From: Candidatus Rokuibacteriota bacterium
Lineage (GTDB): Bacteria; Methylomirabilota; Methylomirabilia; Rokubacteriales; CSP1-6
DNA: 64,000 nt
Direction: 5' to 3'
NCBI GenBank assembly: GCA_003220495.1
Contig: QHSP01000022.1
Coordinates: 124,001 to 188,000, forward strand
The position numbers and the translations under genes were made by a program. Under the pieces are notes generated by a model. The model saw only the letters and a list, made by a program, of their open reading frames with translations, was not told the origin of the DNA and made no database searches. Below are positions 1-64,000 of this stretch, piece after piece. The first letter of the stretch is position 1, and each line of letters starts with the position of its first letter.

Positions 1-3000
1 GCCCCACCGCTTGGTGATGTGATAGCCGAGCGTCGTACCCACCGTACGGTTCACGTTGCGGATCGGCATCCGGAGCCGGACGGGTTTGCGATGCTCGACG
101 GCTTCCCGGCATGCCGGCACGATCGTGGTGCTGTCGAGCGATTTCTCGAGCGCGTGGTCCTGAGATCGCACGCACCGCCGCGCCACGTCCGCCGGCATAT
201 CCGGCTGGTAGAGGATCGAGGACAGGTCGAGCCCGCTCGCCTTCCAGTGCTCGAGCGCCGGCTTGAAGTCGAGCCGGTCCACGCGCCCGATCATCTCGTC
301 CATCGTCCGGAACCCGAGACTCGCCATGTGCTCCCGGACCTCCTGGGCGAGGAACCGGAAGAAGTTCACGACGTAGTCCGCCCGGCCGGCGAAGCGCTTG
401 CGGAGCTCCGGGTCCTGCGTCGCGATGCCGACGGGGCAGGTGTTGAGGTGACAGACGCGCATCATGATGCAGCCGAGCACCACCAGCGGCGCCGTCGAGA
501 AGCCGTACTCCTCGCCGCCGAGCAGGGCGGCGATGACGACGTCGCGGCCGGTCTTCATCTGGCCGTCGACCTGGACGACGATGCGGTCGCGAAGCTTGTT
601 CAGCACGAGGACCTGTTGGGTCTCGGCGAGTCCGAGCTCCCAGGGAACGCCGCCGTGCTTGATCGAGGTGAGAGGCGAGGCGCCGGTGCCGCCGTCGTGG
701 CCGGAGATCAGCACGACGTCGGAGAAGGCCTTCGCCACGCCGGCCGCGACGGTGCCCACGCCGATCTCGGCGACCAGCTTCACGTGCACGCGCGCCTCGG
801 GGTTGGCGTTCTTCAGATCGTGGATGAGCTGCTTGATGTCCTCGATGGAGTAGATGTCGTGGTGCGGGGGCGGTGAGATCAGCTGCACGCCCGGCGTCGC
901 GAAGCGCACCTTCGCGATCCACGGATAGACCTTCGGTCCCGGCAGCTGGCCGCCCTCGCCGGGCTTGGCGCCCTGGGCCATCTTGATCTGCAGATCGGTC
1001 GCGTTGACCAGGTACTCGCTCGTGACGCCGAACCGCCCGGAGGCCACCTGCTTGACCGCGCTCCGACGCCAGTCACCGTTGGGATCGCGCCGGTACCGCG
1101 CCGCGTCCTCGCCGCCCTCGCCGGTATTCGAGCGCCCGCCGATGCGGTTCATCGCGATGGCGAGGGTCTCGTGCGCCTCCTGGCTGATGGAGCCGTAGGA
1201 CATCGCGCCAGTGGCGAACCGCTTCAGGATCGACTCGACCGCCTCGACCTCTTCGATCGGCACGGGCGAGGCCGACGGACGGAACTCGATCAGCCCGCGT
1301 AGGGTCGCCAGCCGCTTGCTCTGGTCGTCGCAGAGACGCGTGAAGTCCTTGAACTGCCCGTAGCTTCCGCTGCGCGTGGCGTGCTGCAGCTTGGCGATCA
1401 TGTCGGGATTGACCATGTGGTGCTCGCCGTCGCGGCGCCACTGGTACTCGCCGCCCCAGTCGAGCTCGGCGCCGACGGGCCGCTCGGGGAAGGCGTGCTC
1501 GTGGCGCCGCCGCACCTCGTCGGCGATCACGTCGAGCCCGATGCCGGACACGCGCGAGACGGTCCCGGTGAAGTAGCGATGCACCAGGTCGCCGTTGAGA
1601 CCGATGGCCTCGAAGATCTGGGCGCCGGTGTAGCTCTGCAGGGTGGAGATTCCCATCTTGGCCATGACCTTGAGGATTCCCTTGTTCAAGGCCTTGATGT
1701 AGTTCTTGATCGCTTTCGGCCGATCGACGCCGGGCAGCAGCCCCTCGCTGATCATGTCGTCGATGGTCTCGAAGGCGACCCACGGATTGACGGCGCCCGC
1801 GCCGTAGCCGATCAAGAGGCAGAGGTGGTGCACCTCGCGCGCGTCGCCGGTCTCGATCACGAGCCCACACCGGGTGCGCTCTCCGCGCCGGACCAGGTGA
1901 TGATGCATCGAGGCCGTGGCCAGGAGACTCGGGATGGCCGCGGTCTTACGACTGATGCCACGGTCCGACAGGATGACGACGTTGTAGCCTTCGGCGATCG
2001 CCTCGCTCGCGCGACGCTGGAGCAGCTCGAGGGTCCGCTTGAGCCCCGCCGCGCCCTCGGCGACCGGGTAGAGCATGGGCAAGGTGAGCGCCTTGAAGCC
2101 GCGCTCGCTGACGTGGGCGAGCTTCGCCAGCTCATCGTTCGTGATGACCGGATCCTTCAGGACGATCTGGCGGCAGGACTCGGGCTCCGGCACGAGGAGA
2201 TTCCGCTCGGGTCCAACCGTCGACTCCATCGACGTCACCAGCTCCTCGCGGATCTGGTCGAGCGGGGGATTGGTCACCTGCGCGAAGAGCTGCTTGAAGT
2301 AGTCGTAGAGCGGACGGGGCCGATTCGAGAGCACCGCCAGCGACGTATCGGTGCCCATCGAGCCCACGGGCTCCTCGCCGTTCTTGGCCATCGGCTCGAG
2401 GATGATCCGTAGATCCTCGTGCGTGTAGCCGAACGCGATCTGTCGCGTCAGCACCGTCGCATGGTCCGGCGCCGGCACCTCGTGAGCCCGGAGCTCCTCG
2501 AGATGGACGAGGTTGTCTCGCAGCCAGTCGGCGTACGGGTGCTCGGCGGCGAGCTGGGCCTTGATCTCCTCGTCGTCGACGATGCGACCCTTGGCGGTGT
2601 CGACCAGGAAGATGCGTCCGGGATGCAGCCGCTCCTTCATGAGGATCTGCTCGGCCGGGATGTCGAGCACGCCGACCTCGGAGGCCATGACGACCATGCC
2701 GTCCGTGGTGACGTAGTAGCGCGACGGACGCAGGCCGTTCCGATCGAGGACGGCCCCGATGACGGTCCCGTCGGTGAAGGCGATCGAGGCCGGCCCGTCC
2801 CAGGGCTCCATCAACGAGGCGTGGTACTCGTAGAACGCCCGCCGCTCCGGGCTCATCGACTCGTGGTTCTGCCAGGGCTCGGGGATCATCATGAGGATGG
2901 CGTGCGGCAAGGACCGCCCGTTCATCACCAGGAACTCGAGCACGTTGTCGAACGTGGCGGAGTCCGAGAGGCCGTCGCGCGTCACCGGGAGGACTTTCTT

Positions 3001-3876
3001 CAGGTCGTCGCCCAGCGCCTCCGACCGGCACAGCACCTCGCGCGCGCGCATCCAGTTGATGTTGCCCCGCAAGGTGTTGATCTCGCCGTTGTGGGCGATG
3101 TAGCGATACGGGTGCGCGAGCGGCCAGGAGGGGAAGGTGTTGGTGCTGAACCGTTGGTGGACGAGCGCGAGCGCGGACTCGAGATCGGGATCGGTCAGAT
3201 CGGGGAACATCGTCTCGATCTGGTCCGCGCTGAGCATGCCCTTGTAGATGAGCGTGTTCGAGCTGAGGCTCGGGATGTACGCGTACTTGTTTTCCGGAAT
3301 ATCGAGCGCGACGACCGCCTTCTCGAAGAGCTTGCGGATCACGTAGAGCTTGCGCTCGAAATGAATGTGATCCCGCACGGCGGGCCCGCGGCCGATGACC
3401 ACCTGCATGATGTGCGGCTCGACGGAGAGCGCGCTGGCGCCGATGAGGTGGTCGTCGGTGGGCACCTCGCGCCAGCCGAGGAGGCACTGGCCCTCCTCCT
3501 CGACGATCGAGTGCAGGAGCGCGCGCACGCGGTCTCGCTGCTCCGGATCGCGCGGGAGGAACACGAGCCCGCAGCCGTAGTCCCTGGCCGGCGGCAAGGG
3601 AATGCCCAGGCGACCGCACTCGCGCCGGAGAAACTTGTCCGGAATTTGGATCAGGATGCCGGCGCCGTCACCGGTGTTCGCCTCGCAGCCGCACGCGCCC
3701 CGATGGAGCAGGTTGATCAGGACCGCAAGGGCGCGCTGGACGATCGTGTGCGAGCGTCGCCCCTTGATGTCCACGACGAATCCGACGCCGCAGGCGTCGT
3801 GCTCGTACCGGGGGTCGTAGAGCCCCTGAGCGGGCGGCGGTCCGGGCACGGCTGCTCGACGTTGTCCTTCAGCCAT
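1..3876 (-). CDS. gltB: Glutamate synthase large (alpha) subunit, 3' end outside window
   Basis: Transfers the glutamine amide nitrogen to 2-oxoglutarate to make glutamate. The visible 1292 codons cover the N-terminal class-II amidotransferase domain, whose expected nucleophile is Cys29 in [10 protein letters not shown] after a 28-residue propeptide. The central and FMN domains follow, with the 3Fe-4S cysteines in [15 protein letters not shown] (about nt 434-474), then the start of the C-terminal GXGXGXG domain ([12 protein letters not shown] at the edge). The family is about 1500 residues, so roughly 200 are missing to the left. I chose ATG 3876 over the in-frame ATG 3882 because the purine-rich AAAAGGGG abuts 3882 but lies 6 nt before 3876. 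It is divergent from a LysR gene, as gltAB and gltC are in Bacillus. The small subunit is not in the window. Confidence 0.96.
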
Positions 3877-3951
3877 CAGCATCCCCTTTTGTGAAAACGG
3901 TTGCACGATAGTAGCGGCAATCCCACTATTAGTCATCCCCAAAAAGTTGGA

Positions 3952-3963
3952 TGATAAGTATCA
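3952..3963. promoter_or_regulatory. Palindromic candidate LysR operator
   Basis: TGATAAGTATCA is a 5-bp inverted repeat (TGATA/TATCA) around a 2-bp centre. It lies in the 107-bp divergent intergenic region of gltB and the LysR gene, just upstream of the regulator's -10 box. LysR-type proteins bind T-N11-A-like dyads in such positions. That the adjacent regulator binds here is inference. Confidence 0.5.
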
Positions 3964-3971
3964 GAAACTCT

Positions 3972-3977
3972 TATAAT
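3972..3977 (+). promoter_or_regulatory. -10 element TATAAT of the LysR gene (leaderless arrangement)
   Basis: A perfect TATAAT lies exactly 6 nt before the GTG at 3984, so transcription would begin at or next to the start codon. No Shine-Dalgarno sequence is present. A weak -35 (TTGGAT, 3947-3952) has a long 19-bp spacer. The same spacing recurs at three other genes in the window. Confidence 0.6.
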
Positions 3978-3983
3978 CACGCG

Positions 3984-4907
3984 GTGCACCTCGAGACCCT
4001 CAGGCTCTACTGCGACGTCGTCCGCCTCCGTTCCTTCTCGCGGGGCGCGACCCAGAACTTCGTCTCCCAGTCGGCCGCCAGTCAGGCCATGCAGCAGCTC
4101 GAGGCGGAGCTGGGCGTGGCGCTCCTGGACCGGACCAAGCGCCCGTTCGTCGTGACGCCCGAAGGCCAGGCCTTCTACGAGGCGTGCCGAGGGCTCCTGG
4201 AGTCGTGGGACAAGGCCAAGGCGGGGATCGCCGCCGTGAAGGCGCGGGTCGATGGCACCGTGAGGGTCGCGGCGATTTACTCCGTGGGCCTCCACGACGT
4301 GAGCCGCCACGTGCAGCGGTTCATGTCTCTCTACCCCGAGGCGCGCGTCCAGCTCGAGTGCCTGCACCCGCACAAGGTGGTCGAGGCGGTCGTCCAGGGC
4401 GAGGCGGACGTCGGGATCATGTCGTATCCGCCGGCCGATCGCGCGCTCTCGATCGTGCCGCTCCGCTCCGAGCCGATGGCGTTCGTGTGCCATCCGAACC
4501 ACCGGCTGGCGCGCCGGCGCATCGTCACGCCCGCCGACCTCAACGGCGAGACATTCATCGCGTTCGACGCCGGCCTGACGATCCGCAAGGCGATCGACCG
4601 CACGCTCCGCCAGCACAACGTGCGGGTCAACACCGTGATGGAGTTCGACAACATCGAGACGATCAAGCAGGCGATCATCATCGCGGCCGGCGTCTCGATC
4701 CTCCCGCGCCACACCGTGCAGAACGAGGCCTCGATCCGCACGCTCGCCGTCGTGCCGATGGGCATCGCCGACCTCGTGCGGCCGGTCGGCCTCATCCATC
4801 GGCGCCAGAAGCCTCTCACGCCGACGGTCAGCCGGTTCATCCAGCTCCTGAAGGACGCCAACGAGGAAGCGGACCGCGCCATTGCCGCGCCCGGAGCGAG
4901 GAGTTAG
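3984..4907 (+). CDS. LysR-family transcriptional regulator
   Basis: A 307-residue LysR protein. The winged HTH spans about residues 1-60 (LETLRLYCDVVRLRSFSRGA, then SQSAASQAMQQLE), followed by a two-lobed effector-binding domain (about 80-295) beginning near GTVRVAAIYSVGLHD. I place the start at GTG 3984 because the HTH begins right after it and a TATAAT lies 6 nt upstream; an in-frame ATG at 3951 would lie upstream of that promoter. It is divergent from gltB with a palindrome between them, so regulation of glutamate synthase is the simplest guess, comparable to GltC. The effector is not evident. It is followed 21 nt later by the CBS-domain gene. Confidence 0.9.
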   Translation: MHLETLRLYCDVVRLRSFSRGATQNFVSQSAASQAMQQLEAELGVALLDRTKRPFVVTPEGQAFYEACRGLLESWDKAKAGIAAVKARVDGTVRVAAIYSVGLHDVSRHVQRFMSLYPEARVQLECLHPHKVVEAVVQGEADVGIMSYPPADRALSIVPLRSEPMAFVCHPNHRLARRRIVTPADLNGETFIAFDAGLTIRKAIDRTLRQHNVRVNTVMEFDNIETIKQAIIIAAGVSILPRHTVQNEASIRTLAVVPMGIADLVRPVGLIHRRQKPLTPTVSRFIQLLKDANEEADRAIAAPGARS

Positions 4908-4928
4908 GATCAGAGCAGAGGAGCCGTC

Positions 4929-5474
4929 ATGAGTGGTGAGTTCGAGGATGAGTATTCCGCGACGATCGACGACGACCTCCGGAAGACCGACGACCTGCGC
5001 GAGACCAGTGGGGCTCTCCTCAACGACACCATCGCGGCGCTTTCTCCGGCGGAGCCGATTTGCCTCTCGGAGGCCGCGACGGTGCACGAGGCGGTCAAGA
5101 CGATGCTGGCCCATCGGCAGGCTGGGGTGCTCGTGACAGACGGAGAGGGCCGTCTCGTGGGGATCTTCACCGAGCGAGACGTCCTCACGCGCGTGGTCGG
5201 TCGGGATCTCGACGCCCGCCGGACACCGCTGGGCGAGGTGATGACGCGAAACCCGGAAGCCCTGGCGGCCAGCGATCGGGTGGCCTACGCCATCCACTGC
5301 ATGAGCGTGGCAGGCTACCGGACGATCCCCCTGGTCGACGCGGAACGACGGCCGATCGGAATCGTCACGGTCGGCGACGTGGTCCGCTGGCTCGCGAGCC
5401 TGTTCCCCGAGGCGGTCCTGAACCTTCGGCCGGGCGATGCCATCAAGCACCCCCAGGAAGTCGACGCCGGCTGA
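4929..5474 (+). CDS. CBS-pair domain protein
   Basis: A 181-residue soluble protein made almost entirely of a Bateman module. An acidic N-terminus (residues 1-40) is followed by CBS1 (about 44-100, with GVLVTDGEGRLVGIFTERDV) and CBS2 (about 108-168, with TIPLVDAERRPIGIVTVGDV). Such stand-alone pairs bind adenine nucleotides and act as energy sensors for partner proteins; no catalytic domain is present. The RBS AGAGGAG precedes ATG 4929. It sits 21 nt after the LysR gene and upstream of the promoter for the korAB block, so it could be a partner of either. The ligand cannot be read from sequence. Confidence 0.88.
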   Translation: MSGEFEDEYSATIDDDLRKTDDLRETSGALLNDTIAALSPAEPICLSEAATVHEAVKTMLAHRQAGVLVTDGEGRLVGIFTERDVLTRVVGRDLDARRTPLGEVMTRNPEALAASDRVAYAIHCMSVAGYRTIPLVDAERRPIGIVTVGDVVRWLASLFPEAVLNLRPGDAIKHPQEVDAG

Positions 5475-5518
5475 TGGGGGGTTCCGCAGCTTTTGCGCAC
5501 CGGGTCCGACAAGCAAAG

Positions 5519-5547
5519 TTGCCCGTGCCGTTCCGGTTCGATAGAAT
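5519..5547 (+). promoter_or_regulatory. Candidate sigma-70 promoter for the korAB-glc-lut run
   Basis: TTGCCC (5519-5524), a 17-bp spacer and TAGAAT (5542-5547) lie in the 189-bp gap before korA. Predicted transcription starts near 5554, giving a leader of about 110 nt before ATG 5664. It is the best sigma-70 match in this gap. I saw no other clear promoter between here and the HAD gene at 16928. Confidence 0.5.
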
Positions 5548-5663
5548 GACCGATGGTCTGCCGGTGTCTGACCTGACGACGCCGGCTGCAGCCTCTTTAG
5601 CGAATTTCCCGTGCCAGGCTCGCGGGATATGACTGCGCGAGGCGAGCGAGGAGACACGACGAG

Positions 5664-7535
5664 ATGAGCCAAATAGCGACTCCCGCCACCGGCGTCGAGA
5701 AGTCGCGTAAAGCGCTGAATCGGGCCGTGATCCGCTTCGCCGGCGACTCCGGCGACGGCATGCAGCTCACTGGCGAACAGTTCACGACCGAGTCCGCGTG
5801 GGCGGGAAACGATCTCGCCACGCTGCCGAACTTCCCCGCCGAAATCCGAGCGCCCGCCGGAACGCTCTTCGGTGTCTCGAGCTTCCAGCTGCAGTTCGGC
5901 AGCCAGCGCGTCTACACGCCCGGCGACCGCCTCGACTGTCTCGTCGCGATGAATCCGGCCGCCCTCAAGGTGCATCTGCGCGACCTCAAGACGGGTGGCC
6001 TCCTGATCGTCAACACGCAGGCGTTCGACAAGCGGAATCTCGACAAGGCGGGCTACGCGGCGAATCCGCTCGACGAGCCGGCGCTGGCCGAGCGCTACCG
6101 CCTGCACAAGGTCGACATGACCGGCCTCACCCACGAGGCCATCAAGGACCTTCCGCTCAACACCAAGGAGAAGGACCGGACCAAGAACTTCTTCGCGCTC
6201 GGCCTGGTCTCGTGGATCTACACGCGACCGCTCGAGCCGACCCTGGCGTGGATCGAGAAGCGATTCGCGAAGAACAAGGACATCGCCGAAGCCAACACGC
6301 GAGTGCTCAAGGCCGGTCACGCCTTCGGCGAGACCGCGGAGATCTTCGGCGAGCACTACGCGATCGAGCCCGCCGAGATGGCGCCCGGGCTCTACCGGGC
6401 GATGACGGGCAATCGCGCCCTGGCGTGGGGTATTCTCGCGGCCGCTCAGCGGTCGAAGGTCCCGGTCGTCTACGGCGCCTACCCGATCACGCCGGCCAGT
6501 GACATCCTCCACGAGCTGGCCATGCACAAGCGCTTTCGCGTGCGGACGATCCAGGCCGAGGACGAGATCGCCGCGGTCACCGCGGCCATCGGCGCCTCGT
6601 TCGGCGGGGCGATCGGCATCACCGCCTCGAGCGGCCCGGGCGTGGCGCTCAAGAGCGAGGGTATCGGCCTCGCCGTGACGGCGGAGCTCCCGCTCGTCGT
6701 CCTGAACATCCAGCGTGCCGGCCCGTCGACGGGCATGCCCACGAAGACCGAGCAGGCCGACCTCATGCAGGCGCTCTACGGTCGCAACAGCGAGGCCCCG
6801 GTGGTCGTGCTGGCGCCGGCCACGCCCGGCGACTGCTTCTACGTCGCCTACGAGGCCGTGCGGCTCGCCGCCAAATACATGGTGCCGGTGATCGTGCTGA
6901 GCGACGGGTTCCTGGCCAACGGCTCGGAGCCGTGGCTCATCCCCGACGCGACGAAGCTACCGCCGATCGAGATCACGTTCAGGACCGAGCAGGAAGGCTT
7001 CTTCCCGTACCTCCGCGACCCGGCCACCCTCGCGCGCCCGTGGGTGCGCCCGGGAACGCCTGGACTCGAGCACCGCATCGGCGGGATCGAGAAGCAGGAC
7101 GTCACCGGCAACATCTCCTACGATCCGGAGAACCACGACCACATGGTGCGCACGCGGGCCGAGAAGGTGCGACGCGTTGCCCAGGAGATTCCGCCGACCT
7201 CGATCAACGGACCGGCGACCGGCGACCTCCTCGTCGTCGGCTGGGGCGGCACGTACGGCGCGATCACGGCCGCGGTCGAGCAGGCGCAAACGGCCGGGAA
7301 GTCCGTCGCCTCGGTCCACCTGCGCCACCTCAATCCACTTCCTCCGGATCTCGGCCACATCCTGCGGGAGTACCGCAAGGTGCTGGTGCCCGAGATCAAC
7401 AGCGGGCAGCTCGTGCGGGTACTCCGCGCCGAATACCTGGTGGACGCGGTCGGGTTCAATCGGGTTCGCGGGCTGCCGCTGGCGTCCGAGGAAATCTACG
7501 AAGCCATCAACCAGCTTCTCGGGAGCAAGCCATGA
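5664..7535 (+). CDS. korA: 2-oxoacid:ferredoxin oxidoreductase, fused gamma-alpha subunit
   Basis: A 623-residue KorA-type subunit. The gamma-like domain (about 20-200, beginning VIRFAGDSGDGMQLTGEQF) is fused to the pyrimidine-binding alpha domain (about 230-430, VVYGAYPITPASDILHELA, with AEDEIAAVTAAIGASFGG) and a C-terminal transketolase-like domain II. With the beta subunit it oxidatively decarboxylates 2-oxoacids (typically 2-oxoglutarate, also pyruvate) to acyl-CoA while reducing ferredoxin. No ferredoxin subunit gene adjoins, so electrons must reach an external ferredoxin. ATG 5664 follows a GAGGAG 9-14 nt upstream. The stop overlaps korB by ATGA at 7532-7535. Substrate preference cannot be settled by eye. 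Confidence 0.95.
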   Translation: MSQIATPATGVEKSRKALNRAVIRFAGDSGDGMQLTGEQFTTESAWAGNDLATLPNFPAEIRAPAGTLFGVSSFQLQFGSQRVYTPGDRLDCLVAMNPAALKVHLRDLKTGGLLIVNTQAFDKRNLDKAGYAANPLDEPALAERYRLHKVDMTGLTHEAIKDLPLNTKEKDRTKNFFALGLVSWIYTRPLEPTLAWIEKRFAKNKDIAEANTRVLKAGHAFGETAEIFGEHYAIEPAEMAPGLYRAMTGNRALAWGILAAAQRSKVPVVYGAYPITPASDILHELAMHKRFRVRTIQAEDEIAAVTAAIGASFGGAIGITASSGPGVALKSEGIGLAVTAELPLVVLNIQRAGPSTGMPTKTEQADLMQALYGRNSEAPVVVLAPATPGDCFYVAYEAVRLAAKYMVPVIVLSDGFLANGSEPWLIPDATKLPPIEITFRTEQEGFFPYLRDPATLARPWVRPGTPGLEHRIGGIEKQDVTGNISYDPENHDHMVRTRAEKVRRVAQEIPPTSINGPATGDLLVVGWGGTYGAITAAVEQAQTAGKSVASVHLRHLNPLPPDLGHILREYRKVLVPEINSGQLVRVLRAEYLVDAVGFNRVRGLPLASEEIYEAINQLLGSKP

Positions 7536-8560
7536 CCCCGAGCGGGGCCGGAGCGAAAGAAGCGCCGAAATACACGAAGAAGGACTTCGAGTCGGACCAG
7601 GATGTGCGGTGGTGCCCCGGGTGCGGGGACTACGCCATTCTCTCGGCAATCCAGAAGACGATGCCCGACCTCGGCATTCCGAAAGAGGACATCGTGTTCA
7701 TCTCTGGGATCGGCTGCTCGAGCCGCTTCCCGTATTACATGAACACCTACGGCTTCCACACGATCCACGGCCGCGCGCCGGCGATCGCGACGGGCCTCCG
7801 GGTGGCGCGACCCGAGCTGAAGATTTTCGTGGTCACGGGCGACGGCGACGGGCTCTCGATCGGCGGCAATCACATGCTGCACGTCCTGCGCCGTAACGTG
7901 AACCTGACGATCCTCCTGTTCAACAACCGGATCTACGGGCTGACGAAGGGGCAATATTCGCCGACGAGCGAGCTCGGCAAGGTGACGAAGTCGACACCGG
8001 TGGGCTCGGCCGACCGTCCGGTCAATCCGCTCGCGTTCGCCCTCGGCTGCGGTGCGACCTTCGTGGCGCGGACCGTCGACCGCAACATTCCGCACATGGA
8101 CGAGATGCTGAAGCGGGCGGCCAAGCACAAGGGCACGGGGTTCGTGGAGATCCTCCAGAACTGCAACGTGTACAACGATCTGGCGTGGAACGTGATCTAC
8201 GACCGCGAGTCCAAGGTCCAGCACGAGCTGCGGCTCGAGCACGGCAAGCCACTGCTCTTCGGGCCGCAGGACGACCGTCGCGCCCTGATCATGGAGGGCG
8301 TTACCCCCAAGGTGGTCCGCGCCAAGGACGTCCCGGAGAGCACGCTCTGGGTTCACGACGAGAAGAACGTGAACGCGGCAAAGCTCCTCGCCGATCTCTT
8401 CGCGCCGGAGTTCCCGATTCCGGTCGGTGTGCTCGCCGCGGTCGACGCTCCGGTCTACGAGGACATCATGCTCGAGCAAGAGGAGAAGGCGATCTCTGAG
8501 CGCGGGCCCGGCGACATCGCCAAGCTGTTGACCTCGGGAGACACCTGGAAGATCTCGTAG
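7532..8560 (+). CDS. korB: 2-oxoacid:ferredoxin oxidoreductase, beta (ThDP) subunit
   Basis: A 342-residue beta subunit carrying thiamine diphosphate and a 4Fe-4S cluster. The N-terminal RWCPGCGDY, the conserved SGIGCSSRFPYYMNTYG stretch and the ThDP/Mg motif VTGDGDGLSIGGNH followed by LLFNNRIYGLTKGQ are all present. The start is ATG 7532, translationally coupled to korA by a 4-nt overlap. Length and organisation match two-subunit KorAB enzymes. It precedes glycolate oxidase genes by 22 nt, so acyl-CoA formation and hydroxyacid oxidation are probably co-expressed. Confidence 0.95.
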   Translation: MTPSGAGAKEAPKYTKKDFESDQDVRWCPGCGDYAILSAIQKTMPDLGIPKEDIVFISGIGCSSRFPYYMNTYGFHTIHGRAPAIATGLRVARPELKIFVVTGDGDGLSIGGNHMLHVLRRNVNLTILLFNNRIYGLTKGQYSPTSELGKVTKSTPVGSADRPVNPLAFALGCGATFVARTVDRNIPHMDEMLKRAAKHKGTGFVEILQNCNVYNDLAWNVIYDRESKVQHELRLEHGKPLLFGPQDDRRALIMEGVTPKVVRAKDVPESTLWVHDEKNVNAAKLLADLFAPEFPIPVGVLAAVDAPVYEDIMLEQEEKAISERGPGDIAKLLTSGDTWKIS

Positions 8561-8582
8561 TCCGCCGCGCGGGGCGTTCTGC

Positions 8583-10028
8583 ATGCCCCTGAGTGGTCCG
8601 TTCCTCCAGGAGCTCGAGCGCATCGTCGGCGCGAGCGGCCTCGTGCGCACCCTCGAAGGTCGCCTCGTCTACGAGTGCGACATGCACACCTTCTACAAGG
8701 GCGCCCCGGACGCCGTCGCCCTGCCCACGCGCACCGAGGAAGTCGTCGAGATCGTGAACCTCTGCCGGCGAGAGCGGGTCCCCATCGTGCCCCGGGGCTC
8801 GGGCACGGGCCTGATCGGTGGGGCGATGGCGCCGGTCGGCGGCGTCATGATCGGCACGAACCGGATGGACGCCATCCTCGAGATCGATCTCCCGAATCGG
8901 TGCGCGACCGTACAGCCCGGCCTGATCAACCTCTCTCTGACCCAAGCGGTCGCAAGCCGCGGATATTTCTTCGCGCCCGACCCATCGAGCCAGATGGTCT
9001 CCTCGATCGGCGGCAACGTCGCGACCAACGCCGGCGGACCCCACTGTCTCAAGTACGGGATCACCGCCAACCACATCCTCGGCCTCGAGCTCGTGACCGG
9101 AGCGGGCGAGCTGGTGCGGCTCGGCGGCACGGCCGTGGATCGGCCGGGCTACGACCTCCTGGGCGCGGCCGTCGGCTCGGAGGGAACGTTCGGCATCGTG
9201 ACGGCCGTGACGGTGCGCCTGCTCCACGCTGCCGAGGCGGTGAAGACGATCCTCGCCTCGTTCACGGCGATCGAGGACGCCTCCGAGGCGGTCTCGGCGA
9301 TCATCGCGGCCGGTATCGTCCCGGCGGCGCTCGAGATGCTCGACGAGCTGATGATTCGCGCCATCAACGAAGGCACGGGCGCCGGATACCCGAAGGACGC
9401 CGCCGCCGTGCTCCTGATCGAGCTGGACGGCCCGGCGGCTGAAGTGGAAGCGCAGGGCGAGCGCGCGGCGCGGATCTGCTGGGAGCGCGGCGCCCTCGAG
9501 GTGCGCGTCGCCGCGGACGCGGCGGAGCGCGCCCTCCTCTGGAAGGGGCGAAAGGAAGCGGCGGGAGCGGTGGGGCGTCTCGCGCCGACCTATCTCCTGC
9601 AGGACGCAGTCGTTCCGCGCTCCAAGCTGCCGGCGATCATGCGCGAGCTGATCGCGATCGGTGCGCGACACCGCGTCCAGATCGCCAACGTGTTCCACGC
9701 CGGCGACGGCAACCTCCATCCGCTCATCCTCTACGACGACCGCGAGCCGGACCAGCTCGCGCGCGCCAAAGCGGCCAACGAAGAGCTCCTGCGCGCCTGC
9801 ATCGAGATGGGCGGCACGGTGACGGGCGAGCACGGCGTCGGCCTGGACAAAGCCAAGAATCTGCCGCTCCAGTACGGCGAAGCCGATCTGAACTTCATGT
9901 ATCGGTTGAGGCGCGCGTTCGACCCCGATTCGATCATGAACCCCGGCAAGCTCCTGCCCTCGCACCCCGCCTGCGGCGAGGGATTCCGTCCCGCGCGACC
10001 TCGCGTGCCCGACGGCGCCTGGATCTAG
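8583..10028 (+). CDS. glcD: Glycolate/lactate-type FAD-linked oxidase, GlcD subunit
   Basis: A 481-residue FAD-linked oxidase of the GlcD/D-lactate dehydrogenase family. The PCMH FAD-binding domain occupies about 40-215 (VPRGSGTGLIGGAM, SSIGGNVATNAGGPHCLKYG, AVGSEGTFGIVTAVTV). The C-terminal substrate domain (about 220-455) ends with VFHAGDGNLHP and TVTGEHGVGLDK, the conserved catalytic/metal histidine segments, then PDSIMNPGKLLP. It would oxidise glycolate (or a related 2-hydroxyacid) with GlcE and GlcF passing electrons to the membrane quinone pool. It lies 6 nt before glcE. Confidence 0.94.
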   Translation: MPLSGPFLQELERIVGASGLVRTLEGRLVYECDMHTFYKGAPDAVALPTRTEEVVEIVNLCRRERVPIVPRGSGTGLIGGAMAPVGGVMIGTNRMDAILEIDLPNRCATVQPGLINLSLTQAVASRGYFFAPDPSSQMVSSIGGNVATNAGGPHCLKYGITANHILGLELVTGAGELVRLGGTAVDRPGYDLLGAAVGSEGTFGIVTAVTVRLLHAAEAVKTILASFTAIEDASEAVSAIIAAGIVPAALEMLDELMIRAINEGTGAGYPKDAAAVLLIELDGPAAEVEAQGERAARICWERGALEVRVAADAAERALLWKGRKEAAGAVGRLAPTYLLQDAVVPRSKLPAIMRELIAIGARHRVQIANVFHAGDGNLHPLILYDDREPDQLARAKAANEELLRACIEMGGTVTGEHGVGLDKAKNLPLQYGEADLNFMYRLRRAFDPDSIMNPGKLLPSHPACGEGFRPARPRVPDGAWI

Positions 10029-10034
10029 ACCGCG

Positions 10035-11354
10035 ATGTCGGTCGCGGGGAGCTCGATCGGCGAAGCCTTCGTCTCGATCGCCGGTCGCGACCGGGTCCGT
10101 GACGACTTTGAGGCTCTCGCGGCCGCGACCGTCGACGGTCTCCGCCCGCGCTGGGTCGTGCGACCGGCCTCGATCGAGCAGCTGAGCCGGGTACTGGCGC
10201 TGGCCTGCGATGGTCGACTCGGCGTGATCCCGCGCGGAGCGGGGAGCTCGCTGGAGCTCGGCAACCCGCCGGCACGCGTCGACGTCGTGCTCGAGCTCGC
10301 CGAGCTGGATCAGGTGATCGAGTACAACCCGGACGACCTCACCATCACGGTGCAGGCGGGAATCTCGGCCGGCGCGCTCGCCTCGTTGCTCGCGCCGCGC
10401 CGACAGTGGCTGGCGCTCGACCCTCCCGGCATCGCGGCGCGAACCGTGGGCGGCATCGTCGCGACCAACGCGAGCGGTCCGCGCCGCATGCGATATGGCG
10501 CCTCGCGCGATTTGCTACTCGGGGTGCGCTTCGTCCAGGCCGACGGTGTGGTGACCTGGGGCGGGTCGAAGGTCGTGAAGTCGGTCAGCGGATATGACGT
10601 GCCGAAGCTGATGGTCGGAGCGCTCGGCACGCTCGGTGTCCTCGCCGAGGTCACGCTCCGACTCCACCCCCTCCCGGAAGCCGAGCGCTCCTGGCTCGTT
10701 CTCTTCGAGAACGCCCGAGCGGCGCAGGTGCTCGTCGAGCGCGTCCTCGATTCACCGCTCCAGCCGAGCCGGCTTGAGCTCTTCAACGAACGCGCGCTCA
10801 GGCTCGTCTCCGCCGAGTATGGCGGGGTCGGTGTGGCAGTCTCGATCGGGAGCGTCGCCGAGGCGGTGCGCGAGCAGGGCGAGCGTCTGACCGTGATCGC
10901 GGGGTCGAGCGCCGGGCGTCTCGTTGCGCTGTCGGAGGCATTCTGGAGCCAGGCGGAGTCCGCGATGGCGCCGCCGCAGGGCGCCACGGTGCTGCACGTC
11001 GCCACACTCTCCGACCGGCTCGCGGGAACGATCGGCGCGGTCGAGGACGCCTTTCGGACGGTGGCCCCTCGAGCCGACGTCCGGCTGAGCGGCTGCGCGG
11101 CGCTCGGGACGCTGCGTGTCCTCGTGAGTGACGCAGGGGTTGGCGAGACCGCCGCGGTGACGACGCGGCTGCGGGCGCTGGTGGGCGAGGTCGGGGGCAG
11201 CGTCGTCGTCGCTCGCGGCTCGGTCGAGCTCCGGAGGTCCATCGACCCATGGGGGCCCGTGGAGCCATGCGCCTTCGCGCTGATGCGCTCCCTGCGGGAC
11301 GAGTTCGATCCCGGACGCGTGCTGAATCCCGGTCGCTACGTCGGGGGTCTCTGA
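10035..11354 (+). CDS. glcE: Glycolate oxidase FAD-binding subunit GlcE
   Basis: A 439-residue partner flavoprotein with the same PCMH fold: IPRGAGSSLELGNPP, the DDLTITVQAGISAGAL strand, and VGGIVATNASGPRRMRYG. It then carries a weakly conserved C-terminal domain ending in RDEFDPGRVLNPGRY, as in GlcE. It is paralogous to GlcD but more divergent, with no clear GDGNLHP-type histidine segment, as expected for the accessory subunit. Its TGA overlaps glcF's ATG (11352-11356). In Escherichia coli all three Glc subunits are needed for activity. Confidence 0.9.
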   Translation: MSVAGSSIGEAFVSIAGRDRVRDDFEALAAATVDGLRPRWVVRPASIEQLSRVLALACDGRLGVIPRGAGSSLELGNPPARVDVVLELAELDQVIEYNPDDLTITVQAGISAGALASLLAPRRQWLALDPPGIAARTVGGIVATNASGPRRMRYGASRDLLLGVRFVQADGVVTWGGSKVVKSVSGYDVPKLMVGALGTLGVLAEVTLRLHPLPEAERSWLVLFENARAAQVLVERVLDSPLQPSRLELFNERALRLVSAEYGGVGVAVSIGSVAEAVREQGERLTVIAGSSAGRLVALSEAFWSQAESAMAPPQGATVLHVATLSDRLAGTIGAVEDAFRTVAPRADVRLSGCAALGTLRVLVSDAGVGETAAVTTRLRALVGEVGGSVVVARGSVELRRSIDPWGPVEPCAFALMRSLRDEFDPGRVLNPGRYVGGL

Positions 11355-12601
11355 TGGCCTTCGTGCCCGGGTCCGCCGCGCCGGACATCGACGAGATCAG
11401 GAAGTGCGTGCACTGCGGAATCTGTCTCCCGCAATGCCCGACCTATCGCGTGCTCGGCGAGGAGATGGACTCGCCGCGCGGCCGCATCTATCTGATGCGG
11501 GCGGCCGCCGAGGGCCGGGTGGGCCTGACCGAGACGTTTCAGCGCCACATCGATCTCTGCCTCGGCTGCCGGGCATGCGAGACCGCGTGCCCGTCGGGCG
11601 TCCGGTTCGGGTCGCTCCTCGAAGCGACGCGCGCCCAGCTTCGGCGCAGCCGATCGCCCGCGAGGCGGCGGCTCCTGGAGGCCTTCGTGTTCTCGGTCTT
11701 CCCGGAACCGGTGCGGCTCGGCCTCGTCCTCGCGGCGTTCAAGCTCTACAAGCGCTCTGGGCTTCGCGCGCTCGGGCGCGCGAGCGGCGCGCTGCGCAGG
11801 CTTCCGAGCCTCGCGGCGATGGAGGCGCTCCTCGACGACGTTCCTGCGGCCATACCGATGCCCGAGGTCGTGCCCGCGTGCGGGCGCCTCGCCGGACGAG
11901 TCGGGCTCCTCACGGGCTGCGTCCAGCGCCACCTCTATCCGCACGTGAACCGGGACACCGCGCGTCTCCTCTCGCTCGCCGGCTTCGAGGTCGTGATCCC
12001 GCGCGGGCAGGGGTGCTGCGGCGCGCTCGAGCTTCACGCCGGACGGCCCGAGGCCCATGCCGCTCGCGCCCGGGCGCTCGCTCCGGCGTTTCCCGCGGAT
12101 CTGGACTTCATCGTCACCAACGCGGCGGGCTGCGGCGCGGCGATGAAGGAATACGGTCACCGGATCCCGGAGCTCGCGCCCTTCGCAGGGCGGGTCCGCG
12201 ACGTCACGGAGGTCCTGGCCGGAGCCGACCTGCGGCTGGGCCCGCTCGACCTGACGGTGACCTATCACGACGCCTGCCACCTGGTGCACGGCCAGCGCGT
12301 CCGGCACGAGCCCCGCCAGCTGCTCGGCCGGATTCCCGGGCTTCGCCTCGTCGAGCTCGGCGACAGCGAGCTCTGCTGCGGCAGCGCCGGCGTCTACAAT
12401 CTCCTCGAGCCCGAAATGGCGCGCGAGCTCCTGGACGAGAAGCTCGCGCGAATCGCCGAGACCGGGGCGCGGGTGGTGGCGGCGGCGAACCCGGGCTGTC
12501 TCCTCCAGATCGCCTGGGGGTGCCGCGAGCGTGGTCTGGACGTGGCGATCGTTCATCCCGTAGAGTTGCTGGCGAGAGCCGCCGATGCGTATCAGGATTA
12601 A
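11354..12601 (+). CDS. glcF: Glycolate oxidase iron-sulfur subunit GlcF
   Basis: A 415-residue Fe-S subunit. Two ferredoxin-type clusters occur near the N-terminus (CVHCGICLPQCP at 18-29 and CLGCRACETACP about 50 residues later). Two CCG domains follow, with GCCGALELHAG and CCGSAGVYN, which bind further Fe-S or haem groups in HdrB/GlcF proteins. I start it at ATG 11354, coupled to glcE; the frame is open upstream but that part overlaps glcE. It moves electrons from the GlcDE flavins toward the respiratory chain. The 3' end overlaps the cupin gene by 17 nt. Confidence 0.93.
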   Translation: MAFVPGSAAPDIDEIRKCVHCGICLPQCPTYRVLGEEMDSPRGRIYLMRAAAEGRVGLTETFQRHIDLCLGCRACETACPSGVRFGSLLEATRAQLRRSRSPARRRLLEAFVFSVFPEPVRLGLVLAAFKLYKRSGLRALGRASGALRRLPSLAAMEALLDDVPAAIPMPEVVPACGRLAGRVGLLTGCVQRHLYPHVNRDTARLLSLAGFEVVIPRGQGCCGALELHAGRPEAHAARARALAPAFPADLDFIVTNAAGCGAAMKEYGHRIPELAPFAGRVRDVTEVLAGADLRLGPLDLTVTYHDACHLVHGQRVRHEPRQLLGRIPGLRLVELGDSELCCGSAGVYNLLEPEMARELLDEKLARIAETGARVVAAANPGCLLQIAWGCRERGLDVAIVHPVELLARAADAYQD

Positions 12602-12908
12602 GGACGTCGCGAAGCTCCAGCCCGACAAGATGGCGAAGATCGCCCTCGCGGCCACGCCCCGCGCGCTGCTCGACCTCTACTGCGTGGCGCCCGGCCAGGA
12701 GCAGAAGCCACACACTCACGGAGACCAGGACAAGTTCTACGTGGTCCTCGAGGGGCGCGGGCGCTTCCGGCTCGGCGCCGCCGAGCATGCCCTGGAGGCC
12801 GGGGACGCGCTGGTCGCGCCCGCCGGTGTCGAGCATGGGCTCGTCAACGACGGCGACTCGCGCCTGCTCGTCGTCGTCCTGGTGACGCCACCGCCGCCCC
12901 ACGCATGA
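12585..12908 (+). CDS. Single-domain cupin protein
   Basis: A 107-residue cupin barrel. Motif 1 is represented by PHTHGDQDKFYVVLEGRGRF (two His and a downstream Glu/Asp as metal ligands) and motif 2 by VAPAGVEHGLVNDG with a third His. It could bind a small carboxylic acid or metal, or act as a minor isomerase. Its location between glcF and lutA with 17-nt and 4-nt overlaps shows co-translation with hydroxyacid-oxidation genes but does not define the reaction. Confidence 0.85.
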   Translation: MRIRIKDVAKLQPDKMAKIALAATPRALLDLYCVAPGQEQKPHTHGDQDKFYVVLEGRGRFRLGAAEHALEAGDALVAPAGVEHGLVNDGDSRLLVVVLVTPPPPHA

Positions 12909-13633
12909 CCGCTCGCCGCGCGTCGCTGATGGTGACCTGCCTCGGCGACCTGTTCTTCCCCGAGGTCGGGGTCTCGATCGTGCGGCTGCTCCGGAAGCTC
13001 GGTGTCGCCGTCGACGTGCCCGCCGACCAGACGTGCTGTGGGCTGCCGCTGTTCAACTCGGGCTATCACGCCGACGCCGCGGCCGTCGCCGGTCGGGCGG
13101 TCGCGCTCTTCAGAGATTCGGAGCACGTCGTCGTGCCCTCGGGATCGTGCGCGTGGATGGTCAAGCACGAGTACCCCGGACTCCTGGCCGACTCGGCGCT
13201 CGCGCGCGAGGCAAGTCAGCTGGCCGCGCGTACCCACGAGTTCTCGCAGTTTCTCGTCCGGGTGCTCGGCGTGACGGATTTCACCGCGGCCGTGCCTGGA
13301 CGCGTGACGTACCACGATTCGTGTCATCTCCTCCGCGGGCTCCACGAGTCTCAGAGCCCGCGGACGCTCCTCGGCAAGCTCAAGGGCGCCGAGCTGGTCC
13401 CGCTGCCGGGCGCCGACGAGTGCTGCGGCTTCGGCGGCTCGTTCGCGGTGCGGCTGCCCGAGGTCTCCTCGCAGATCCTCGCCAAGAAGCTCGCGAACGT
13501 CGAGTCGACCGGCGCCGGCTGTCTCGTCGCGTGCGACGCTGGCTGCCTCATGCAGATGGGCGGCGGGCTCAAGCGCGCGAAGTCGCGGGTGCGGGCGCTC
13601 CACCTCGCCGAGCTGCTGGACGGTGGGCGGTGA
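12905..13633 (+). CDS. lutA: Lactate utilization protein A (CCG-domain Fe-S protein)
   Basis: A 242-residue protein with two CCG domains: QTCCGLPLFNSGYH (about 41-54), then YHDSCHLLRGLHE and DECCGFGGSFAVRLPE in the second half. It matches LutA/YkgE in length and motif order. With LutB and LutC it forms an L-lactate oxidising complex in Bacillus subtilis and relatives; the physiological electron acceptor is uncertain. It overlaps the cupin by ATGA and lutB by GTGA. Confidence 0.93.
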   Translation: MTARRASLMVTCLGDLFFPEVGVSIVRLLRKLGVAVDVPADQTCCGLPLFNSGYHADAAAVAGRAVALFRDSEHVVVPSGSCAWMVKHEYPGLLADSALAREASQLAARTHEFSQFLVRVLGVTDFTAAVPGRVTYHDSCHLLRGLHESQSPRTLLGKLKGAELVPLPGADECCGFGGSFAVRLPEVSSQILAKKLANVESTGAGCLVACDAGCLMQMGGGLKRAKSRVRALHLAELLDGGR

Positions 13634-15048
13634 GCGACGCCGAGCTGGCGACCCCGTTCCGGCAGCGCGCGGACGGCGCGATGAAGGACGCGTTCCTCCA
13701 GGAGGCCCTCACGATCGCGACGACCAAGTTCATCGGCCTCCGCCGCGACGCGTTCGCGGGCTTCCCCGAGGGCGAGGCCCTTCGCGACCAGGCCCGCGCG
13801 ATCAAGGAGGCCACCCTCCAGCACCTCGATCACCACCTCGAGACGTTGATCGGCAACGTCGAGCGGCTCGGCGGCCACGTCCACTACGCGGCGACACCCG
13901 CGGAGGCGCGCTCGATCATCGTCGACATCGCGCGGCGAACGGGCGCGCGGATGGCGGTGAAGTCGAAGTCGATGGCGACCGAGGAGATCCATCTCAACGA
14001 GGCGCTCGAGGCGGCCGGGATCACCCCGGTCGAGACGGACCTCGGCGAGTACATCATCCAGCTCGCCCACGAGCGCCCCTCGCACATCATCGCGCCGGCG
14101 ATCCACAAGACGAAGGGGCAGGTGGCGGAGCTCTTCAGCCGGGAGCTTAAGCGCCCGGCCGAGCCCGATCCCGAAGCGCTGACGCGGATCGCCCGCGGCG
14201 AGCTGCGCGAGAAGTTCCTCCAGGCCGACCTCGGGATCACCGGCGCGAACTTCGCCGTGGCCGACACGGGCACCGTCGTCCTGGTCACCAACGAGGGCAA
14301 CGGGCGAATGGTCACCTCGTTGCCGCGGGTGCACGTGGCGGTGATGGGCGTCGAGAAGGTCGTGCCCTCGTTCACCGACCTCATGGTGTTCCTGGCGATC
14401 CTCGCCAAGAGCGCCACGGGGCAGAAGCTCTCCGTGTACACCTCGATGGTCCAGGGACCGCGCCGTGCGGGCGAGCTCGAGGGCCCCGACGAGTTCCACC
14501 TCGTGCTGCTCGACGGCGGCCGGATCGCTCAGATCGGCGGCCCGCTTCGCGAGGCGCTGTCCTGCCTGCGCTGCGGCGCCTGTCTGAACGTCTGTCCCGT
14601 GTATCGGCAGATCGGCGGCCACGCGTACGGCTACACGTATCCCGGACCGATCGGAATCCTTCTGACGGCCATGCTCGAGGGCGCGCCCGCCGTGAAGGAC
14701 CTCGCCCACGCTTCCTCGCTCTGCGGTGCGTGCGTGGAGGCGTGCCCGGTGCGGATCGACATTCCGCGCATGCTGATCGATCTGCGGCGTGAGGTGGACG
14801 ACAAGAAGATCGCGCCGTGGACCGAGCGCGTCGCCTTCAAGCTCCTGGCGAGGTTGCTCCAGCATCCTCGGCTCTACCGTTTCGCGGCGAAAGCTGGCCG
14901 TATCATGCAGAAGCCTTTCGCGAGCGACGGACGGATCGGCCGGCTGCCGCTCTTCTTCGGTGAGTGGACGCGGACGCGCGACTTACCCCCCGTCGCCTCG
15001 CGTACGTTCCAGGAGCGCTGGGCCTCGGAGAAGGACCTCCAGGCGTGA
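13630..15048 (+). CDS. lutB: Lactate utilization protein B (Fe-S/LUD protein)
   Basis: A 472-residue LutB. The N-terminal LUD domain (about 60-290) includes AVKSKSMATEEIHLNEALEA and ADLGITGANFAVADTGTVVL. The C-terminal ferredoxin portion has CLRCGACLNVCPVY and CGACVEACPVRIDIP for two 4Fe-4S clusters. I start it at GTG 13630, which overlaps lutA's stop as GTGA and gives the family N-terminus; the frame upstream is antisense to nothing but overlaps lutA fully. Together with LutA and LutC it should convert lactate to pyruvate, which KorAB from the same run could take onward. Confidence 0.93.
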   Translation: MSDAELATPFRQRADGAMKDAFLQEALTIATTKFIGLRRDAFAGFPEGEALRDQARAIKEATLQHLDHHLETLIGNVERLGGHVHYAATPAEARSIIVDIARRTGARMAVKSKSMATEEIHLNEALEAAGITPVETDLGEYIIQLAHERPSHIIAPAIHKTKGQVAELFSRELKRPAEPDPEALTRIARGELREKFLQADLGITGANFAVADTGTVVLVTNEGNGRMVTSLPRVHVAVMGVEKVVPSFTDLMVFLAILAKSATGQKLSVYTSMVQGPRRAGELEGPDEFHLVLLDGGRIAQIGGPLREALSCLRCGACLNVCPVYRQIGGHAYGYTYPGPIGILLTAMLEGAPAVKDLAHASSLCGACVEACPVRIDIPRMLIDLRREVDDKKIAPWTERVAFKLLARLLQHPRLYRFAAKAGRIMQKPFASDGRIGRLPLFFGEWTRTRDLPPVASRTFQERWASEKDLQA

Positions 15049-15788
15049 CGACCAGGGCCGAATTCATCAGCAGGATTCGCGAGCAGGTACAGAAGACACC
15101 CGGTCGGTTCTCAGCGGCTTCTGCCAGGCGCCCCCAGCATCCGGCCGCCGAGGCCGACACGATCCGGCGAGAGCTCGCCGAACGCTGGCCGGAAACCCTC
15201 GAAGCGTTCCGCCGTGAGTTCGAGGGCGTGGCCGGCGTGTTCCACAGGGTTGCGACCATCGATATGGTTCCGGCCGTCGTCTCCCGCATCGCGCACGAGC
15301 GCGAGGCGCGCGAGCTGGTGACCTGGCACTCCGCCGCCCTCGGCGCCGACCTGGCGCCGGCCCTCGGCGCGCGCGGCCTCGACGTCCACCCGATGCCCGA
15401 GTCGGAGCCCGGCGGTGTCGCCGAGCGCGAGCGGCTCCGGGCGATCGCCGCCCGAGCCGACCTCGGGCTCACCGGTGTCGATCTCGCGATCGCGGAGACG
15501 GGCACCCTGGTCCTGGTGTCGGGCGCCGGGAGACCGCGGTCGACGTCGTTGCTACCGCCATGCCACATCGCGGTCTTCGACCGGACGGTCCTCGTCGAAT
15601 CGTTGCGCCAGGTCGGCGTCTTGCTCGAGGCCTGGCACGGCGACGGCCGACCGCCCGCGGCTGGCGCCGCCATCAACTTCATCACGGGCCCGAGCCGAAC
15701 GGCCGACATCGAGCTCACGCTCACGCGCGGCGTACACGGACCCAAGGAAGTGCACGCGATCTTCGTGGAGCAGCCCATCCGTGGCTGA
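15045..15788 (+). CDS. lutC: Lactate utilization protein C (LUD domain)
   Basis: A 247-residue LUD-domain protein. The central and C-terminal conserved parts are ARADLGLTGVDLAIAETGTL and INFITGPSRTADIELTLTRG followed by VHGPKEVHAIFVE, the LutC signature. The start is GTG 15045, coupled to lutB by GTGA. It is the third component of the LutABC lactate oxidase. The stop overlaps the next gene by 8 nt. Confidence 0.92.
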   Translation: MTTRAEFISRIREQVQKTPGRFSAASARRPQHPAAEADTIRRELAERWPETLEAFRREFEGVAGVFHRVATIDMVPAVVSRIAHEREARELVTWHSAALGADLAPALGARGLDVHPMPESEPGGVAERERLRAIAARADLGLTGVDLAIAETGTLVLVSGAGRPRSTSLLPPCHIAVFDRTVLVESLRQVGVLLEAWHGDGRPPAAGAAINFITGPSRTADIELTLTRGVHGPKEVHAIFVEQPIRG

Positions 15789-16182
15789 GCGCTACTTCTC
15801 GGTCGCCGAGGTGGAGGCGCTGATCCCAGCGCTCACGCGGCTCATGAAGCACGTGATGTCGGCGAACGCCGAGGCGAGCGAGGCGCGAGAGCGGCTGCAG
15901 GCCGAGCAGCAGCGGATCGCACTGGCCGGCGGAGGCGTCCTCGACCGCAGAGCCTGGCGCGCCGACCGAGACCGCATCGAGCGCCTGACCGCGCAGATGC
16001 AGCAAGGGCTCGGCGAGATCGTCGAGCTCGGCGGCGCGCCCAAGGATCTCGGCCTCGGGCTGGTCGACTTCCTCCATCTTCGTGATGGGCGCGAGGTCAA
16101 CCTCTGCTGGAAATATGGCGAGCGCGAGGTCCGTCACTGGCACGGCCTCGACGAAGGCTACGCCGGGAGAAAGCCACTCTGA
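15781..16182 (+). CDS. DUF2203 family protein
   Basis: A 133-residue protein matching the DUF2203 pattern: ERYFSVAEVEALIPALTRLM at the N-terminus, a long helical middle (about 30-85, probable coiled coil), then VDFLHLRDGREVNLCWKYGE and RHWHGLDEGYAGRKPL. Function is unknown in the family. GTG 15781 overlaps lutC by 8 nt, and the stop overlaps the HAD gene's ATG at 16182. DUF2203 genes are often found near central-metabolism genes, but no role can be assigned from this. Confidence 0.85.
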   Translation: MAERYFSVAEVEALIPALTRLMKHVMSANAEASEARERLQAEQQRIALAGGGVLDRRAWRADRDRIERLTAQMQQGLGEIVELGGAPKDLGLGLVDFLHLRDGREVNLCWKYGEREVRHWHGLDEGYAGRKPL

Positions 16183-16928
16183 TGCCGTACACGGCCGTCC
16201 TGTTCGATCTCTTCGACACCCTGGTCCGCTTCGACCGCGAGCGCATGCCCGAGATCGAGGTCAACGGCAAGACGGTGCGTTCCTCGGCCGGGCTCCTGCA
16301 CGCGATCTTGAAGACTCACGCGCCCGAGGTCGGGCTCGAGCGATGCTACGAGGCGCTGGGCGAGAGCTGGCGGGAGGCCGAGCGCCTTCGCTCGATCGAC
16401 CACCGCGAGGTGCCGGCTGCGGCGCGCTTCACGCACTTTTTCCAGACGCTCGGGCTCGACGAGGCCTCGCTGCCCAGCGGATTCGGTCGATCCTTGATCG
16501 ACGCGCATCGCAACGCGCTCGGACGCGCCGCGCAGTTCCCGCCCCACCACGGACCGCTCCTGCGCCGGCTGGCCGAGCGCTACCGGCTGGCGGTCGTCTC
16601 GAACTTCGACTACACGCCGACGGCCCTCGACATCCTCGAGCGCGCCGGCGTCGTCGAGCTGTTCGACACGATCGTCGTGTCCGACGAGGTCGGCTGGCGC
16701 AAGCCCAGACGTGACATCTTCGACGCGGCCCTCGACCGCCTGCGTGTCCGGGCCGACGAGTCGCTCTTCGTCGGCGACCGCGCCGACATGGACGTGCTGG
16801 GAGCCCAGCAGATCGGCATGGACACGGCGTGGATCAACCGAGACGGCGAGCCGCTACCAGCCGGGATCTCGAGACCGACCTACGAGATCCGCGACCTCGG
16901 CGAGCTGGCGGCGATCCTGAAGCTCTGA
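16182..16928 (+). CDS. HAD-superfamily hydrolase (phosphoglycolate-phosphatase-like)
   Basis: A 248-residue HAD phosphatase. Motif I is LFDLFDTLV (nucleophile and acid Asp 8 and 12 by count), motif II lies in VVSNFDYTP, motif III is the Lys in VGWRKPRRD, and motif IV is FVGDRADMDVLGAQ. A helical cap lies between motifs I and II. Being the last gene of a run containing glcDEF, it might make glycolate from 2-phosphoglycolate, but the substrate is inference; many HAD enzymes share these motifs. A 123-bp gap follows. Confidence 0.87.
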   Translation: MPYTAVLFDLFDTLVRFDRERMPEIEVNGKTVRSSAGLLHAILKTHAPEVGLERCYEALGESWREAERLRSIDHREVPAAARFTHFFQTLGLDEASLPSGFGRSLIDAHRNALGRAAQFPPHHGPLLRRLAERYRLAVVSNFDYTPTALDILERAGVVELFDTIVVSDEVGWRKPRRDIFDAALDRLRVRADESLFVGDRADMDVLGAQQIGMDTAWINRDGEPLPAGISRPTYEIRDLGELAAILKL

Positions 16929-17039
16929 GGCGCCCGCCTGCATCCTAAATGCTGAGGACCAGCGGGAAATCGGGCGTGCGGAGCCGGGTCGCGCCGTTCT
17001 CAGGCCGCCCCCGGAACAAGCCGGCCTCGAGAACCCCGC

Positions 17040-17045
17040 TACAAT
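17040..17045 (+). promoter_or_regulatory. -10 element TACAAT of the thioredoxin reductase-like gene (leaderless arrangement)
   Basis: TACAAT ends exactly 6 nt before ATG 17052. No Shine-Dalgarno-like purine run precedes the ATG, so the mRNA probably begins at the start codon. The remainder of the 16929-17051 gap shows no gene. Confidence 0.55.
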
Positions 17046-17051
17046 AACCAT

Positions 17052-17990
17052 ATGACCACCACACGCAAGATCATCGTCGTCGGATCGGGCCCGGCCGGCT
17101 ACACGGCGGCCATCTATGCGGCCCGCGCCAATCTCGCGCCGCTCATGCTCACGGGCGCGCAACACGGCGGCCAGCTGATGCTGACGACGCTCGTCGAGAA
17201 CTACCCGGGCTTCGTCGAGGGCGTCCAGGGCCCCGAGCTGATGGAGACGATGCAGAAGCAGGCGGCGCACTTCGGCACCGAGATGATCCCCGACGACGTG
17301 ACCGCGGTGGATTTCACCCGGCGGCCGTTCGTCGTGACAACCGACGCGCAGACCTTCGAGTCGCATACCATCGTCATCGCCACCGGCGCCTCGGCGAAGC
17401 TTCTCGGTCTTCCGGCCGAATCGAAGCTGATGGGGCGCGGCATCTCGACCTGCGCGACCTGCGACGGCTTCTTCTTCAAGGACCAGAACATCATGGTCGT
17501 CGGCGGCGGCGACTCTGCGCTCGAGGAGGCGCTCTACCTGTCGCGCCTCGGCCGGCGCGTGGAAGTCGTCCACCGGCGCGACACGCTTCGCGCCTCGAAG
17601 ATCATGCAGGAGCGGGCGTTCAAGAATCCGAAGATCGATTTCATCTGGGACACGGTGGTCCAGGACATCCTCGACGTCGAGCGAGGCAAGGTGACCGCTG
17701 TGCGTCTGGAGAACGTGAAGACGGGAGCCCGTGAAGAGCGGCCCGTCGACGGGCTCTTCGTCGCGATCGGTCACCAGCCGAACACGCAAATCTTCCGCGG
17801 CCAGGTCGAGCTCCTGCCGAACGACTACATCAAGGTCAAGCCGGGGAGCACCGAGACCAGCGTGCCCGGCGTCTTCGCGGCGGGCGACGTCCAGGACTTC
17901 ACGTATCGGCAGGCGGTCACCGCCGCCGGAACCGGCTGCATGGCCGCGCTCGAGGCCGAGCGCTACCTCGAGGCCGCGGAGGCCCGCTAG
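17052..17990 (+). CDS. trxB: Thioredoxin reductase-like flavoprotein
   Basis: A 312-residue low-molecular-weight thioredoxin reductase. It shows FAD-binding GSGPAGYTAA (10-19), the redox-active CATCDG near residues 136-141, the NADPH-binding GGGDSALEEALYL, and C-terminal VPGVFAAGDVQD. Size and motif order are those of canonical TrxB. It is followed by a selenocysteine glutaredoxin and a ferredoxin:thioredoxin reductase catalytic chain, so it is likely part of a disulfide-reduction module. Whether it uses NADPH or ferredoxin as donor cannot be settled by eye. Confidence 0.93.
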   Translation: MTTTRKIIVVGSGPAGYTAAIYAARANLAPLMLTGAQHGGQLMLTTLVENYPGFVEGVQGPELMETMQKQAAHFGTEMIPDDVTAVDFTRRPFVVTTDAQTFESHTIVIATGASAKLLGLPAESKLMGRGISTCATCDGFFFKDQNIMVVGGGDSALEEALYLSRLGRRVEVVHRRDTLRASKIMQERAFKNPKIDFIWDTVVQDILDVERGKVTAVRLENVKTGAREERPVDGLFVAIGHQPNTQIFRGQVELLPNDYIKVKPGSTETSVPGVFAAGDVQDFTYRQAVTAAGTGCMAALEAERYLEAAEAR

Positions 17991-18064
17991 GTGCGCTATG
18001 ATGGCTCATCCGGCGCGATCGGGACGATGACGGTCCCACGACTCTAGATAAGGAGAGCGATCAG

Positions 18065-18301
18065 ATGGCCGTCGCGGTCACTGTCTACAGCAACGTCGGC
18101 TGAGGGCCCTGCCATAAAGCGATGGAGTATCTATCGCAAAAAGGCATCCCGTTCACCGAGCGAAACGTGGGCAAAGATCCCAAGGCGCGCGAGGAGCTGA
18201 TGGCGCTCGGCCTCTTGTCCTTGCCGGTCATCATCATCGGCGACAAGCGGCTCACCGGCTTCAACCCGAACGCGATCGACGCGGCGCTGAACGCGTCGTA
18301 G
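18065..18301 (+). CDS. Selenocysteine-containing glutaredoxin-like protein (TGA at codon 13)
   Basis: A 78-residue thioredoxin-fold protein that is only complete if the TGA at 18101-18103 is read through. The translation begins MAVAVTVYSNVG, then U13-G-P-C16, and continues HKAMEYLSQKGIPFTERNVG with the cis-Pro segment LSLPVIIIGDKRLTGFNP, to TAG at 18299. The TGA replaces the first Cys of a glutaredoxin CxxC active site (U-G-P-C), the expected place for selenocysteine. A hairpin with a GUA loop follows 15 nt after the TGA. AAGGAG lies 8-13 nt before ATG 18065. It is 13 nt upstream of the FTR gene. Sec-glutaredoxins with UxxC are known in Alkaliphilus/Clostridium oremlandii. A nonsense mutation is the alternative, disfavoured by motif position and hairpin. 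Confidence 0.88.
18119..18137 (+). promoter_or_regulatory. Bacterial SECIS hairpin of the glutaredoxin-like gene
   Basis: GCGATGGA (18119-18126) pairs with TCTATCGC (18130-18137): 8 bp with one G-U, loop GUA (18127-18129). The apical loop starts 23 nt after the UGA and begins with G, within the 16-37-nt window and G-in-first-two-loop-bases rule used for bacterial SECIS elements. It would recruit SelB with Sec-tRNA. Confidence 0.8.
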
Positions 18302-18314
18302 TCGAGGAGGCCGC

Positions 18315-18734
18315 ATGCAAGAACCCTCGGCCGGCAACATCGACAAGATGTGGGCCTATGCCCGGAAGTACGCCGAGAAATCGGGGACGTCACTGCATCC
18401 CGACCGGGCCGTGACCGAGACCGTGGTGACGGGCCTCGCCCGCCACATCGAACAGGTCGGCAAGCCGCTCTGCCCGTGCAACTTCTATCCGGATCCGGCC
18501 GCCGAGGCCAAGCAGCGCCGCTGGATCTGCGCCTGCGACGAGATGCAGAAGTACAAGTACTGCCACTGCCTGCTCTTCGTCAGATCCGACGGGCTGCCCA
18601 TCACCGAGTACCTGCCCGAGGGGCACGAGGGGCGGGACGCCTATGGGATCGTGCGCGACGAGCATCCCGACAAGGGCCGCGCGATGGCGAAGGTCCTGGA
18701 CCGCCACCACGGCGATTCGTCCACCAGCGGATAG
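18315..18734 (+). CDS. Ferredoxin:thioredoxin reductase catalytic (beta) chain
   Basis: A 139-residue FTR catalytic chain. All cysteines of the family are present with the canonical spacing CPC-x16-CxC-x8-CHC: CPC at 53-55, CAC at 72-74 (CPC in plant enzymes) and CHC at 83-85. These hold the 4Fe-4S cluster and the adjacent redox disulfide that reduces a thioredoxin-fold partner using ferredoxin electrons. No variable (alpha) chain is nearby, as usual outside photosynthetic lineages. ATG 18315 is 13 nt after the selenoglutaredoxin and preceded by GAGGAGG, which makes that protein the obvious redox partner. Confidence 0.93.
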   Translation: MQEPSAGNIDKMWAYARKYAEKSGTSLHPDRAVTETVVTGLARHIEQVGKPLCPCNFYPDPAAEAKQRRWICACDEMQKYKYCHCLLFVRSDGLPITEYLPEGHEGRDAYGIVRDEHPDKGRAMAKVLDRHHGDSSTSG

Positions 18735-18867
18735 TCAGGAAGCTCTACTTCTCCGGTAAGGGAGACCCGCTCCGCTTCCGGCTCGTCCACTGGACGCGCG
18801 CCGAGGACTGCTCAGTACATCACGATCCGGGCGAGTTGAGTCGGGCCCACCAGGTGAAGAACCGTCT

Positions 18868-19113
18868 TCACGGCTCCCGGGCGAGCCAGCTCGTTCGGAA
18901 GGCCTCGCCGACCAGCCGAACGGTTCCGATCGCGAGCAGGGCACCCGCGAGGATGTCGAACGGATAACGGATAGTGGAGGCCGACGTAGACCCGGGGCAG
19001 GCAGACGACCAGGCCAGCATGGAGAGCGCCAACGAGCCCGAGAATCGGCGAAATCGCCCAGAAGCCGGCGGCCAGAGCGAAGAAGATGGCCGCATTGGAT
19101 CGCGGCCCGGCAA
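18868..19113 (-). pseudogene. Decayed PAP2-family phosphatase remnant
   Basis: C-terminal part of a PAP2 (phosphatidic acid phosphatase type 2) membrane protein, broken by a frameshift. One frame reads NAAIFFALAAGFWAISPILG through RVYVGLHYP; the continuation DILAGALLAIGTVRLVGEAF is in another frame. The switch coincides with a 7-bp tandem duplication, ACGGATA at 18960-18966 and 18967-18973 (TATCCGT twice in coding sense). Deleting one copy restores HYP-FDILAGALL. The N-terminal half is absent (nadX ends at 19132) and the catalytic SGH-type His is not recognisable. The rest of the gap, 18735-18867, holds no gene that I can see, only a small 6-bp hairpin at 18854-18871. Confidence 0.75.
18960..18973. 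repeat. 7-bp tandem duplication causing the PAP2 frameshift
   Basis: ACGGATA-ACGGATA, two exact adjacent copies. The second copy adds 7 nt and shifts the reading frame inside the conserved HYPxDI motif of the PAP2 remnant, so it is the probable inactivating event, or a recent one in an already decaying gene. Confidence 0.8.
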
Positions 19114-19131
19114 CGTTCCGGAAAGGCGACG

Positions 19132-19935
19132 TCAGGTTCCGACGCGGAGGGTCGCGGACAGGTCTCGCAGAAAGGCGATCGTCGACAGGTAGGAGAGCTT
19201 CCCGGTCCGCGGATTCTCCGACGGGACGTTCTCGATCTCGATCGTCAGCCGCCCGAACTCCCCGTGGACCGTGATCCGGTGGCGATTCAGCGGCTGCTCC
19301 GGCGCGGCGAAGATCCGGATCCGCGTCCTCTCGGGGCCGATGCCGGCGAGGGACAGCGCCGCCACAACGTTGACGTTCGCCGGGAAGGCGCGACACGCCT
19401 CGGTCGCCGTGCCCTCGAAGATGAGCGTCTCGCGCGTGATGGACTCGAGGTCGATCTTCTGCGACTCGATCCACGGCGCGCCGGCCAGGCCCCGCGGCGG
19501 CTTGCGCGTCTCCATCGTGACCGAGTCGATCGCGCCGACCTTGGCGCCCTTGACCCCGTCGAGCCCCGCGATCGCCGCCGACGGGACGTAGATCCGGCAG
19601 CCCCTGGCGGCGGCGAGGTCGATCCAGTCCTGGCGGCCGATGAGCCCACCGCACGAAAGCACGACCAGATCCTTTCCGGCCCCGAGGGTCCTGGGCGCGA
19701 TCTCGTCCCGGAGATGCGCCTGGGTGGACGCCTCGATCACGAGATCGGAGGCGCGGATGAGCTCGTCGAGGGGGAGAAAGGGCGCGGGCGAGCCGAGGCT
19801 CTTCAGGAAGCGCTCGGCTTTCTCGCGGTCGCGCGCGGTCGCGCCGGCGAGGTGGAGGCCCGCGATACCCTCGTCGAGGGCACGGCAGAGCTGCCGGCCG
19901 ATCGCGCCGAGCCCGACGACGCCGACCTCCATCAT
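19132..19935 (-). CDS. nadX: L-aspartate dehydrogenase (DUF108 family)
   Basis: A 267-residue NAD(P)-dependent enzyme oxidising L-aspartate to iminoaspartate, usually for NAD synthesis. The Rossmann motif GVVGLGAIGRQLC is at the N-terminus. The conserved VIEASTQAHLRDE and VLSCGGLIGRQD follow, then the catalytic-domain PANVNVVAALSLAGIGPERT with a late NRHRITVHGEFG. I start at ATG 19935, immediately ahead of the Rossmann strand; ATG 19932, 19950 and 19962 are alternatives. A TACCAT hexamer lies 5 nt before 19935. It is divergent from the TIGR02757 gene. No nadA or nadC is in the window. Confidence 0.9.
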   Translation of the reverse strand: MMEVGVVGLGAIGRQLCRALDEGIAGLHLAGATARDREKAERFLKSLGSPAPFLPLDELIRASDLVIEASTQAHLRDEIAPRTLGAGKDLVVLSCGGLIGRQDWIDLAAARGCRIYVPSAAIAGLDGVKGAKVGAIDSVTMETRKPPRGLAGAPWIESQKIDLESITRETLIFEGTATEACRAFPANVNVVAALSLAGIGPERTRIRIFAAPEQPLNRHRITVHGEFGRLTIEIENVPSENPRTGKLSYLSTIAFLRDLSATLRVGT

Positions 19936-19940
19936 CGCGC

Positions 19941-19950
19941 ATGGTATCAT
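19941..19950. promoter_or_regulatory. Overlapping divergent -10 elements between nadX and the TIGR02757 gene
   Basis: The stretch ATGGTATCAT contains TATCAT on the plus strand (19945-19950) and TACCAT on the minus strand (19946-19941). The minus-strand element is 5 nt from nadX ATG 19935. The plus-strand one would start transcription near 19957, giving a leader of about 10 nt before ATG 19967. The two promoters overlap by 2 bp, so they probably compete for polymerase. Confidence 0.4.
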
Positions 19951-19966
19951 GCCGCCAGGCACTCGA

Positions 19967-20863
19967 ATGACGGCAGCGCAGCGTCTGCGGCAGCCGCTCG
20001 AGCGGCTCTATCGTGAGTTCGACTACGGGACTCGAGTCGAGCTCGACGCCATCCGATTCCCCCTTCGCTACGCCGCCGCGCGCGATCGCGAGCTCGTCGG
20101 CCTGCTCACCGCGTGCCTCGCCTACGGCCGCGTCGACCTCTTCAGCGGCGAGCTCGAGGGCGTCCTCGGGCGCATGGGGCCGTCGCCCGCCGCCTTCGTG
20201 GCCGGATTCGACCCGCGGCGCGATGCCGTCGCCTTCGACGACTTCTGGTATCGCTTCAATCGCCCGCGGGACCTCGTGGCTTTCTGCATCGCCGCCCGCG
20301 ATCTCCTCGCGCGCTTCGGCACCCTCGAGAAGTGCTTCCTGGCGGGCGACGCCGGCACGGGCGGCCCGATCGGACCAACCCTCGAGCGGTTCGCTCGCGC
20401 CTTCCTCGAGGCTGATCTGCGCGAGGTGTTCCCGCGCGGGCGCATCTCGCGCGGCTACCGTCACCTGTTCCCGCTGCCATCGCTCGGCGGCCCGTGCAAG
20501 CGATTACACCTGTTCCTGCGCTGGATGGTCCGGCGGGAGCCGCCGGACTTCGGCCTGTGGACGTCGGTGTCGCCGTCGCGTCTGCTGATGCCGATCGATA
20601 CGCACATCGAGAACATCAGCCGCTCGATCGGGCTCACGAGCCGCCGATCGCGCACCTGGCGCATGGCCGAGGAGATCACGCGGCGGCTCGCGGTGATCGA
20701 CCCGGCCGATCCGGTGAAGTTCGACTTCGCGCTCTGCCACAAGCGCATGTCGGGCGACTGTCTCGACCGTCGGGACACGCAGGTCTGCGGCCCCTGCGGC
20801 CTCAAGACCGTCTGCCGCCACTGGCGGGGGAGAGGATCGACGGAAGCTCGACATGCTCGTTGA
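19967..20863 (+). CDS. TIGR02757 family protein
   Basis: A 298-residue protein of the uncharacterised TIGR02757 (DUF2400) family. Recognisable family segments are LTACLAYGRVDLFSGELEGV, PDFGLWTSVSPSRLLMPIDT followed by HIENISRSIGLTSRRSRTW, and PVKFDFALCHKRMSGDCL. The C-terminus has C-x12-C-x2-C-x5-C (about residues 265-287), resembling the 4Fe-4S loop of HhH-GPD DNA glycosylases, so an iron-sulfur nucleic-acid-related protein is possible. I use ATG 19967; ATG 19949 is in frame but overlaps the -10. It overlaps rmuC by 11 nt. Confidence 0.85.
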   Translation: MTAAQRLRQPLERLYREFDYGTRVELDAIRFPLRYAAARDRELVGLLTACLAYGRVDLFSGELEGVLGRMGPSPAAFVAGFDPRRDAVAFDDFWYRFNRPRDLVAFCIAARDLLARFGTLEKCFLAGDAGTGGPIGPTLERFARAFLEADLREVFPRGRISRGYRHLFPLPSLGGPCKRLHLFLRWMVRREPPDFGLWTSVSPSRLLMPIDTHIENISRSIGLTSRRSRTWRMAEEITRRLAVIDPADPVKFDFALCHKRMSGDCLDRRDTQVCGPCGLKTVCRHWRGRGSTEARHAR

Positions 20864-22034
20864 GCTGCTCCTCGCCGCGATCGTGCTCGTTCTCCTGGCG
20901 CTCGTCCTGTGGCTGCTCACAACCACGCGGCGGGAGCTCGGCGAGCTCCGGCAGGCCACGGCCCCTGCGGATGCGGTCACCGAGCTGCTCCGCCGCCAGA
21001 TCGAAGCGGTCCGCGCCGAGGGTCGCGATGGCCAGGAGGCGGTTCGACGTGAGGTCAGCGACCTCGCGCTCCGCATGCGCGGAGACATTGGGGGCCTCCA
21101 GCAGAGCGTGGCGTCCGAGTTGAAGGGGGTAAGCACTGAAGTGACGCACCAGCTGCACGAAGGGATGAAGCTCATCCAAAACGCGCAGACCACGATGGGC
21201 GATCGGCTCGATCGTGCCGCCCAGGTTGTCGCCGAGGTGCAGGGAAGCCTCGGCAAGCTCGGTGAGGCTACGCTGCGCGTCGTGGAGGTCGGCAAGGACA
21301 TCCAGGGACTCGAGCAGATCCTCAAGTCGCCCAAGGTGCGGGGCGGGCTCGGCGAGACGCTCCTGGCCGAGCTGCTCTCACAGATGCTTCCGCAGGAGCA
21401 CTACACGCTCCAGCACCCCTTCAAGAGCGGCGAACGGGTCGACGCCGCCCTTCGGATCGGCGATCGGCTGGTCGCGGTCGACGCGAAGTTCCCGCTCGAG
21501 AACTTCCGTCGGATGCTCGACGAGGGGGAAGAGGACAAGCGCCGGCCGGTTCGTCGGCAGTTCGTGCGTGACGTCAGGACACGAATCGACGAGATCGCGA
21601 AGAAATACATCCTCCCCGACGAGGGCACATTCGACTTCGCACTGATGTACGTTCCGGCTGAGAACGTCTACTACGAGATCATCATCAAGGACGAAACAGA
21701 TCTGGCCGACGACCCGATCGCGACATACGCGCTCTCCAAGCGGGTCGTGCCGGTTTCGCCGAACAGCTTCTACGCCTACCTGCAGGTGATCATCCTGGGA
21801 CTGCGCGGTCTGAAGATCGAAGCCAACGCGCAAAACATTCTCAACGATCTCGCTCGGCTCGCCGGCGATCTCGACAAAGTCCGCGAGCCACTCCGGACGC
21901 TGGGCAGGCATATCGGTAACGCGCAGAGCCAGTTCACCGAGGCGGAGCGCGCGCTCGATCGCTTCGGCGCGAAGCTCGAGACGATCGAGCGTAAGGGAGG
22001 AGCCCAGGCAGAGCTTCCAGAAGTTGGTTCCTGA
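20853..22034 (+). CDS. rmuC: DNA recombination protein RmuC
   Basis: A 393-residue RmuC. One N-terminal membrane helix (about 4-24, LLLAAIVLVLLALVLWLLTT) is followed by an extended coiled coil (about 25-120). The nuclease-like core (about 140-340) contains GGLGETLLAELLSQMLP, GDRLVAVDAKFPLENF (the D-x-K strand) and DFALMYVPAENVYYEI. In Escherichia coli RmuC limits inversions at short inverted repeats. The start overlaps the TIGR02757 gene by 11 nt. A C-terminal coiled tail ends at EVGS. Confidence 0.93.
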   Translation: MLVELLLAAIVLVLLALVLWLLTTTRRELGELRQATAPADAVTELLRRQIEAVRAEGRDGQEAVRREVSDLALRMRGDIGGLQQSVASELKGVSTEVTHQLHEGMKLIQNAQTTMGDRLDRAAQVVAEVQGSLGKLGEATLRVVEVGKDIQGLEQILKSPKVRGGLGETLLAELLSQMLPQEHYTLQHPFKSGERVDAALRIGDRLVAVDAKFPLENFRRMLDEGEEDKRRPVRRQFVRDVRTRIDEIAKKYILPDEGTFDFALMYVPAENVYYEIIIKDETDLADDPIATYALSKRVVPVSPNSFYAYLQVIILGLRGLKIEANAQNILNDLARLAGDLDKVREPLRTLGRHIGNAQSQFTEAERALDRFGAKLETIERKGGAQAELPEVGS

Positions 22035-22075
22035 CCCGGTGCGTCGCCGGGCCTGAGCAACAAAATCGTGCGTGG

Positions 22076-22081
22076 TATGAT
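22076..22081 (+). promoter_or_regulatory. -10 element TATGAT of the 22088 operon (leaderless arrangement)
   Basis: TATGAT is followed by exactly 6 nt (CGGCCC) and then ATG 22088, with no Shine-Dalgarno sequence. It is the third clear case of TAnnnT-N6-RTG in the window. It would drive the five-gene operon ending with the PCYCGC selenoprotein gene. Confidence 0.55.
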
Positions 22082-22087
22082 CGGCCC

Positions 22088-22393
22088 ATGACCCCGTCCA
22101 TCCCGATCCAGGTTTACGGAATCAACCTCCTGGTGCGACTGATGGCAGAGGGCCCCGCCGACGTCCGCGTGCACTGCCCGAAAGGCTCCCCGATCCGCTA
22201 CGGCGAGGTGACGGCGCGCGGTGACGGCTTCGACGAGGGCGCGAACGCGTTCCGGGAAATGCCTGACCTGAAGGCCGTCGTGGCCTTCGAGGAGTCGGCC
22301 GAAGAGGTCGAGGGGCACTACTTCTACATCGCGGGCGAGGAATATCGCGTCATCAGGCTCGACGCAGTCATCCTGTCCTTTCCGCACGAGTAG
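22088..22393 (+). CDS. Small conserved-looking protein of unknown function
   Basis: I do not recognise this 101-residue protein. It is soluble and acidic toward the end, with no signal peptide, membrane helix or Cys pair that suggests a family. Predicted beta-rich stretches include IQVYGINLLVRLM and GHYFYIAGEEYRVIRLDAVI. Good codon bias for the genome and a strong leaderless-type promoter support it as real. It starts an operon with an M20 peptidase (7 nt downstream), a Memo-like protein, a DUF1285 protein and a selenoprotein. Confidence 0.72.
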   Translation: MTPSIPIQVYGINLLVRLMAEGPADVRVHCPKGSPIRYGEVTARGDGFDEGANAFREMPDLKAVVAFEESAEEVEGHYFYIAGEEYRVIRLDAVILSFPHE

Positions 22394-22399
22394 TTCTCC

Positions 22400-23632
22400 G
22401 TGGCCCGCGCGGGCGCCACGGCCGTCAACACTGCACTGGGTTGCCTCGACGAGGCGGAGCTCATCGACCTCACCCGAGCCCTTATCCGGATACCCAGCGT
22501 GGTCCGGCCCGGCGAAGCCGCCGCCACCGAGGCCGCCGTCGCCCGCCACGTGGAAGCCTGGCTCACCAAGCAGGGGTTCGACCTCGATGTCCAGGAGGTC
22601 GCCCCCGGACGCCCGAACGTCGTCGCCTGGCTCGGCGAAAAGGGGAGCGGCCGGAGCCTGCTCCTCGAAGGCCACACGGACGTCGTGACCGAGGGCAATC
22701 CCGCCGAGTGGACGCATCCACCGTTCGGCGCCGATCTGGTCGACGGCCGGATCTACGGCCGTGGCGCCGCCGACATGAAGAGCGGCCTGGCGGCCGCGAT
22801 GGTCGCCGCGACCGCCATCAAGCGAAGCGGAGCGACCCTGAACGGGCGGCTGGTCGTCGGCGCGCTGGTCGACGAAGAAGGCGACATGATCGGCGCCAAG
22901 CATCTCTGCACGACCGCGATCGGCCGTGAGCTCGACGCGGCGATCATCTGCGAGCCCGAGCAGAACGAGCTGTGTCTCGAGCAGCGCGGCGTCGTCTGGG
23001 CGAGAGTCGCGATCCGCGGCCGTATGGCCCACGGCGCGATGCCCGAAGCCGGCGTCAATCCGATCACGGCGCTGGGCGCCCTCCTTCAAGAATTGCCGGC
23101 GCTCGAGCGGAGGTTGCGAAAGCTCTGCCGCAAGAGCCCACATCTGCGTCCGCCGACCGTCACGCCCACGATCGCGCGGTCGCCGGTGCAGGGCGTCGAG
23201 CAGTCGAACGTGATTCCCTCGAGCGCGCGGGCGCTTCTCGACGTCCGACTCACGCCGGGACCGGACGAGGCGGCCGTGGCGCGCGAGATCGACACGGCGT
23301 GCCGCCTGGCGATGGCACGATGCCCGGGGACCGCGATCGAGTGGGAGCCGGTCAACGGATTCCGGCTGGCGACGCGGGTCGAGCGGAGTGAGCCGCTGGT
23401 GCGCGCGATGGTCGCCGGCGTGCGTCAGGCGACCGGACGGCGCGCCGTCTTCGGCGGCGTTCCGGGATCGACCGACGGAACCATCCTCCGAATGCAGCTC
23501 GGCATCCCGATCGTGACGTGCGGGCCCGGTCACCGGCTCATCCCGCACCAGGCGGACGAGTACGTCGAGGTGGCCGCGCTCGTCGACGCGGCGAAGATTT
23601 ACGTCGCCTCGGCACTGAACTTCCTCGAATGA
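22400..23632 (+). CDS. M20-family metallopeptidase (ArgE/DapE type)
   Basis: A 410-residue zinc amidohydrolase. Metal ligands and catalytic residues appear in order: LLEGHTDVV (His, catalytic Asp), GRGAADMKSG (bridging Asp), LVDEEGDMIGAKH (general-base Glu and Glu ligand), the third ligand region CEPEQNELCL, and the distal His in TCGPGHRLIPHQADEYV. The dimerisation domain lies at about 190-310 with GRMAHGAMPEAGVNPI. It removes an acyl or aminoacyl group from a small substrate; ArgE, DapE or a carboxypeptidase cannot be told apart here. The start is GTG 22400. The stop overlaps the next gene as ATGA. Confidence 0.92.
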   Translation: MARAGATAVNTALGCLDEAELIDLTRALIRIPSVVRPGEAAATEAAVARHVEAWLTKQGFDLDVQEVAPGRPNVVAWLGEKGSGRSLLLEGHTDVVTEGNPAEWTHPPFGADLVDGRIYGRGAADMKSGLAAAMVAATAIKRSGATLNGRLVVGALVDEEGDMIGAKHLCTTAIGRELDAAIICEPEQNELCLEQRGVVWARVAIRGRMAHGAMPEAGVNPITALGALLQELPALERRLRKLCRKSPHLRPPTVTPTIARSPVQGVEQSNVIPSSARALLDVRLTPGPDEAAVAREIDTACRLAMARCPGTAIEWEPVNGFRLATRVERSEPLVRAMVAGVRQATGRRAVFGGVPGSTDGTILRMQLGIPIVTCGPGHRLIPHQADEYVEVAALVDAAKIYVASALNFLE

Positions 23633-24858
23633 GCGAGGCGGTTCCCCGGCTGCGGGCGGTGGAGTCCTTTCCCGTCGAGCACGAGGGACGGTCCGGCATC
23701 GCCCTTCGCGACCCAGGCGGCTACACGGACGCGATCGTCCTGCTGCACGGGGCCCTCCTCGAGATCGTGTCCCTCTTCGACGGCGAGCACACGGTCGCCG
23801 ACATCCAGGCCGCCGTCATGCGCCGTCACGGTCAGCTCGTCGAGCGGCGACAGATCGAGGAGATCGCCGAGGCGCTCGACGAGCAGGGATTCCTCGACAG
23901 CCCGAGGTTTGCCGACCGGCGCGCCGTCATCGACGGCAGCTTCCTGGCTTCGCCGACCCGTCCGGCCACGCACGCCGGCGGAGCGTACGCGGGCGAGGCC
24001 GCCGAGCTGCGCGCGATGCTCGACGGATTCTTCACGCCTCCGGATGGGCCGGGGGCGATCGACGGGGCGTCGGCGACCGCGCCCGAGGTGCGCGGCGTGA
24101 TCGCGCCCCACATCGACTACCATCGCGGCGGCCCCGCGTACGCGTGGGCCTATCGCGAGCTGGCCGAGCGAAGCCAGGCCGACCTCTTCGTGATCTTCGG
24201 CACCTGCCACGCCGGGATGGAGCACCCGTTCGCGCTCACGCGGAAGGACTTCGCGAGTCCGCTGGGCGCCGTCCCCGTCGACCGCGAGTTCGTGGAGGCG
24301 CTCGCGAATCGCGCCCGTCAGGATTGCTTCGGCTCCGAGCTGGCCCACCGCGTCGAGCACTCGATCGAGCTTCAGGCCGTGTTCCTCCGCTATCTCTTCG
24401 CGGACCGGCGCGACGTCCGCATCGTTCCGGTGCTCGCGAGCTTCGCCCACGAGGCGATGCACCGGGGGCAGCGTCCCGACGACGACCCCCGGATTCCCAG
24501 ATTCCTCGACGCGCTCGCCGAGACGATCGCGACCAGCGGCCGGCGAGTCGCGTTGATCGCCGGGGCCGATCTCGCCCACGTCGGCCCGCGCTTCGGCGAC
24601 CCCGAGCCCGTCGGGGCCCCGGAGCTGGCGCGCATCGAGCGGGAGGACACCGCCATGCTCGAGTCGGTGGAGGCGGGCGACCCGCACGCGTTCTTCGAAT
24701 CGGTGGCCGGCGACGGCGACCGGCGCCGCATCTGCGGCTATTCCCCCATCTACGCCCTCTTGCGTTCGCTCGGCCGCGCCACCGGGAGTGTGACGCGATA
24801 CGGCCAGTGGCCCGATCCCAACGGCGTGGTGTCCTTCGCCAGCGTGGTGTTCGAGTGA
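23629..24858 (+). CDS. Memo-like protein (AmmeMemoRadiSam system protein B) with N-terminal extension
   Basis: A 409-residue protein. About 130 N-terminal residues look like a winged-helix/PqqD-like module (GGYTDAIVLLHGALLEIVSL, then HTVADIQAAVMRRHGQLVE). The Memo domain follows (about 130-405) with APHIDYHRGGPAYAWAYREL, FVIFGTCHAGMEHPFALTRK, RVEHSIELQAVFLRYLF and GADLAHVGPRFGDPEP, the His-rich metal site of Memo proteins. Memo proteins co-occur with AMMECR1 and a radical SAM enzyme; neither of those genes is in the window. It is translationally coupled to its neighbours on both sides. Confidence 0.88.
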   Translation: MSEAVPRLRAVESFPVEHEGRSGIALRDPGGYTDAIVLLHGALLEIVSLFDGEHTVADIQAAVMRRHGQLVERRQIEEIAEALDEQGFLDSPRFADRRAVIDGSFLASPTRPATHAGGAYAGEAAELRAMLDGFFTPPDGPGAIDGASATAPEVRGVIAPHIDYHRGGPAYAWAYRELAERSQADLFVIFGTCHAGMEHPFALTRKDFASPLGAVPVDREFVEALANRARQDCFGSELAHRVEHSIELQAVFLRYLFADRRDVRIVPVLASFAHEAMHRGQRPDDDPRIPRFLDALAETIATSGRRVALIAGADLAHVGPRFGDPEPVGAPELARIEREDTAMLESVEAGDPHAFFESVAGDGDRRRICGYSPIYALLRSLGRATGSVTRYGQWPDPNGVVSFASVVFE

Positions 24859-25349
24859 CGGCGACAGACGACGGTCCGAGCCTCGAGAACCCCGACGCGC
24901 CGCGGCCGGCCGAGTGGCGGCTGCCTCGGCTGCGGGTCGACGTCGACGGCGACTGGTACGACGACGACGTCGCGATCACCCACGCCGGGATCCTCGCCAA
25001 TCTCAGGTCTATCCTCAGGCGCGACGACCAGGGATACTTCATCCAGACGCGCGCTCGCATCCCCGTCGAGGTCGAGGACGTCCCCTTCGTGGTCACGAGG
25101 ATCGAGCGCCGCGGCGAGACCTTGCACGCGTTCCTGGGCGACGGCACGGAGGCCGACGTCGACCCGGCGACCTTGCGGGTCGGCTCCGACGACGTGCCCT
25201 ACTGCGCCGTCAAGGACGGCGCCTTCGAGGCGCGCCTGTCCCGCGCAGCGGCGTTCCAGCTGCTCGGGCTGGCCGACTACGACGAGTCCACGGGACGTGG
25301 CGCGTTGCGGCTTGGCGGCCGCGAATACATCTTGCGGCGAAGCGCGTGA
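24855..25349 (+). CDS. DUF1285 family protein
   Basis: A 164-residue protein resembling DUF1285: RVDVDGDWYDDDVAITHAGI near residues 28-47, GYFIQTRARIPVEVEDVPFV, and a C-terminal EARLSRAAAFQLLGLADYDE. The family is uncharacterised. The start is GTG 24855 (GTGA overlap with the Memo gene). The stop overlaps the next gene's GTG at 25346. Confidence 0.82.
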   Translation: MTATDDGPSLENPDAPRPAEWRLPRLRVDVDGDWYDDDVAITHAGILANLRSILRRDDQGYFIQTRARIPVEVEDVPFVVTRIERRGETLHAFLGDGTEADVDPATLRVGSDDVPYCAVKDGAFEARLSRAAAFQLLGLADYDESTGRGALRLGGREYILRRSA

Positions 25350-25804
25350 ACAAGGCGATCGCTCTGGTCCTGATCCTGGGGCTGGCGGCGGCCGGCGTGG
25401 CCTGGTGGATCGGCGCCGATGCCCAGCCGGTCACCGTCGACGAGATCGGTGACGAGAACCAGACGGTGCCGCAGGGCCAGCTGCCGCGCTTCGCAGCGAA
25501 GGGCGACGCGGCCCGGCTCTACGCCTTCGCGGCCGGCAATGCCGACACGCTTCGCTGGATGCCGTGCACGTGCGGCTGTACGAACGTCGGACATGTCTCG
25601 AACCGATCCTGCTACGTGAAGGCCGAAGCGGACGGGCGCGTCACCTTCACGAGCCACGCCGCGACCTGAACCGTGTGCCTGGACATCACGCGTGACGTGA
25701 TGCGCATGAAGGGTGAGGGCAAGCCGCTGGCGGCCATCCGGGCCGCGATCGACGAGAAGTACCTCCGCTTCGGACCGGCCACGCCGACCCCGCGGCCGAA
25801 CTGA
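25346..25804 (+). CDS. PCYCGC-type membrane protein with selenocysteine at codon 108
   Basis: A 152-residue protein, complete only if TGA 25667-25669 encodes Sec. An N-terminal signal/anchor helix (about 4-22) is followed by PCTCGC (Cys74, 76, 78), HVSNRSC (Cys89), then SHAAT-U108-T-V-C111-LDITRDVMRMK. After the TGA the same frame carries the family's C-terminal helix (KPLAAIRAAIDEKYLRFGP) and stops at TGA 25802. In PCYCGC-motif (PF13798-like) proteins the equivalent spot is a CxxC pair, so U-T-V-C fits replacement of a redox Cys. A 7-bp hairpin follows the UGA. The start GTG 25346 overlaps the DUF1285 stop. Likely outside the cytoplasm, in thiol or metal chemistry. Truncation at TGA would lose half of the conserved domain. 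Confidence 0.85.
25684..25702 (+). promoter_or_regulatory. Bacterial SECIS hairpin of the PCYCGC protein gene
   Basis: CATCACG (25684-25690) pairs perfectly with CGTGATG (25696-25702), loop CGUGA (25691-25695). The loop begins 21 nt after the UGA and has G as its second base with GU in the loop, meeting the usual bacterial SECIS rules. The hairpin is inside the coding frame, as in known bacterial selenoprotein genes. Confidence 0.8.
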
Positions 25805-25880
25805 TCGGCCGCGCGGACCTTTGGATGTCGCGGAGCTGGGGCCCCGCCCGAGGCGAGCGGGCGAGACTTTCGAACGGTAG

Positions 25881-25886
25881 TATGCT
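25881..25886 (+). promoter_or_regulatory. -10 element TATGCT of the 25893 gene (leaderless arrangement)
   Basis: TATGCT (TAnnnT) lies 6 nt before ATG 25893; the overlapping TAGTAT at 25878-25883 is an alternative. No Shine-Dalgarno sequence precedes the ATG. This fits the TAnnnT-N6-RTG pattern seen at 3972, 17040 and 22076. Confidence 0.45.
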
Positions 25887-25892
25887 CGGCGC

Positions 25893-27560
25893 ATGAACGT
25901 CGCGGCCGTCCTCATGGAGATCCTGCGAGCCGCCGGGGTCCGCTATCTCTTCGGCAACCCCGGCACGACCGAGCTCCCGTTCCTCGACGCGCTGCCCGAT
26001 TCCGGGCTCGAGTACGTGCTGGGGCTTCAGGAGGCGACCGCGGTGGCGGCGGCCGACGGCTACGCGCAGGCGTCGGGACAGGTCGGCGTCGCCAACGTCC
26101 ACGTTGCGCCCGGCCTCGCGAACAGCCTCTCGATCCTGCACAACGCGGCGCGGTCCAAGTCGCCGCTCCTGGTGACGGCGGGTCAGCAGGACACGCGCTT
26201 TCTCATGGACGAGCCGATCCTCGCCGGCGACCTCGTCCGCATGGCCGAGCAGTTCACGAAGTGGTCGTACGAGATCCGGCGCGCCGAGGAGGCCCCGGTC
26301 GCGCTGCGGCGCGCGCTTCAGGTCGCGCTGACGCCGCCGACGGGCCCGGTGTTCCTGTCGCTGCCGATGGACCTCATGGGCCCGGCGGTGGAGGATACGG
26401 GCGTCGGACCAACGCCGATCGCCGCGCGCACCCGGCCCGATCCTGGAGCCGTCGCCCGAGCCGCCGAGCTCCTCGCCGGTGCCGGGGCGCCGATCGTCAT
26501 CGCGGGTGACGGCGTCGCCCGCTCGCAGGCGGTCGCCGAGCTGACGGCGCTGGCCGAGCTCATCGGCGCGCGCGTGCACGGCGAGCCGGTGTACCGCCGC
26601 ACGAACATCGCCGGCGACCACGCGTTGTGGCGGGGCGGCCTCTTTCCGTCGCCGGGAAGCGTGCGCAAGGCGCTCGAGGAGTGCGACGCGCTCCTGATCG
26701 TCGGCGCGAACGTCTTCACGTGGTTCCTCCACACCGAGGGCGCGCCGTTTCCGCGCGGGCTCCGCGTGATCCAGATCGACGACGATCCCTGGGAGATCGG
26801 CCGCAGCTACCCGGTCGCGCTCGGCATCGCCGCGGATCCGAAGACAACCCTGGCTGAGCTATCGAGCGCGCTGCGCGGCCGGATGAGCGAGGCCGAACGC
26901 CGCGCGGCCGCCGCGCGCGTGGAGAAGCTCGGCGCGGCGCGAGCCGCCGTGATGGCGCGCGTGCGGGCCGCCGCGCAGGCCGAGGCCGACCGCACGCCCA
27001 TCGGTCAGGCGCACCTCATGCACACCCTGGCCTCGTTGCTCCCGCGCGACGGGATCGTCGTCGACGAGTCGGCGACGTCACTTCCGTTCGTCCTCCGCTA
27101 CGTGCCCTTCTCGGCGTCGGGCTCGTTCTTCGGTGGCAAGACCGGCACGCTCGGATGGGGAATGGGCGCGGCGATCGGCGTTCAGCTCGGCTCGCCAGGC
27201 CGCAAGGTCGTGGCCACGATCGGCGACGGCTCGCTGATGTACGCGCCGCAGGCGTTGTGGACGGCGGCGCACTATCAGCTCCCGATCACCTACGTCGTCC
27301 CGAACAACTCTTCGTACGCGATCCTGAAATCCGGCATGCTGAGCCTCGACCTCGCGTCGGCCAAGCGCGGGATCTACCCGGGTATGGACCTGGTCGAGCC
27401 CACGATCGACTACGTCAGCCTGGCGCGATCGCTCGGCGTGCGGGCCGAGCGCGTCGAGAAGCCCGCGAGCCTCCACGAGGTGCTCGCCGCGTGCCTGGCG
27501 CATCCCGGGCCGACGCTCGTGGACGTCGCGATCGATCGCGGCTTCAAGGCGATGTTGTGA
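25893..27560 (+). CDS. ThDP-dependent decarboxylase (benzoylformate decarboxylase-like)
   Basis: A 555-residue three-domain ThDP enzyme. The PYR domain (about 1-170) has RYLFGNPGTTELPFLDALPD and the activating Glu in LQEATAVAAADGYAQ. The central domain follows (about 190-325). The PP domain (about 365-550) has the ThDP/Mg motif TIGDGSLMYAPQALWTAAHY followed by VVPNNSSY. The GNPGTTE start resembles benzoylformate decarboxylase and relatives rather than acetolactate synthase. It probably decarboxylates an aromatic or branched 2-oxoacid. The stop overlaps a second ThDP enzyme gene as GTGA. Confidence 0.9.
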   Translation: MNVAAVLMEILRAAGVRYLFGNPGTTELPFLDALPDSGLEYVLGLQEATAVAAADGYAQASGQVGVANVHVAPGLANSLSILHNAARSKSPLLVTAGQQDTRFLMDEPILAGDLVRMAEQFTKWSYEIRRAEEAPVALRRALQVALTPPTGPVFLSLPMDLMGPAVEDTGVGPTPIAARTRPDPGAVARAAELLAGAGAPIVIAGDGVARSQAVAELTALAELIGARVHGEPVYRRTNIAGDHALWRGGLFPSPGSVRKALEECDALLIVGANVFTWFLHTEGAPFPRGLRVIQIDDDPWEIGRSYPVALGIAADPKTTLAELSSALRGRMSEAERRAAAARVEKLGAARAAVMARVRAAAQAEADRTPIGQAHLMHTLASLLPRDGIVVDESATSLPFVLRYVPFSASGSFFGGKTGTLGWGMGAAIGVQLGSPGRKVVATIGDGSLMYAPQALWTAAHYQLPITYVVPNNSSYAILKSGMLSLDLASAKRGIYPGMDLVEPTIDYVSLARSLGVRAERVEKPASLHEVLAACLAHPGPTLVDVAIDRGFKAML

Positions 27561-29176
27561 CGTCGAGAACGGGCGGCGAGTGGATCGTGGACGCGCTCCG
27601 GACCGAGGGCGTGCGCCACGTCTTCGGAATCCCCGGCGTCCACAACCTGGCGATCTACGACGCGCTGATTCGTCAGACGGACATCACGCACGTGCTGGCG
27701 CGTCACGAAGCGGGAGCCGCCTTCATGGCCGACGGCTACGCGCGCGCGTCGGGCGCGCCGGGCGTCGTCGTCGTCACCACGGGCCCGGGCGCGACGAATG
27801 CGCTGACGCCGCTCGTGGAGTCCTACGCGGGCTCGATGCCGGTCGTCGTCGTGATGTCCGACGTCGCCTCGCCGCTGGTCGGGCGCGACATCGGCGCGCT
27901 GCACGAGGTCCCGAACCAGATCGACTGCTTCAAGCCGGTCACCCGCTGGGCGGAAGCGGTTACCGAAGCGGCGGCGGTCCCGGCGACGGTGCACGGCGCG
28001 TTCGACCTGCTCCGAACCGGCCGGCCCGGCCCGATCGCGATCTCGGTCCCGAACGACTTCCTGACGGCCCGCTTCGACGCCGAGCCGAGAAGCGGCGGCC
28101 ACGGTCGGCGGCCGCCGTGTCACGTTGACGCGATCGGCGAGGCCGCACGGCGGCTGGCGGGCGCGTCCCGGCCCCTTCTCATCGCCGGCGGGGGCGTCAT
28201 CGCCGCCGAGGCCCACGCCGAGCTGGCTCGCCTCGCCCGTCGGCTGGGCGCGCCGGTGATCACGACGGTCATGGGCAGGGGAGCGCTGAGCGAGCGGGAT
28301 CCCCTGTGGCACGGCGTCTTGCCGAACAGCCGCGCCACCGAAGCGGTCATCAAAGCCGCCGACGTGATCCTCGCGGTCGGCTGCCGCTTCGCTCACCGGT
28401 CGACGCAGGGGCTCCTGCTGAATCTCTCGTTCGATCCGTCTCAGACCTTGATCCACCTCGATCTCGATCCGACCGTGATCGGCCGGCTCTTCAAGCCGCA
28501 GCTCCCGATCGTCGGCGACGCGAAGGACGGGCTCGCGCGCCTGCTCGACGGCCTCGGCTCCGGAACGGCGCGGACGGGCTGGGACCATCGCTGGCGCGAA
28601 GGCCTGCGACCCGCGGCGAGCGCGCGCTACACGCGCGAGGTCGCCCACCTGATCGAAACCCTGCGGGCAAATCTGCCCGACGACGCGATCGTCGTGAACG
28701 ACCAGACCGGCATCAACTACTGGATGGAGTGGCGGTTCCCGGTGCTGATGCCGCGGACCTTCCTGTATCCGGTCGGCTCGGCCACCCTGGGCTACGGCGT
28801 GCCCGCGGCGATCGGCGCCAAGATCGCCCGGCCCGACCGGCCGGTCGTCGCCGTCGTCGGCGACGGCGGCTTCATGTACTCGGTGAACGAGCTGGCGACG
28901 GCCGTGAAATATCGCCTGGCGATCGTGTTCCTCGTCATGAACGACGACCGCTACGGGGCGATCAAATGGCTCCAGCAGACGATCTTCGACGGGCGGTGGG
29001 GCGAGGCGGACCTGACGAATCCCGATTTTCCGGCGCTCGCCCGCGCGTTCGGGGCTCGCGGCGAACGCGTGGCCGGCGCGGACGCGCTCGGCGGCGCGCT
29101 CAAGACGGCGCTCGCCGCCGATGGGCCGACCGTCCTCGAGCTGCGGATGACGGTCGACCCGCCGTGGGAGCTCTGA
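27557..29176 (+). CDS. ThDP-dependent enzyme (acetolactate synthase-like large subunit)
   Basis: A 539-residue protein of the same superfamily as its upstream neighbour but closer to acetolactate synthase/oxalyl- or sulfopyruvate-type enzymes: HVFGIPGVHNLAIYDALI, catalytic Glu in LARHEAGAAFMADGYAR, and ThDP motif VVGDGGFMYSVNELATAVKY followed by VMNDDRYG. The PYR, central and PP domains are all intact. The start is GTG 27557. The two ThDP genes form an operon and may act on related 2-oxoacids. No small regulatory subunit (ilvN) is adjacent, arguing against an anabolic IlvB. It converges on aconitase with only 6 bp between stops. Confidence 0.88.
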   Translation: MTSRTGGEWIVDALRTEGVRHVFGIPGVHNLAIYDALIRQTDITHVLARHEAGAAFMADGYARASGAPGVVVVTTGPGATNALTPLVESYAGSMPVVVVMSDVASPLVGRDIGALHEVPNQIDCFKPVTRWAEAVTEAAAVPATVHGAFDLLRTGRPGPIAISVPNDFLTARFDAEPRSGGHGRRPPCHVDAIGEAARRLAGASRPLLIAGGGVIAAEAHAELARLARRLGAPVITTVMGRGALSERDPLWHGVLPNSRATEAVIKAADVILAVGCRFAHRSTQGLLLNLSFDPSQTLIHLDLDPTVIGRLFKPQLPIVGDAKDGLARLLDGLGSGTARTGWDHRWREGLRPAASARYTREVAHLIETLRANLPDDAIVVNDQTGINYWMEWRFPVLMPRTFLYPVGSATLGYGVPAAIGAKIARPDRPVVAVVGDGGFMYSVNELATAVKYRLAIVFLVMNDDRYGAIKWLQQTIFDGRWGEADLTNPDFPALARAFGARGERVAGADALGGALKTALAADGPTVLELRMTVDPPWEL

Positions 29177-29182
29177 CCCGGC

Positions 29183-31459
29183 TTACTTCCCGTGGAAGAG
29201 GTTCAGCGCCGAGCCCTTCCGGAACCAGTCGAGCTGCGAGGTGGCGAACGAGTGGGAGAGCCGTAGGGTCTCGCTCGTTCCATCGGAGTGCTTCACGAGG
29301 CACTCGACCGGCTTCCCCGGCGCCATGTCGCGGAGCCCGATCAGGCTGATCCGGTCGTCCTCGCGGATCTTGTCGTAGTCCGCCGGGTTCTGGAACGTGA
29401 GGGCCAGGAGCCCTTGCTTCTTCAAGTTGGACTCGTGGATCCGCGCGAAGCTGCGCACGATGACCGCGGCGCCGCCCAGCAGGCGCGGCGAGAGGGCGGC
29501 GTGCTCGCGGCTCGAGCCCTCGCCGTAGTTCGAGTCGCCGACGACGACCCACTTCACGCGCTTGGACTTGTAGTCGCGGGCGATTGCCGAGAAGGGCTGT
29601 CCCGTCTGTCCGGTGAGGACGTTCTTCCCCTTGCCCGCCTCGCCGGTATAGGCGTTGGTCGCGCCCATGAACATGTTGTCGCTGAACTTGTCGAGGTGGC
29701 CGCGGTATCGCAGCCAGGAGCCGGCGGGCGAGATGTGATCGGTCGTGGTCTTGCCCTTGGCCTTGAGGAGCACCGGCATGTCCCTGAAGTCCTGGCCGTC
29801 CCAGGGGGGCCACGGCTCCATCAGCTGCAGGCGCTCGCTCCGTGGATCGACCTGCAGGGTGATCGCGCTCCCGTTCTCGGGAGGCGTTACGTAGGTCGGG
29901 CGCCCGCGATCGAAATTCCGCGCCGGCACCTCGGGCGCCGTCTTCGGCGGCGACAGCTTGAACGTCTTGCCATCGGCGCCGGTCAGCGAATCGGTGAGCG
30001 GGTTGAACGACAATCGCCCGGCCAGCGCCATCGCGGTCACGATCTCCGGGCTGCCGATGAAGTTCATCGTCGTCGGCTGGCCGTCATTGCGGCGCGGGAA
30101 GTTACGGTTGTACGAGGTGACGATCGTATTCGGCACCTCGGAGGCTTCCTTGGACCGGCGCCACTGCCCGATGCACGGCCCGCAGGCGTTGGCGAGGACG
30201 ACGCCGTCGATGTCCTTGAGTGACTGCATCTGCCCGTCGCGCTCGATGGTGGCGCGCACCTGCTCGGAGCCGGGCGTGACCAGGAACGGCACCGCCGTCT
30301 TCAGACCGTGCGCCTTCGCCTGCTCGGCGACGTCGGCCGCGCGGCTCATGTCCTCGTAGGACGAGTTGGTGCAGCTGCCGATCAAGGTCGTCGAGATCTT
30401 GTCGAGGAACGCGTTCTTCGGGTCGGCGATCTCCGCGGCGAGCCGGCCGATCGGACGCGCGCGATCGGGAGAGTGCGGGCCGACGACGTACGGCTCCAGG
30501 GTCGCCAGGTCGAGCTTCACCACGCGCTCGTAGTATTTCTCGGGATTGGCCTCGACCTCCTTGTCGGGCGCCAGGAGCTGCGGGTAGCGCTCGGCGAAAG
30601 GCACCAGATCACCGCGGCCAGTCGCCTTCAGGTACGTCGCCATGCGGTCGTCGAACGGAAACATCGACGTGGTCGCGCCGAGCTCGGCACCCATGTTGGT
30701 GATCGTGGCCTTACCGGTCGCGCTGATGGTCCTGGCGCCTGGGCCGATGTACTCGACGATCGCGTTGGTGCCGCCGGCGACGGTCAGCTGACCCGCGACG
30801 TAGAGGATCACGTCCTTGGGCGCCGTCCAGCCGCTCAGCTTTCCGGTCAGGTAGACCGCGATGTGACGCGGGTAGAGGACCTCCCACGGGAGCCCGGCCA
30901 TGACCTCGACGGCGTCGGCGCCGCCGACACCGACGGCGCATGCGCCGAGCCCGCCGGCGTTCGGCGTGTGGGAGTCGGTCCCGATGATCAGCTCGCCCGG
31001 AAAGGCGTACTGCTCGAGGACGACCTGGTGGATGATCCCGGCGCCCGGGCCCCAGAATCCGGCGCCGTACTTGGCGGCCGCCGACTTCAGGAAGTCGTAG
31101 ACCTCCTGGTTCTCGGCGAGCGACTCGCGCAGATCGGCCTGGCCCTCGACGCGCGCCTGGATCAAGTGGTCGCAGTGGATCGATGTCGGCACCGCGACTC
31201 TCTGCCGCCGCGTCTGCATGAACTGGAGCATCGCGGTCTGTCCGAGCACGTCCTGCAGCACGACGCGGTCGGGACGCAGGAACAGGTAGCTCTTGCCGGC
31301 CTCCATCTCCTGGTGCTCGGGATCGTCGGCGTGTCCCAGCAGCACCTTGTCGGCCAGGGTCAGCGGCCGGCCGAGGCGGCGCCGCACGATCGCGAGGTTC
31401 CGCTCCATCGTCTCGTAGACCTTCGCGGCCATTTCAGCTGTCGATTCGATCGTCACCAT
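29183..31459 (-). CDS. acn: Aconitate hydratase (mitochondrial-type length)
   Basis: A 758-residue aconitase interconverting citrate and isocitrate. The three 4Fe-4S cysteines are in IGSCTNSSYEDM and ANACGPCIGQWRR. The substrate/active-site segments GTDSHTPNAGGLG, TSYNRNFPRRNDG and VGDSNYGEGSSREHAA are all present, the last in the swivelling C-terminal domain. The length matches the shorter mitochondrial-type enzyme rather than the roughly 890-residue AcnA. The start at 31459 overlaps the upstream deaminase by 26 nt. A citrate-cycle role is straightforward. Confidence 0.95.
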   Translation of the reverse strand: MVTIESTAEMAAKVYETMERNLAIVRRRLGRPLTLADKVLLGHADDPEHQEMEAGKSYLFLRPDRVVLQDVLGQTAMLQFMQTRRQRVAVPTSIHCDHLIQARVEGQADLRESLAENQEVYDFLKSAAAKYGAGFWGPGAGIIHQVVLEQYAFPGELIIGTDSHTPNAGGLGACAVGVGGADAVEVMAGLPWEVLYPRHIAVYLTGKLSGWTAPKDVILYVAGQLTVAGGTNAIVEYIGPGARTISATGKATITNMGAELGATTSMFPFDDRMATYLKATGRGDLVPFAERYPQLLAPDKEVEANPEKYYERVVKLDLATLEPYVVGPHSPDRARPIGRLAAEIADPKNAFLDKISTTLIGSCTNSSYEDMSRAADVAEQAKAHGLKTAVPFLVTPGSEQVRATIERDGQMQSLKDIDGVVLANACGPCIGQWRRSKEASEVPNTIVTSYNRNFPRRNDGQPTTMNFIGSPEIVTAMALAGRLSFNPLTDSLTGADGKTFKLSPPKTAPEVPARNFDRGRPTYVTPPENGSAITLQVDPRSERLQLMEPWPPWDGQDFRDMPVLLKAKGKTTTDHISPAGSWLRYRGHLDKFSDNMFMGATNAYTGEAGKGKNVLTGQTGQPFSAIARDYKSKRVKWVVVGDSNYGEGSSREHAALSPRLLGGAAVIVRSFARIHESNLKKQGLLALTFQNPADYDKIREDDRISLIGLRDMAPGKPVECLVKHSDGTSETLRLSHSFATSQLDWFRKGSALNLFHGK

Positions 31460-31892
31460 TCCCGATGTCCTCCGCCCAGAGCGTCGGTTGCGCCTGAATG
31501 AATTGTGCCATCAGCGCCTGGCACCTCGCATCCTGAAGGACCTCTACGGATACCCCGCGCGATCGCAAGAGCTCTTCCTCGCCGAGAAAGGTCCGGTTCT
31601 CGCCAACGACGACCCGCGGTATGCCGTAGAGGAGAATCGCGCCGCTGCACATGGCGCAGGGCGACAAGGTCGTGTAGATCGTGCATTCTCGATAGACTTG
31701 CGCCGACCGGCGGCCGGCGTTTTCGAGCGCGTCCATCTCGCCGTGGAGCACGACGCTCCCGCGCTGCACGCGGCGGTTGTGGCCGCGCCCGAGGATTCGA
31801 CCGCGGTGCACGAGCACGGAGCCGATGGGAATTCCGCCCTCGGCCAGACCTCGCTCGGCCTCCTCGACTGCGGCTCGGAAGAACTCGTCCAC
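31434..31892 (-). CDS. Nucleoside/cytosine deaminase family enzyme
   Basis: A 152-residue zinc deaminase of the CMP/dCMP deaminase superfamily: HGEMDALENAG (His ligand and proton-shuttle Glu) and SPCAMCSGAILL (two Cys ligands). Overall it resembles fungal cytosine deaminase-like proteins (GGIPIGSVLVHRGRILGRGH at the N-terminus) more than TadA, since the tRNA-binding region is not evident. It probably deaminates cytosine, guanine or a related base. The start is GTG 31892. It lies 39 nt after the ABC ATPase and overlaps acn by 26 nt. Confidence 0.88.
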   Translation of the reverse strand: MDEFFRAAVEEAERGLAEGGIPIGSVLVHRGRILGRGHNRRVQRGSVVLHGEMDALENAGRRSAQVYRECTIYTTLSPCAMCSGAILLYGIPRVVVGENRTFLGEEELLRSRGVSVEVLQDARCQALMAQFIQAQPTLWAEDIGNGDDRIDS

Positions 31893-31931
31893 GTTGCGAT
31901 CCCGTCCCCGGGGCAGTTGCCCGCGACCAGA

Positions 31932-33044
31932 TTACTCCATCCCGGGCTTCGCGGTCGGCCCGCCGTCGCCGCCGCCGGTCAGGGGAACGCACGCCTCGGG
32001 CGCGACGGCCAGAGTCACCGCGTCGCCCGGGCTGGCGCGCACCGGCGGCGGCGCGGTGACGCGGAGGACGACGTCGGTTCCCGACACCTGGACCTGATAG
32101 TCGACCGCGTCCCCCAGATAGCTCGTTCGCTGGACGGTGCCGGGCAGCACGTTCGCGCCCGCCGGTGCCGTGCGCCCGGCCGTCACCAGCTCGATCTCGT
32201 GCGGGCGTATGGAGACGACGATTGGAGATCCAGATGCGGGCTCTCGCGACTCCAGGCGTAGCCGAAGCGCGCCACGCACGGCGACTCCCGGATCGGCCGT
32301 CACCGCGTCGAGCAGGTTCGTCCGGCCGATGAACTCGGCGACGAAGCGTGTGCGCGGACGCCGGAACAGGTCCTCGGCCGTTCCGACCTGCTCGACGCGG
32401 CCCTGGTTCAAGACCGCGACCCGGTCCGAGATCACCATCGCTTCCGCCTGGTCGTGCGTGACGTAGAGCGTCGTGATTCCGAAAGTCTCGTGCAAACGCC
32501 TGATCTCGAATCGCATTTCCTCGCGGAGATTTGCATCGAGGTTGCTCAGAGGCTCATCGAGCAGGAGGATCTCGGGCTCGACGACGAGCGCGCGGGCGAC
32601 CGCGACCCGCTGCTGCTGGCCGCCCGAGAGCTCTCCCGGATAGCGCGGCTCGTATCCGGCGAGCTGGACCACACGGAGCATCTCGGCGACGCGGCGCTCC
32701 CGGTCGGCCCGGGTCACGCCCGACTTGAACCGAAGACCGTAGGCGACGTTCTGAGCGACGGTCATGTGGGGCCAGAGCGCGTAGCTCTGGAAGATCATCG
32801 CCATGCGCCGGCGCTCGGGCGGCACGACGCTCGAGCGAGACGACAAGCACCGCTCGCCGACCCAGACCTCGCCCGCCTCGGGCTGCAGGAAGCCCGCGAC
32901 CAGCCGCAGGGTCGTCGTCTTGCCGCAGCCGGAAGGACCGAGTAGCGAGACCAGCTCGCCCGGCTCGACCTCGAGTGAAAGTCCCGCGACGGCGGCGAGG
33001 TCGCCGTAGCGCTTGGTCAGCGTCTTGAGGACGACGCCCGGCAT
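31932..33044 (-). CDS. ABC transporter ATP-binding protein (PotA/FbpC-like)
   Basis: A 370-residue ATPase. It shows Walker A GPSGCGKTTTLR, Q-loop FQSYALWPHM, signature LSGGQQQRVAVARAL, Walker B ILLLDEPLSNLD and the H-loop YVTHDQAEA. A C-terminal TOBE/MOP domain (about 245-355) is typical of importers for iron(III), polyamines, sulfate/molybdate or sugars. No permease or binding-protein gene adjoins, so it is an orphan ATPase that must pair with a membrane component encoded elsewhere. It ends with a Gly/Asp-rich tail. It lies 48 nt after the sigma-54 activator. Confidence 0.92.
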   Translation of the reverse strand: MPGVVLKTLTKRYGDLAAVAGLSLEVEPGELVSLLGPSGCGKTTTLRLVAGFLQPEAGEVWVGERCLSSRSSVVPPERRRMAMIFQSYALWPHMTVAQNVAYGLRFKSGVTRADRERRVAEMLRVVQLAGYEPRYPGELSGGQQQRVAVARALVVEPEILLLDEPLSNLDANLREEMRFEIRRLHETFGITTLYVTHDQAEAMVISDRVAVLNQGRVEQVGTAEDLFRRPRTRFVAEFIGRTNLLDAVTADPGVAVRGALRLRLESREPASGSPIVVSIRPHEIELVTAGRTAPAGANVLPGTVQRTSYLGDAVDYQVQVSGTDVVLRVTAPPPVRASPGDAVTLAVAPEACVPLTGGGDGGPTAKPGME

Positions 33045-33092
33045 CAGGCGAGCTTCGGCGCCGTCACGGCTCTCGTGGGGAGAATCGCCGGT

Positions 33093-34127
33093 CTAGGGTT
33101 CCCGACGCGAAGGCGGAGTGAGCCCGCACTCGCAGATCTTGTTGAGCAGGGTCTTGTAGCTGACCTTGAGGATGCGCGAGGCCTCGGCACGATTCCAGTG
33201 CACGCGCTCGAGCACCTCGGCCAGCGCCTTGCGCTCGGCCTCGCGCGCTCCGCGGCGCGCGATCTCCCGCAGGCTCTCGGTGACAAGCGGCCGCAGCGCG
33301 TCCACGGGCGTGGGCCGACGGCGATCGACCAGCGCTTCGACCGCTTGCTCGCCGTCGGAGAGGACGACCAGGCGCCTGACCGCATTCTCGAGCTCGCGCA
33401 CGTTGCCCGACCAAGAGTAACTGCTCAAGCGGGCCAGCGTGCCGGCAGGGAGCTGCTTCTGCCTGCCGTACTGCGCGTTGAACTTCGCCAGGAACCACGC
33501 CGCGAGCGCCGGAATTTCCTCGCGCCGCTCCCGCAACGGCGGCACGCGGATCTCGACCACGTTGAGGCGGTAGTACAGGTCTTCCCGGAACTCGCCGCGT
33601 TCCATCGCCTGTTCGAGGTCTCGATTGGTCGCCGCGACCACCCGCGCATCGACGTCGATCATTCCATGGCCGCCGACGCGCGAGAACCGGAAATCCTGCA
33701 GGACGTGGAGGATCTTCGCCTGCAGTGCCGGGGGAAGCTCGGCAATCTCGTCGAGGTAGATCGTCCCCTTGTTCGCAAACTCGAACTGGCCAGGCTTCCG
33801 ACGATGCGCGCCGGTGAAGGCGCCTTTCTCGTGGCCGAACAGCTCGGACTCGAGCAGCCCCTGGGGAATGGCCGCGCAGTTGACCTTGATGAACGGACCC
33901 TGCCGGCGCGTGGACGCCGCGTGGAGGGCGCGCGCGATCAGATCCTTGCCCACACCGCTCTCGCCTCTTATCAGGACCGTCGTGTCGGTATCGGCGATGC
34001 TCTCGATCAGCGAGCGAATCGCCCTCATTCGAGGGTGACCGTCGAAGAGCGGAGGGGTGTTGACGAGATCTTTCACATCGTGCTGCGCCAGCGGCCTATC
34101 CGCTGACTCGATCTCACCCGCGCCCAC
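33093..34127 (-). CDS. Sigma-54-dependent transcriptional activator without receiver domain
   Basis: A 344-residue bacterial enhancer-binding protein. The AAA+ domain (about 25-255) has Walker A RGESGVGKD, the sigma-54 contact loop KGAFTGAH, Walker B TIYLDEIAELP and sensor-I VAATNRDLE. A Fis-type HTH lies at the C-terminus (WNRAEASRILKVSYKTLLNK). Only about 25 residues precede the AAA+ domain, so there is no sensory domain. It is divergent from a stand-alone CheY-like receiver gene (34303). Palindromic sites between them suggest a shared operator. It may lead a minus-strand operon with the ABC ATPase, deaminase and aconitase. Confidence 0.93.
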   Translation of the reverse strand: MGAGEIESADRPLAQHDVKDLVNTPPLFDGHPRMRAIRSLIESIADTDTTVLIRGESGVGKDLIARALHAASTRRQGPFIKVNCAAIPQGLLESELFGHEKGAFTGAHRRKPGQFEFANKGTIYLDEIAELPPALQAKILHVLQDFRFSRVGGHGMIDVDARVVAATNRDLEQAMERGEFREDLYYRLNVVEIRVPPLRERREEIPALAAWFLAKFNAQYGRQKQLPAGTLARLSSYSWSGNVRELENAVRRLVVLSDGEQAVEALVDRRRPTPVDALRPLVTESLREIARRGAREAERKALAEVLERVHWNRAEASRILKVSYKTLLNKICECGLTPPSRREP

Positions 34128-34150
34128 CTAAACCCCCAAAATTTCAGGTG

Positions 34151-34160
34151 TTTCCGGAAA
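34151..34160. promoter_or_regulatory. Palindrome TTTCCGGAAA
   Basis: A perfect 10-bp palindrome located 24 bp upstream of the receiver-less sigma-54 activator. A near copy (CTTCCGGAAA, 35204-35213) lies upstream of the degenerate GGDEF-like gene. Half-sites TTTCC/GGAAA recur in the palindrome at 34223. Candidate activator or repressor site. Confidence 0.35.
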
Positions 34161-34222
34161 TGCAGCACCTCTTCCCATTGAAAGGGAGGAGAGTATGCCA
34201 TTACCCAAGATACCTGTCACGC

Positions 34223-34236
34223 GGAAAATATTTTCC
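34223..34236. promoter_or_regulatory. Palindrome GGAAAATATTTTCC
   Basis: A perfect 14-bp palindrome about 67 bp upstream of the receiver gene's ATG 34303 and just before a tandem repeat. It has the same GGAAA/TTTCC half-sites as the 34151 palindrome in inverted arrangement. Function unknown; an operator is the simplest reading. Confidence 0.4.
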
Positions 34237-34271
34237 TATCTGCTGCAGTGGTCCCTATCTGCTGCAGTGGT
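34235..34271 (+). repeat. Tandem direct repeat of 18 bp (period 19)
   Basis: CCTATCTGCTGCAGTGGT occurs exactly twice, at 34235-34252 and 34254-34271, separated by one C. Each copy contains the PstI-like palindrome CTGCAG. The period of 19 bp is not a multiple of three, so a protein-coding origin is unlikely; paired regulator sites on nearly the same DNA face, or a recent duplication, are both possible. Confidence 0.8.
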
Positions 34272-34302
34272 AGGATGTCGCAGAGATCAGCGGAGGTGGG
34301 AG

Positions 34303-34686
34303 ATGAAGCTCCTGTTGATCGAAGACGACGAGCACGTGGCGGAAGTGCTCGCCGACGCGTTCGCGGCGGACGGCCACGAGACGGCGATCACGCACACAGG
34401 GGAAGACGGCCTCGCGTATCTCGCGCGCGACCGCCCGGACGCGGTCGTGCTCGACGTCCGGTTGCCCACTCTCAACGGGGTCGCCGTGCTCCGTCAGATC
34501 CGATCGACCGATCCGACGCTCCCGGTGATCATCATGACGGGACTCGCCACGGCGGGAGAGCTCGCTGAAGTTCGACGACTGGGAGTGACCGAGATCGTCG
34601 AGAAGCCAGAGGTCCTGAAGCACTTCGGCGATGCGCTGGCACGCATCGCCCGCCGGGATCGCGCCCGACCTCAGGACGCGACGTAG
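34303..34686 (+). CDS. Stand-alone response-regulator receiver protein
   Basis: A 127-residue CheY-like domain. All phosphorylation residues are present: the acidic pair in LLIEDDEHV, phospho-acceptor Asp in AVVLDVRLPTLNG, Thr in IIMTGLA and Lys in IVEKPE. There is no output domain. ATG 34303 follows GGAGG at a 6-nt spacing and begins the fold directly. An in-frame ATG at 34195 with a good AGGGAGGAGA site would add 36 residues crossing the tandem repeat, so it is a real but less likely alternative. It may signal to the divergent receiver-less activator. Its 3' end overlaps the convergent gene by 16 nt. Confidence 0.88.
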   Translation: MKLLLIEDDEHVAEVLADAFAADGHETAITHTGEDGLAYLARDRPDAVVLDVRLPTLNGVAVLRQIRSTDPTLPVIIMTGLATAGELAEVRRLGVTEIVEKPEVLKHFGDALARIARRDRARPQDAT

Positions 34687-35129
34687 AGGCGGTTCCCGCC
34701 GGTCTCCTTCGCCCTGATCAGCGATTCCACAGCTTGCGTCTGCATGTCCTCCGCTCGCATTGCGGTTCCTGGATAACACGAGCCACCTGCACTCCAGCCG
34801 GTCAGACGCGCGGTCATTCGCTGAAGAATCGAGGGGAGGTGAGTCGTCTCGGCGTCGATGAGCAGCAGCGACACCCATCCTCGGGACGACACCGCGACCG
34901 CGTCAGTGCTCCGCAGATGGCGCGTGACGCGTTCCGCGAGGGATTCGCGGACCGTGGGCTCCCCATTCCCGCCGGACTCAGGCTTCATGTCGAAGTACAC
35001 CAGCGAGATGCTGTAGCGCAGTCGCCGGGCCTTCTGAATCTCGAAGTCCACGAGAAGTCCGAACAGCGATTCATCGACGATCATGCCGCCACTCACAGGG
35101 AGCGGTCCAACGCCGGGTCCTTCAGTCAT
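34671..35129 (-). CDS. Degenerate GGDEF-like domain protein
   Basis: A 152-residue protein whose fold pattern resembles a diguanylate cyclase domain: an opening helix FGLLVDFEIQKARR, the first strand YSISLVYFDM, and a later strand pair around DAVAVSSRGWVSLLLIDAE where the GG[DE]EF loop should be. The active-site motif is absent (SSRGW), so it cannot make c-di-GMP by the normal mechanism; a binding or scaffold role is inference. The start is uncertain: I take M at 35129, with 35141 and 35192 as alternatives. It converges on the receiver gene with 16-nt overlap. Confidence 0.55.
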   Translation of the reverse strand: MTEGPGVGPLPVSGGMIVDESLFGLLVDFEIQKARRLRYSISLVYFDMKPESGGNGEPTVRESLAERVTRHLRSTDAVAVSSRGWVSLLLIDAETTHLPSILQRMTARLTGWSAGGSCYPGTAMRAEDMQTQAVESLIRAKETGGNRLYVAS

Positions 35130-35192
35130 GAGGTCTCGCATACGCGGTGTGGCACCGCTGGAATAGCAATCCCCGCGCCACCATTCCCTCAA

Positions 35193-35716
35193 AGGCCCAC
35201 GGCCTTCCGGAAATCGAACGCTTAGCCCTCCGAGGGAAGTTCGTGGTTACCCGCGAACATGAACCTAGTTGCAGAGAGTGTGAAGAATGTAGGAAGACTT
35301 CGGGCAAGCGGGATGCGTACCGTGGCCTGCTCTCACGAGGTGTATCACGTCTTGGATCGCCCTGGCCGGGGCCGTGTCTCGTGGTGCGCACCGGGGCTTG
35401 TTCGCGCGTCGGGGCCTGTTCGGGTAGGCGAGAACCGAGAACGTGTCGACCGACTCTTCCTGTTGCGAGACGGGGCCGGCAGAGCAAGGGGACTCGCCGA
35501 TCGCCTTCAGCGACGAGCCGTTCGTGGCGACGAGCACGCCCATCAGGACCGTCCACGTTCAGGCGCTCCGAGCGGCCATCAATGGCCTGCGTGCACACCG
35601 GCCAGATCGCTCACGTCGCCGAGCTGAGGAAGGCTCTGGATGAGGCTTATCAGGCGATGAGTCGAAATCTGCTGTGCGAGCTTCGGGGCCGCCGTAGGGT
35701 CCTTCCGACGGCTTGG
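35193..35716. other. Intergenic region with a decayed coding remnant
   Basis: No intact gene is supported in this stretch. It contains the near-palindrome CTTCCGGAAA (35204-35213). Between about 35500 and 35675 (plus strand) are two fragments of a repeat motif in different frames: TPIRTVHVQALRAAINGLR and, shifted, TGQIAHVAELRKALDEAYQ. Such I-x-A/T-V-H-x-x-x-LR-x-A-hydrophobic units occur in pairs about 35 residues apart in secreted proteins of several phyla. Here they are about 10 residues apart in two frames, so the piece is a deletion/frameshift remnant. Confidence 0.5.
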
Positions 35717-35753
35717 GAGAGACCTCTAGGCAACGGTCTCCTAGAGGTCTCTC
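35717..35753. terminator. Strong 14-bp hairpin at the 3' end of the PEP-CTERM gene
   Basis: GAGAGACCTCTAGG (35717-35730) and CCTAGAGGTCTCTC (35740-35753) are perfect inverted repeats with a 9-nt loop. The TAG stop of the minus-strand PEP-CTERM gene (35743-35741) is inside one arm. No T-tract follows on either strand, so it may be an mRNA 3'-end stabiliser or a factor-assisted terminator rather than a canonical intrinsic one. Confidence 0.5.
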
Positions 35754-36010
35754 TTCTGGTGCACGAGCATCCGCCTCGTCCACGCGCCTACACTGACGAG
35801 GGCCATTCCGAGGAGCAGTAGCGTCCCCGGCTCGGTTACGACGAAGCCCGGGCTTCCGTTCCGCGCTATCAAGCCGGCGCCGCCGACCACCTCCGGACGA
35901 TTCAGGTCAGCGGGCACGATGTCAGTCGCCGCGGAAGCAGCCGCAAAGGGTGAAGCCATCGTGACGACGCAAACGAACGTCAGACCGAGAATGCTCGACG
36001 TTTTCGTGAT
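35741..36010 (-). CDS. Small PEP-CTERM-sorted secreted protein with a non-standard start
   Basis: An 89-residue protein if translation begins at the ATC codon at 36010. That start follows AAGGGAG by 7 nt and gives a full signal peptide (TKTSSILGLTFVCVVTMASP, then FAAASA before the likely cut). An in-frame ATG exists only at 35959 and would lose the charged N-terminus; an in-frame TAG sits seven codons upstream of the ATC. After a short mature region comes a PEP-CTERM-like tail: VVTEPGTLLLLG, a hydrophobic helix, then TRR and basic residues. The motif is TEPG rather than PEPG. Exosortase would recognise it. A sigma-54 promoter lies upstream. Confidence 0.7.
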   Translation of the reverse strand: MTKTSSILGLTFVCVVTMASPFAAASAATDIVPADLNRPEVVGGAGLIARNGSPGFVVTEPGTLLLLGMALVSVGAWTRRMLVHQKRDL

Positions 36011-36065
36011 GCTCCCGCTCCCTTCGTCCTAGATTTCTCCAACAGCTCTCAAAGCGGCTACGACC

Positions 36066-36084
36066 GGTGCACGCCGTGTGCCAA
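36066..36084 (-). promoter_or_regulatory. Sigma-54 promoter of the PEP-CTERM gene
   Basis: On the minus strand the sequence is TTGGCACACGGCGTGCACC. It has the -24 TGGCAC perfectly, 10 nt between the invariant GG and GC, and the -12 GC within GTGCA. The predicted start is near 36057, about 47 nt before the ATC start codon. PEP-CTERM genes in Zoogloea-type systems are known to depend on RpoN and the PrsK/PrsR pair. Confidence 0.7.
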
Positions 36085-36391
36085 TGACGCTTCGTTGAGA
36101 CAACGCGCTGATTTCGCGGCCGATTTCTCAGCGCGCTTGCCCCCACCGAGATGCATTTCTTTGCGCAATTCCTAAACGGGCATTCATCACGTGGGGAGCG
36201 GGCTCCATTCCGGATATGCAACGTTCGACAGTTCTTGTGCAGATTTCCAGAAGTGTAAACGTTTTCATCATGGGTCCCGAACTACCCACATCGACCTTCG
36301 CCACTGTGAAGCTCGTTGCATGCTCGGTCGCCGCCGAAGTCCCCTGAGAAATCGAGAGCATGGACCCATCCGCGCGCCTCGAGTACCCCCC

Positions 36392-36407
36392 TGGTACACG
36401 ACTTGCC
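36392..36407 (+). promoter_or_regulatory. Sigma-54 promoter of the EPS activator operon
   Basis: TGGTACACGACTTGCC matches TGGCAC-N5-TTGC with one deviation and keeps GG-N10-GC. The predicted start is near 36418, 33 nt before ATG 36451, with GAGGAGGGAG between. The activator encoded downstream is itself a sigma-54 activator, suggesting positive autoregulation of the whole EPS block. Confidence 0.7.
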
Positions 36408-36450
36408 TAGTTCTTGTTCCGCTCCACGAGGAGGGAGAAACAGGTGGGTA

Positions 36451-37860
36451 ATGACTGAGCGACGAGCGCTTGTGGTGGAAGTCGACGCAGCGACCCAGCT
36501 GGGACTCCTAGGATTTCTCCGGGCCCGCGGATATCAATGCATCGCGGTCTCGTCGGCCGACGAAGCCGTCGAGGCCCTGGCCGACGGGCGTTTCAGCTTC
36601 ACACTGGTCGGTCTGAGCGGCAACGGCGCGGACGCGAAGCTAGTCGAGTGCCTCAAGGTGCGCGGCCCGAACTCGGGCCCTCTCATCGCGGTCGCCAACC
36701 GTCGCGATGACGGTCTCGCGCTCTCACCCCTCGACGTGGAGACATGGCTCTACAAGCCGCTCAACCTCGATGAGCTGCAGCAGGCCATCGACAAGCTCGT
36801 TCGTCCCCAGGCCGAGGCGCTGGGGCCCGCCCCCGAGCAGCTCGGCGGGCGAATTCGCCGCGAGATCGACCTGTGGTGCAGCCCCCGGATGCTGGAAGCT
36901 CGCGAGATCATCCGCGAGGCGGCCCGCGTCGACGTCACCGTGCTCGTGACCGGTGAGACCGGCACCGGCAAGGAGCTCGTCGCGCGCGCCATCCACCACT
37001 TCTCTTCCCGGCGGGGTGGTCCCTTCGTCAAGGTGAATTGTGCGGCCATGCCGCGCGAGCTCTTGGAAAGTGAGCTCTTCGGCTACGAGCGGGGCGCCTT
37101 CACCGGCGCGCACAAGCTCAAGATCGGTCGGTTCGAGGCCGCTCATCGCGGCACCATCTTTCTCGACGAAATCGGTGACCTCCACCCGGCGCTCCAGGCG
37201 AAGTTGCTCCATGTCCTGCAGGACGGAGAATTCTCGCGCATCGGCGGGAAATCGACGCTGAGCGTGGATGTTCGGGTCCTCGCCGCGACCAACCAGGATC
37301 TCGAGCGGGCCGTTGCCGAAGGCCGGTTTCGGGAAGATCTCTACTATCGGCTCAACGTGATTCAAGTGCTCGTCCCGCCGCTCCGCGAGCGCGTCTTCGA
37401 AATCCCGCTTCTGATCGACTACTTCGTCGAGCGCTACGCGAAGCTCTACCGTCGCGAGGGATTCACCGTGCCCCGGTCCGTGATGGACCGCCTCACGCGC
37501 CTGCGCTACCCCGGGAACGTCCGGGAACTGGAAAACCTGGTCAAGCGCATGATCGTCCTCGACGACCCTTTCCTGTCCAGGATTCCGTTGCCCGACGCGG
37601 TCGCCGACGGGCCTACCGCTCGGGTCGCTCCATCGACGCCGGAATCGCTTGGCCCGCCGCAAGAACCTTCGCTCAAGGAGATCTCGCGCCGAGCGTCGCA
37701 GGCCGCCGAGCGCGAGGCCATTGCCAAGACACTGGAGCTAACGGGGTGGAACAGAGTTCGGGCTGCGCGAGCGCTGCGGATCAGCTACCGCGCTCTTCTC
37801 TACAAGATCAAGCAGGCCGGGCTGGGTGCGGAGCGACCTTCGGCCCGTTCGGCCCTATAA
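36451..37860 (+). CDS. Sigma-54 activator with degenerate receiver (PrsR-like)
   Basis: A 469-residue NtrC-type regulator at the head of the EPS block. The N-terminal domain (about 1-125) has receiver topology, but the phospho-acceptor position reads FTLVGLSGNG, with Gly instead of Asp, and the acidic cluster is reduced to LVVEVDAA; the Lys (LYKPLN) remains. The AAA+ domain (about 145-380) is intact: TGETGTGKE, RGAFTGAH, TIFLDEIGDLHP, AATNQDLE. A Fis-type HTH ends the protein (GWNRVRAARALRISYRALLY). It resembles PrsR regulators of PEP-CTERM systems, which normally carry the Asp. The start is ATG 36451; the sigma-54 promoter excludes upstream starts. It lies 13 nt before the export gene. Confidence 0.9.
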   Translation: MTERRALVVEVDAATQLGLLGFLRARGYQCIAVSSADEAVEALADGRFSFTLVGLSGNGADAKLVECLKVRGPNSGPLIAVANRRDDGLALSPLDVETWLYKPLNLDELQQAIDKLVRPQAEALGPAPEQLGGRIRREIDLWCSPRMLEAREIIREAARVDVTVLVTGETGTGKELVARAIHHFSSRRGGPFVKVNCAAMPRELLESELFGYERGAFTGAHKLKIGRFEAAHRGTIFLDEIGDLHPALQAKLLHVLQDGEFSRIGGKSTLSVDVRVLAATNQDLERAVAEGRFREDLYYRLNVIQVLVPPLRERVFEIPLLIDYFVERYAKLYRREGFTVPRSVMDRLTRLRYPGNVRELENLVKRMIVLDDPFLSRIPLPDAVADGPTARVAPSTPESLGPPQEPSLKEISRRASQAAEREAIAKTLELTGWNRVRAARALRISYRALLYKIKQAGLGAERPSARSAL

Positions 37861-37873
37861 GGCGGCGGAGAAC

Positions 37874-38485
37874 ATGAACCACGTCATCGTCAACGCAGGA
37901 GTCATCTGGGCGATCTTCACCTCCGTGCTGATCGCGACCGCGCCGGTGCACGCCCAAGGATCGGCGGCCGCCTCGCCGACCCGTGACGCCAACGGCGTCA
38001 CCGCGCCCGAGGCCTACCGGATCGGCCCCGAAGATATGCTGTTGATCTCCGTTTGGAAGAACGAGGCGCTGACTCGCCAGGTCCCGGTCAGGCCTGACGG
38101 CAAGATCTCGCTCCCTCTTCTCAATGACGTGCAGGCGGGCGGACTCACGGCTCTCGAGCTCCGCGACATCTTGACTCGCAAGTTCGCGGAATTCATGCCG
38201 AACCCCGAGGTCTCCGTGATCGTCTCGGACATTCGCAGCTTCAAGGTATCGGTCATTGGCGAAGTCGTCCGGCCGGGTCGCTACGAGCTTAAGAGCCGCA
38301 CGACCGTGCTCGACGCGCTCGCGCTGGCTGGTGGGTTCTCCCAGTACGCGACTCGATCGCGAATCGTAGTCCTCCGGCCCGACGGCGGCGCGGCCATGAA
38401 GCGGATCCCCTTCAATTACAACAAGGTGCCGGGCGATCAGGAAAATTTCTATCTCAGCAGCGGCGACATCGTCGTGGTGCCCTGA
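37874..38485 (+). CDS. Polysaccharide export protein (Wza family, exosortase-system type)
   Basis: A 203-residue periplasmic/outer-membrane export protein. The signal peptide ends at APVHAQ (about residue 28). The poly-export domain (about 45-120) begins YRIGPEDMLLISVWKNEALT and contains VRPDGKISLPLLNDVQAGGL. One SLBB domain follows (KVSVIGEVVRPGRYELK). It is shorter than Escherichia coli Wza and has no lipobox, as in the exosortase A-associated form. ATG 37874 follows GGCGGCGGAG. It is followed 11 nt later by the chain-length gene. Confidence 0.92.
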   Translation: MNHVIVNAGVIWAIFTSVLIATAPVHAQGSAAASPTRDANGVTAPEAYRIGPEDMLLISVWKNEALTRQVPVRPDGKISLPLLNDVQAGGLTALELRDILTRKFAEFMPNPEVSVIVSDIRSFKVSVIGEVVRPGRYELKSRTTVLDALALAGGFSQYATRSRIVVLRPDGGAAMKRIPFNYNKVPGDQENFYLSSGDIVVVP

Positions 38486-38496
38486 GGGACTCTGAG

Positions 38497-40134
38497 ATGA
38501 CCGGAGAGCCTCGCAAACGATCTCAGCTGGACACGTTGCTGGCGGTCTGGAGCCGTCGGAAATGGCTGGCAATGCTCGCGTTCGTCATTCCTACGGCGGC
38601 AGGTCTCGGCCTCATCACCTTCCTGCCGAATCTCTATCGGTCCACCGCGACCGTTCTCGTCGATCGGCAGCAGGTCCCTGAGGCCTTCGTGCGATCCACG
38701 GTCACCAGCGCCCTCGAGACCCGCCTCCACACGATCAGCCAGGAAGTGCTGAGCCGCTCGCGGCTGGAGGCGCTGATCAACCGCTTCGACCTGTACGTCG
38801 AGCTCCGGAAGCGGGCGGCGCTCGAGGACGTCATCGGTCGGATGCGCGGCGATATCAGGCTGGAGATCAAGAGCGCGGAGCTGCGCGGCCTGCGCGAGGC
38901 CACCGTCGCCTTTGCCATCACCTATCAGGGTAACGATCCGGCCACGGTCGCGCTCGTCACGAACACGCTCGCCAGCTTCTACATCGACGAGAACTTGAAG
39001 GCGCGGGAGCGCCAGGCGACTGGAACCGCGGAATTCCTGAAGGTCCAGCTCAGCGATACGAAAAAGCGGCTCGACGACCAGGAGCAGCGCGTCAGCTCGT
39101 TCAAGCGGCGACACCTCGGGGAGCTGCCGCAGCAGATGGACATGAACCTTCAAACGCTGGATCGACTCCACGCTCAGCTTCGGCAGAACGCCGACAGTCA
39201 GACGCGAGCCGCCGAGCGGCGTCAGGCGCTCGCGACCCAGCTGGCCGAGGTCGAATCGTTCGCGACCACCTACGCCAATAGCCCCAACGGGCCCGTCGTG
39301 ACGTTCGCGACGCCCGAGCTGCGGGAAGCGAACCGGCTGGCCCAGAAGAAGGAAGAGCTGGCGAAGGCCCGGAGTCAGTTCCACGAGAAATACCCGGATG
39401 TCGTCCAGCTCGCGGCGGAAGTTGCCGAGCTCGAGCGTGAGCTCGCCGCAGCCCGAGCCCGGGCTCCGAAACCGGAAGCGACTCCGACGACCCCGGCGCC
39501 GCCGGCGGCGGTGACCTCGCCCTACGTGCTGCGACTCAAAGAGGCCCTCACGGACGTGCAGACTGAAATCAAGGTTCTCAAGGGCGAGGAGAGCCACCTC
39601 CGCGAGAGCACCGCGCTGTATCAGGGCCGGGTCGAAAACGTCCCGAGGAGAGAACAGGAGTTCAAGGAGCTCTCCCGCGACTATGAAAGCACTCGCGAGC
39701 TCTACAGCTCACTTTTGAAGCGCTACGAAGAGGCTCAGCTCGCGGAAAGCATGGAGCAACGGCAGAAGGGCGAACAATTTCGGATCCTCGACCCGGCGGT
39801 CCCGAATTCGCAGCCGGCCGCGCCCAACCGACCCCGCCTCTTGATGGTCATCCTGGCGGGTGCGCTCGGGTTAGCGATCGGCTCGGTGATGCTCATCGAG
39901 AGGATCGACACCTCCTTCCACGAGATCGACGATCTTCGATCGTTCAGCAACGTACCTGTATTGGTGAGTATCCCGCGCATTGTGACGCGAACGGACGTGC
40001 ATCGCAGGTGGTGGCAGGTGCCGCTCAAGGCCGGCGGGGTTGTCATCGCTCTGGTCGCGATCGTCGCCACCACCTATGTCGCCGCCAACGGGAACGAACG
40101 ACTCGTTCTATTGCTAGCGCGGCTAGCCTCTTGA
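38497..40134 (+). CDS. Polysaccharide chain-length determinant (Wzz/GumC family)
   Basis: A 545-residue inner-membrane co-polymerase. The N-terminal helix (about 25-45, KWLAMLAFVIPTAAGLGLIT) and the helix near 450-468 bracket a large periplasmic domain with long coiled coils (about 165-240 and 290-420). A third hydrophobic segment lies near 512-530. The GNVR-like segment precedes the second helix (FRILDPAVPNSQPAAPNRPR). No kinase domain is fused; a separate kinase gene follows two genes downstream. Matches the exosortase-system chain-length protein in size and order. Confidence 0.92.
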   Translation: MTGEPRKRSQLDTLLAVWSRRKWLAMLAFVIPTAAGLGLITFLPNLYRSTATVLVDRQQVPEAFVRSTVTSALETRLHTISQEVLSRSRLEALINRFDLYVELRKRAALEDVIGRMRGDIRLEIKSAELRGLREATVAFAITYQGNDPATVALVTNTLASFYIDENLKARERQATGTAEFLKVQLSDTKKRLDDQEQRVSSFKRRHLGELPQQMDMNLQTLDRLHAQLRQNADSQTRAAERRQALATQLAEVESFATTYANSPNGPVVTFATPELREANRLAQKKEELAKARSQFHEKYPDVVQLAAEVAELERELAAARARAPKPEATPTTPAPPAAVTSPYVLRLKEALTDVQTEIKVLKGEESHLRESTALYQGRVENVPRREQEFKELSRDYESTRELYSSLLKRYEEAQLAESMEQRQKGEQFRILDPAVPNSQPAAPNRPRLLMVILAGALGLAIGSVMLIERIDTSFHEIDDLRSFSNVPVLVSIPRIVTRTDVHRRWWQVPLKAGGVVIALVAIVATTYVAANGNERLVLLLARLAS

Positions 40135-40144
40135 GGATTGCGAC

Positions 40145-41110
40145 ATGTATCTGAACTTCTACGGGCTCGCCGACCGACCCTTCAACACCACCCCGAATCC
40201 CAAGTTCCTCTACATGAGTCCGGGGCATCGTGAGGCGCTCGCCCAGCTCCTCTACGGCACTCAGGAGCGAAAGGGCTTCATCGTTCTGACCGGGAAGGTG
40301 GGAACCGGGAAGACCACCCTGCTCCACACGCTTTGCCAGCGGCTCAACGGACAGAGCGCATTCTCATTTGTCGTCAATTCCACGCTGCGGTTCGACGAGC
40401 TCCTGGAATACGTCCTCGAGGACCTGGGCATCGCGAAGGGCGGTGATTCCCGAGCGCAGCGACTCATCTCGCTGAACAACTTCCTCATCGAACGGGAGCG
40501 GGCCGGCCAGAACACGATCCTCATCATCGACGAAGCGCAGAATCTCGATGCGGCCACCCTCGAGCAGATTCGATTGCTCTCGAACTTCGAGACCCCCACG
40601 AACAAGCTGTTGCAGATCCTGCTGGTGGGTCAGCCGGAGCTGAAGGCCAAGCTCGACCTCCCCGAGCTGAGGCAACTCAAGCAGCGCGTCGGCTTGCGAT
40701 GCCAGATCCCGCCACTGACCCTGGAGGAAACGCGCGCGTATATTCGCACCCGCCTGCGGATCGCCGGAGCCAAGGACCTCGGCTTGTTCAGTGACGAGGC
40801 GGTGGTCCGCCTCTCGGCGTACTCGGGCGGGATCCCCAGAGTCATCAACACCGTCTGCGACCACTGTCTGCTGTTCGGCTATGCCGATCAGAAGCGCCGG
40901 ATCAGCCGGCAGATCGTCAATCAGGCGATCGAGTACCTGGAGGCGGGCACGCGACCCCAGCCGAGAGAGCTTAACAGGCCGACGGCGCGGTTCGTGCGAT
41001 GGAGCCTCGGCACCCTGGTCGCGACCCTAGCGGTCGTGGCTCTCGTGCTTCGCCTCGACTCGACGGCGATGACATTCGTTCAGTCCATCCGCCACCTGGT
41101 GATGCCATGA
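40145..41110 (+). CDS. ExeA-like AAA ATPase of exosortase/EPS loci
   Basis: A 321-residue ATPase. It opens with MYLNFYGLADRPFNTTPNPK, the typical ExeA/XrtA-associated start. Walker A is TGKVGTGKTTLLHT and Walker B TILIIDEAQNLD, with sensor region LRLLSNFETPTNKLLQILLV-like strands. A C-terminal membrane helix (about 283-305) anchors it. Its exact role in EPS systems is unknown; it may energise assembly or regulate the export complex. It overlaps the kinase gene by ATGA. Confidence 0.92.
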   Translation: MYLNFYGLADRPFNTTPNPKFLYMSPGHREALAQLLYGTQERKGFIVLTGKVGTGKTTLLHTLCQRLNGQSAFSFVVNSTLRFDELLEYVLEDLGIAKGGDSRAQRLISLNNFLIERERAGQNTILIIDEAQNLDAATLEQIRLLSNFETPTNKLLQILLVGQPELKAKLDLPELRQLKQRVGLRCQIPPLTLEETRAYIRTRLRIAGAKDLGLFSDEAVVRLSAYSGGIPRVINTVCDHCLLFGYADQKRRISRQIVNQAIEYLEAGTRPQPRELNRPTARFVRWSLGTLVATLAVVALVLRLDSTAMTFVQSIRHLVMP

Positions 41111-42105
41111 GCACATTCTTCAGGGCCCTCGAGCGAGCCGAGCAGGAGCGCGCCCTTCGGCGCACGACAATGCCGGCGCCGGCACCCTCCGAGGAAGCGA
41201 TCCCCGGTGCGGCGGCCGTCGTCCCGGCCCGGGAGGAGCTCGCCCCTCAGCCGCCGGTGACTCTGCCCGACCCGACGAGGGAGCCGAGCCCGACCGCGCC
41301 GACGCCGAGGCCACGCAAGCCGGCGGCCGTAGCCCCCCGACCTCGCCGCGAGGCGGATCGCGATCCCGAGGGGCGCGACAGACAGCTCGAGGAGCATCTC
41401 GTGAGCTTACTCGCACCGTCTTCGTTCGAAGCCGACCAGTATCGGGCGCTCCGGCATACGATCGAACAGTTCCGGCGGTCGGCTGAGCTCTCGGTCATCG
41501 CGGTCTCCAGTCCGGATGCGTCTGACGGCAAGACGACGACGGCCATCAACCTGGCCGGTACACTCGCCCAGGCGCCCGACGCGCGAGTGTTGCTCGTCGA
41601 CGCCGATCTCCGCGGCCCAAGTCTGGCCGCCAATCTCGGGCTGGGCGGCAGCGGCGAGGCCGGCCTCGTGGACGTGATCCTCGACTCGAGCCTGTCGCTC
41701 GAGAGCGTGACGCAGGAGCGTCCCGACCTCAACCTGTCGGTTGTCACCGCGGGCTGCAGTCCGGCCTCCCCGTACGAGGTGCTGAAGTCCCCTCGGGTGG
41801 GGACCATACTCGCCGAGGCCCGGGAAAGGTACGACTACATCATCCTCGACACGCCGCCTCTGGTCTCGGTCCCCGACAGCCGGGTCATCGGGAAATGGGT
41901 GGACGGATTTCTGATTGTCGTCGCGGCGCACCGGACTCCGCGCCCGCTCCTGCAGGAAGCCCTGAATCTCATGGAGCCGGCCAAGATCGTGGGTCTCGTA
42001 TTCAACGGAGACGATCGTCACGTGTCGCGCGGCTTCTATGCCTCGAAGCAGCGGCGCGGCTTTCGGGGCATGACGAACGGGAAACAGACCGCCGTAGATG
42101 GGTAG
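41107..42105 (+). CDS. Tyrosine-protein kinase/autokinase (CpsD/CapB type)
   Basis: A 332-residue BY-kinase cytoplasmic domain. A Pro/Ala-rich N-terminal segment (about 15-95) precedes the P-loop domain with VSSPDASDGKTTTAINLAGT (Walker A), VLLVDADLRGPSLAANLG (Walker A') and YDYIILDTPPLVSVPDSR (Walker B). The C-terminal tail has only one clear Tyr (GFYASKQRRG), fewer than the Tyr cluster of Wzc. It phosphorylates itself and sets polymer length with the chain-length protein. The start is ATG 41107. Confidence 0.9.
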   Translation: MSTFFRALERAEQERALRRTTMPAPAPSEEAIPGAAAVVPAREELAPQPPVTLPDPTREPSPTAPTPRPRKPAAVAPRPRREADRDPEGRDRQLEEHLVSLLAPSSFEADQYRALRHTIEQFRRSAELSVIAVSSPDASDGKTTTAINLAGTLAQAPDARVLLVDADLRGPSLAANLGLGGSGEAGLVDVILDSSLSLESVTQERPDLNLSVVTAGCSPASPYEVLKSPRVGTILAEARERYDYIILDTPPLVSVPDSRVIGKWVDGFLIVVAAHRTPRPLLQEALNLMEPAKIVGLVFNGDDRHVSRGFYASKQRRGFRGMTNGKQTAVDG

Positions 42106-42170
42106 CGCTCGTCACGGGCGGCTTTTCGTGACGAGAGTCGGTTCGGTTGATTCGTGTCGAAGGCGTGAAT

Positions 42171-42755
42171 ATGCACGACCGATTGGTCTTGCACCGGACA
42201 CCCGGGATTGAGACCAAAGGGGGCGAAGCCTTGCCGGAGAGCGCGGAGACGTTGATCAAACCCTGGCGTGTCCTGTGGACGCACAGCAACTGCGAGCGGC
42301 TCGTCCACGATCAGCTCGCGGTCCGGGGCTTTGACCTGTTTCTCCCGACCACCGAGGCGTGGTCGCGTCGGGGCAGGGTGAGAACGCGCGCGCGCGTTCC
42401 GCTGCTCCGCGGGTACCTCTTCGTGCGCCACGACATGGATCGGGCGAGCTACCTCGAGGTCTGCAAGGCGCGCGGCTTGGTACGCGTGCTCGGGGAGCGC
42501 TGGGACCGTCTGGACGTCGTTCCCGACTCGGAGCTCGAGGCGATCCGGAGACTCGCGGACTCCGAGTTCACCGTCTTGCCGTATCCCTACCTTCGGCACG
42601 GACAGCGAGTACGAATCACCGAGGGGCCGCTCGCCAATATCGAAGGAATCCTGGTCGACACGAATCCCAAGAAGGGACTGCTCGTCGTCTCGGTCGAGCT
42701 CCTTCGTCGCAGCGTCGCCGTCCAGCTGGACTGCACGCTGCTCGAAGCGGCGTAG
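42171..42755 (+). CDS. NusG-like (RfaH/LoaP/UpxY-type) transcription antiterminator
   Basis: A 194-residue specialised NusG paralogue. The NGN domain (about 30-125) has WRVLWTHSNCERLVHDQLAV and LRGYLFVRHDMD; the KOW domain (about 140-190) has HGQRVRITEGPLANIEGILV. Such proteins let polymerase transcribe long polysaccharide operons, consistent with the roughly 21 kb that follow. I start at ATG 42171 (AAGGCG upstream); an in-frame TTG at 42147 would extend it by 8 residues. No clear ops-like site was seen in the 65-bp gap upstream. Confidence 0.9.
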   Translation: MHDRLVLHRTPGIETKGGEALPESAETLIKPWRVLWTHSNCERLVHDQLAVRGFDLFLPTTEAWSRRGRVRTRARVPLLRGYLFVRHDMDRASYLEVCKARGLVRVLGERWDRLDVVPDSELEAIRRLADSEFTVLPYPYLRHGQRVRITEGPLANIEGILVDTNPKKGLLVVSVELLRRSVAVQLDCTLLEAA

Positions 42756-42769
42756 GTCATCCGAAGACC

Positions 42770-44602
42770 ATGTGTGGAATCGTCGGGTACGTCGGTCCCA
42801 AAGACGCTGCCTCCTTCATCCTCCCGGGTCTTCGCCGGCTGGAATACCGCGGCTATGATTCGGCGGGCATCGCCACGCTTGGCGACGGCGTCCTCCACGT
42901 GAGGAAGACGACGGGCAAGATCGCGGATCTGGAGGCGCTGCTGGCCTCCGACCCGCTCGACGGCCGCGTCGGGATCGGTCACACGCGATGGGCGACTCAT
43001 GGGAGGCCGTCGGACGCCAACGCGCACCCCCATGTCGATTGCCAGTCTCGAACCGCGGTCGTCCACAACGGGATCATCGAGAACTATCGTGAGGTTCGAA
43101 AGGTGCTGGCCGCGGAGGGTCACCGGTTCCGATCTCAGACCGACACCGAAGTCATCGCGCACTTGCTCGAGCGCCGCGAGGCGGACGGCCTCGTCGCGGC
43201 GCTCCTCGGCGCGGCCCGCGACCTCCAGGGCGCCTTCGCGCTCGCGTGCATCGCACCAAGCGCCCCGAACACGCTCGTCGCGGTCCGGCGCGGAAACTCC
43301 CCATTGGTCGTCGGGTTCGGAGACGGGGAGATGTTCCTTGCGTCGGACGTGCCGGCCCTGCTCGGCAAAACTCGGGACGTCCTCGTGCTCGGCGACGGGG
43401 AGCTCGCGGCGCTGACGGCGGACGGCATCTCCCTGTTCACCCTCGACGGCGAGCCGGTCCAGCGAAGCTCCCGGGTCGTCGACTGGGACGGCGAAGCCGC
43501 GGAGAAGTCAGGGTATCCGCACTTCATGCTCAAGGAGATCTTCGAGCAGCCCGAGGCTCTTCAGAACACGATCCGCGACCGCGTGGACGCGGAAACCCCC
43601 GACGTCAGGATCCCCGAGCTGGGGCTCCGGGATCGTGATCTCGCGGGTCTCAACCGACTCTGTTTCGTGGCGTGCGGGACCTCGTGGCACGCCGCGCTGG
43701 TCGGGAAGTACTTCGTCGAGGCCTTCGCGCGGCTCCCGGTCGAGGTGGATATCGCCTCGGAGTTCCGATACCGAAAGCCCGTCCTCGACGGCCGCGTGCT
43801 CACCGTGCCCATCTCGCAGTCCGGGGAAACGGCCGATACGCTGGCCGCGCTGCGCGAGGCCAAGGATCAAGGCTCCCGAGCCGTCGCCATTTGCAATGTG
43901 GTCGGCAGTTCGCTGGCCCGAGAGGCCGACGGCGTCATCTACACGCGGGCCGGCATCGAGATCGGCGTCGCGTCGACGAAGGCCTTCACGGCTCAGCTCG
44001 CGGCGGTCGCGCTCCTCGCGCTCAAGCTCGGTCTCGCGCGCGGCTTCGCGGAGCCCGCGCTCGTGCGCCAGGTGATCAAAGGACTGGCGGAGCTCCCGGA
44101 TCTCCTGGCGGTCGTGCTCCGGCAGAGTGACACGATTCGAAAGATCGCCGAGCGCTTCGCCCACCACGCCCACTTCCTCTACCTGGGCCGCGGACTCAAC
44201 TTCCCCCTCGCGCTGGAGGGAGCGCTCAAGCTCAAGGAGATCTCCTACGTCCACGCCGAGGGCTACGCGGCGGGCGAGATGAAGCACGGACCGATCGCCC
44301 TCATCGACTCGCGCATGCCGGTCGTCGTCATCGCCCCACGGGGCGCCGCCTACGGGAAGATCACGAGCAATCTCGAAGAGATCAGGGCGCGCGACGGGAT
44401 CGTGATTGCCATCGCGACCGAGGGAGACGATGCGATCGGGGCCGCGGCCGATGTCGTGATCCCCGTGCCGCCGAGCCTGGAATGGCTCCAGCCGCTGCTG
44501 GTGGCGCTGCCTCTCCAGCTGTTCGCGTACCACATGGCGGCGCTGCGTGGCTGCGACGTGGACCAGCCGCGAAATCTCGCCAAGAGCGTGACGGTGGAAT
44601 GA
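42770..44602 (+). CDS. glmS: Glucosamine--fructose-6-phosphate aminotransferase
   Basis: A 610-residue GlmS making glucosamine-6-phosphate from fructose-6-phosphate and glutamine. The catalytic Cys2 is in MCGIVGYVGPKDA. The glutaminase domain (about 1-230) includes GHTRWATHGRPSDANAHPH. Two SIS domains follow with CGTSWHAALVGKYF and ISQSGETADTLAAL, and the C-terminus reads RNLAKSVTVE as in the family. The start is ATG 42770. Its place in the EPS operon suggests supply of amino sugars (UDP-GlcNAc); it may be the only copy or a dedicated second one. Confidence 0.96.
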   Translation: MCGIVGYVGPKDAASFILPGLRRLEYRGYDSAGIATLGDGVLHVRKTTGKIADLEALLASDPLDGRVGIGHTRWATHGRPSDANAHPHVDCQSRTAVVHNGIIENYREVRKVLAAEGHRFRSQTDTEVIAHLLERREADGLVAALLGAARDLQGAFALACIAPSAPNTLVAVRRGNSPLVVGFGDGEMFLASDVPALLGKTRDVLVLGDGELAALTADGISLFTLDGEPVQRSSRVVDWDGEAAEKSGYPHFMLKEIFEQPEALQNTIRDRVDAETPDVRIPELGLRDRDLAGLNRLCFVACGTSWHAALVGKYFVEAFARLPVEVDIASEFRYRKPVLDGRVLTVPISQSGETADTLAALREAKDQGSRAVAICNVVGSSLAREADGVIYTRAGIEIGVASTKAFTAQLAAVALLALKLGLARGFAEPALVRQVIKGLAELPDLLAVVLRQSDTIRKIAERFAHHAHFLYLGRGLNFPLALEGALKLKEISYVHAEGYAAGEMKHGPIALIDSRMPVVVIAPRGAAYGKITSNLEEIRARDGIVIAIATEGDDAIGAAADVVIPVPPSLEWLQPLLVALPLQLFAYHMAALRGCDVDQPRNLAKSVTVE

Positions 44603-44636
44603 TCGTTCGCCCTCTCCTCCGCGTGGAGCAGTCCCG

Positions 44637-46073
44637 ATGATCCCCAGGCTCGCGATGCTGGAGGCGGTGGCGATCTTCGCGGCGGTCTGCGGGACGATCG
44701 TCCTGTGGGGCACGCCGCTGCTGACCCACTGGAGTGACGTCGCGCTCGTCCTGGCCAAGGCGCTCGCGATCGCGCTCTGCTGGGCCGTCTCGTTCTACTA
44801 CAACGACCTCTACGACCTGCGGATCGTGCGGACCTTCGCCGATTTCGCGCCGCGCCTGGTCCAGGCCTTCGGCGTGACGTTCATCCTGCTCGCGGTTCTC
44901 TACGCGCTCTTGCCGGACGTCAAGATCTCCAGCGAGCCCTTTCTGGTCAGCGTCCTGGCAGTCCCGGCGATCCTCCTGCCGCTGCGCGCGATCTGCCACC
45001 TGGTGGTCCGCGGGAAGTCATTCCAGGAGCACATCCTCATCCTGGGCACGACGCCGCTCGCTTCGACCCTCATTCGGGAGATCACGAACCGGCCGGAACT
45101 CGGCTACGCGATCCTGGGCGTCGCTGACAGCGCGTCGGCCCCCGCCGGATTCCCGCTGCCGGAGACCGCGCTGAAGCCGCTGGAGCGCCTCGGGCAGATC
45201 CTCGAGGAGCTCCGGCCTCACCGCGCGATCGTCGCGCTGGCGGAGCGGCGGGCCCGCCTGCCGGTTCGCCAGCTCCTGGAAGCGCGCATGCGCGGTTGCG
45301 TGGTGGAGGATGGGGTGAACGTCTATGAGCGCCTGATGGGCAAGCTGGCGATCGAGGCGCTCACGCCGAGCAACTTGATCTTCTCCGGAGACTTCAAGAA
45401 GTCGCGTCTCGACCTGGCCATCGGCCGCACCATCAGCCTGGTCGTGTCGTTCGCCGGCATGATCCTGCTGTCGCCGCTGCTCGGGCTCATCGCGCTGCTG
45501 ATCAAGCTGAATTCGCCCGGTCCGGTGTTCTTCGTCCAGGAGCGGGTCGGCATGGCCGCGAAGCGCTTTCGGTTGATCAAATTCCGCACGATGCGTCTGG
45601 TCGACGGTCCGACATCGGAGTGGGCCTGTGACAACACGCAGCGAATCACCCGGGTCGGGAAGTGGCTCCGGAAGTTCCGGCTCGACGAGCTTCCCCAGTT
45701 CTTCAACGTGATCCGGGGCGACATGAATCTGGTGGGGCCGCGTCCGCACCCGGTCTCGAATTTCGAGCTCTTCAACGCGAACATCCCGTACTACTCGCTG
45801 CGGTCCGGCGTTCGCCCGGGGATCACCGGATGGGCGCAGGTTCGCTACCGCTACGCCAACAACCTCGACGAAGAAATCGAAAAGATGCGCTACGACCTCT
45901 ACTACATCAAGCACCTGTCGATCTCGTTCGATCTGCGCATTCTCTTCGACACCGTCAAGACCGTTCTGTTCGGCTCACAGTCGGTGGACTCCACCGAGCG
46001 CCCCGTCGCGCCGGGCGCGGCCAATCGGATCAGCCATGTCGCATCGCAACCCCCCTTGGAGGCGGCAAAGTGA
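44637..46073 (+). CDS. Undecaprenyl-phosphate sugar phosphotransferase (priming enzyme)
   Basis: A 478-residue polyprenyl glycosylphosphotransferase that starts the repeat unit on the lipid carrier. The N-terminal half has about four membrane helices and a CoA-binding-like/Rossmann region (FQEHILILGTTPLASTLIRE). A further helix at about 255-280 precedes the bacterial sugar-transferase domain with ERVGMAAKRFRLIKFRTMRL, FRLDELPQFFNVIRGDMNLV and GPRPHPVSNFEL. Which sugar it transfers (glucose, galactose or GlcNAc) is not visible. The stop overlaps the next gene's GTG. Confidence 0.92.
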   Translation: MIPRLAMLEAVAIFAAVCGTIVLWGTPLLTHWSDVALVLAKALAIALCWAVSFYYNDLYDLRIVRTFADFAPRLVQAFGVTFILLAVLYALLPDVKISSEPFLVSVLAVPAILLPLRAICHLVVRGKSFQEHILILGTTPLASTLIREITNRPELGYAILGVADSASAPAGFPLPETALKPLERLGQILEELRPHRAIVALAERRARLPVRQLLEARMRGCVVEDGVNVYERLMGKLAIEALTPSNLIFSGDFKKSRLDLAIGRTISLVVSFAGMILLSPLLGLIALLIKLNSPGPVFFVQERVGMAAKRFRLIKFRTMRLVDGPTSEWACDNTQRITRVGKWLRKFRLDELPQFFNVIRGDMNLVGPRPHPVSNFELFNANIPYYSLRSGVRPGITGWAQVRYRYANNLDEEIEKMRYDLYYIKHLSISFDLRILFDTVKTVLFGSQSVDSTERPVAPGAANRISHVASQPPLEAAK

Positions 46074-47380
46074 ACTATTCATCTCTTGCTGACCGCATCG
46101 CGGACCGAAGCGCCCGGGTCGCCATCATCGGCCAGGGGTACGTGGGTCTGCCGTTGGCGGTCGAATTCGCCCGCGCCGGCTTCGCGGTGACCGGTGTCGA
46201 CAACGACCTCGATCGGGTTGGCGCCCTCCAGGCCGGCCAATCTTGCACGCCCGACCTGGAGAACGAAGATCTCCGCGCGCTGATCCGCGCGGGTCGCTAC
46301 GAAGCGACGACCGACTTTGCCGTGCTCGAGCGGACCGACGTGGTGATCATCTGCGTTCCCACGCCGCTGCGAAAGTCGAAGGACCCGGACATCTCCTATA
46401 TCGTCGCCGCCGGATCGGAAGTCGCGGCGCGCTACCATCCGGGGCAGCTCGTGGTGCTCGAGAGCACGACGTATCCAGAGACCACCGAGGAGCTCCTGCT
46501 CCCGATCTTTCGTCAGCGGGGCGCCACGGTCGGCGAGGACTTCTTTCTCGCCTTCTCGCCGGAGCGAATCGATCCCGCGAACCCGAGCTTCAAGGTCAGC
46601 GACATTCCCAAGGTCGTGGGCGGCGTCACGCCGGCGTGCACGCGCCTGGCCGCCGCGTTGTACGGGCAGATCGTCCCGCGCGTCTACCAGGTCTCGAGCC
46701 CCAAGGTCGCCGAGCTGGCCAAGCTCTATGAGAACGTCTTCCGCAACGTCAATATCGCGCTCGCGAACGAGTTCGCTCTGATGTGCCGTCGTCTGGGCGT
46801 GAGCACCAAGGAAGTCATCGATGCCGCCGCGACCAAGCCGTTCGGCTTCATGCCGTTCTATCCGGGGCCGGGCATCGGGGGACACTGCATTCCGGTCGAC
46901 CCGCTCTATCTGTCGTGGCGGCTGCGGCTCGACGGCTACGAGTCGCGCTTCATCGCGCTCGCCGACGAGATCAATCGAGCCATGCCCGCCTATGTGGTCG
47001 AGGTGACCGCCGAGGCCTTGAACCGTCAGCGTCGGTGCCTCAACGGCGCGAAGATCCTGTGCCTGGGCGTCGCCTACAAGCGCGGGGTGGGCGACATCCG
47101 CGAGTCACCGGCCCTGGAGATCCTCAAGCGGCTCCGTGAGCACGGCGCCGAGATCTCGTACGCGGATCCGCGCGTGCCGTCGGTCGTCCTGGACGCCACG
47201 GCGATGAAGGCCGTCGAGGCCACCGCCGAGGCCCTCGCGGCGACCGATTGCGCGCTGATCCTGACCGACCACCCGGAATTCGACTATCGGCAGATCGTGG
47301 CCCAGGCACCGCTGGTGGTCGACACCCGTAACGCCACCTGGGGCATCGCCGCGCCGGACGGCAAGGTCGTCAGACTGTAG
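46070..47380 (+). CDS. UDP-sugar 6-dehydrogenase (UDP-GlcNAc/UDP-Glc type)
   Basis: A 436-residue nucleotide-sugar dehydrogenase producing a uronic acid precursor. NAD-binding IIGQGYVGLPLAVEFARAGF is near the N-terminus. The catalytic Cys lies in GPGIGGHCIPVDPLYLSWRL. VAYKRGVGDIRESPALEILK marks the C-terminal UDP-binding domain. The WbpA/Gna-like features favour UDP-GlcNAc over UDP-glucose, as does nearby wecB, but this is inference. The start is GTG 46070 after GGAGG, overlapping the previous stop. Confidence 0.92.
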   Translation: MNYSSLADRIADRSARVAIIGQGYVGLPLAVEFARAGFAVTGVDNDLDRVGALQAGQSCTPDLENEDLRALIRAGRYEATTDFAVLERTDVVIICVPTPLRKSKDPDISYIVAAGSEVAARYHPGQLVVLESTTYPETTEELLLPIFRQRGATVGEDFFLAFSPERIDPANPSFKVSDIPKVVGGVTPACTRLAAALYGQIVPRVYQVSSPKVAELAKLYENVFRNVNIALANEFALMCRRLGVSTKEVIDAAATKPFGFMPFYPGPGIGGHCIPVDPLYLSWRLRLDGYESRFIALADEINRAMPAYVVEVTAEALNRQRRCLNGAKILCLGVAYKRGVGDIRESPALEILKRLREHGAEISYADPRVPSVVLDATAMKAVEATAEALAATDCALILTDHPEFDYRQIVAQAPLVVDTRNATWGIAAPDGKVVRL

Positions 47381-47387
47381 ACATCCG

Positions 47388-48233
47388 ATGAATGCGAAGG
47401 CTGACATCCTCAATGCGCTGAGCATCGACGTGGAGGAGTACTTCCACGCCCGAGTCTTTCAAGAGGGGATCGGCGGCGCGGTCGCCGGTCTCGAAAGCCG
47501 TGTGGAGATGAGCACCGACCGGGTCCTCGCGCTGCTGGCCGCGGGAGGCGCCAAGGCGACCTTCTTCGTTCTCGGGCAGGTGGCGGCCGCTCATCCGGGT
47601 CTCGTTCGCCGGATCGCCGAGCAGCATCACGAGATCGCCTGCCACGGCGACGGTCACGAGCTAGTCTCGCGGCAGACGCCCGACGAGTTTCGCACCGATG
47701 TGCGGCGCGCGAAGACCGTCCTCGAAGACGTGACCGGCAAGCCCGTGATCGGCTACCGGGCTCCCAACTTCTCGATCGGCCGTGCCCAGGCGTGGGCGTA
47801 CGACATCCTGCTCAGCGAGGGATTCCGCTACGATTCCAGCACCTACCCCATCCTCCACGACAGCTACGGCGATCACACGGCGTCGCGCTTTCCCGTCGAA
47901 GTGTGGCGGCACGCGGACCAGAAGCTGGTCGAGTTCCCGATCGGGACGACCCGTCTCTGCGGCGTCAACCTCCCCATCGGGGGAGGCGGATATTTCCGTC
48001 TACTGCCCCTGGCGTGGACGCTCGCCGGGATCAAGCGCGTGAACGTCCATGAGCGACGGCCGATGCTCTTCTACTTCCACCCGTGGGAATTGGACCCGCA
48101 TCAGCCCCGCCCTCCGATGCCGTGGCGTCACCGGGTTCGTCACTACGTCGGGATGGAGCGCGAGGAGCGGAAGCTCGCCGGCCTCCTGCGCGACGTGAAG
48201 TTCACGACGATCCGAGACATCCTCGCGATCTAG
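47388..48233 (+). CDS. Polysaccharide deacetylase (exosortase-system, DUF3473 type)
   Basis: A 281-residue NodB-family deacetylase. It starts with NALSIDVEEYFHARVFQEG, the signature of the exosortase A-associated form. Catalytic/metal motifs are SIDVEEY (Asp), EIACHGDGHEL (His pair) and VIGYRAPNFSIGRAQ. A DUF3473-like C-terminus contains LFYFHPWELDPHQPR. No signal peptide is present, so it acts on cytoplasmic or inner-face intermediates, presumably removing N-acetyl groups from sugar residues. Confidence 0.93.
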   Translation: MNAKADILNALSIDVEEYFHARVFQEGIGGAVAGLESRVEMSTDRVLALLAAGGAKATFFVLGQVAAAHPGLVRRIAEQHHEIACHGDGHELVSRQTPDEFRTDVRRAKTVLEDVTGKPVIGYRAPNFSIGRAQAWAYDILLSEGFRYDSSTYPILHDSYGDHTASRFPVEVWRHADQKLVEFPIGTTRLCGVNLPIGGGGYFRLLPLAWTLAGIKRVNVHERRPMLFYFHPWELDPHQPRPPMPWRHRVRHYVGMEREERKLAGLLRDVKFTTIRDILAI

Positions 48234-48241
48234 CGATCGCC

Positions 48242-49372
48242 ATGCACATCCTCAGCATCGTCGGCGCGCGCCCCAACTTCGTGAAGATCGCGCCTCTCAT
48301 TCGGGAGATGACGCGTCGGCCGGCGTTCACCTCGACGCTCGTGCACACCGGCCAGCACTACGACGCCGCGATGTCCGAGCGCTTCTTCCGGGATCTGGAG
48401 ATCCATCCGCCTCACTTCAATCTCGAGGTCGGTTCGGGGGCTCACGCGATCCAGACGGCTCACGTGATGGAGCGTCTGGATCCGATCCTCGAAGAGGTCC
48501 GGCCCGACATCGTGCTCGTGGTCGGCGACGTGAACTCCACCCTGGCGGCATCCATCACCGCGGTCAAGCGAGCGATCCCGGTCGCCCACGTGGAAGCCGG
48601 ACTTCGGAGCTTCGATCGCTCGATGCCCGAAGAGATCAATCGGGTGCTGACCGACGCCGTCTCCGATTTCCTCTTCGTGACGGAGGAGAGCGGACGCGAC
48701 AACCTCCTGCGCGAGGGCGTGAGCCCCGAGAAGATTCACTTCGTCGGCAACGTCATGATCGACGCGCTCGAGAGCTCTCGGCACCGCTGGCAAGGCTCGG
48801 CGATCGCGCAGAGCCTCGGCCTCGATCCGGGGGCCGGCTACGCCGTGCTCACGCTGCACCGCCCGTCCAACGTGGATGATCCGCGGACCCTGGCGAATCT
48901 CCTCGAGCCGCTGCAGATGCTGTCGCGGCATATTCCGATCATCTTTCCGGTCCATCCGAGGGTCCGCCAGCGCCTCGTCCAGCAGGGGTGCCGCCTCGGC
49001 GACGCGCCGCAACCGCTCGAAGGCAAGGCAATCGCGTACGTCGATCCCCTCGGGTACCTGGACTTCGTCGCCCTCGTCAGCCGGGCGCGCCTGGTCCTGA
49101 CCGATTCGGGCGGTATCCAGGAAGAGGCCACCATCCTCGGGGTCCCGTGCCTGACGCTCCGCGACAACACGGAGCGCCCGGTGACCATTACGCACGGAAC
49201 GAATCGCCTCATCGGCGGCGACGGCCGTCGCATCCTGAGCGCATCGCTCCAGACGCTCGCGCATCCGCCGCGGCCCCACGGGGCGCCGCCGCTCTGGGAC
49301 GGCCACGCCGCCGAGCGGATCCTGGATGTCCTCGACGACTATCGCCAAGGGAAAGGGCCAGCATCAGCATGA
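48242..49372 (+). CDS. wecB: UDP-N-acetylglucosamine 2-epimerase (non-hydrolysing)
   Basis: A 376-residue GT-B-fold epimerase making UDP-ManNAc. Conserved motifs are IVGARPNFVKIAPLIREM, VVGDVNSTLAASI, HVEAGLRSFDRSMPEEINRV, LTLHRPSNVDDP and TDSGGIQEEATILGVPCLTL. With the preceding dehydrogenase this could yield UDP-ManNAcA. The start is ATG 48242. The stop overlaps the methyltransferase gene as ATGA. Confidence 0.95.
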   Translation: MHILSIVGARPNFVKIAPLIREMTRRPAFTSTLVHTGQHYDAAMSERFFRDLEIHPPHFNLEVGSGAHAIQTAHVMERLDPILEEVRPDIVLVVGDVNSTLAASITAVKRAIPVAHVEAGLRSFDRSMPEEINRVLTDAVSDFLFVTEESGRDNLLREGVSPEKIHFVGNVMIDALESSRHRWQGSAIAQSLGLDPGAGYAVLTLHRPSNVDDPRTLANLLEPLQMLSRHIPIIFPVHPRVRQRLVQQGCRLGDAPQPLEGKAIAYVDPLGYLDFVALVSRARLVLTDSGGIQEEATILGVPCLTLRDNTERPVTITHGTNRLIGGDGRRILSASLQTLAHPPRPHGAPPLWDGHAAERILDVLDDYRQGKGPASA

Positions 49373-50601
49373 CACCCAATTGTCTGTTCTGCGGGGCGCG
49401 CTTGCGTCACACCCTCGTCGATCTGGGGATGTCGCCGCTGTGCGAGAGCTATCTCGCCGCGGACCAACTCAACCAGATGGAGCCGTTCTATCCCTTGCAC
49501 GTGTGGGTCTGCGAGCGGTGCTTTCTGGCTCAGGTGCAGGAGTACGTGCGGCCCGAGCAGATCTTCACCGACTACGCGTACTTCTCCTCGTATTCGGACA
49601 GCTGGCTCCGCCACGCCAAGGCCTACACCGAGTCGATGGTGAAGCGGTTCGGTCTCGATCGGCGGAGCCAGGTCATCGAAGTCGGCAGCAACGACGGCTA
49701 TCTCCTGCAGTATTTCGTGACGCAGGGGATCCCCGTGCTCGGCATCGAGCCGGCGGCGAACGTCGCGCGGGTGGCGGTCGATCGGGGGGTGCGGACGCTG
49801 ACCACGATGTTCCGCACCGAGGTCGCCCGCGAGCTGGCCGCCGCCGGCACCCAGGCCGATCTCCTCTGCGGCGCCAACGTCCTGGCCCAGGTCAGCAACC
49901 TGAACGACTTCGTGAGCGCCCTCAAGACCCTGCTCAAGCCGCGGGGCGTCATCACCATCGAGTTTCCCCATCTCATGCGTTTGATGGAGGAAAACCAGTT
50001 CGACACGATCTATCACGAGCACTTCTCGTACTTCTCGTTCATCACCGCCGAGCGGATCTTCGCCGCGCACAGCTTGACCCTTTTCGACGTGGAGGAGCTT
50101 CCGACCCACGGCGGCTCGCTGCGGATCTACGCCCGGCACGTCGAGGACACGGGCAAGCCCGTCGGCGGGCGCGTCCTCGAGCTGCGCGCGCGCGAGGAGA
50201 TCGCGGGCTTCACCCGGATCGATCGCTACTCGGCGTTCGGTGAGCAGGTGAGGGAAACCAAGCGCAAGCTCCTGGAGTTCCTGATCACCGCGAGGCGTCA
50301 GGGCAAGTCGGTCGCCGGCTACGGTGCGCCCGGGAAGGGCAACACGCTGCTGAACTACTGTGGGGTCCGGACGGACTTCCTCGACTACACGGTGGATCGC
50401 AGCCCGCACAAGCAGGGCAAGTTCTTGCCGGGAACCCACATCCCGATCTTCCACCCGGACAAGATCCGCGAGACTCGACCGGACTACGTCCTGATCCTGC
50501 CGTGGAACATCAAGGACGAAGTCATGGAGCAGATGGCCAACATCCGGGAGTGGGGCGGCCAGTTCGTCGTGCCGATCCCGGAAGTCAAGGTCTATCCGTG
50601 A
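49369..50601 (+). CDS. SAM-dependent sugar C-methyltransferase
   Basis: A 410-residue enzyme with the three-part architecture of TylC3/NovU-type C-methyltransferases: an N-terminal zinc-binding domain (CLFCGARL and WVCERCFLAQ), a central SAM-binding Rossmann domain (VIEVGSNDGYLLQYFVTQGI), and a C-terminal domain beginning near VAGYGAPGKGNTLLNYCGV. Such enzymes methylate C-3 (or C-4) of 4-keto-6-deoxy NDP-sugars, giving branched sugars. The next gene encodes a 3,5-epimerase-like protein, consistent with that. Overlaps on both sides show coupling. Confidence 0.9.
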   Translation: MTPNCLFCGARLRHTLVDLGMSPLCESYLAADQLNQMEPFYPLHVWVCERCFLAQVQEYVRPEQIFTDYAYFSSYSDSWLRHAKAYTESMVKRFGLDRRSQVIEVGSNDGYLLQYFVTQGIPVLGIEPAANVARVAVDRGVRTLTTMFRTEVARELAAAGTQADLLCGANVLAQVSNLNDFVSALKTLLKPRGVITIEFPHLMRLMEENQFDTIYHEHFSYFSFITAERIFAAHSLTLFDVEELPTHGGSLRIYARHVEDTGKPVGGRVLELRAREEIAGFTRIDRYSAFGEQVRETKRKLLEFLITARRQGKSVAGYGAPGKGNTLLNYCGVRTDFLDYTVDRSPHKQGKFLPGTHIPIFHPDKIRETRPDYVLILPWNIKDEVMEQMANIREWGGQFVVPIPEVKVYP

Positions 50602-51128
50602 TCTTCGCGGAAACGCCGCTCAAGGGCGCGTTCGTCATCGAGCCGGAGCGCCGCCACGACGCGAGAGGCTTCTTCGCGCGCACGTGGTGCCAGCACGAGA
50701 TGGAGGCCCACGGGCTCAATCCACGGCTCGTGCAGTGCAGCATCTCGTTCAACCTCCGGAAGGGCACCCTCCGCGGCCTGCACTACCAGGCGGCGCCGCA
50801 CGAAGAAGCGAAGCTGATCCGCTGCACTCGAGGGTCGCTGTACGACGTGATCGTCGATCTCCGTCGCGATTCCCCGACCTTTCTGGGCCACTTCGCGATC
50901 GTGTTGGGCGCGGGGAACCGCACCATGCTCTATGTTCCCGAGGGTTGCGCCCACGGCTTCCAGACGCTCGAAGACGAGACCGAAATCTTCTACCAGATGA
51001 CGGAGTCGTACGAACCGGCTTCGGCCCGCGGCGTCCGCTGGAACGACCCGGCGTTCGGCATCACCTGGCCGGACGCCGATCGACTCATCAACGATCGCGA
51101 CCGGACGTATCCGGACTTCACGGGTTGA
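50598..51128 (+). CDS. rfbC: dTDP-4-dehydrorhamnose 3,5-epimerase family protein
   Basis: A 176-residue RmlC-type cupin epimerase. Family segments are GFFARTWCQHEMEAHGLNPR, KGTLRGLHYQAAPHEEAKLI (catalytic His region), LYVPEGCAHGFQTLEDETEI and DPAFGITWPDADRLINDRDR. The start is GTG 50598 (GTGA overlap). No rmlA, rmlB or rmlD homologues of the dTDP-rhamnose pathway are adjacent, so the actual substrate is more likely the 4-keto sugar of the neighbouring methyltransferase than dTDP-4-dehydrorhamnose. Confidence 0.9.
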   Translation: MIFAETPLKGAFVIEPERRHDARGFFARTWCQHEMEAHGLNPRLVQCSISFNLRKGTLRGLHYQAAPHEEAKLIRCTRGSLYDVIVDLRRDSPTFLGHFAIVLGAGNRTMLYVPEGCAHGFQTLEDETEIFYQMTESYEPASARGVRWNDPAFGITWPDADRLINDRDRTYPDFTG

Positions 51129-51136
51129 GCGCCGCG

Positions 51137-52456
51137 ATGACGTCCCGCGTGAGCGACATGACGGACGCTGGCGAGATCGGTCGCGACATGCATCAGCTCG
51201 TCGCCGAGCTCTATCCGATCTGCCGGAGCATCACCGGCAACGGGCTCCGCGAGACCCTTCGTCGGGTGCAGAAGCACATCCCCCTCACGCTTCACGAGGT
51301 TCCGTCGGGCACTCCGGTATTCGATTGGACCGTGCCCAAGGAATGGAACATCAACGATGCGTGGGTGAAGAACGGGCAGGGGGAGCGCGTCATCGACTTC
51401 CAGCAGTCGAACCTCCACGTGGTCGGCTACAGCGTGCCGGTTCGGCGGCGCGTCTCGGCCTCGGAGCTTCGGACGCATCTCCACACGCTGCCCGAACATC
51501 CGGCGTGGATCCCGTGGCGGACGTCGTACTACCACGAGACCTGGGGCTTTTGCCTCGCGCAGGATCGGCTGGCGGCCCTCACCGACGACGAGTACGAGGT
51601 CTGCATCGATTCGACCCTGGAGCCGGGACATCTGACGTACGGCGAATACCTCCTGCCCGGGGAGACCACCGACGAGGTCCTTCTGTCCTGCCACACCTGT
51701 CACCCGTCGCTGGCGAACGACAACCTGTCGGGCGTGGCCCTCGCGGTGGCCCTGGCCGAGCATCTCGCCACGCAACCGCGTCGTTACTCGTACCGGTTCC
51801 TGTTCATCCCGGGCACGATCGGGTCGATCACATGGCTCAGCCGGAACGAGCCGGCGACGTCGCGGATCCGTCACGGCCTCGTCCTCGCGTGCGTCGGCGA
51901 CGCCGGCCCGGTGACGTACAAGCGGAGTCGCCGCGGAGACGCGGAGATCGACCGCGCCGTGGCCTGCGTCCTGCGCCACTCGGGCCGCCCGTTCGAGATT
52001 CTCGATTTCTCGCCGTACGGGTACGACGAGCGGCAGTTCTGCTCGCCGGGCATCGACTTGCCGGTCGGCTGCTTCATGCGCACGCCTCACGGACGCTTCC
52101 CCGAGTACCACACGTCCGCCGACAGCCCCGAGCTGGTTCGACCGGAGGCGCTGGCGCACTCGTTCGCCACCGCGGCAGAGATCCTGTCCACGCTCGAGCA
52201 CAATCGAACCTTCGTCAACCTCAACCCGAAATGCGAGCCGCAGCTGGGCCGGCGCGGGATCTACCGCACCATGGGTGGAACCGATGCGGCCGTGAGCGAG
52301 CTCGCCATGCTGTGGGTCCTGAATCTCTCGGACGGTCGCCACTCGCTCCTCGACATCGCCGAGCGGTCCGGCTGCTCGTTCGAGGCGATCAAGCGAGCGG
52401 CCGACGTCCTGCGGGACCACGATCTGCTCGCGCTGGCCACCGGGTCCCAGTCGTGA
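51137..52456 (+). CDS. DUF4910 peptidase-like protein
   Basis: A 439-residue protein of the DUF4910 family, distantly related to M28 zinc aminopeptidases. Candidate metal ligands lie in SCHTCHPSLANDNLSG, CVGDAGP, YGYDERQFCSPGIDLP and FPEYHTSADSPE. The C-terminal 70 residues form a winged-helix-like domain (LLDIAERSGCSFEAIKRAAD). Members recur in polysaccharide and branched-sugar clusters, so hydrolysis of an acyl or aminoacyl group on a sugar intermediate is plausible but unproven. ATG 51137 is 8 nt after the epimerase stop; a second ATG is 7 codons later. Confidence 0.85.
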   Translation: MTSRVSDMTDAGEIGRDMHQLVAELYPICRSITGNGLRETLRRVQKHIPLTLHEVPSGTPVFDWTVPKEWNINDAWVKNGQGERVIDFQQSNLHVVGYSVPVRRRVSASELRTHLHTLPEHPAWIPWRTSYYHETWGFCLAQDRLAALTDDEYEVCIDSTLEPGHLTYGEYLLPGETTDEVLLSCHTCHPSLANDNLSGVALAVALAEHLATQPRRYSYRFLFIPGTIGSITWLSRNEPATSRIRHGLVLACVGDAGPVTYKRSRRGDAEIDRAVACVLRHSGRPFEILDFSPYGYDERQFCSPGIDLPVGCFMRTPHGRFPEYHTSADSPELVRPEALAHSFATAAEILSTLEHNRTFVNLNPKCEPQLGRRGIYRTMGGTDAAVSELAMLWVLNLSDGRHSLLDIAERSGCSFEAIKRAADVLRDHDLLALATGSQS

Positions 52457-52490
52457 CCTCCCAAATTCACGCAGACCAGAGGATGGCATC

Positions 52491-53420
52491 ATGAACGCGA
52501 TCTACTTCGATTCCAGTGTGAACGACGACACGCGGCGCCGGCAGCTCTACGAGGGACAGCTCTTCGTCTACTCGCCGTGCCCCAGCGCGACCGCGCTCTG
52601 CGAGTTCGCCCGGAACATGGCGCGGGACGCCTTCGCGCCCCTCGATCCGCGGACGGCGCAGTACCACCTCACGGTCGAGAAATACGCCGCGATCCTGGCC
52701 GAGCTGAAGCCGGCGTTCATCCACCATCCGACGTCCAAGACGCTCATCCAGGGGATCCTGCGCGAGGTCGGGTGCGACCTGACCAAGACCTATTTCGACG
52801 TCCCGCGGATGCGGACGGCCACGCATGGGGACTACCTCACCTCGGGGATCGCGTACGCCTTCCATCCGCATCGCGACACCTGGTACTCCGCGCCGTTCTG
52901 CCAGATCAACTGGTGGTTCCCGATCTACGACATCGAGTCGGAAAACTCGATGGCGTTTCACTTGAGGTACTGGAATCAGCCGGTGCGCAACGGATCGCGC
53001 GACTACAACTACGACGAGTGGAACCGCGTGAGCCGCAAGACGGCGGCTCAACACATCACGAGCGACACGCGAAAGCAGCCGCGGCCGGAAGAGCCGGTCG
53101 AGCTCGACCCGCAGATCAGGGTGGTCGCCAAGGTCGGGGGCCTGCTCCTCTTCTCGGGCGCGCACCTGCACTCGACGGTGCCCAACACGTCGGGGTACAC
53201 GCGCTTCAGCATCGACTTCAGGACCGTCCACGTCGACGACGTCAGGGCCGGGGCGGGCGCCGCGAACGTCGATTCCGCCTGCACCGGGACCACGATGCGG
53301 GATTACCTCCGCGGCGACGATCTCGCCCACATCCCGGACGAGCTCATCGCCCTGTACGATACGCCGGCGCCGAACGCCGAAGTCGCCGCGCTCGGAGCGC
53401 ATGGGGCCTCGACGGCCTAG
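52491..53420 (+). CDS. Putative Fe(II)/2-oxoglutarate-type oxygenase
   Basis: A 309-residue protein that I cannot name firmly. It has a jelly-roll-like pattern with a possible Fe(II) facial triad: H-x-D in AFHPHRDTWYSAPF (about residues 122-135) and a distal His in GAHLHSTVPNTSGYTRFSID, followed by an Arg that could bind 2-oxoglutarate. This is the layout of phytanoyl-CoA-dioxygenase-like enzymes. AGAGG precedes ATG 52491. Between the DUF4910 gene and an epimerase gene, it may hydroxylate a sugar or lipid intermediate. Confidence 0.6.
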   Translation: MNAIYFDSSVNDDTRRRQLYEGQLFVYSPCPSATALCEFARNMARDAFAPLDPRTAQYHLTVEKYAAILAELKPAFIHHPTSKTLIQGILREVGCDLTKTYFDVPRMRTATHGDYLTSGIAYAFHPHRDTWYSAPFCQINWWFPIYDIESENSMAFHLRYWNQPVRNGSRDYNYDEWNRVSRKTAAQHITSDTRKQPRPEEPVELDPQIRVVAKVGGLLLFSGAHLHSTVPNTSGYTRFSIDFRTVHVDDVRAGAGAANVDSACTGTTMRDYLRGDDLAHIPDELIALYDTPAPNAEVAALGAHGASTA

Positions 53421-53430
53421 GCGGGACGCG

Positions 53431-54402
53431 ATGACCGTCCATCGATTCCCGAATCAGAGGGTGCTGGTCACCGGGGCGTCGGGCTTCCTGGGGTCGCATC
53501 TGTGCGGCCGCCTGTCGGTGAGCGCCGCCGAGGTGCACGCCATCGCCCGGCACCCTCGCCCGGGAAGCGACGACGGCGTCCAGTGGTGGTGCGGTGACCT
53601 CGCCGACGCCGACGCCGTCGACCGGCTCGCCTTGGCGATCAAGCCCGACGTGATCTTCCATCTCGCCGGCCACGGCGTCGGCGATCCAGCCCTCGATCAC
53701 GTCCTGCCAAGCCTCCGGAACGATCTGCTGACCACCGTGAACGTCTTGACCGCCGCCACCAGGCTCGGCGTCGGCCGCCTGGTCCTGGCTGCGTCGCTCG
53801 AGGAGCCGCGGCCCGATCAGCGCGACGTCGCGCCGGCGTCGCCATACGCTGCCGCAAAGGTCGCGTGCACGGCGTACGCCCGCATGTTCCACCAGGTCTA
53901 CCGCACGCCGGTCGTCGCCGTCCGGCCGTTCATGACCTATGGACCCGGTCAGCGCGCCCACAAGCTCATCCCGTACGTCACGCAGGCCCTGCTGCGCGGG
54001 GAAGCGCCGAAGCTGTCGAGCGGGACTCGGCCCGTTGACTGGATCTACGTCGACGACGTGATCGACGGCGTTGTCACCGCGGCGCGAGCGCCAGGCGTGG
54101 AGGGCTCCACCATCGACCTCGGCTCCGGCGTCCTGATTCCGATCCGTGAGGTCGTGGAGCAGATCGTGCGACTCGTGGGCGGCCAGGCACGGCCCCAGTT
54201 CGGGGCCCTCACCGATCGACCGACCGAGCAGATCCGAGTCGCGGACGTCGCGGACGCCCGCGCAAAGCTCGGCTGGACCCCCGTCACGTCGCTCGCCGAA
54301 GGTCTGGAGCGGACCGTCGACTGGTATCGCCGTGAGCTGATGGCGGAGGGCGAGCCTCTCGTCCCCGTCCGGCGCATCAACGAAGAGGAGACCCTGCGAT
54401 GA
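53431..54402 (+). CDS. NAD-dependent epimerase/dehydratase (extended SDR)
   Basis: A 323-residue extended SDR. The NAD-binding VLVTGASGFLGSHLCGRL is at residues 11-28; the catalytic Tyr and Lys are in ASPYAAAKVACTAYARM; the sugar-binding region has VRPFMTYGPGQRAHKLIPYV. The Ser of the triad falls at LAASLEEP. It could be the 4-ketoreductase that finishes a branched deoxysugar, or an epimerase. The start is ATG 53431, 10 nt after the oxygenase-like gene. The stop overlaps the cytidylyltransferase as ATGA. Confidence 0.85.
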   Translation: MTVHRFPNQRVLVTGASGFLGSHLCGRLSVSAAEVHAIARHPRPGSDDGVQWWCGDLADADAVDRLALAIKPDVIFHLAGHGVGDPALDHVLPSLRNDLLTTVNVLTAATRLGVGRLVLAASLEEPRPDQRDVAPASPYAAAKVACTAYARMFHQVYRTPVVAVRPFMTYGPGQRAHKLIPYVTQALLRGEAPKLSSGTRPVDWIYVDDVIDGVVTAARAPGVEGSTIDLGSGVLIPIREVVEQIVRLVGGQARPQFGALTDRPTEQIRVADVADARAKLGWTPVTSLAEGLERTVDWYRRELMAEGEPLVPVRRINEEETLR

Positions 54403-55265
54403 AAGTCGTGCTCTTTTGCGGCGGCATGGGGATGCGGCTGCGTGAATACTCGGAGACGATCCCGAAGCCGATGGTCAACATCGGCTACCGCCCGATCCTC
54501 TGGCACATCATGAAGTACTACGCCCACTACGGCCACAAGGACTTCATCCTGTGCCTCGGATTCGGGGCCGACTACGTGAAGAACTACTTCCTGAACTACA
54601 ACGAGTGCCTCTCCAACGATTTCACGTTGTCCGAGGGCGGCAAGAGCCTCCGCCTCTTCAACAGTGACATCGACGACTGGCGCATCACCTTCGCCGACAC
54701 CGGCACGACGTCCAACATCGGTCAGCGCCTGAAGGCGGTCGAGAAGTATCTCGAGAACGAAGACATGTTCCTCGCCAACTACAGCGACGGCCTGACCGAC
54801 GTTCCCCTGGACGATCAGATCGACCACTTCAAGCGCGAGGACAAGGCGGCGAGCTTTCTGTGCGTGAAGCCGAACTTGAGCTGTCACTTCATCACGCTCA
54901 GCCCCGGGGGCGTCGTGCAAGCCATCAAGGACGCGGGGCGATCGGACATCCGGATCAACGGGGGATACTTCGTGTTCCGCCGGGACATCTTCACCTACAT
55001 GCGGGACGGTGAAGAGCTTCTCCACGAGCCGTTCCAGAGGCTCGTGGAGCAGGAGCAGCTGCTCGCGTACAAGTACGACGGCTTCTGGGCCGCGATGGAC
55101 ACGTTCAAGGACAAGCAGATCCTCGACGAGATGTACGCGCGCGGCACAGCCCCCTGGGAGCTCTGGAAGGCGCCCGGGCGGAGTGGGGCGCCCCCCGGAA
55201 GCCCGGCGCCCCGCCCGATGGACACGGTCCCGCACGTCGGTCAGGCCGCGTCCGCTCGACGGTGA
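54399..55265 (+). CDS. rfbF: Glucose-1-phosphate cytidylyltransferase-like nucleotidyltransferase
   Basis: A 288-residue sugar nucleotidyltransferase. The N-terminus VVLFCGGMGMRLREYSETIP, with KPMVNIGYRPILWHIMKYYA, is the RfbF signature. ANYSDGLTDVPLDDQIDHFK holds the metal-binding Asp, and GGYFVFRRDIF and YDGFWAAMDTFKDK follow. It would make CDP-glucose, the entry to CDP-deoxysugars. The C-terminal 35 residues are Pro/Ala/Arg-rich and outside the family fold. A CDP-glucose 4,6-dehydratase (rfbG) is not recognisable nearby. Confidence 0.9.
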   Translation: MKVVLFCGGMGMRLREYSETIPKPMVNIGYRPILWHIMKYYAHYGHKDFILCLGFGADYVKNYFLNYNECLSNDFTLSEGGKSLRLFNSDIDDWRITFADTGTTSNIGQRLKAVEKYLENEDMFLANYSDGLTDVPLDDQIDHFKREDKAASFLCVKPNLSCHFITLSPGGVVQAIKDAGRSDIRINGGYFVFRRDIFTYMRDGEELLHEPFQRLVEQEQLLAYKYDGFWAAMDTFKDKQILDEMYARGTAPWELWKAPGRSGAPPGSPAPRPMDTVPHVGQAASARR

Positions 55266-55945
55266 TCGGGACACGCATGCTGCCTCTCGTCCCGAGTATT
55301 CCGACCGACCGGCCGCTCCGGGTCCTCTGCCTCGGCGCGCACTGCGACGACATCGAGATCGGCTGCGGCGGCACGGTGCTGGCGCTCACCGAACAGCACC
55401 GGGACACCGCCGTGGACTGGGTGGTGTTCAGCTCGACGCCCACGCGCGAGCGCGAGGCCCGGGCCAGCGCCGAGGCGTTTCTCGTCGCGGCCAAGGAGAA
55501 GACCGTCGTCGTGAAGTCGTTCCGTGACGGCTTTTTCCCGTACGTGGGCGCCCAGATCAAGGAAGAGTTCGAGCAGCTGAAGCTGACGGGCACGCCGGAT
55601 CTGATCTTGACCCACTACCGGAACGATCTCCACCAGGACCACCGGCTGATCTCGGAGCTGACCTGGAATACCTTCCGGCGGAGCCTGATCCTGGAATACG
55701 AGATCCCCAAGTACGACGGTGATCTCGGAGCGCCGAACTTCTTCGTGCCGCTCGACGAGTCGACCCATCAGCGAAAGATCGACTACATCCTCGAGCACTT
55801 CCAGAGCCAGGGTGACCGGTCCTGGTTCTCTCGCGAGGTGTTCGCCGCCATCCTCCGCCTGCGCGGTATGGAGGCGAATTCGCCGACCGGCTCCGCCGAG
55901 GGGTTTTACGTCCGCAAGGCGGTGCTGGGATTGGAGATCCGATGA
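55262..55945 (+). CDS. PIG-L family deacetylase
   Basis: A 227-residue zinc LmbE/PIG-L deacetylase. Metal motifs are CLGAHCDDIEIGCGGTVLAL (H-x-D-D) and LHQDHRLISELTWNTFRR (distal His). It removes N-acetyl groups from GlcNAc-type sugars or related conjugates. The start GTG 55262 overlaps the previous gene as GTGA; ATG 55277 is an alternative that drops five residues. The stop overlaps the next SDR gene. Confidence 0.9.
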   Translation: MIGTRMLPLVPSIPTDRPLRVLCLGAHCDDIEIGCGGTVLALTEQHRDTAVDWVVFSSTPTREREARASAEAFLVAAKEKTVVVKSFRDGFFPYVGAQIKEEFEQLKLTGTPDLILTHYRNDLHQDHRLISELTWNTFRRSLILEYEIPKYDGDLGAPNFFVPLDESTHQRKIDYILEHFQSQGDRSWFSREVFAAILRLRGMEANSPTGSAEGFYVRKAVLGLEIR

Positions 55946-56976
55946 AGGTTTTGGTCACGGGCCACACCGGGTATATCGGGGCCGTCCTCGTTCCCGCGCT
56001 TCACGCGGCCGGACACGAGGTCGTCGGTCTCGACACCGAGTATTTCGCCGGTTGCGATTTCGGTGACGGCCTCGCCGGCGTGCCGACGCTCAGGACCGAT
56101 CTGCGCGAAGTCGAAGTGGACGCGCTGGTCGGCTTCGACGCGGTGATGCATCTGGCCGCGCTCTCCAACGATCCGCTGGGCGACCTCAACACCGACTGCA
56201 CCTACGACATCAATCACCGGGCCTCCGTGCGGCTGGCCCGGCTGGCGAAGGAAGCGGGCGTTCCCCGCTTCCTGTTCTCATCCTCCTGCAGCCTGTACGG
56301 CGTCTCCGCCGGCGACGGGCTCCTGGCCGAGGACGCGGCGTTCAATCCGGTCACGGCGTACGGCACCTCCAAGGTCCTGGTCGAGCAAGACGTGTCGCCG
56401 CTCGCGGACGCGACGTTCAGCCCGACGTTCCTGCGCAACGCCACGGCGTACGGCGTGTCGCCCCGGCTGCGCGGCGACCTCGTCGTCAACAACCTGGTCG
56501 CGTTCGCCTACACCACCGGCGAGGTGCTGATCGCCAGCGACGGCACGCCCTGGCGGCCGCTGGTCCACATCGAGGACATCTCGCGCGCGTTCCTGGCGGT
56601 ACTGCACGCGCCCCGCGAGGTCGTCCACAACCAGTCGTTCAACGTGGGACGGACGGTCGAGAACTACCAGATTCGCCACATCGCGGACATGGTGAAGGAC
56701 GTCGTCCCCGGCAGCCGGATCAAGTACGCCGAGGGCGGCGGACCCGATCCGCGCTGCTACCGGGTGAATTGCGACAAGATCGCCCGGACGCTCTCGGAGT
56801 TCCGGCCGGAGTGGACGGTGCGCCGCGGCGTGGAGCAGCTCTACGCCGCGTTCAAGGAGCACGGGCTGACCGCAGACGAGTTCCAGAGCACGAAGTACCT
56901 GCGCCTCAAGCAGATCAAGAAGCTCCAGGGCGCCCAGCTGCTCGACGACACGTTGCGGTGGGTCGCGCCGGCGTGA
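55942..56976 (+). CDS. NAD-dependent sugar epimerase/dehydratase (extended SDR)
   Basis: A 344-residue extended SDR. MKVLVTGHTGYIGAVLVPAL binds NAD. The triad lies in FLFSSSCSLYGVSAGDG (Ser) and VTAYGTSKVLVEQDVSPLAD (Tyr, Lys). DGTPWRPLVHIEDISRAFLA is the conserved substrate-side segment. These motifs are common to UDP-galactose 4-epimerase-like and related CDP/dTDP-sugar enzymes. It is the most likely candidate in the window for a missing dehydratase or epimerase step of the branched-sugar module, without direct evidence. A 227-bp gap follows. Confidence 0.87.
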   Translation: MKVLVTGHTGYIGAVLVPALHAAGHEVVGLDTEYFAGCDFGDGLAGVPTLRTDLREVEVDALVGFDAVMHLAALSNDPLGDLNTDCTYDINHRASVRLARLAKEAGVPRFLFSSSCSLYGVSAGDGLLAEDAAFNPVTAYGTSKVLVEQDVSPLADATFSPTFLRNATAYGVSPRLRGDLVVNNLVAFAYTTGEVLIASDGTPWRPLVHIEDISRAFLAVLHAPREVVHNQSFNVGRTVENYQIRHIADMVKDVVPGSRIKYAEGGGPDPRCYRVNCDKIARTLSEFRPEWTVRRGVEQLYAAFKEHGLTADEFQSTKYLRLKQIKKLQGAQLLDDTLRWVAPA

Positions 56977-57203
56977 GGAGCGACGTGAGGCTCGCGGACT
57001 CTCCGCCGTCCGCCGCCTCCGCCGGGATCGACGCGAGCAGCGGCGGCGTGAGCAGGAGTGTCAGTCGCGTGGCCACCGATCGCATCCTCTCGATCTCCTC
57101 GTGGATTCTGGCGCGCAGCTTACGCCAAATCCGCAGACTCGAACCATCGAATCGGGGCTCGATGAGATCACGCAGATTTTCAGGTGTCACGGGAGACGCG
57201 CCG
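56977..57203. other. Largest gap inside the EPS block, no gene seen
   Basis: The 227-bp stretch has no convincing promoter or hairpin. The reading frame of the following FemAB-like gene is open through it, but the protein similarity and the GGGAGA site begin only at 57204. A TGGCGC-N5-TTAC sequence near 57108-57123 resembles a sigma-54 promoter but lacks the invariant GC at -12. Confidence 0.5.
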
Positions 57204-58244
57204 ATGATCGTTGAGCTTTGCGGTTTCGAGGACAGCCAGCAGGAGCGGGCGTGGGACGAGTTCGTCCTGCGGGCTCCGGGCGCGAGCCACTTTCACCAGA
57301 GCGCGTGGCGCCGCGTCATCCAGCGAAGCTACGGCCATCGCCCGTTCTACCTGTGGGCGATCGACGGCGGCCAGGTGAAGGGGATCCTTCCCCTGGTCCT
57401 GGTCCGCAGCATGCTGCTGGGAAAATCGATGGCGTCACTGCCGTTCGTGGATACCGGCGGCATTTGCGCCGAAAGCCACGAGGCCGCCTCCGCGCTGTAC
57501 ACGAGAGCGTTGCGCTTGTGCGATGAGCTCGGGGCGGACCGGCTGGATCTTCGCCAGGGCGAGTCGAGCGGCCTCGGCCTGACCGCGCAGGACGACAAAG
57601 TCACCGTCGTGCTCGAGTTCGCCCCCGAACCCGAGGCGGCGTGGAGCCGCCTGGACGCCAAGGTCCGGAACCAGGTCAGGAAAGCGCAAAAGGTGGGACT
57701 CGTGGCCTCGTGGCATGGGCTCGAAGGACTGGACGATTTCTACGACGTCTTCGTCGAGAACATGCGTGACCTCGGCTCGCCGGTTCACAGCCGGAAATTC
57801 TTCGCCCGGATCCTCGAGGAGTTTCCGGACAGCGCGCGCCTCATTCATATCGCCGACGGAGGCCGAACGGTCGGAGGCGGACTCTGTCTTTCCTTCAGAG
57901 ACACCCTCCTCGTCCCCTGGGCATCCTCGCGGCGGGAATATCTTTCGAAATGCCCCAACAACCTGCTCTACTGGGAGGCGATCCGCTGGGGCTGCAAAGA
58001 GGGGCTGCGACGCCTCGACTTCGGCCGCTCGTCTCGCGGCAGCGGGACGTACCAGTTCAAGAAGCAATGGGGGGCGGTCGAGAAGCCTCTCCCGTGGACC
58101 ATCTGGAGCCGGAACGGCCAGCAAAGCGCCCTGGTTCAGTCGAGCGACGCCAGGTATGCCGCCGCGGCGCGCGTCTGGAAACACCTGCCGATTGCGATCA
58201 CACGACTGTGTGGACCCGTTCTCAGAAAGCAGATCAGCAACTGA
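57204..58244 (+). CDS. FemAB-like acyltransferase of PEP-CTERM/exosortase systems
   Basis: A 346-residue GNAT-like/FemAB protein. The first domain includes HFHQSAWRRVIQRSYGHRPF and the second YLSKCPNNLLYWEAIRWGCK and LDFGRSSRGSGTYQFKKQWG, which are typical of the XrtA-associated FemAB family. Related enzymes transfer aminoacyl or acyl groups to peptidoglycan or polysaccharide. I start at ATG 57204 (GGGAGA upstream); ATG 57162 is in frame. Its presence is one marker that this is an exosortase-linked locus. Confidence 0.88.
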   Translation: MIVELCGFEDSQQERAWDEFVLRAPGASHFHQSAWRRVIQRSYGHRPFYLWAIDGGQVKGILPLVLVRSMLLGKSMASLPFVDTGGICAESHEAASALYTRALRLCDELGADRLDLRQGESSGLGLTAQDDKVTVVLEFAPEPEAAWSRLDAKVRNQVRKAQKVGLVASWHGLEGLDDFYDVFVENMRDLGSPVHSRKFFARILEEFPDSARLIHIADGGRTVGGGLCLSFRDTLLVPWASSRREYLSKCPNNLLYWEAIRWGCKEGLRRLDFGRSSRGSGTYQFKKQWGAVEKPLPWTIWSRNGQQSALVQSSDARYAAAARVWKHLPIAITRLCGPVLRKQISN

Positions 58245-58279
58245 TGGGACGGCTGCCCCGGCCGACACGGAGCTAGGCG

Positions 58280-60175
58280 ATGTGCGGGATCGCGGGACTG
58301 CATGGATGGGACCTCGGACGCGCGGAGCTGCAGCGTGCGCTCGAGCAGATGTGCGCGTCGATCGCGCATCGGGGTCCCGACGACCGAGGCACGATGGTCG
58401 CGGACAGCATCGGCCTCGGCATGACGCGGCTGAGCATCATCGATCTGGCCGGCGGCCACCAGCCGATCTACAACGAGGACGGGACGGTCGCCGTGGTGTT
58501 CAACGGCGAGATCTACAACTACCGAGAGCTCCGCGATCAGTTGCAACGCAAGGGCCACCGCTTCAGCACCCGGTCGGACACGGAAGTCATCGTCCACGCC
58601 TACGAGGACGATGACGACGAGTGCGTCACCCGCTTCAACGGCATCTTCGCGTTCGCGTTGTGGGACTTCGAGCGCCGACGATTGCTGATGTCGCGTGACC
58701 GCGCCGGCGTGAAGCCGCTGTACTACGTCCAGCGAGGGGAGGGGCTCGCGTTCGCTTCGGAGATCAAAGCGCTGTTGACGCTCCCGGGCGTGGACCGCAG
58801 CGCCGATCTGGAGGCGACCGCGGAGTTCCTCCGGCTGGGGTTCGTGCAGGCGCCGCGCACCTTGTTCCGGGGCATTCGCAAGCTTCCCGCCGGTTGGCGT
58901 CTCGTCGCCGAGGGCGGCAAGGTCCGAACGGAGCCGTACTGGGATCTCAGCTTCGACAAGCAGCGGCCCCGGCCCAGCTTCGAGGCGTGCCGCGCGGAGC
59001 TGGTCACGCTCCTCCGGGAGGCCGTGCGGGATCAGATGATCAGCGACGTCCCGCTGGGCGCGTTCCTCAGCGGCGGCATCGACTCGACGGCGGTGGTGGC
59101 CTTCATGCGCGAGGCGGCGGGCGCCGGCGTGCGCACGTTCAGTATCGGCTTCGACGGCGCGCACGGCTATCACAACGAGGCGCCCTACGCCGAGCGTGTC
59201 GCGCAGCACTTCGGCACCGAGCACGAGACTCTGATCGTTCAGCCGCGGGTCGTCGACCTCCTCCCGACCTTGATCCAGCACCTCGACGAGCCGTTGACCG
59301 ATACGTCGTTCCTGGTGACGTTCCTGATCTCGCAGCTGGCGCATCGCCAGGTGAAGGTGGCGATGTCCGGCGTCGGGGGCGACGAGCTCTTCGGTGGCTA
59401 TCGGCGCTACCTCGCGCCGACTCTGGCGCACGCGGCGGCGTGGCTGCCGCGGCGATGGCGGCAGGAGGCGGGAACGCTCGTGGCCCGGAGGCTCCGCGCC
59501 GACCGCGGCACCGTGCTGGGCAACCTCGGACGCTACGCCAAGGCGTGGTCGCGGCACGCGCACCTGCCGCTCGCGCAGCAATACCTCGGGCTGGTCTCGA
59601 TTCTGTCGTCCGAGCAGGTCGAGTCGCTGCTGGGCGGGACGGTGTCCTCCGCCAGAGCGGAGGCGGACTTCTGCGCGGCGTTCGAGCGGGAGCCCGGTCT
59701 GGATCCGACCGACGCGCTCCTGTACGTGGACGCGAAGACGGCGCTTCCGGAGAGCCTGCTCCTGCTCACCGACAAGATGGGCATGGCGACGTCGCTCGAG
59801 GTCCGGGTCCCGTTCCTCGACAATCGAGTCGTCGACTTCGTGCAACGGATCCCGAGCCGGTATCGTCTCCGCGGCGTCTCGCTGAAGCGATTGCTGAGGG
59901 CGGCGCTTCAGGGCATCGTGCCGGACTTCGTGCTGCGGCGGTCGAAGCGCGGGTTCGGAACGCCGATGGGGACCTGGCTCCGCACGGATCTCCGGCCGAT
60001 GGTGGACGACTTGCTGCACGACGCTCGCCTCCGGCGGGTGGGTCTCTTCAGCGCCGACGCCGTGCGCCGGATGCGCGCCGCCCACGATGCCGGGCAGGAG
60101 GACCACACCGAGGCGATCTTCGCCCTGCTGGCGTTTGAAGTGTGGCGGGAGCAGTTCGGCGTGAGCGTGTCCTGA
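58280..60175 (+). CDS. asnB: Asparagine synthase-like amidotransferase (exosortase-system type)
   Basis: A 631-residue two-domain enzyme. The class-II glutaminase with Cys2 (MCGIAGLHGWDLGRAELQRA; RHRGPDDRG-like AHRGPDDRGTM; FNGEIYNYRELRDQL) is joined to an ATP-pyrophosphatase synthetase domain with the PP-loop FLSGGIDSTAVVAF and SGVGGDELFGGYRRY. Homologues in exosortase/EPS loci are thought to amidate uronic acids or other EPS carboxyls rather than make asparagine. That suits the UDP-sugar dehydrogenase upstream. The stop overlaps the glycosyltransferase gene. Confidence 0.93.
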   Translation: MCGIAGLHGWDLGRAELQRALEQMCASIAHRGPDDRGTMVADSIGLGMTRLSIIDLAGGHQPIYNEDGTVAVVFNGEIYNYRELRDQLQRKGHRFSTRSDTEVIVHAYEDDDDECVTRFNGIFAFALWDFERRRLLMSRDRAGVKPLYYVQRGEGLAFASEIKALLTLPGVDRSADLEATAEFLRLGFVQAPRTLFRGIRKLPAGWRLVAEGGKVRTEPYWDLSFDKQRPRPSFEACRAELVTLLREAVRDQMISDVPLGAFLSGGIDSTAVVAFMREAAGAGVRTFSIGFDGAHGYHNEAPYAERVAQHFGTEHETLIVQPRVVDLLPTLIQHLDEPLTDTSFLVTFLISQLAHRQVKVAMSGVGGDELFGGYRRYLAPTLAHAAAWLPRRWRQEAGTLVARRLRADRGTVLGNLGRYAKAWSRHAHLPLAQQYLGLVSILSSEQVESLLGGTVSSARAEADFCAAFEREPGLDPTDALLYVDAKTALPESLLLLTDKMGMATSLEVRVPFLDNRVVDFVQRIPSRYRLRGVSLKRLLRAALQGIVPDFVLRRSKRGFGTPMGTWLRTDLRPMVDDLLHDARLRRVGLFSADAVRRMRAAHDAGQEDHTEAIFALLAFEVWREQFGVSVS

Positions 60176-61326
60176 TGGAAGCCGCGGCCGTGGTGGCCTG
60201 GATCATGCTGGCGAGCGTGGCCTACGTCTACGCGGGGTATCCGGCGCTGCTGTGGCTCGTCACGCGCGTGTCCTCGCACCCGGTTCGGCGGGCTTGGATC
60301 ACGCCGCCCGTCACGCTCGTGATCTCGGCATTCAACGAGGCGGCGATCATCGGCAAGAAGATCGAGAACTGTCTCGCCCTCGATTACCCTGCTGATCGGC
60401 TCGAGATCATCGTCGTGTCCGACGCGTCGACCGACGCCACCGACGCGATCGTCAAGTCGTTCGGCGACCGGGGAGTCCGCCTGCTCCGTCTCCCCGAGCG
60501 TCAGGGGAAGACCGCCGGGCTCAACGTCGCGCTCGGCCAGGCGAGCAACGAGATCGTCGCGTTCAGCGACGCGAACATCCTGTACACGAGGACCGCGATT
60601 CGATGCCTGGTCCGTGGGTTCGCCGACCCGCGGGTCGGCTGCGTGACCGGGGATTCACGCTATGTGAGCGCCGCCTCCACCGCTGCGCACATCCAGGAGA
60701 GCTCCTACTGGAGCTACGAGCGGGAAGTTCGTGACATGGAGAGTCGGCTCGGAAGCACGGTCGGGGGGGACGGCGCGATCTTCGCCATCCGCCGGCACCT
60801 CTACACGCCGCTCGCGCCCGAGGCGATCAACGACCTGGTGACGCCGCTGCAGATCGTTGCCAGGGGATTCCGCGCGGTGTTCGAGCCGGAGGCCGTCGGG
60901 TACGAATCCTCCGCCGGGAGCTTCGGCGCCGAGTTCCGCCGCAAGCGCAGGATCGTCACGCGCAGCTGGCGGGGCGTCATGAGTGTGCCCGGGGTCCTCA
61001 ATCCCTGGCGGACCGGAGTGTTCGCGTTGCAGGTGTGGTCACACAAGGTCCTACGATGGCTGGTGCTCCCCCTGGTCGTCGTCGCGGTGGTGGCGTCCTC
61101 GCTCGCCCTTCCCCTCGGCCTCTTCTACCAGGCTATCGTGTTGGGATTCGTCGGCAGCCTGGGGTTGGCCGTCATCGGCGCAGCCCTGGGAAACCGCCTG
61201 GGACGGCTGGCCCAGCTCACCCATGCGGCTCTCTACTTCTACATCGTGAATTGCGCGGCCGTCCTCGGGATCGCGATGGCGATGGCGGGGCGCGCGGACA
61301 TCATATGGGCGTCTCACAGAAGGTAG
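60175..61326 (+). CDS. Membrane glycosyltransferase, family 2
   Basis: A 383-residue processive-type GT2. An N-terminal helix (about 4-27) precedes the GT-A domain with VTLVISAFNEAAIIGKKIEN, VVSDASTDATDAIV (nucleotide site), AFSDANILY (DxD-like) and GGDGAIFAIRRHLY. RKRRIVTRSWRGVM is the Q/RxxRW-like segment. Two or three C-terminal helices follow (about 297-375). It would add a sugar to the lipid-linked or growing EPS chain. The start is ATG 60175, coupled to the upstream gene. Confidence 0.9.
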   Translation: MEAAAVVAWIMLASVAYVYAGYPALLWLVTRVSSHPVRRAWITPPVTLVISAFNEAAIIGKKIENCLALDYPADRLEIIVVSDASTDATDAIVKSFGDRGVRLLRLPERQGKTAGLNVALGQASNEIVAFSDANILYTRTAIRCLVRGFADPRVGCVTGDSRYVSAASTAAHIQESSYWSYEREVRDMESRLGSTVGGDGAIFAIRRHLYTPLAPEAINDLVTPLQIVARGFRAVFEPEAVGYESSAGSFGAEFRRKRRIVTRSWRGVMSVPGVLNPWRTGVFALQVWSHKVLRWLVLPLVVVAVVASSLALPLGLFYQAIVLGFVGSLGLAVIGAALGNRLGRLAQLTHAALYFYIVNCAAVLGIAMAMAGRADIIWASHRR

Positions 61327-62627
61327 GCGTGGCACCCTCGCCCAACGGCGTCGGCGCCGCGGCCTCGGAAACAGCCAACCAGCCGGTACGCGCCGGGCTT
61401 CGGGCGAGGGCGGTCCGACGACTACCCAGCCGCCTCCAGGCGTGGCTGCGCGCCGTGGACGATGCGGCCCACCAGCGCCTCTACCGGCCGTTGCACTTCT
61501 TGACGCTGATCCGCGACGCCCGGGCGAACCCGAGCGGACCGGCCCGCCCCGAGGGTGAGCGGCGGCAATACGTGCGCGCGCTCGTCGACTGGCTCAAGCG
61601 CGGCCACGACGCGGTGGGCGGACAAGGCGTGGCCGCCTATTACGGCTTCGCTGAAGGCTGGAGCGCAGCCTACCCGGAGACGACCGGGTACATCATCAAC
61701 ACGTGCCTCGAGGCAGCCGACCGGCTCGGTGATCCCGATCTCGCCGCACGCGCCCGCCGCCTCGCGGACTGGGAGCTCGAAGTGCAGATGCCCGAAGGCG
61801 CCTGGCAATCGGGCTTGACGACCGTCCCGCCCGTTCCTGCCGTGTTCAACACCGGGCAGGTCATTCAGGGGCTGATCGCCGCGCACCGCGCGTTTGGCCA
61901 CGCCCGGTATCTGGAAGCGGCGGCGCGCGGTGGGCGGTGGCTCGTCGCGAATCAGGATGTCGACGGAGCGTGGCGGCGCCACACCTATCGGGGCTTCGCG
62001 AATTCCTACTCGACTCGGGTGGCCTGGCCGCTCGTCGATCTGGCCCGAGCCACCGGCGAGCGCCGGTTCGAGGAAGCGGCCGTCCGCTATCTCGAGTGGG
62101 CTGCCCGCTGCCAGGACGAGTCCGGATGGTTCGACCACTGCTCGCTCGAACCCGGTGAGCCTGCCCTGACGCATACGCTGGCGTACACGATGGAGGGGTT
62201 CCTCGAATCGAGCGTTCTGCTCGGTACGGACCGCTGGCTGCGCGTCGCTCAGCGGACTGCGGACAGCTTGCTTCATCGCTACGAGGTACGCCGGCATCTG
62301 GCCGGTGCCTACGACCGCGGCTGGCGCGGCGACCACTCGTTCGCCTGCATGACCGGGTGCGCGCAGGTCGGTCTCGTATGGTGTCGCCTCTACCAGGTGA
62401 CCGGCGATGCGCGGTACCTCAATGCGGCCCTGAAGATCAACGACTTCGTGGTCACGTTCATCGATCTTCGCTCCGCGTGGCCCGAGATGAGAGGCGCGGT
62501 GAAGGGCTCACACCCCGTGTGGGGACCCTACATGCGGTTCCGCCTTCCGAGCTGGGCGGCGAAGTTCACGGTGGACAGCCTTCTCCGGGAAGAAGAAGCG
62601 CTGGCCGGCCTCGAGGATCGTTCATGA
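61305..62627 (+). CDS. Predicted alpha/alpha-barrel protein of unknown activity
   Basis: A 440-residue protein without signal peptide. From about residue 90 it shows repeating helical hairpins with alternating motifs such as ETTGYIINTCLEAADRLGDP, FNTGQVIQGLIAAHRAFG and ANSYSTRVAWPLVDLARATG, the pattern of (alpha/alpha)6 or (alpha/alpha)7 toroids found in polysaccharide lyases, glycoside hydrolases and glucuronyl C5-epimerases. EPS trimming or epimerisation is possible, but I cannot assign a family or a catalytic residue. The start is ATG 61305, inside the end of the previous gene; GTG 61329 is equally possible. The stop overlaps the next gene. Confidence 0.75.
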   Translation: MGVSQKVGVAPSPNGVGAAASETANQPVRAGLRARAVRRLPSRLQAWLRAVDDAAHQRLYRPLHFLTLIRDARANPSGPARPEGERRQYVRALVDWLKRGHDAVGGQGVAAYYGFAEGWSAAYPETTGYIINTCLEAADRLGDPDLAARARRLADWELEVQMPEGAWQSGLTTVPPVPAVFNTGQVIQGLIAAHRAFGHARYLEAAARGGRWLVANQDVDGAWRRHTYRGFANSYSTRVAWPLVDLARATGERRFEEAAVRYLEWAARCQDESGWFDHCSLEPGEPALTHTLAYTMEGFLESSVLLGTDRWLRVAQRTADSLLHRYEVRRHLAGAYDRGWRGDHSFACMTGCAQVGLVWCRLYQVTGDARYLNAALKINDFVVTFIDLRSAWPEMRGAVKGSHPVWGPYMRFRLPSWAAKFTVDSLLREEEALAGLEDRS

Positions 62628-63418
62628 CCGTCGTCATCCTGACCGGGCATCCGGAGAATCGTTACGCGGGCGATGTCCTGCGCGCGATCAACGGGCGGGG
62701 CGTGCGCAAGGTTCACGTCGTCGCGGGGACGTGGAAGAGCGGGCCGCGAAATCTGCCGGGCCTCCTTCGAACGCACGGCCCGAGCCTGCCGTGGGTCGTC
62801 GCGAAGTGGCTGGCCCGGGGAGCCGTCCGTCCGCTCGCATCATTCTTCTCTCGGCGGGGCCCGGCGACTGGGCTGGCGGCCGACGTCGAACGGCAAGGCG
62901 GACGCTTCGTGCTGGTCGAGGATCCCAACGGGACGGAGTGCGGCCAGATCCTCGGACAGCTCGGGGTCGACATCCTGGTTCTGGCGGGTGCCCCGATCGT
63001 TCGCGCAAATATCCTGGGCATTCCGCGGATCGGCACGCTCAACGCGCATCAGGGGGCGCTGCCGAAGTACCGGGGTATGAACGTGGTCGAGTGGGCGATC
63101 TTCGATGGCAGCGTGCCCTCGGTGAGTGTTCACTTCGTCGATCCCGGCATCGACACCGGCGACGTCGTCGCGACCGAGGAGATCGAGGTCCGGTCCACCG
63201 ACACGATCGAGGGTGTCCGGGCGAGGGCGGCCACGACTCAGGCGCATCTGCTCGCATGGGCCGTCGGCGTGGCGTGTTCCCGCCCGCTGCCACGCCTCCC
63301 GCAGCGCGCCGCCGAGGGCCGACAGTACTACGTCATGCATCCGCGCCTCCGGAGGGTCACGCAGCGGCGACTTGCCGGCGTGAGCGATCCGGCTCGCGCG
63401 AGCACCACCCGCCGATGA
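62624..63418 (+). CDS. Formyltransferase-family protein
   Basis: A 264-residue protein with a formyl-transferase fold like methionyl-tRNA or sugar-nucleotide formyltransferases. The catalytic N-x-H is in GTLNAHQGALPKYRGMNVVE and the Asp in VHFVDPGIDTGDVVATEEIE. The N-terminal about 90 residues are divergent. In EPS loci such enzymes N-formylate amino sugars. It is not Fmt, because the C-terminal tRNA-binding domain is absent. ATG 62624 overlaps the previous stop. Confidence 0.87.
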   Translation: MTVVILTGHPENRYAGDVLRAINGRGVRKVHVVAGTWKSGPRNLPGLLRTHGPSLPWVVAKWLARGAVRPLASFFSRRGPATGLAADVERQGGRFVLVEDPNGTECGQILGQLGVDILVLAGAPIVRANILGIPRIGTLNAHQGALPKYRGMNVVEWAIFDGSVPSVSVHFVDPGIDTGDVVATEEIEVRSTDTIEGVRARAATTQAHLLAWAVGVACSRPLPRLPQRAAEGRQYYVMHPRLRRVTQRRLAGVSDPARASTTRR

Positions 63419-64000
63419 CGACCCCCGCCAGCGCGTCGCGCTCACCCCTCTGGCGATCGATTCGCGCCGACCTGGCTCGCTTCCGCGAGGAGGGGCCCGG
63501 ATTGCGGCCGACGATCCGTGGCGCACTGTCGCAGGGATTCCACGCGCTGATCGTCTATCGGGTATTCCGGTGGTTCTACGAGCGAGGGATACCCACGCAG
63601 CCCGTCCGCTTCGTGGTCGAGCGCTGTGTCGAGATCACGACGGGAATCTCCATCCCGGTCATGGCGCGGGTCGGCCCCGGCCTGCGCATCCATCATTTCG
63701 GCGGCATCGTCTTTCACCCGGAGGTCGTCGTCGGGGCGGACTGCACGATCTATCACGGCGTGACGCTCGGGGACATGGGGGTCGCAACGGGCGCGCCTCG
63801 GATCGGTGACCGCGTCATGATCGGCGCCGGCGCCAAGATCCTGGGGCCGATCGAAGTGGGCGACGACGCCAAGATTGGCGCCAACGCCGTCGTCTTGACT
63901 TCGGTGCCGGAGGGCGGCCTCGCGGTCGGCGTCCCGGCAACGATCAAGTCACGGCCTGGATTCCGACACGAATCGTACGCCTCGCGCGCCCAAGCGCGAT
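63415..64000 (+). CDS. Serine acetyltransferase-like left-handed beta-helix protein, truncated by the window edge
   Basis: 195 codons are visible before the window ends. Residues 5-75 form the helical N-terminal part (WRSIRADLARFREEGPGLRP). From about 76 the hexapeptide repeat domain follows: PGLRIHHFGGIVFHPEVVVG with catalytic His residues, TIYHGVTLGDMGVATGAPRI, and IGAGAKILGPIEVGDDAKIG. It resembles CysE-type serine or EPS O-acetyltransferases. In this setting acetylation of the polysaccharide is as likely as cysteine synthesis. The start is ATG 63415, overlapping the previous stop. Confidence 0.88.
   Translation, partial: MTTPASASRSPLWRSIRADLARFREEGPGLRPTIRGALSQGFHALIVYRVFRWFYERGIPTQPVRFVVERCVEITTGISIPVMARVGPGLRIHHFGGIVFHPEVVVGADCTIYHGVTLGDMGVATGAPRIGDRVMIGAGAKILGPIEVGDDAKIGANAVVLTSVPEGGLAVGVPATIKSRPGFRHESYASRAQAR

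Follow-up and report, generated by a model that had tools for sequence, protein, structure and literature searches.

Does the in-frame TGA at position 25667 of the window end a gene, or is it read as selenocysteine (Sec)? The window is the whole stretch of 64,000 nucleotides from a Candidatus Rokuibacteriota genome that was analysed here. An open reading frame starts with a GTG at 25346, which overlaps the upstream stop codon (GTGA), and runs for 107 codons to the TGA at 25667-25669; when read through, it continues for 44 more codons up to a second TGA at 25802-25804. The original prediction described these two parts, and our analysis bears them out: the extension completes a protein of the family PF13798, and the proposed end at 25804 includes the true stop codon. 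The product reads in part ...MPCTCGC...SCYV...SHAAT-U-TVC-LDITRDVM..., and thus U108 and C111 form a UxxC. The features of the gene are as follows.

25346..25804, forward strand: coding sequence of 152 residues with one predicted Sec (U108), from the open reading frame and the PF13798 match; conservation is lost after 25804
25349..25414, forward strand: N-terminal hydrophobic helix, residues 2-23, a probable membrane anchor, from the sequence and a low-confidence model
25565..25579, forward strand: CxCxC motif (C74, C76, C78), invariant in 79 of 79 aligned homologues
25610..25612, forward strand: Cys89, invariant in the alignment of 79 homologues
25667..25669, forward strand: TGA predicted to be read as selenocysteine, U108
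25676..25678, forward strand: Cys111, the putative resolving Cys of UxxC, invariant in 79 of 79
25684..25702, forward strand: SECIS-like hairpin with arms at 25684-25690 and 25696-25702 and the loop CGTGA at 25691-25695

In a profile search, the match to PF13798 (PCYCGC) spans the TGA, covering residues 37-151 with an E-value of 6.1e-26 and 91.6 bits (gathering cut-off 25 bits). The literal motif of the window protein is PCTCGC and not PCYCGC. A search for solved structures with the window protein gave no match, and an AlphaFold model computed with four close homologues is of low confidence (mean pLDDT 52); it places a helix at residues 2-23 and the UxxC at a predicted helix start.

The simplest alternative is that the TGA is a true stop that arose by a nonsense mutation or a sequencing error in a decaying gene. 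This is how standard annotation treats the codon, and the homologue in the complete genome of Thermomicrobium roseum is likewise annotated only up to its TGA, an annotation loss of the kind that had been anticipated for the window gene. To set against this, 70 of the 95 genomes in the class contain PF13798 matches, all of them with an in-frame TGA, so that the same codon recurs class-wide in assemblies that are independent of each other. In the 82 loci that were read, the TGA encodes the first residue of UxxC, and it is always the same codon where the sequences can be aligned. We aligned 79 distinct proteins, leaving out a few truncated or frame-shifted copies. In 75 of these the TGA column holds U; in the other 4, which are plasmid-encoded proteins of Bacillota, it holds C. 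As expected for PF13798, the CxCxC and the downstream Cys positions are present, with six columns that hold nothing but Cys or Sec. The column of U108 is thus an invariant Cys wherever it is not Sec, in agreement with the original prediction that the TGA replaces the first Cys of a U-T-V-C pair.

When the window gene is compared with three close relatives from the Rokuibacteriota, dN/dS is 0.33-0.37 up to the TGA and 0.08-0.13 beyond it, and nucleotide identity falls to 23-37% past the second TGA. The low dN/dS after the first TGA and the drop in identity past the second imply that the protein spans the former and ends at the latter. Codon bias also persists 3' of TGA 25667. Since the TGA occurs in every homologue of the class, codon bias continues and dN/dS is as low as 0.08-0.13, its presence is far beyond chance. 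The relatives have kept the TGA and show no decay downstream; the part behind the TGA is in fact under stronger purifying selection than the part ahead of it. We thus reject a nonsense mutation or an assembly error on the basis of the class-wide TGA and the dN/dS behind it, and we consider a true stop highly improbable.

Some loci depart from the common pattern. In one (L053, G009:C48), CxCxC is missing its third Cys and a further TGA lies in frame, and two others (L064 and L069) appear to be frame-shifted or chimeric.

A recoded TGA needs a machinery that decodes it, and the presence of a full Sec machinery is a further point against a true stop. The genome that contains the window has a size of 6.0 Mb and is 98% complete. 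It encodes a tRNA-Sec with the anticodon TCA (69.8 bits), which is clustered with selA (503 bits) and selB (357 bits) on one contig, and selD (337 bits) on another contig; all four genes that the original prediction had named for a check (selA, selB, selC and selD) are thus found. The gene selD (L021, G000:C1:77537-78481) contains an in-frame TGA of its own, and SelD is thus itself a probable selenoprotein.

In bacteria, the SECIS element is a hairpin after the UGA that carries a G in its apical loop at a set distance. In the window gene, the arms CATCACG and CGTGATG form a hairpin of 7 bp that begins 14 nt after the UGA. Its apical loop CGUGA begins 22 nt after the UGA, with the first G at 23 nt, so that the hairpin, its loop and its distance are all as originally described and an apical-loop G lies at SECIS distance. 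Across 41 sequences, 99% of the pair cells are standard pairs, which exceeds nearly all shuffles, and two pairs of the hairpin have changed on both sides. In one relative (L056), ACC...GAG replaces ACG...GAC, which flips a G-C pair to C-G; this change is synonymous on one side and replaces Asp by Glu on the other. The codons in the hairpin are nearly frozen: Thr is encoded by ACG in 41 of 42 sequences, the lone ACC being the one matched by the change from GAC to GAG, and Val by GTG in 41 of 42. Arg is encoded by CGT (33) or CGG (9) and never by CGC, although the window uses CGC more often than any other Arg codon. When hairpin energy was compared to synonymous shuffles, the window gene reached a moderate rank of 0.07, and the mean z was -1.65 for the window subfamily and -2.01 and -1.24 for two sister groups. 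Codon freezing and covariation are therefore stronger evidence for the hairpin than the energy shuffles. The conserved peptide DITRDVM partly forces the conservation of the hairpin. In the sister subfamily, another peptide occupies the site and yet a hairpin folds at the same distance. As the sequences are related, the hairpin counts are not independent events.

Termination competes with Sec insertion at bacterial Sec UGA codons, and the UGA might thus serve a dual, regulatory role, yielding a form of 107 residues when selenium is short and the full form when it is present. This competition is general in bacteria and the short form would retain CxCxC; nevertheless, nothing points to selection for a stable short product, and conservation is higher in the UxxC and the C-terminal helix than in the rest of the protein. 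We therefore regard such a dual role as improbable, if somewhat less so than a true stop.

Four things are demonstrated at the level of sequence, namely the recoded frame, the Sec machinery, a conserved hairpin and a column that is always U or C. They strongly support Sec insertion: the sel genes are present, and the TGA is kept without decay. We conclude that UGA 25667 is almost certainly decoded as Sec and that this is a real selenoprotein gene. SelB and the tRNA-Sec would decode the UGA, directed by the hairpin 14 nt downstream, and the outcome would be a PF13798 protein of 152 residues that is held in the membrane via its N-terminal helix. Its cysteine-rich domain would most likely be located outside the cytoplasm and would contain CxCxC, one further Cys, conserved histidines and the U-x-x-C redox pair at a predicted helix start.

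In the window, two genes precede the Sec gene.

23518..24858, forward strand: gene of a Memo-like protein (PF01875, 3.8e-41), with an uncertain start codon and a 4-nt overlap with the DUF1285-like gene
24855..25349, forward strand: DUF1285-like gene (PF06938, 5.8e-6, slightly below the cut-off), with a 4-nt overlap with the Sec gene

The Memo, DUF1285-like and Sec PCYCGC genes (23518-25804) follow each other in successive GTGA overlaps, which suggests that they are translationally coupled. Downstream of the Sec gene lies the gene of a TPP enzyme, which adjoins the Sec gene in related genera too. With Memo, DUF1285-like and TPP enzyme genes as neighbours, no tie to copper is visible at the window locus, and the function has to be read from relatives because these neighbours are not copper genes.

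Around ten divergent relatives, sixty neighbouring proteins were examined. These include twelve AhpC-TSA/redoxin, three SCO1/SenC and three multicopper oxidase matches, as well as two matches each to Caa3_CtaG, DsbD_2 and cytochrome c. At single loci, the neighbours are SCO1, a TlpA-like protein and a cation efflux protein (L116), SCO1 and a TlpA-like protein (L119), SCO1 and cytochrome c (L115), or Cox11 (L121). The genome of the window has only two SCO1 matches; three among sixty neighbours are thus well above the chance expectation of about 0.02, a rough estimate that assumes some 5,500 genes. In two genomes, the sister subfamily adjoins a copper-type P-type ATPase with HMA and YHS domains. 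The plasmid-borne Cys homologues lie near heavy-metal ATPases, a multicopper oxidase and a copper-binding four-helix protein; metal islands are common on plasmids.

These neighbours in related genomes suggest an envelope role in copper and/or thiol-selenol chemistry. We give about even chances to a function in envelope thiol/selenol redox together with the handling of a metal, probably copper. The Sec-Cys pair might form a reversible Se-S bond or bind metal together with CxCxC, in an environment shared with SCO1 and with TlpA-type thioredoxins that serve the copper sites of cytochrome oxidase. It is also possible, though we would not favour it, that the Sec protein has no metal role and is purely an oxidoreductase of thiols and selenols; it might, for instance, be fed by TlpA/CcdA and reduce peroxides or disulfides. 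The position of UxxC at a helix start in the low-confidence model and the redoxin/TlpA and DsbD_2 neighbours fit this proposal; the CxCxC, the further Cys and the conserved His, however, are more suggestive of a metal site, and both Sec and Cys members have metal genes as neighbours. Taken as a whole, a Sec-decoded, membrane-held PF13798 protein is the explanation that we find very probable, its redox and metal role in the envelope being the less certain half. More tentatively, the subfamily of the window may be a selenol-based copper chaperone or reductase that works with SCO1 and TlpA-type thioredoxins in the assembly of copper sites of respiratory oxidases. If true, selenium would be used in copper delivery. 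More generally, a whole class keeps Sec at a single position of this functionally uncharacterised family, and together with neighbours suggestive of copper and thiol chemistry this makes the function of the family testable.

The window contains a second selenoprotein candidate. At 18065-18298 on the forward strand, with a TGA at 18101, a glutaredoxin-like protein of 77 residues (MAVAVTVYSNVGUGPCHKAMEYL...) would carry UGPC at its active site. It resembles YruB-type glutaredoxins (2.9e-21) and the Uxx-star family (2e-11), both below the cut-off. Sec glutaredoxin-like families are known.

The original prediction further proposed an undescribed selenoprotein family, and this part does not hold. 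Sec-containing PF13798 proteins with UxxC are already on record: a table in the 2026 review PMC13188914 includes the 'CYCXC family protein (hypothetical protein OS_HP4), PF13798, UxxC' and credits OS_HP4 to Zhang & Gladyshev 2007, PMC9312934 lists OS_HP4 with UxxC, and NCBIfam has a model, NF041379, under the name 'CYCXC family (seleno)protein'. The curated equivalog cut-off of NF041379 is 90 bits. The window protein scores 57.5 bits and its subfamily 33-66 bits, and we thus reject strict membership in NF041379, whose coverage excludes the window subfamily. The other kind of PF13798 protein in the class scores 115-131 bits at full length, with one partial match at 95 bits. Sec in UxxC occupies the same column in the window protein as in these class members above the cut-off. 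The class thus has two clearly separated kinds, which are also separated in a tree based on few columns; in the same tree, a supported branch (98/86) divides the window kind from the Cys proteins of Bacillota. With OS_HP4 on record and the window kind below the cut-off of NF041379, we place the window protein in a known selenoprotein family, within a subfamily that has no model of its own. Where the UGA is read as a stop, genes are cut and the redox pair is lost in annotation; since the subfamily is below the cut-off, its proteins can be cut short, as in Thermomicrobium roseum, and a sister model to NF041379 is needed.

Lastly, we compared the window protein to known systems. The homologue on the megaplasmid of Thermomicrobium roseum (WP_012642643.1) belongs to another phylum and is very divergent in sequence, but shares the TGA codon, at which its annotation ends, and an identical 19-nt hairpin (CATCACGCGTGACGTGATG). 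Past the TGA, its frame on NC_011961.1 (L106:3866-4324) reads UGIC-IDITRDVM. A search for tRNA-Sec in this plasmid sequence alone gave nothing over the cut-off. With OS_HP4 and NF041379, the window protein shares the Pfam family and the order of CxCxC, later Cys and UxxC, and with their members in the class the Sec-type TGA column and the distance of the SECIS-like hairpin. Between the fourth Cys and U, the window kind is longer by about 11 residues, for which a beta hairpin is predicted; it also has a Pro/Thr-rich tail, and after UxxC it reads ITRDVM where the others have DEALDASRM or DITLDAYAM. The PCYCGC (lipo)proteins of Bacillota (for example in Priestia, Paenibacillus, Exiguobacterium and Geobacillus) match the window protein in architecture, down to the additional hairpin and the Pro/Thr tail, and are 34-38% identical to it. 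However, they carry Cys where the window protein has Sec, without an in-frame TGA, and they are anchored by a Cys lipobox whereas the window protein has a plain N-terminal helix.
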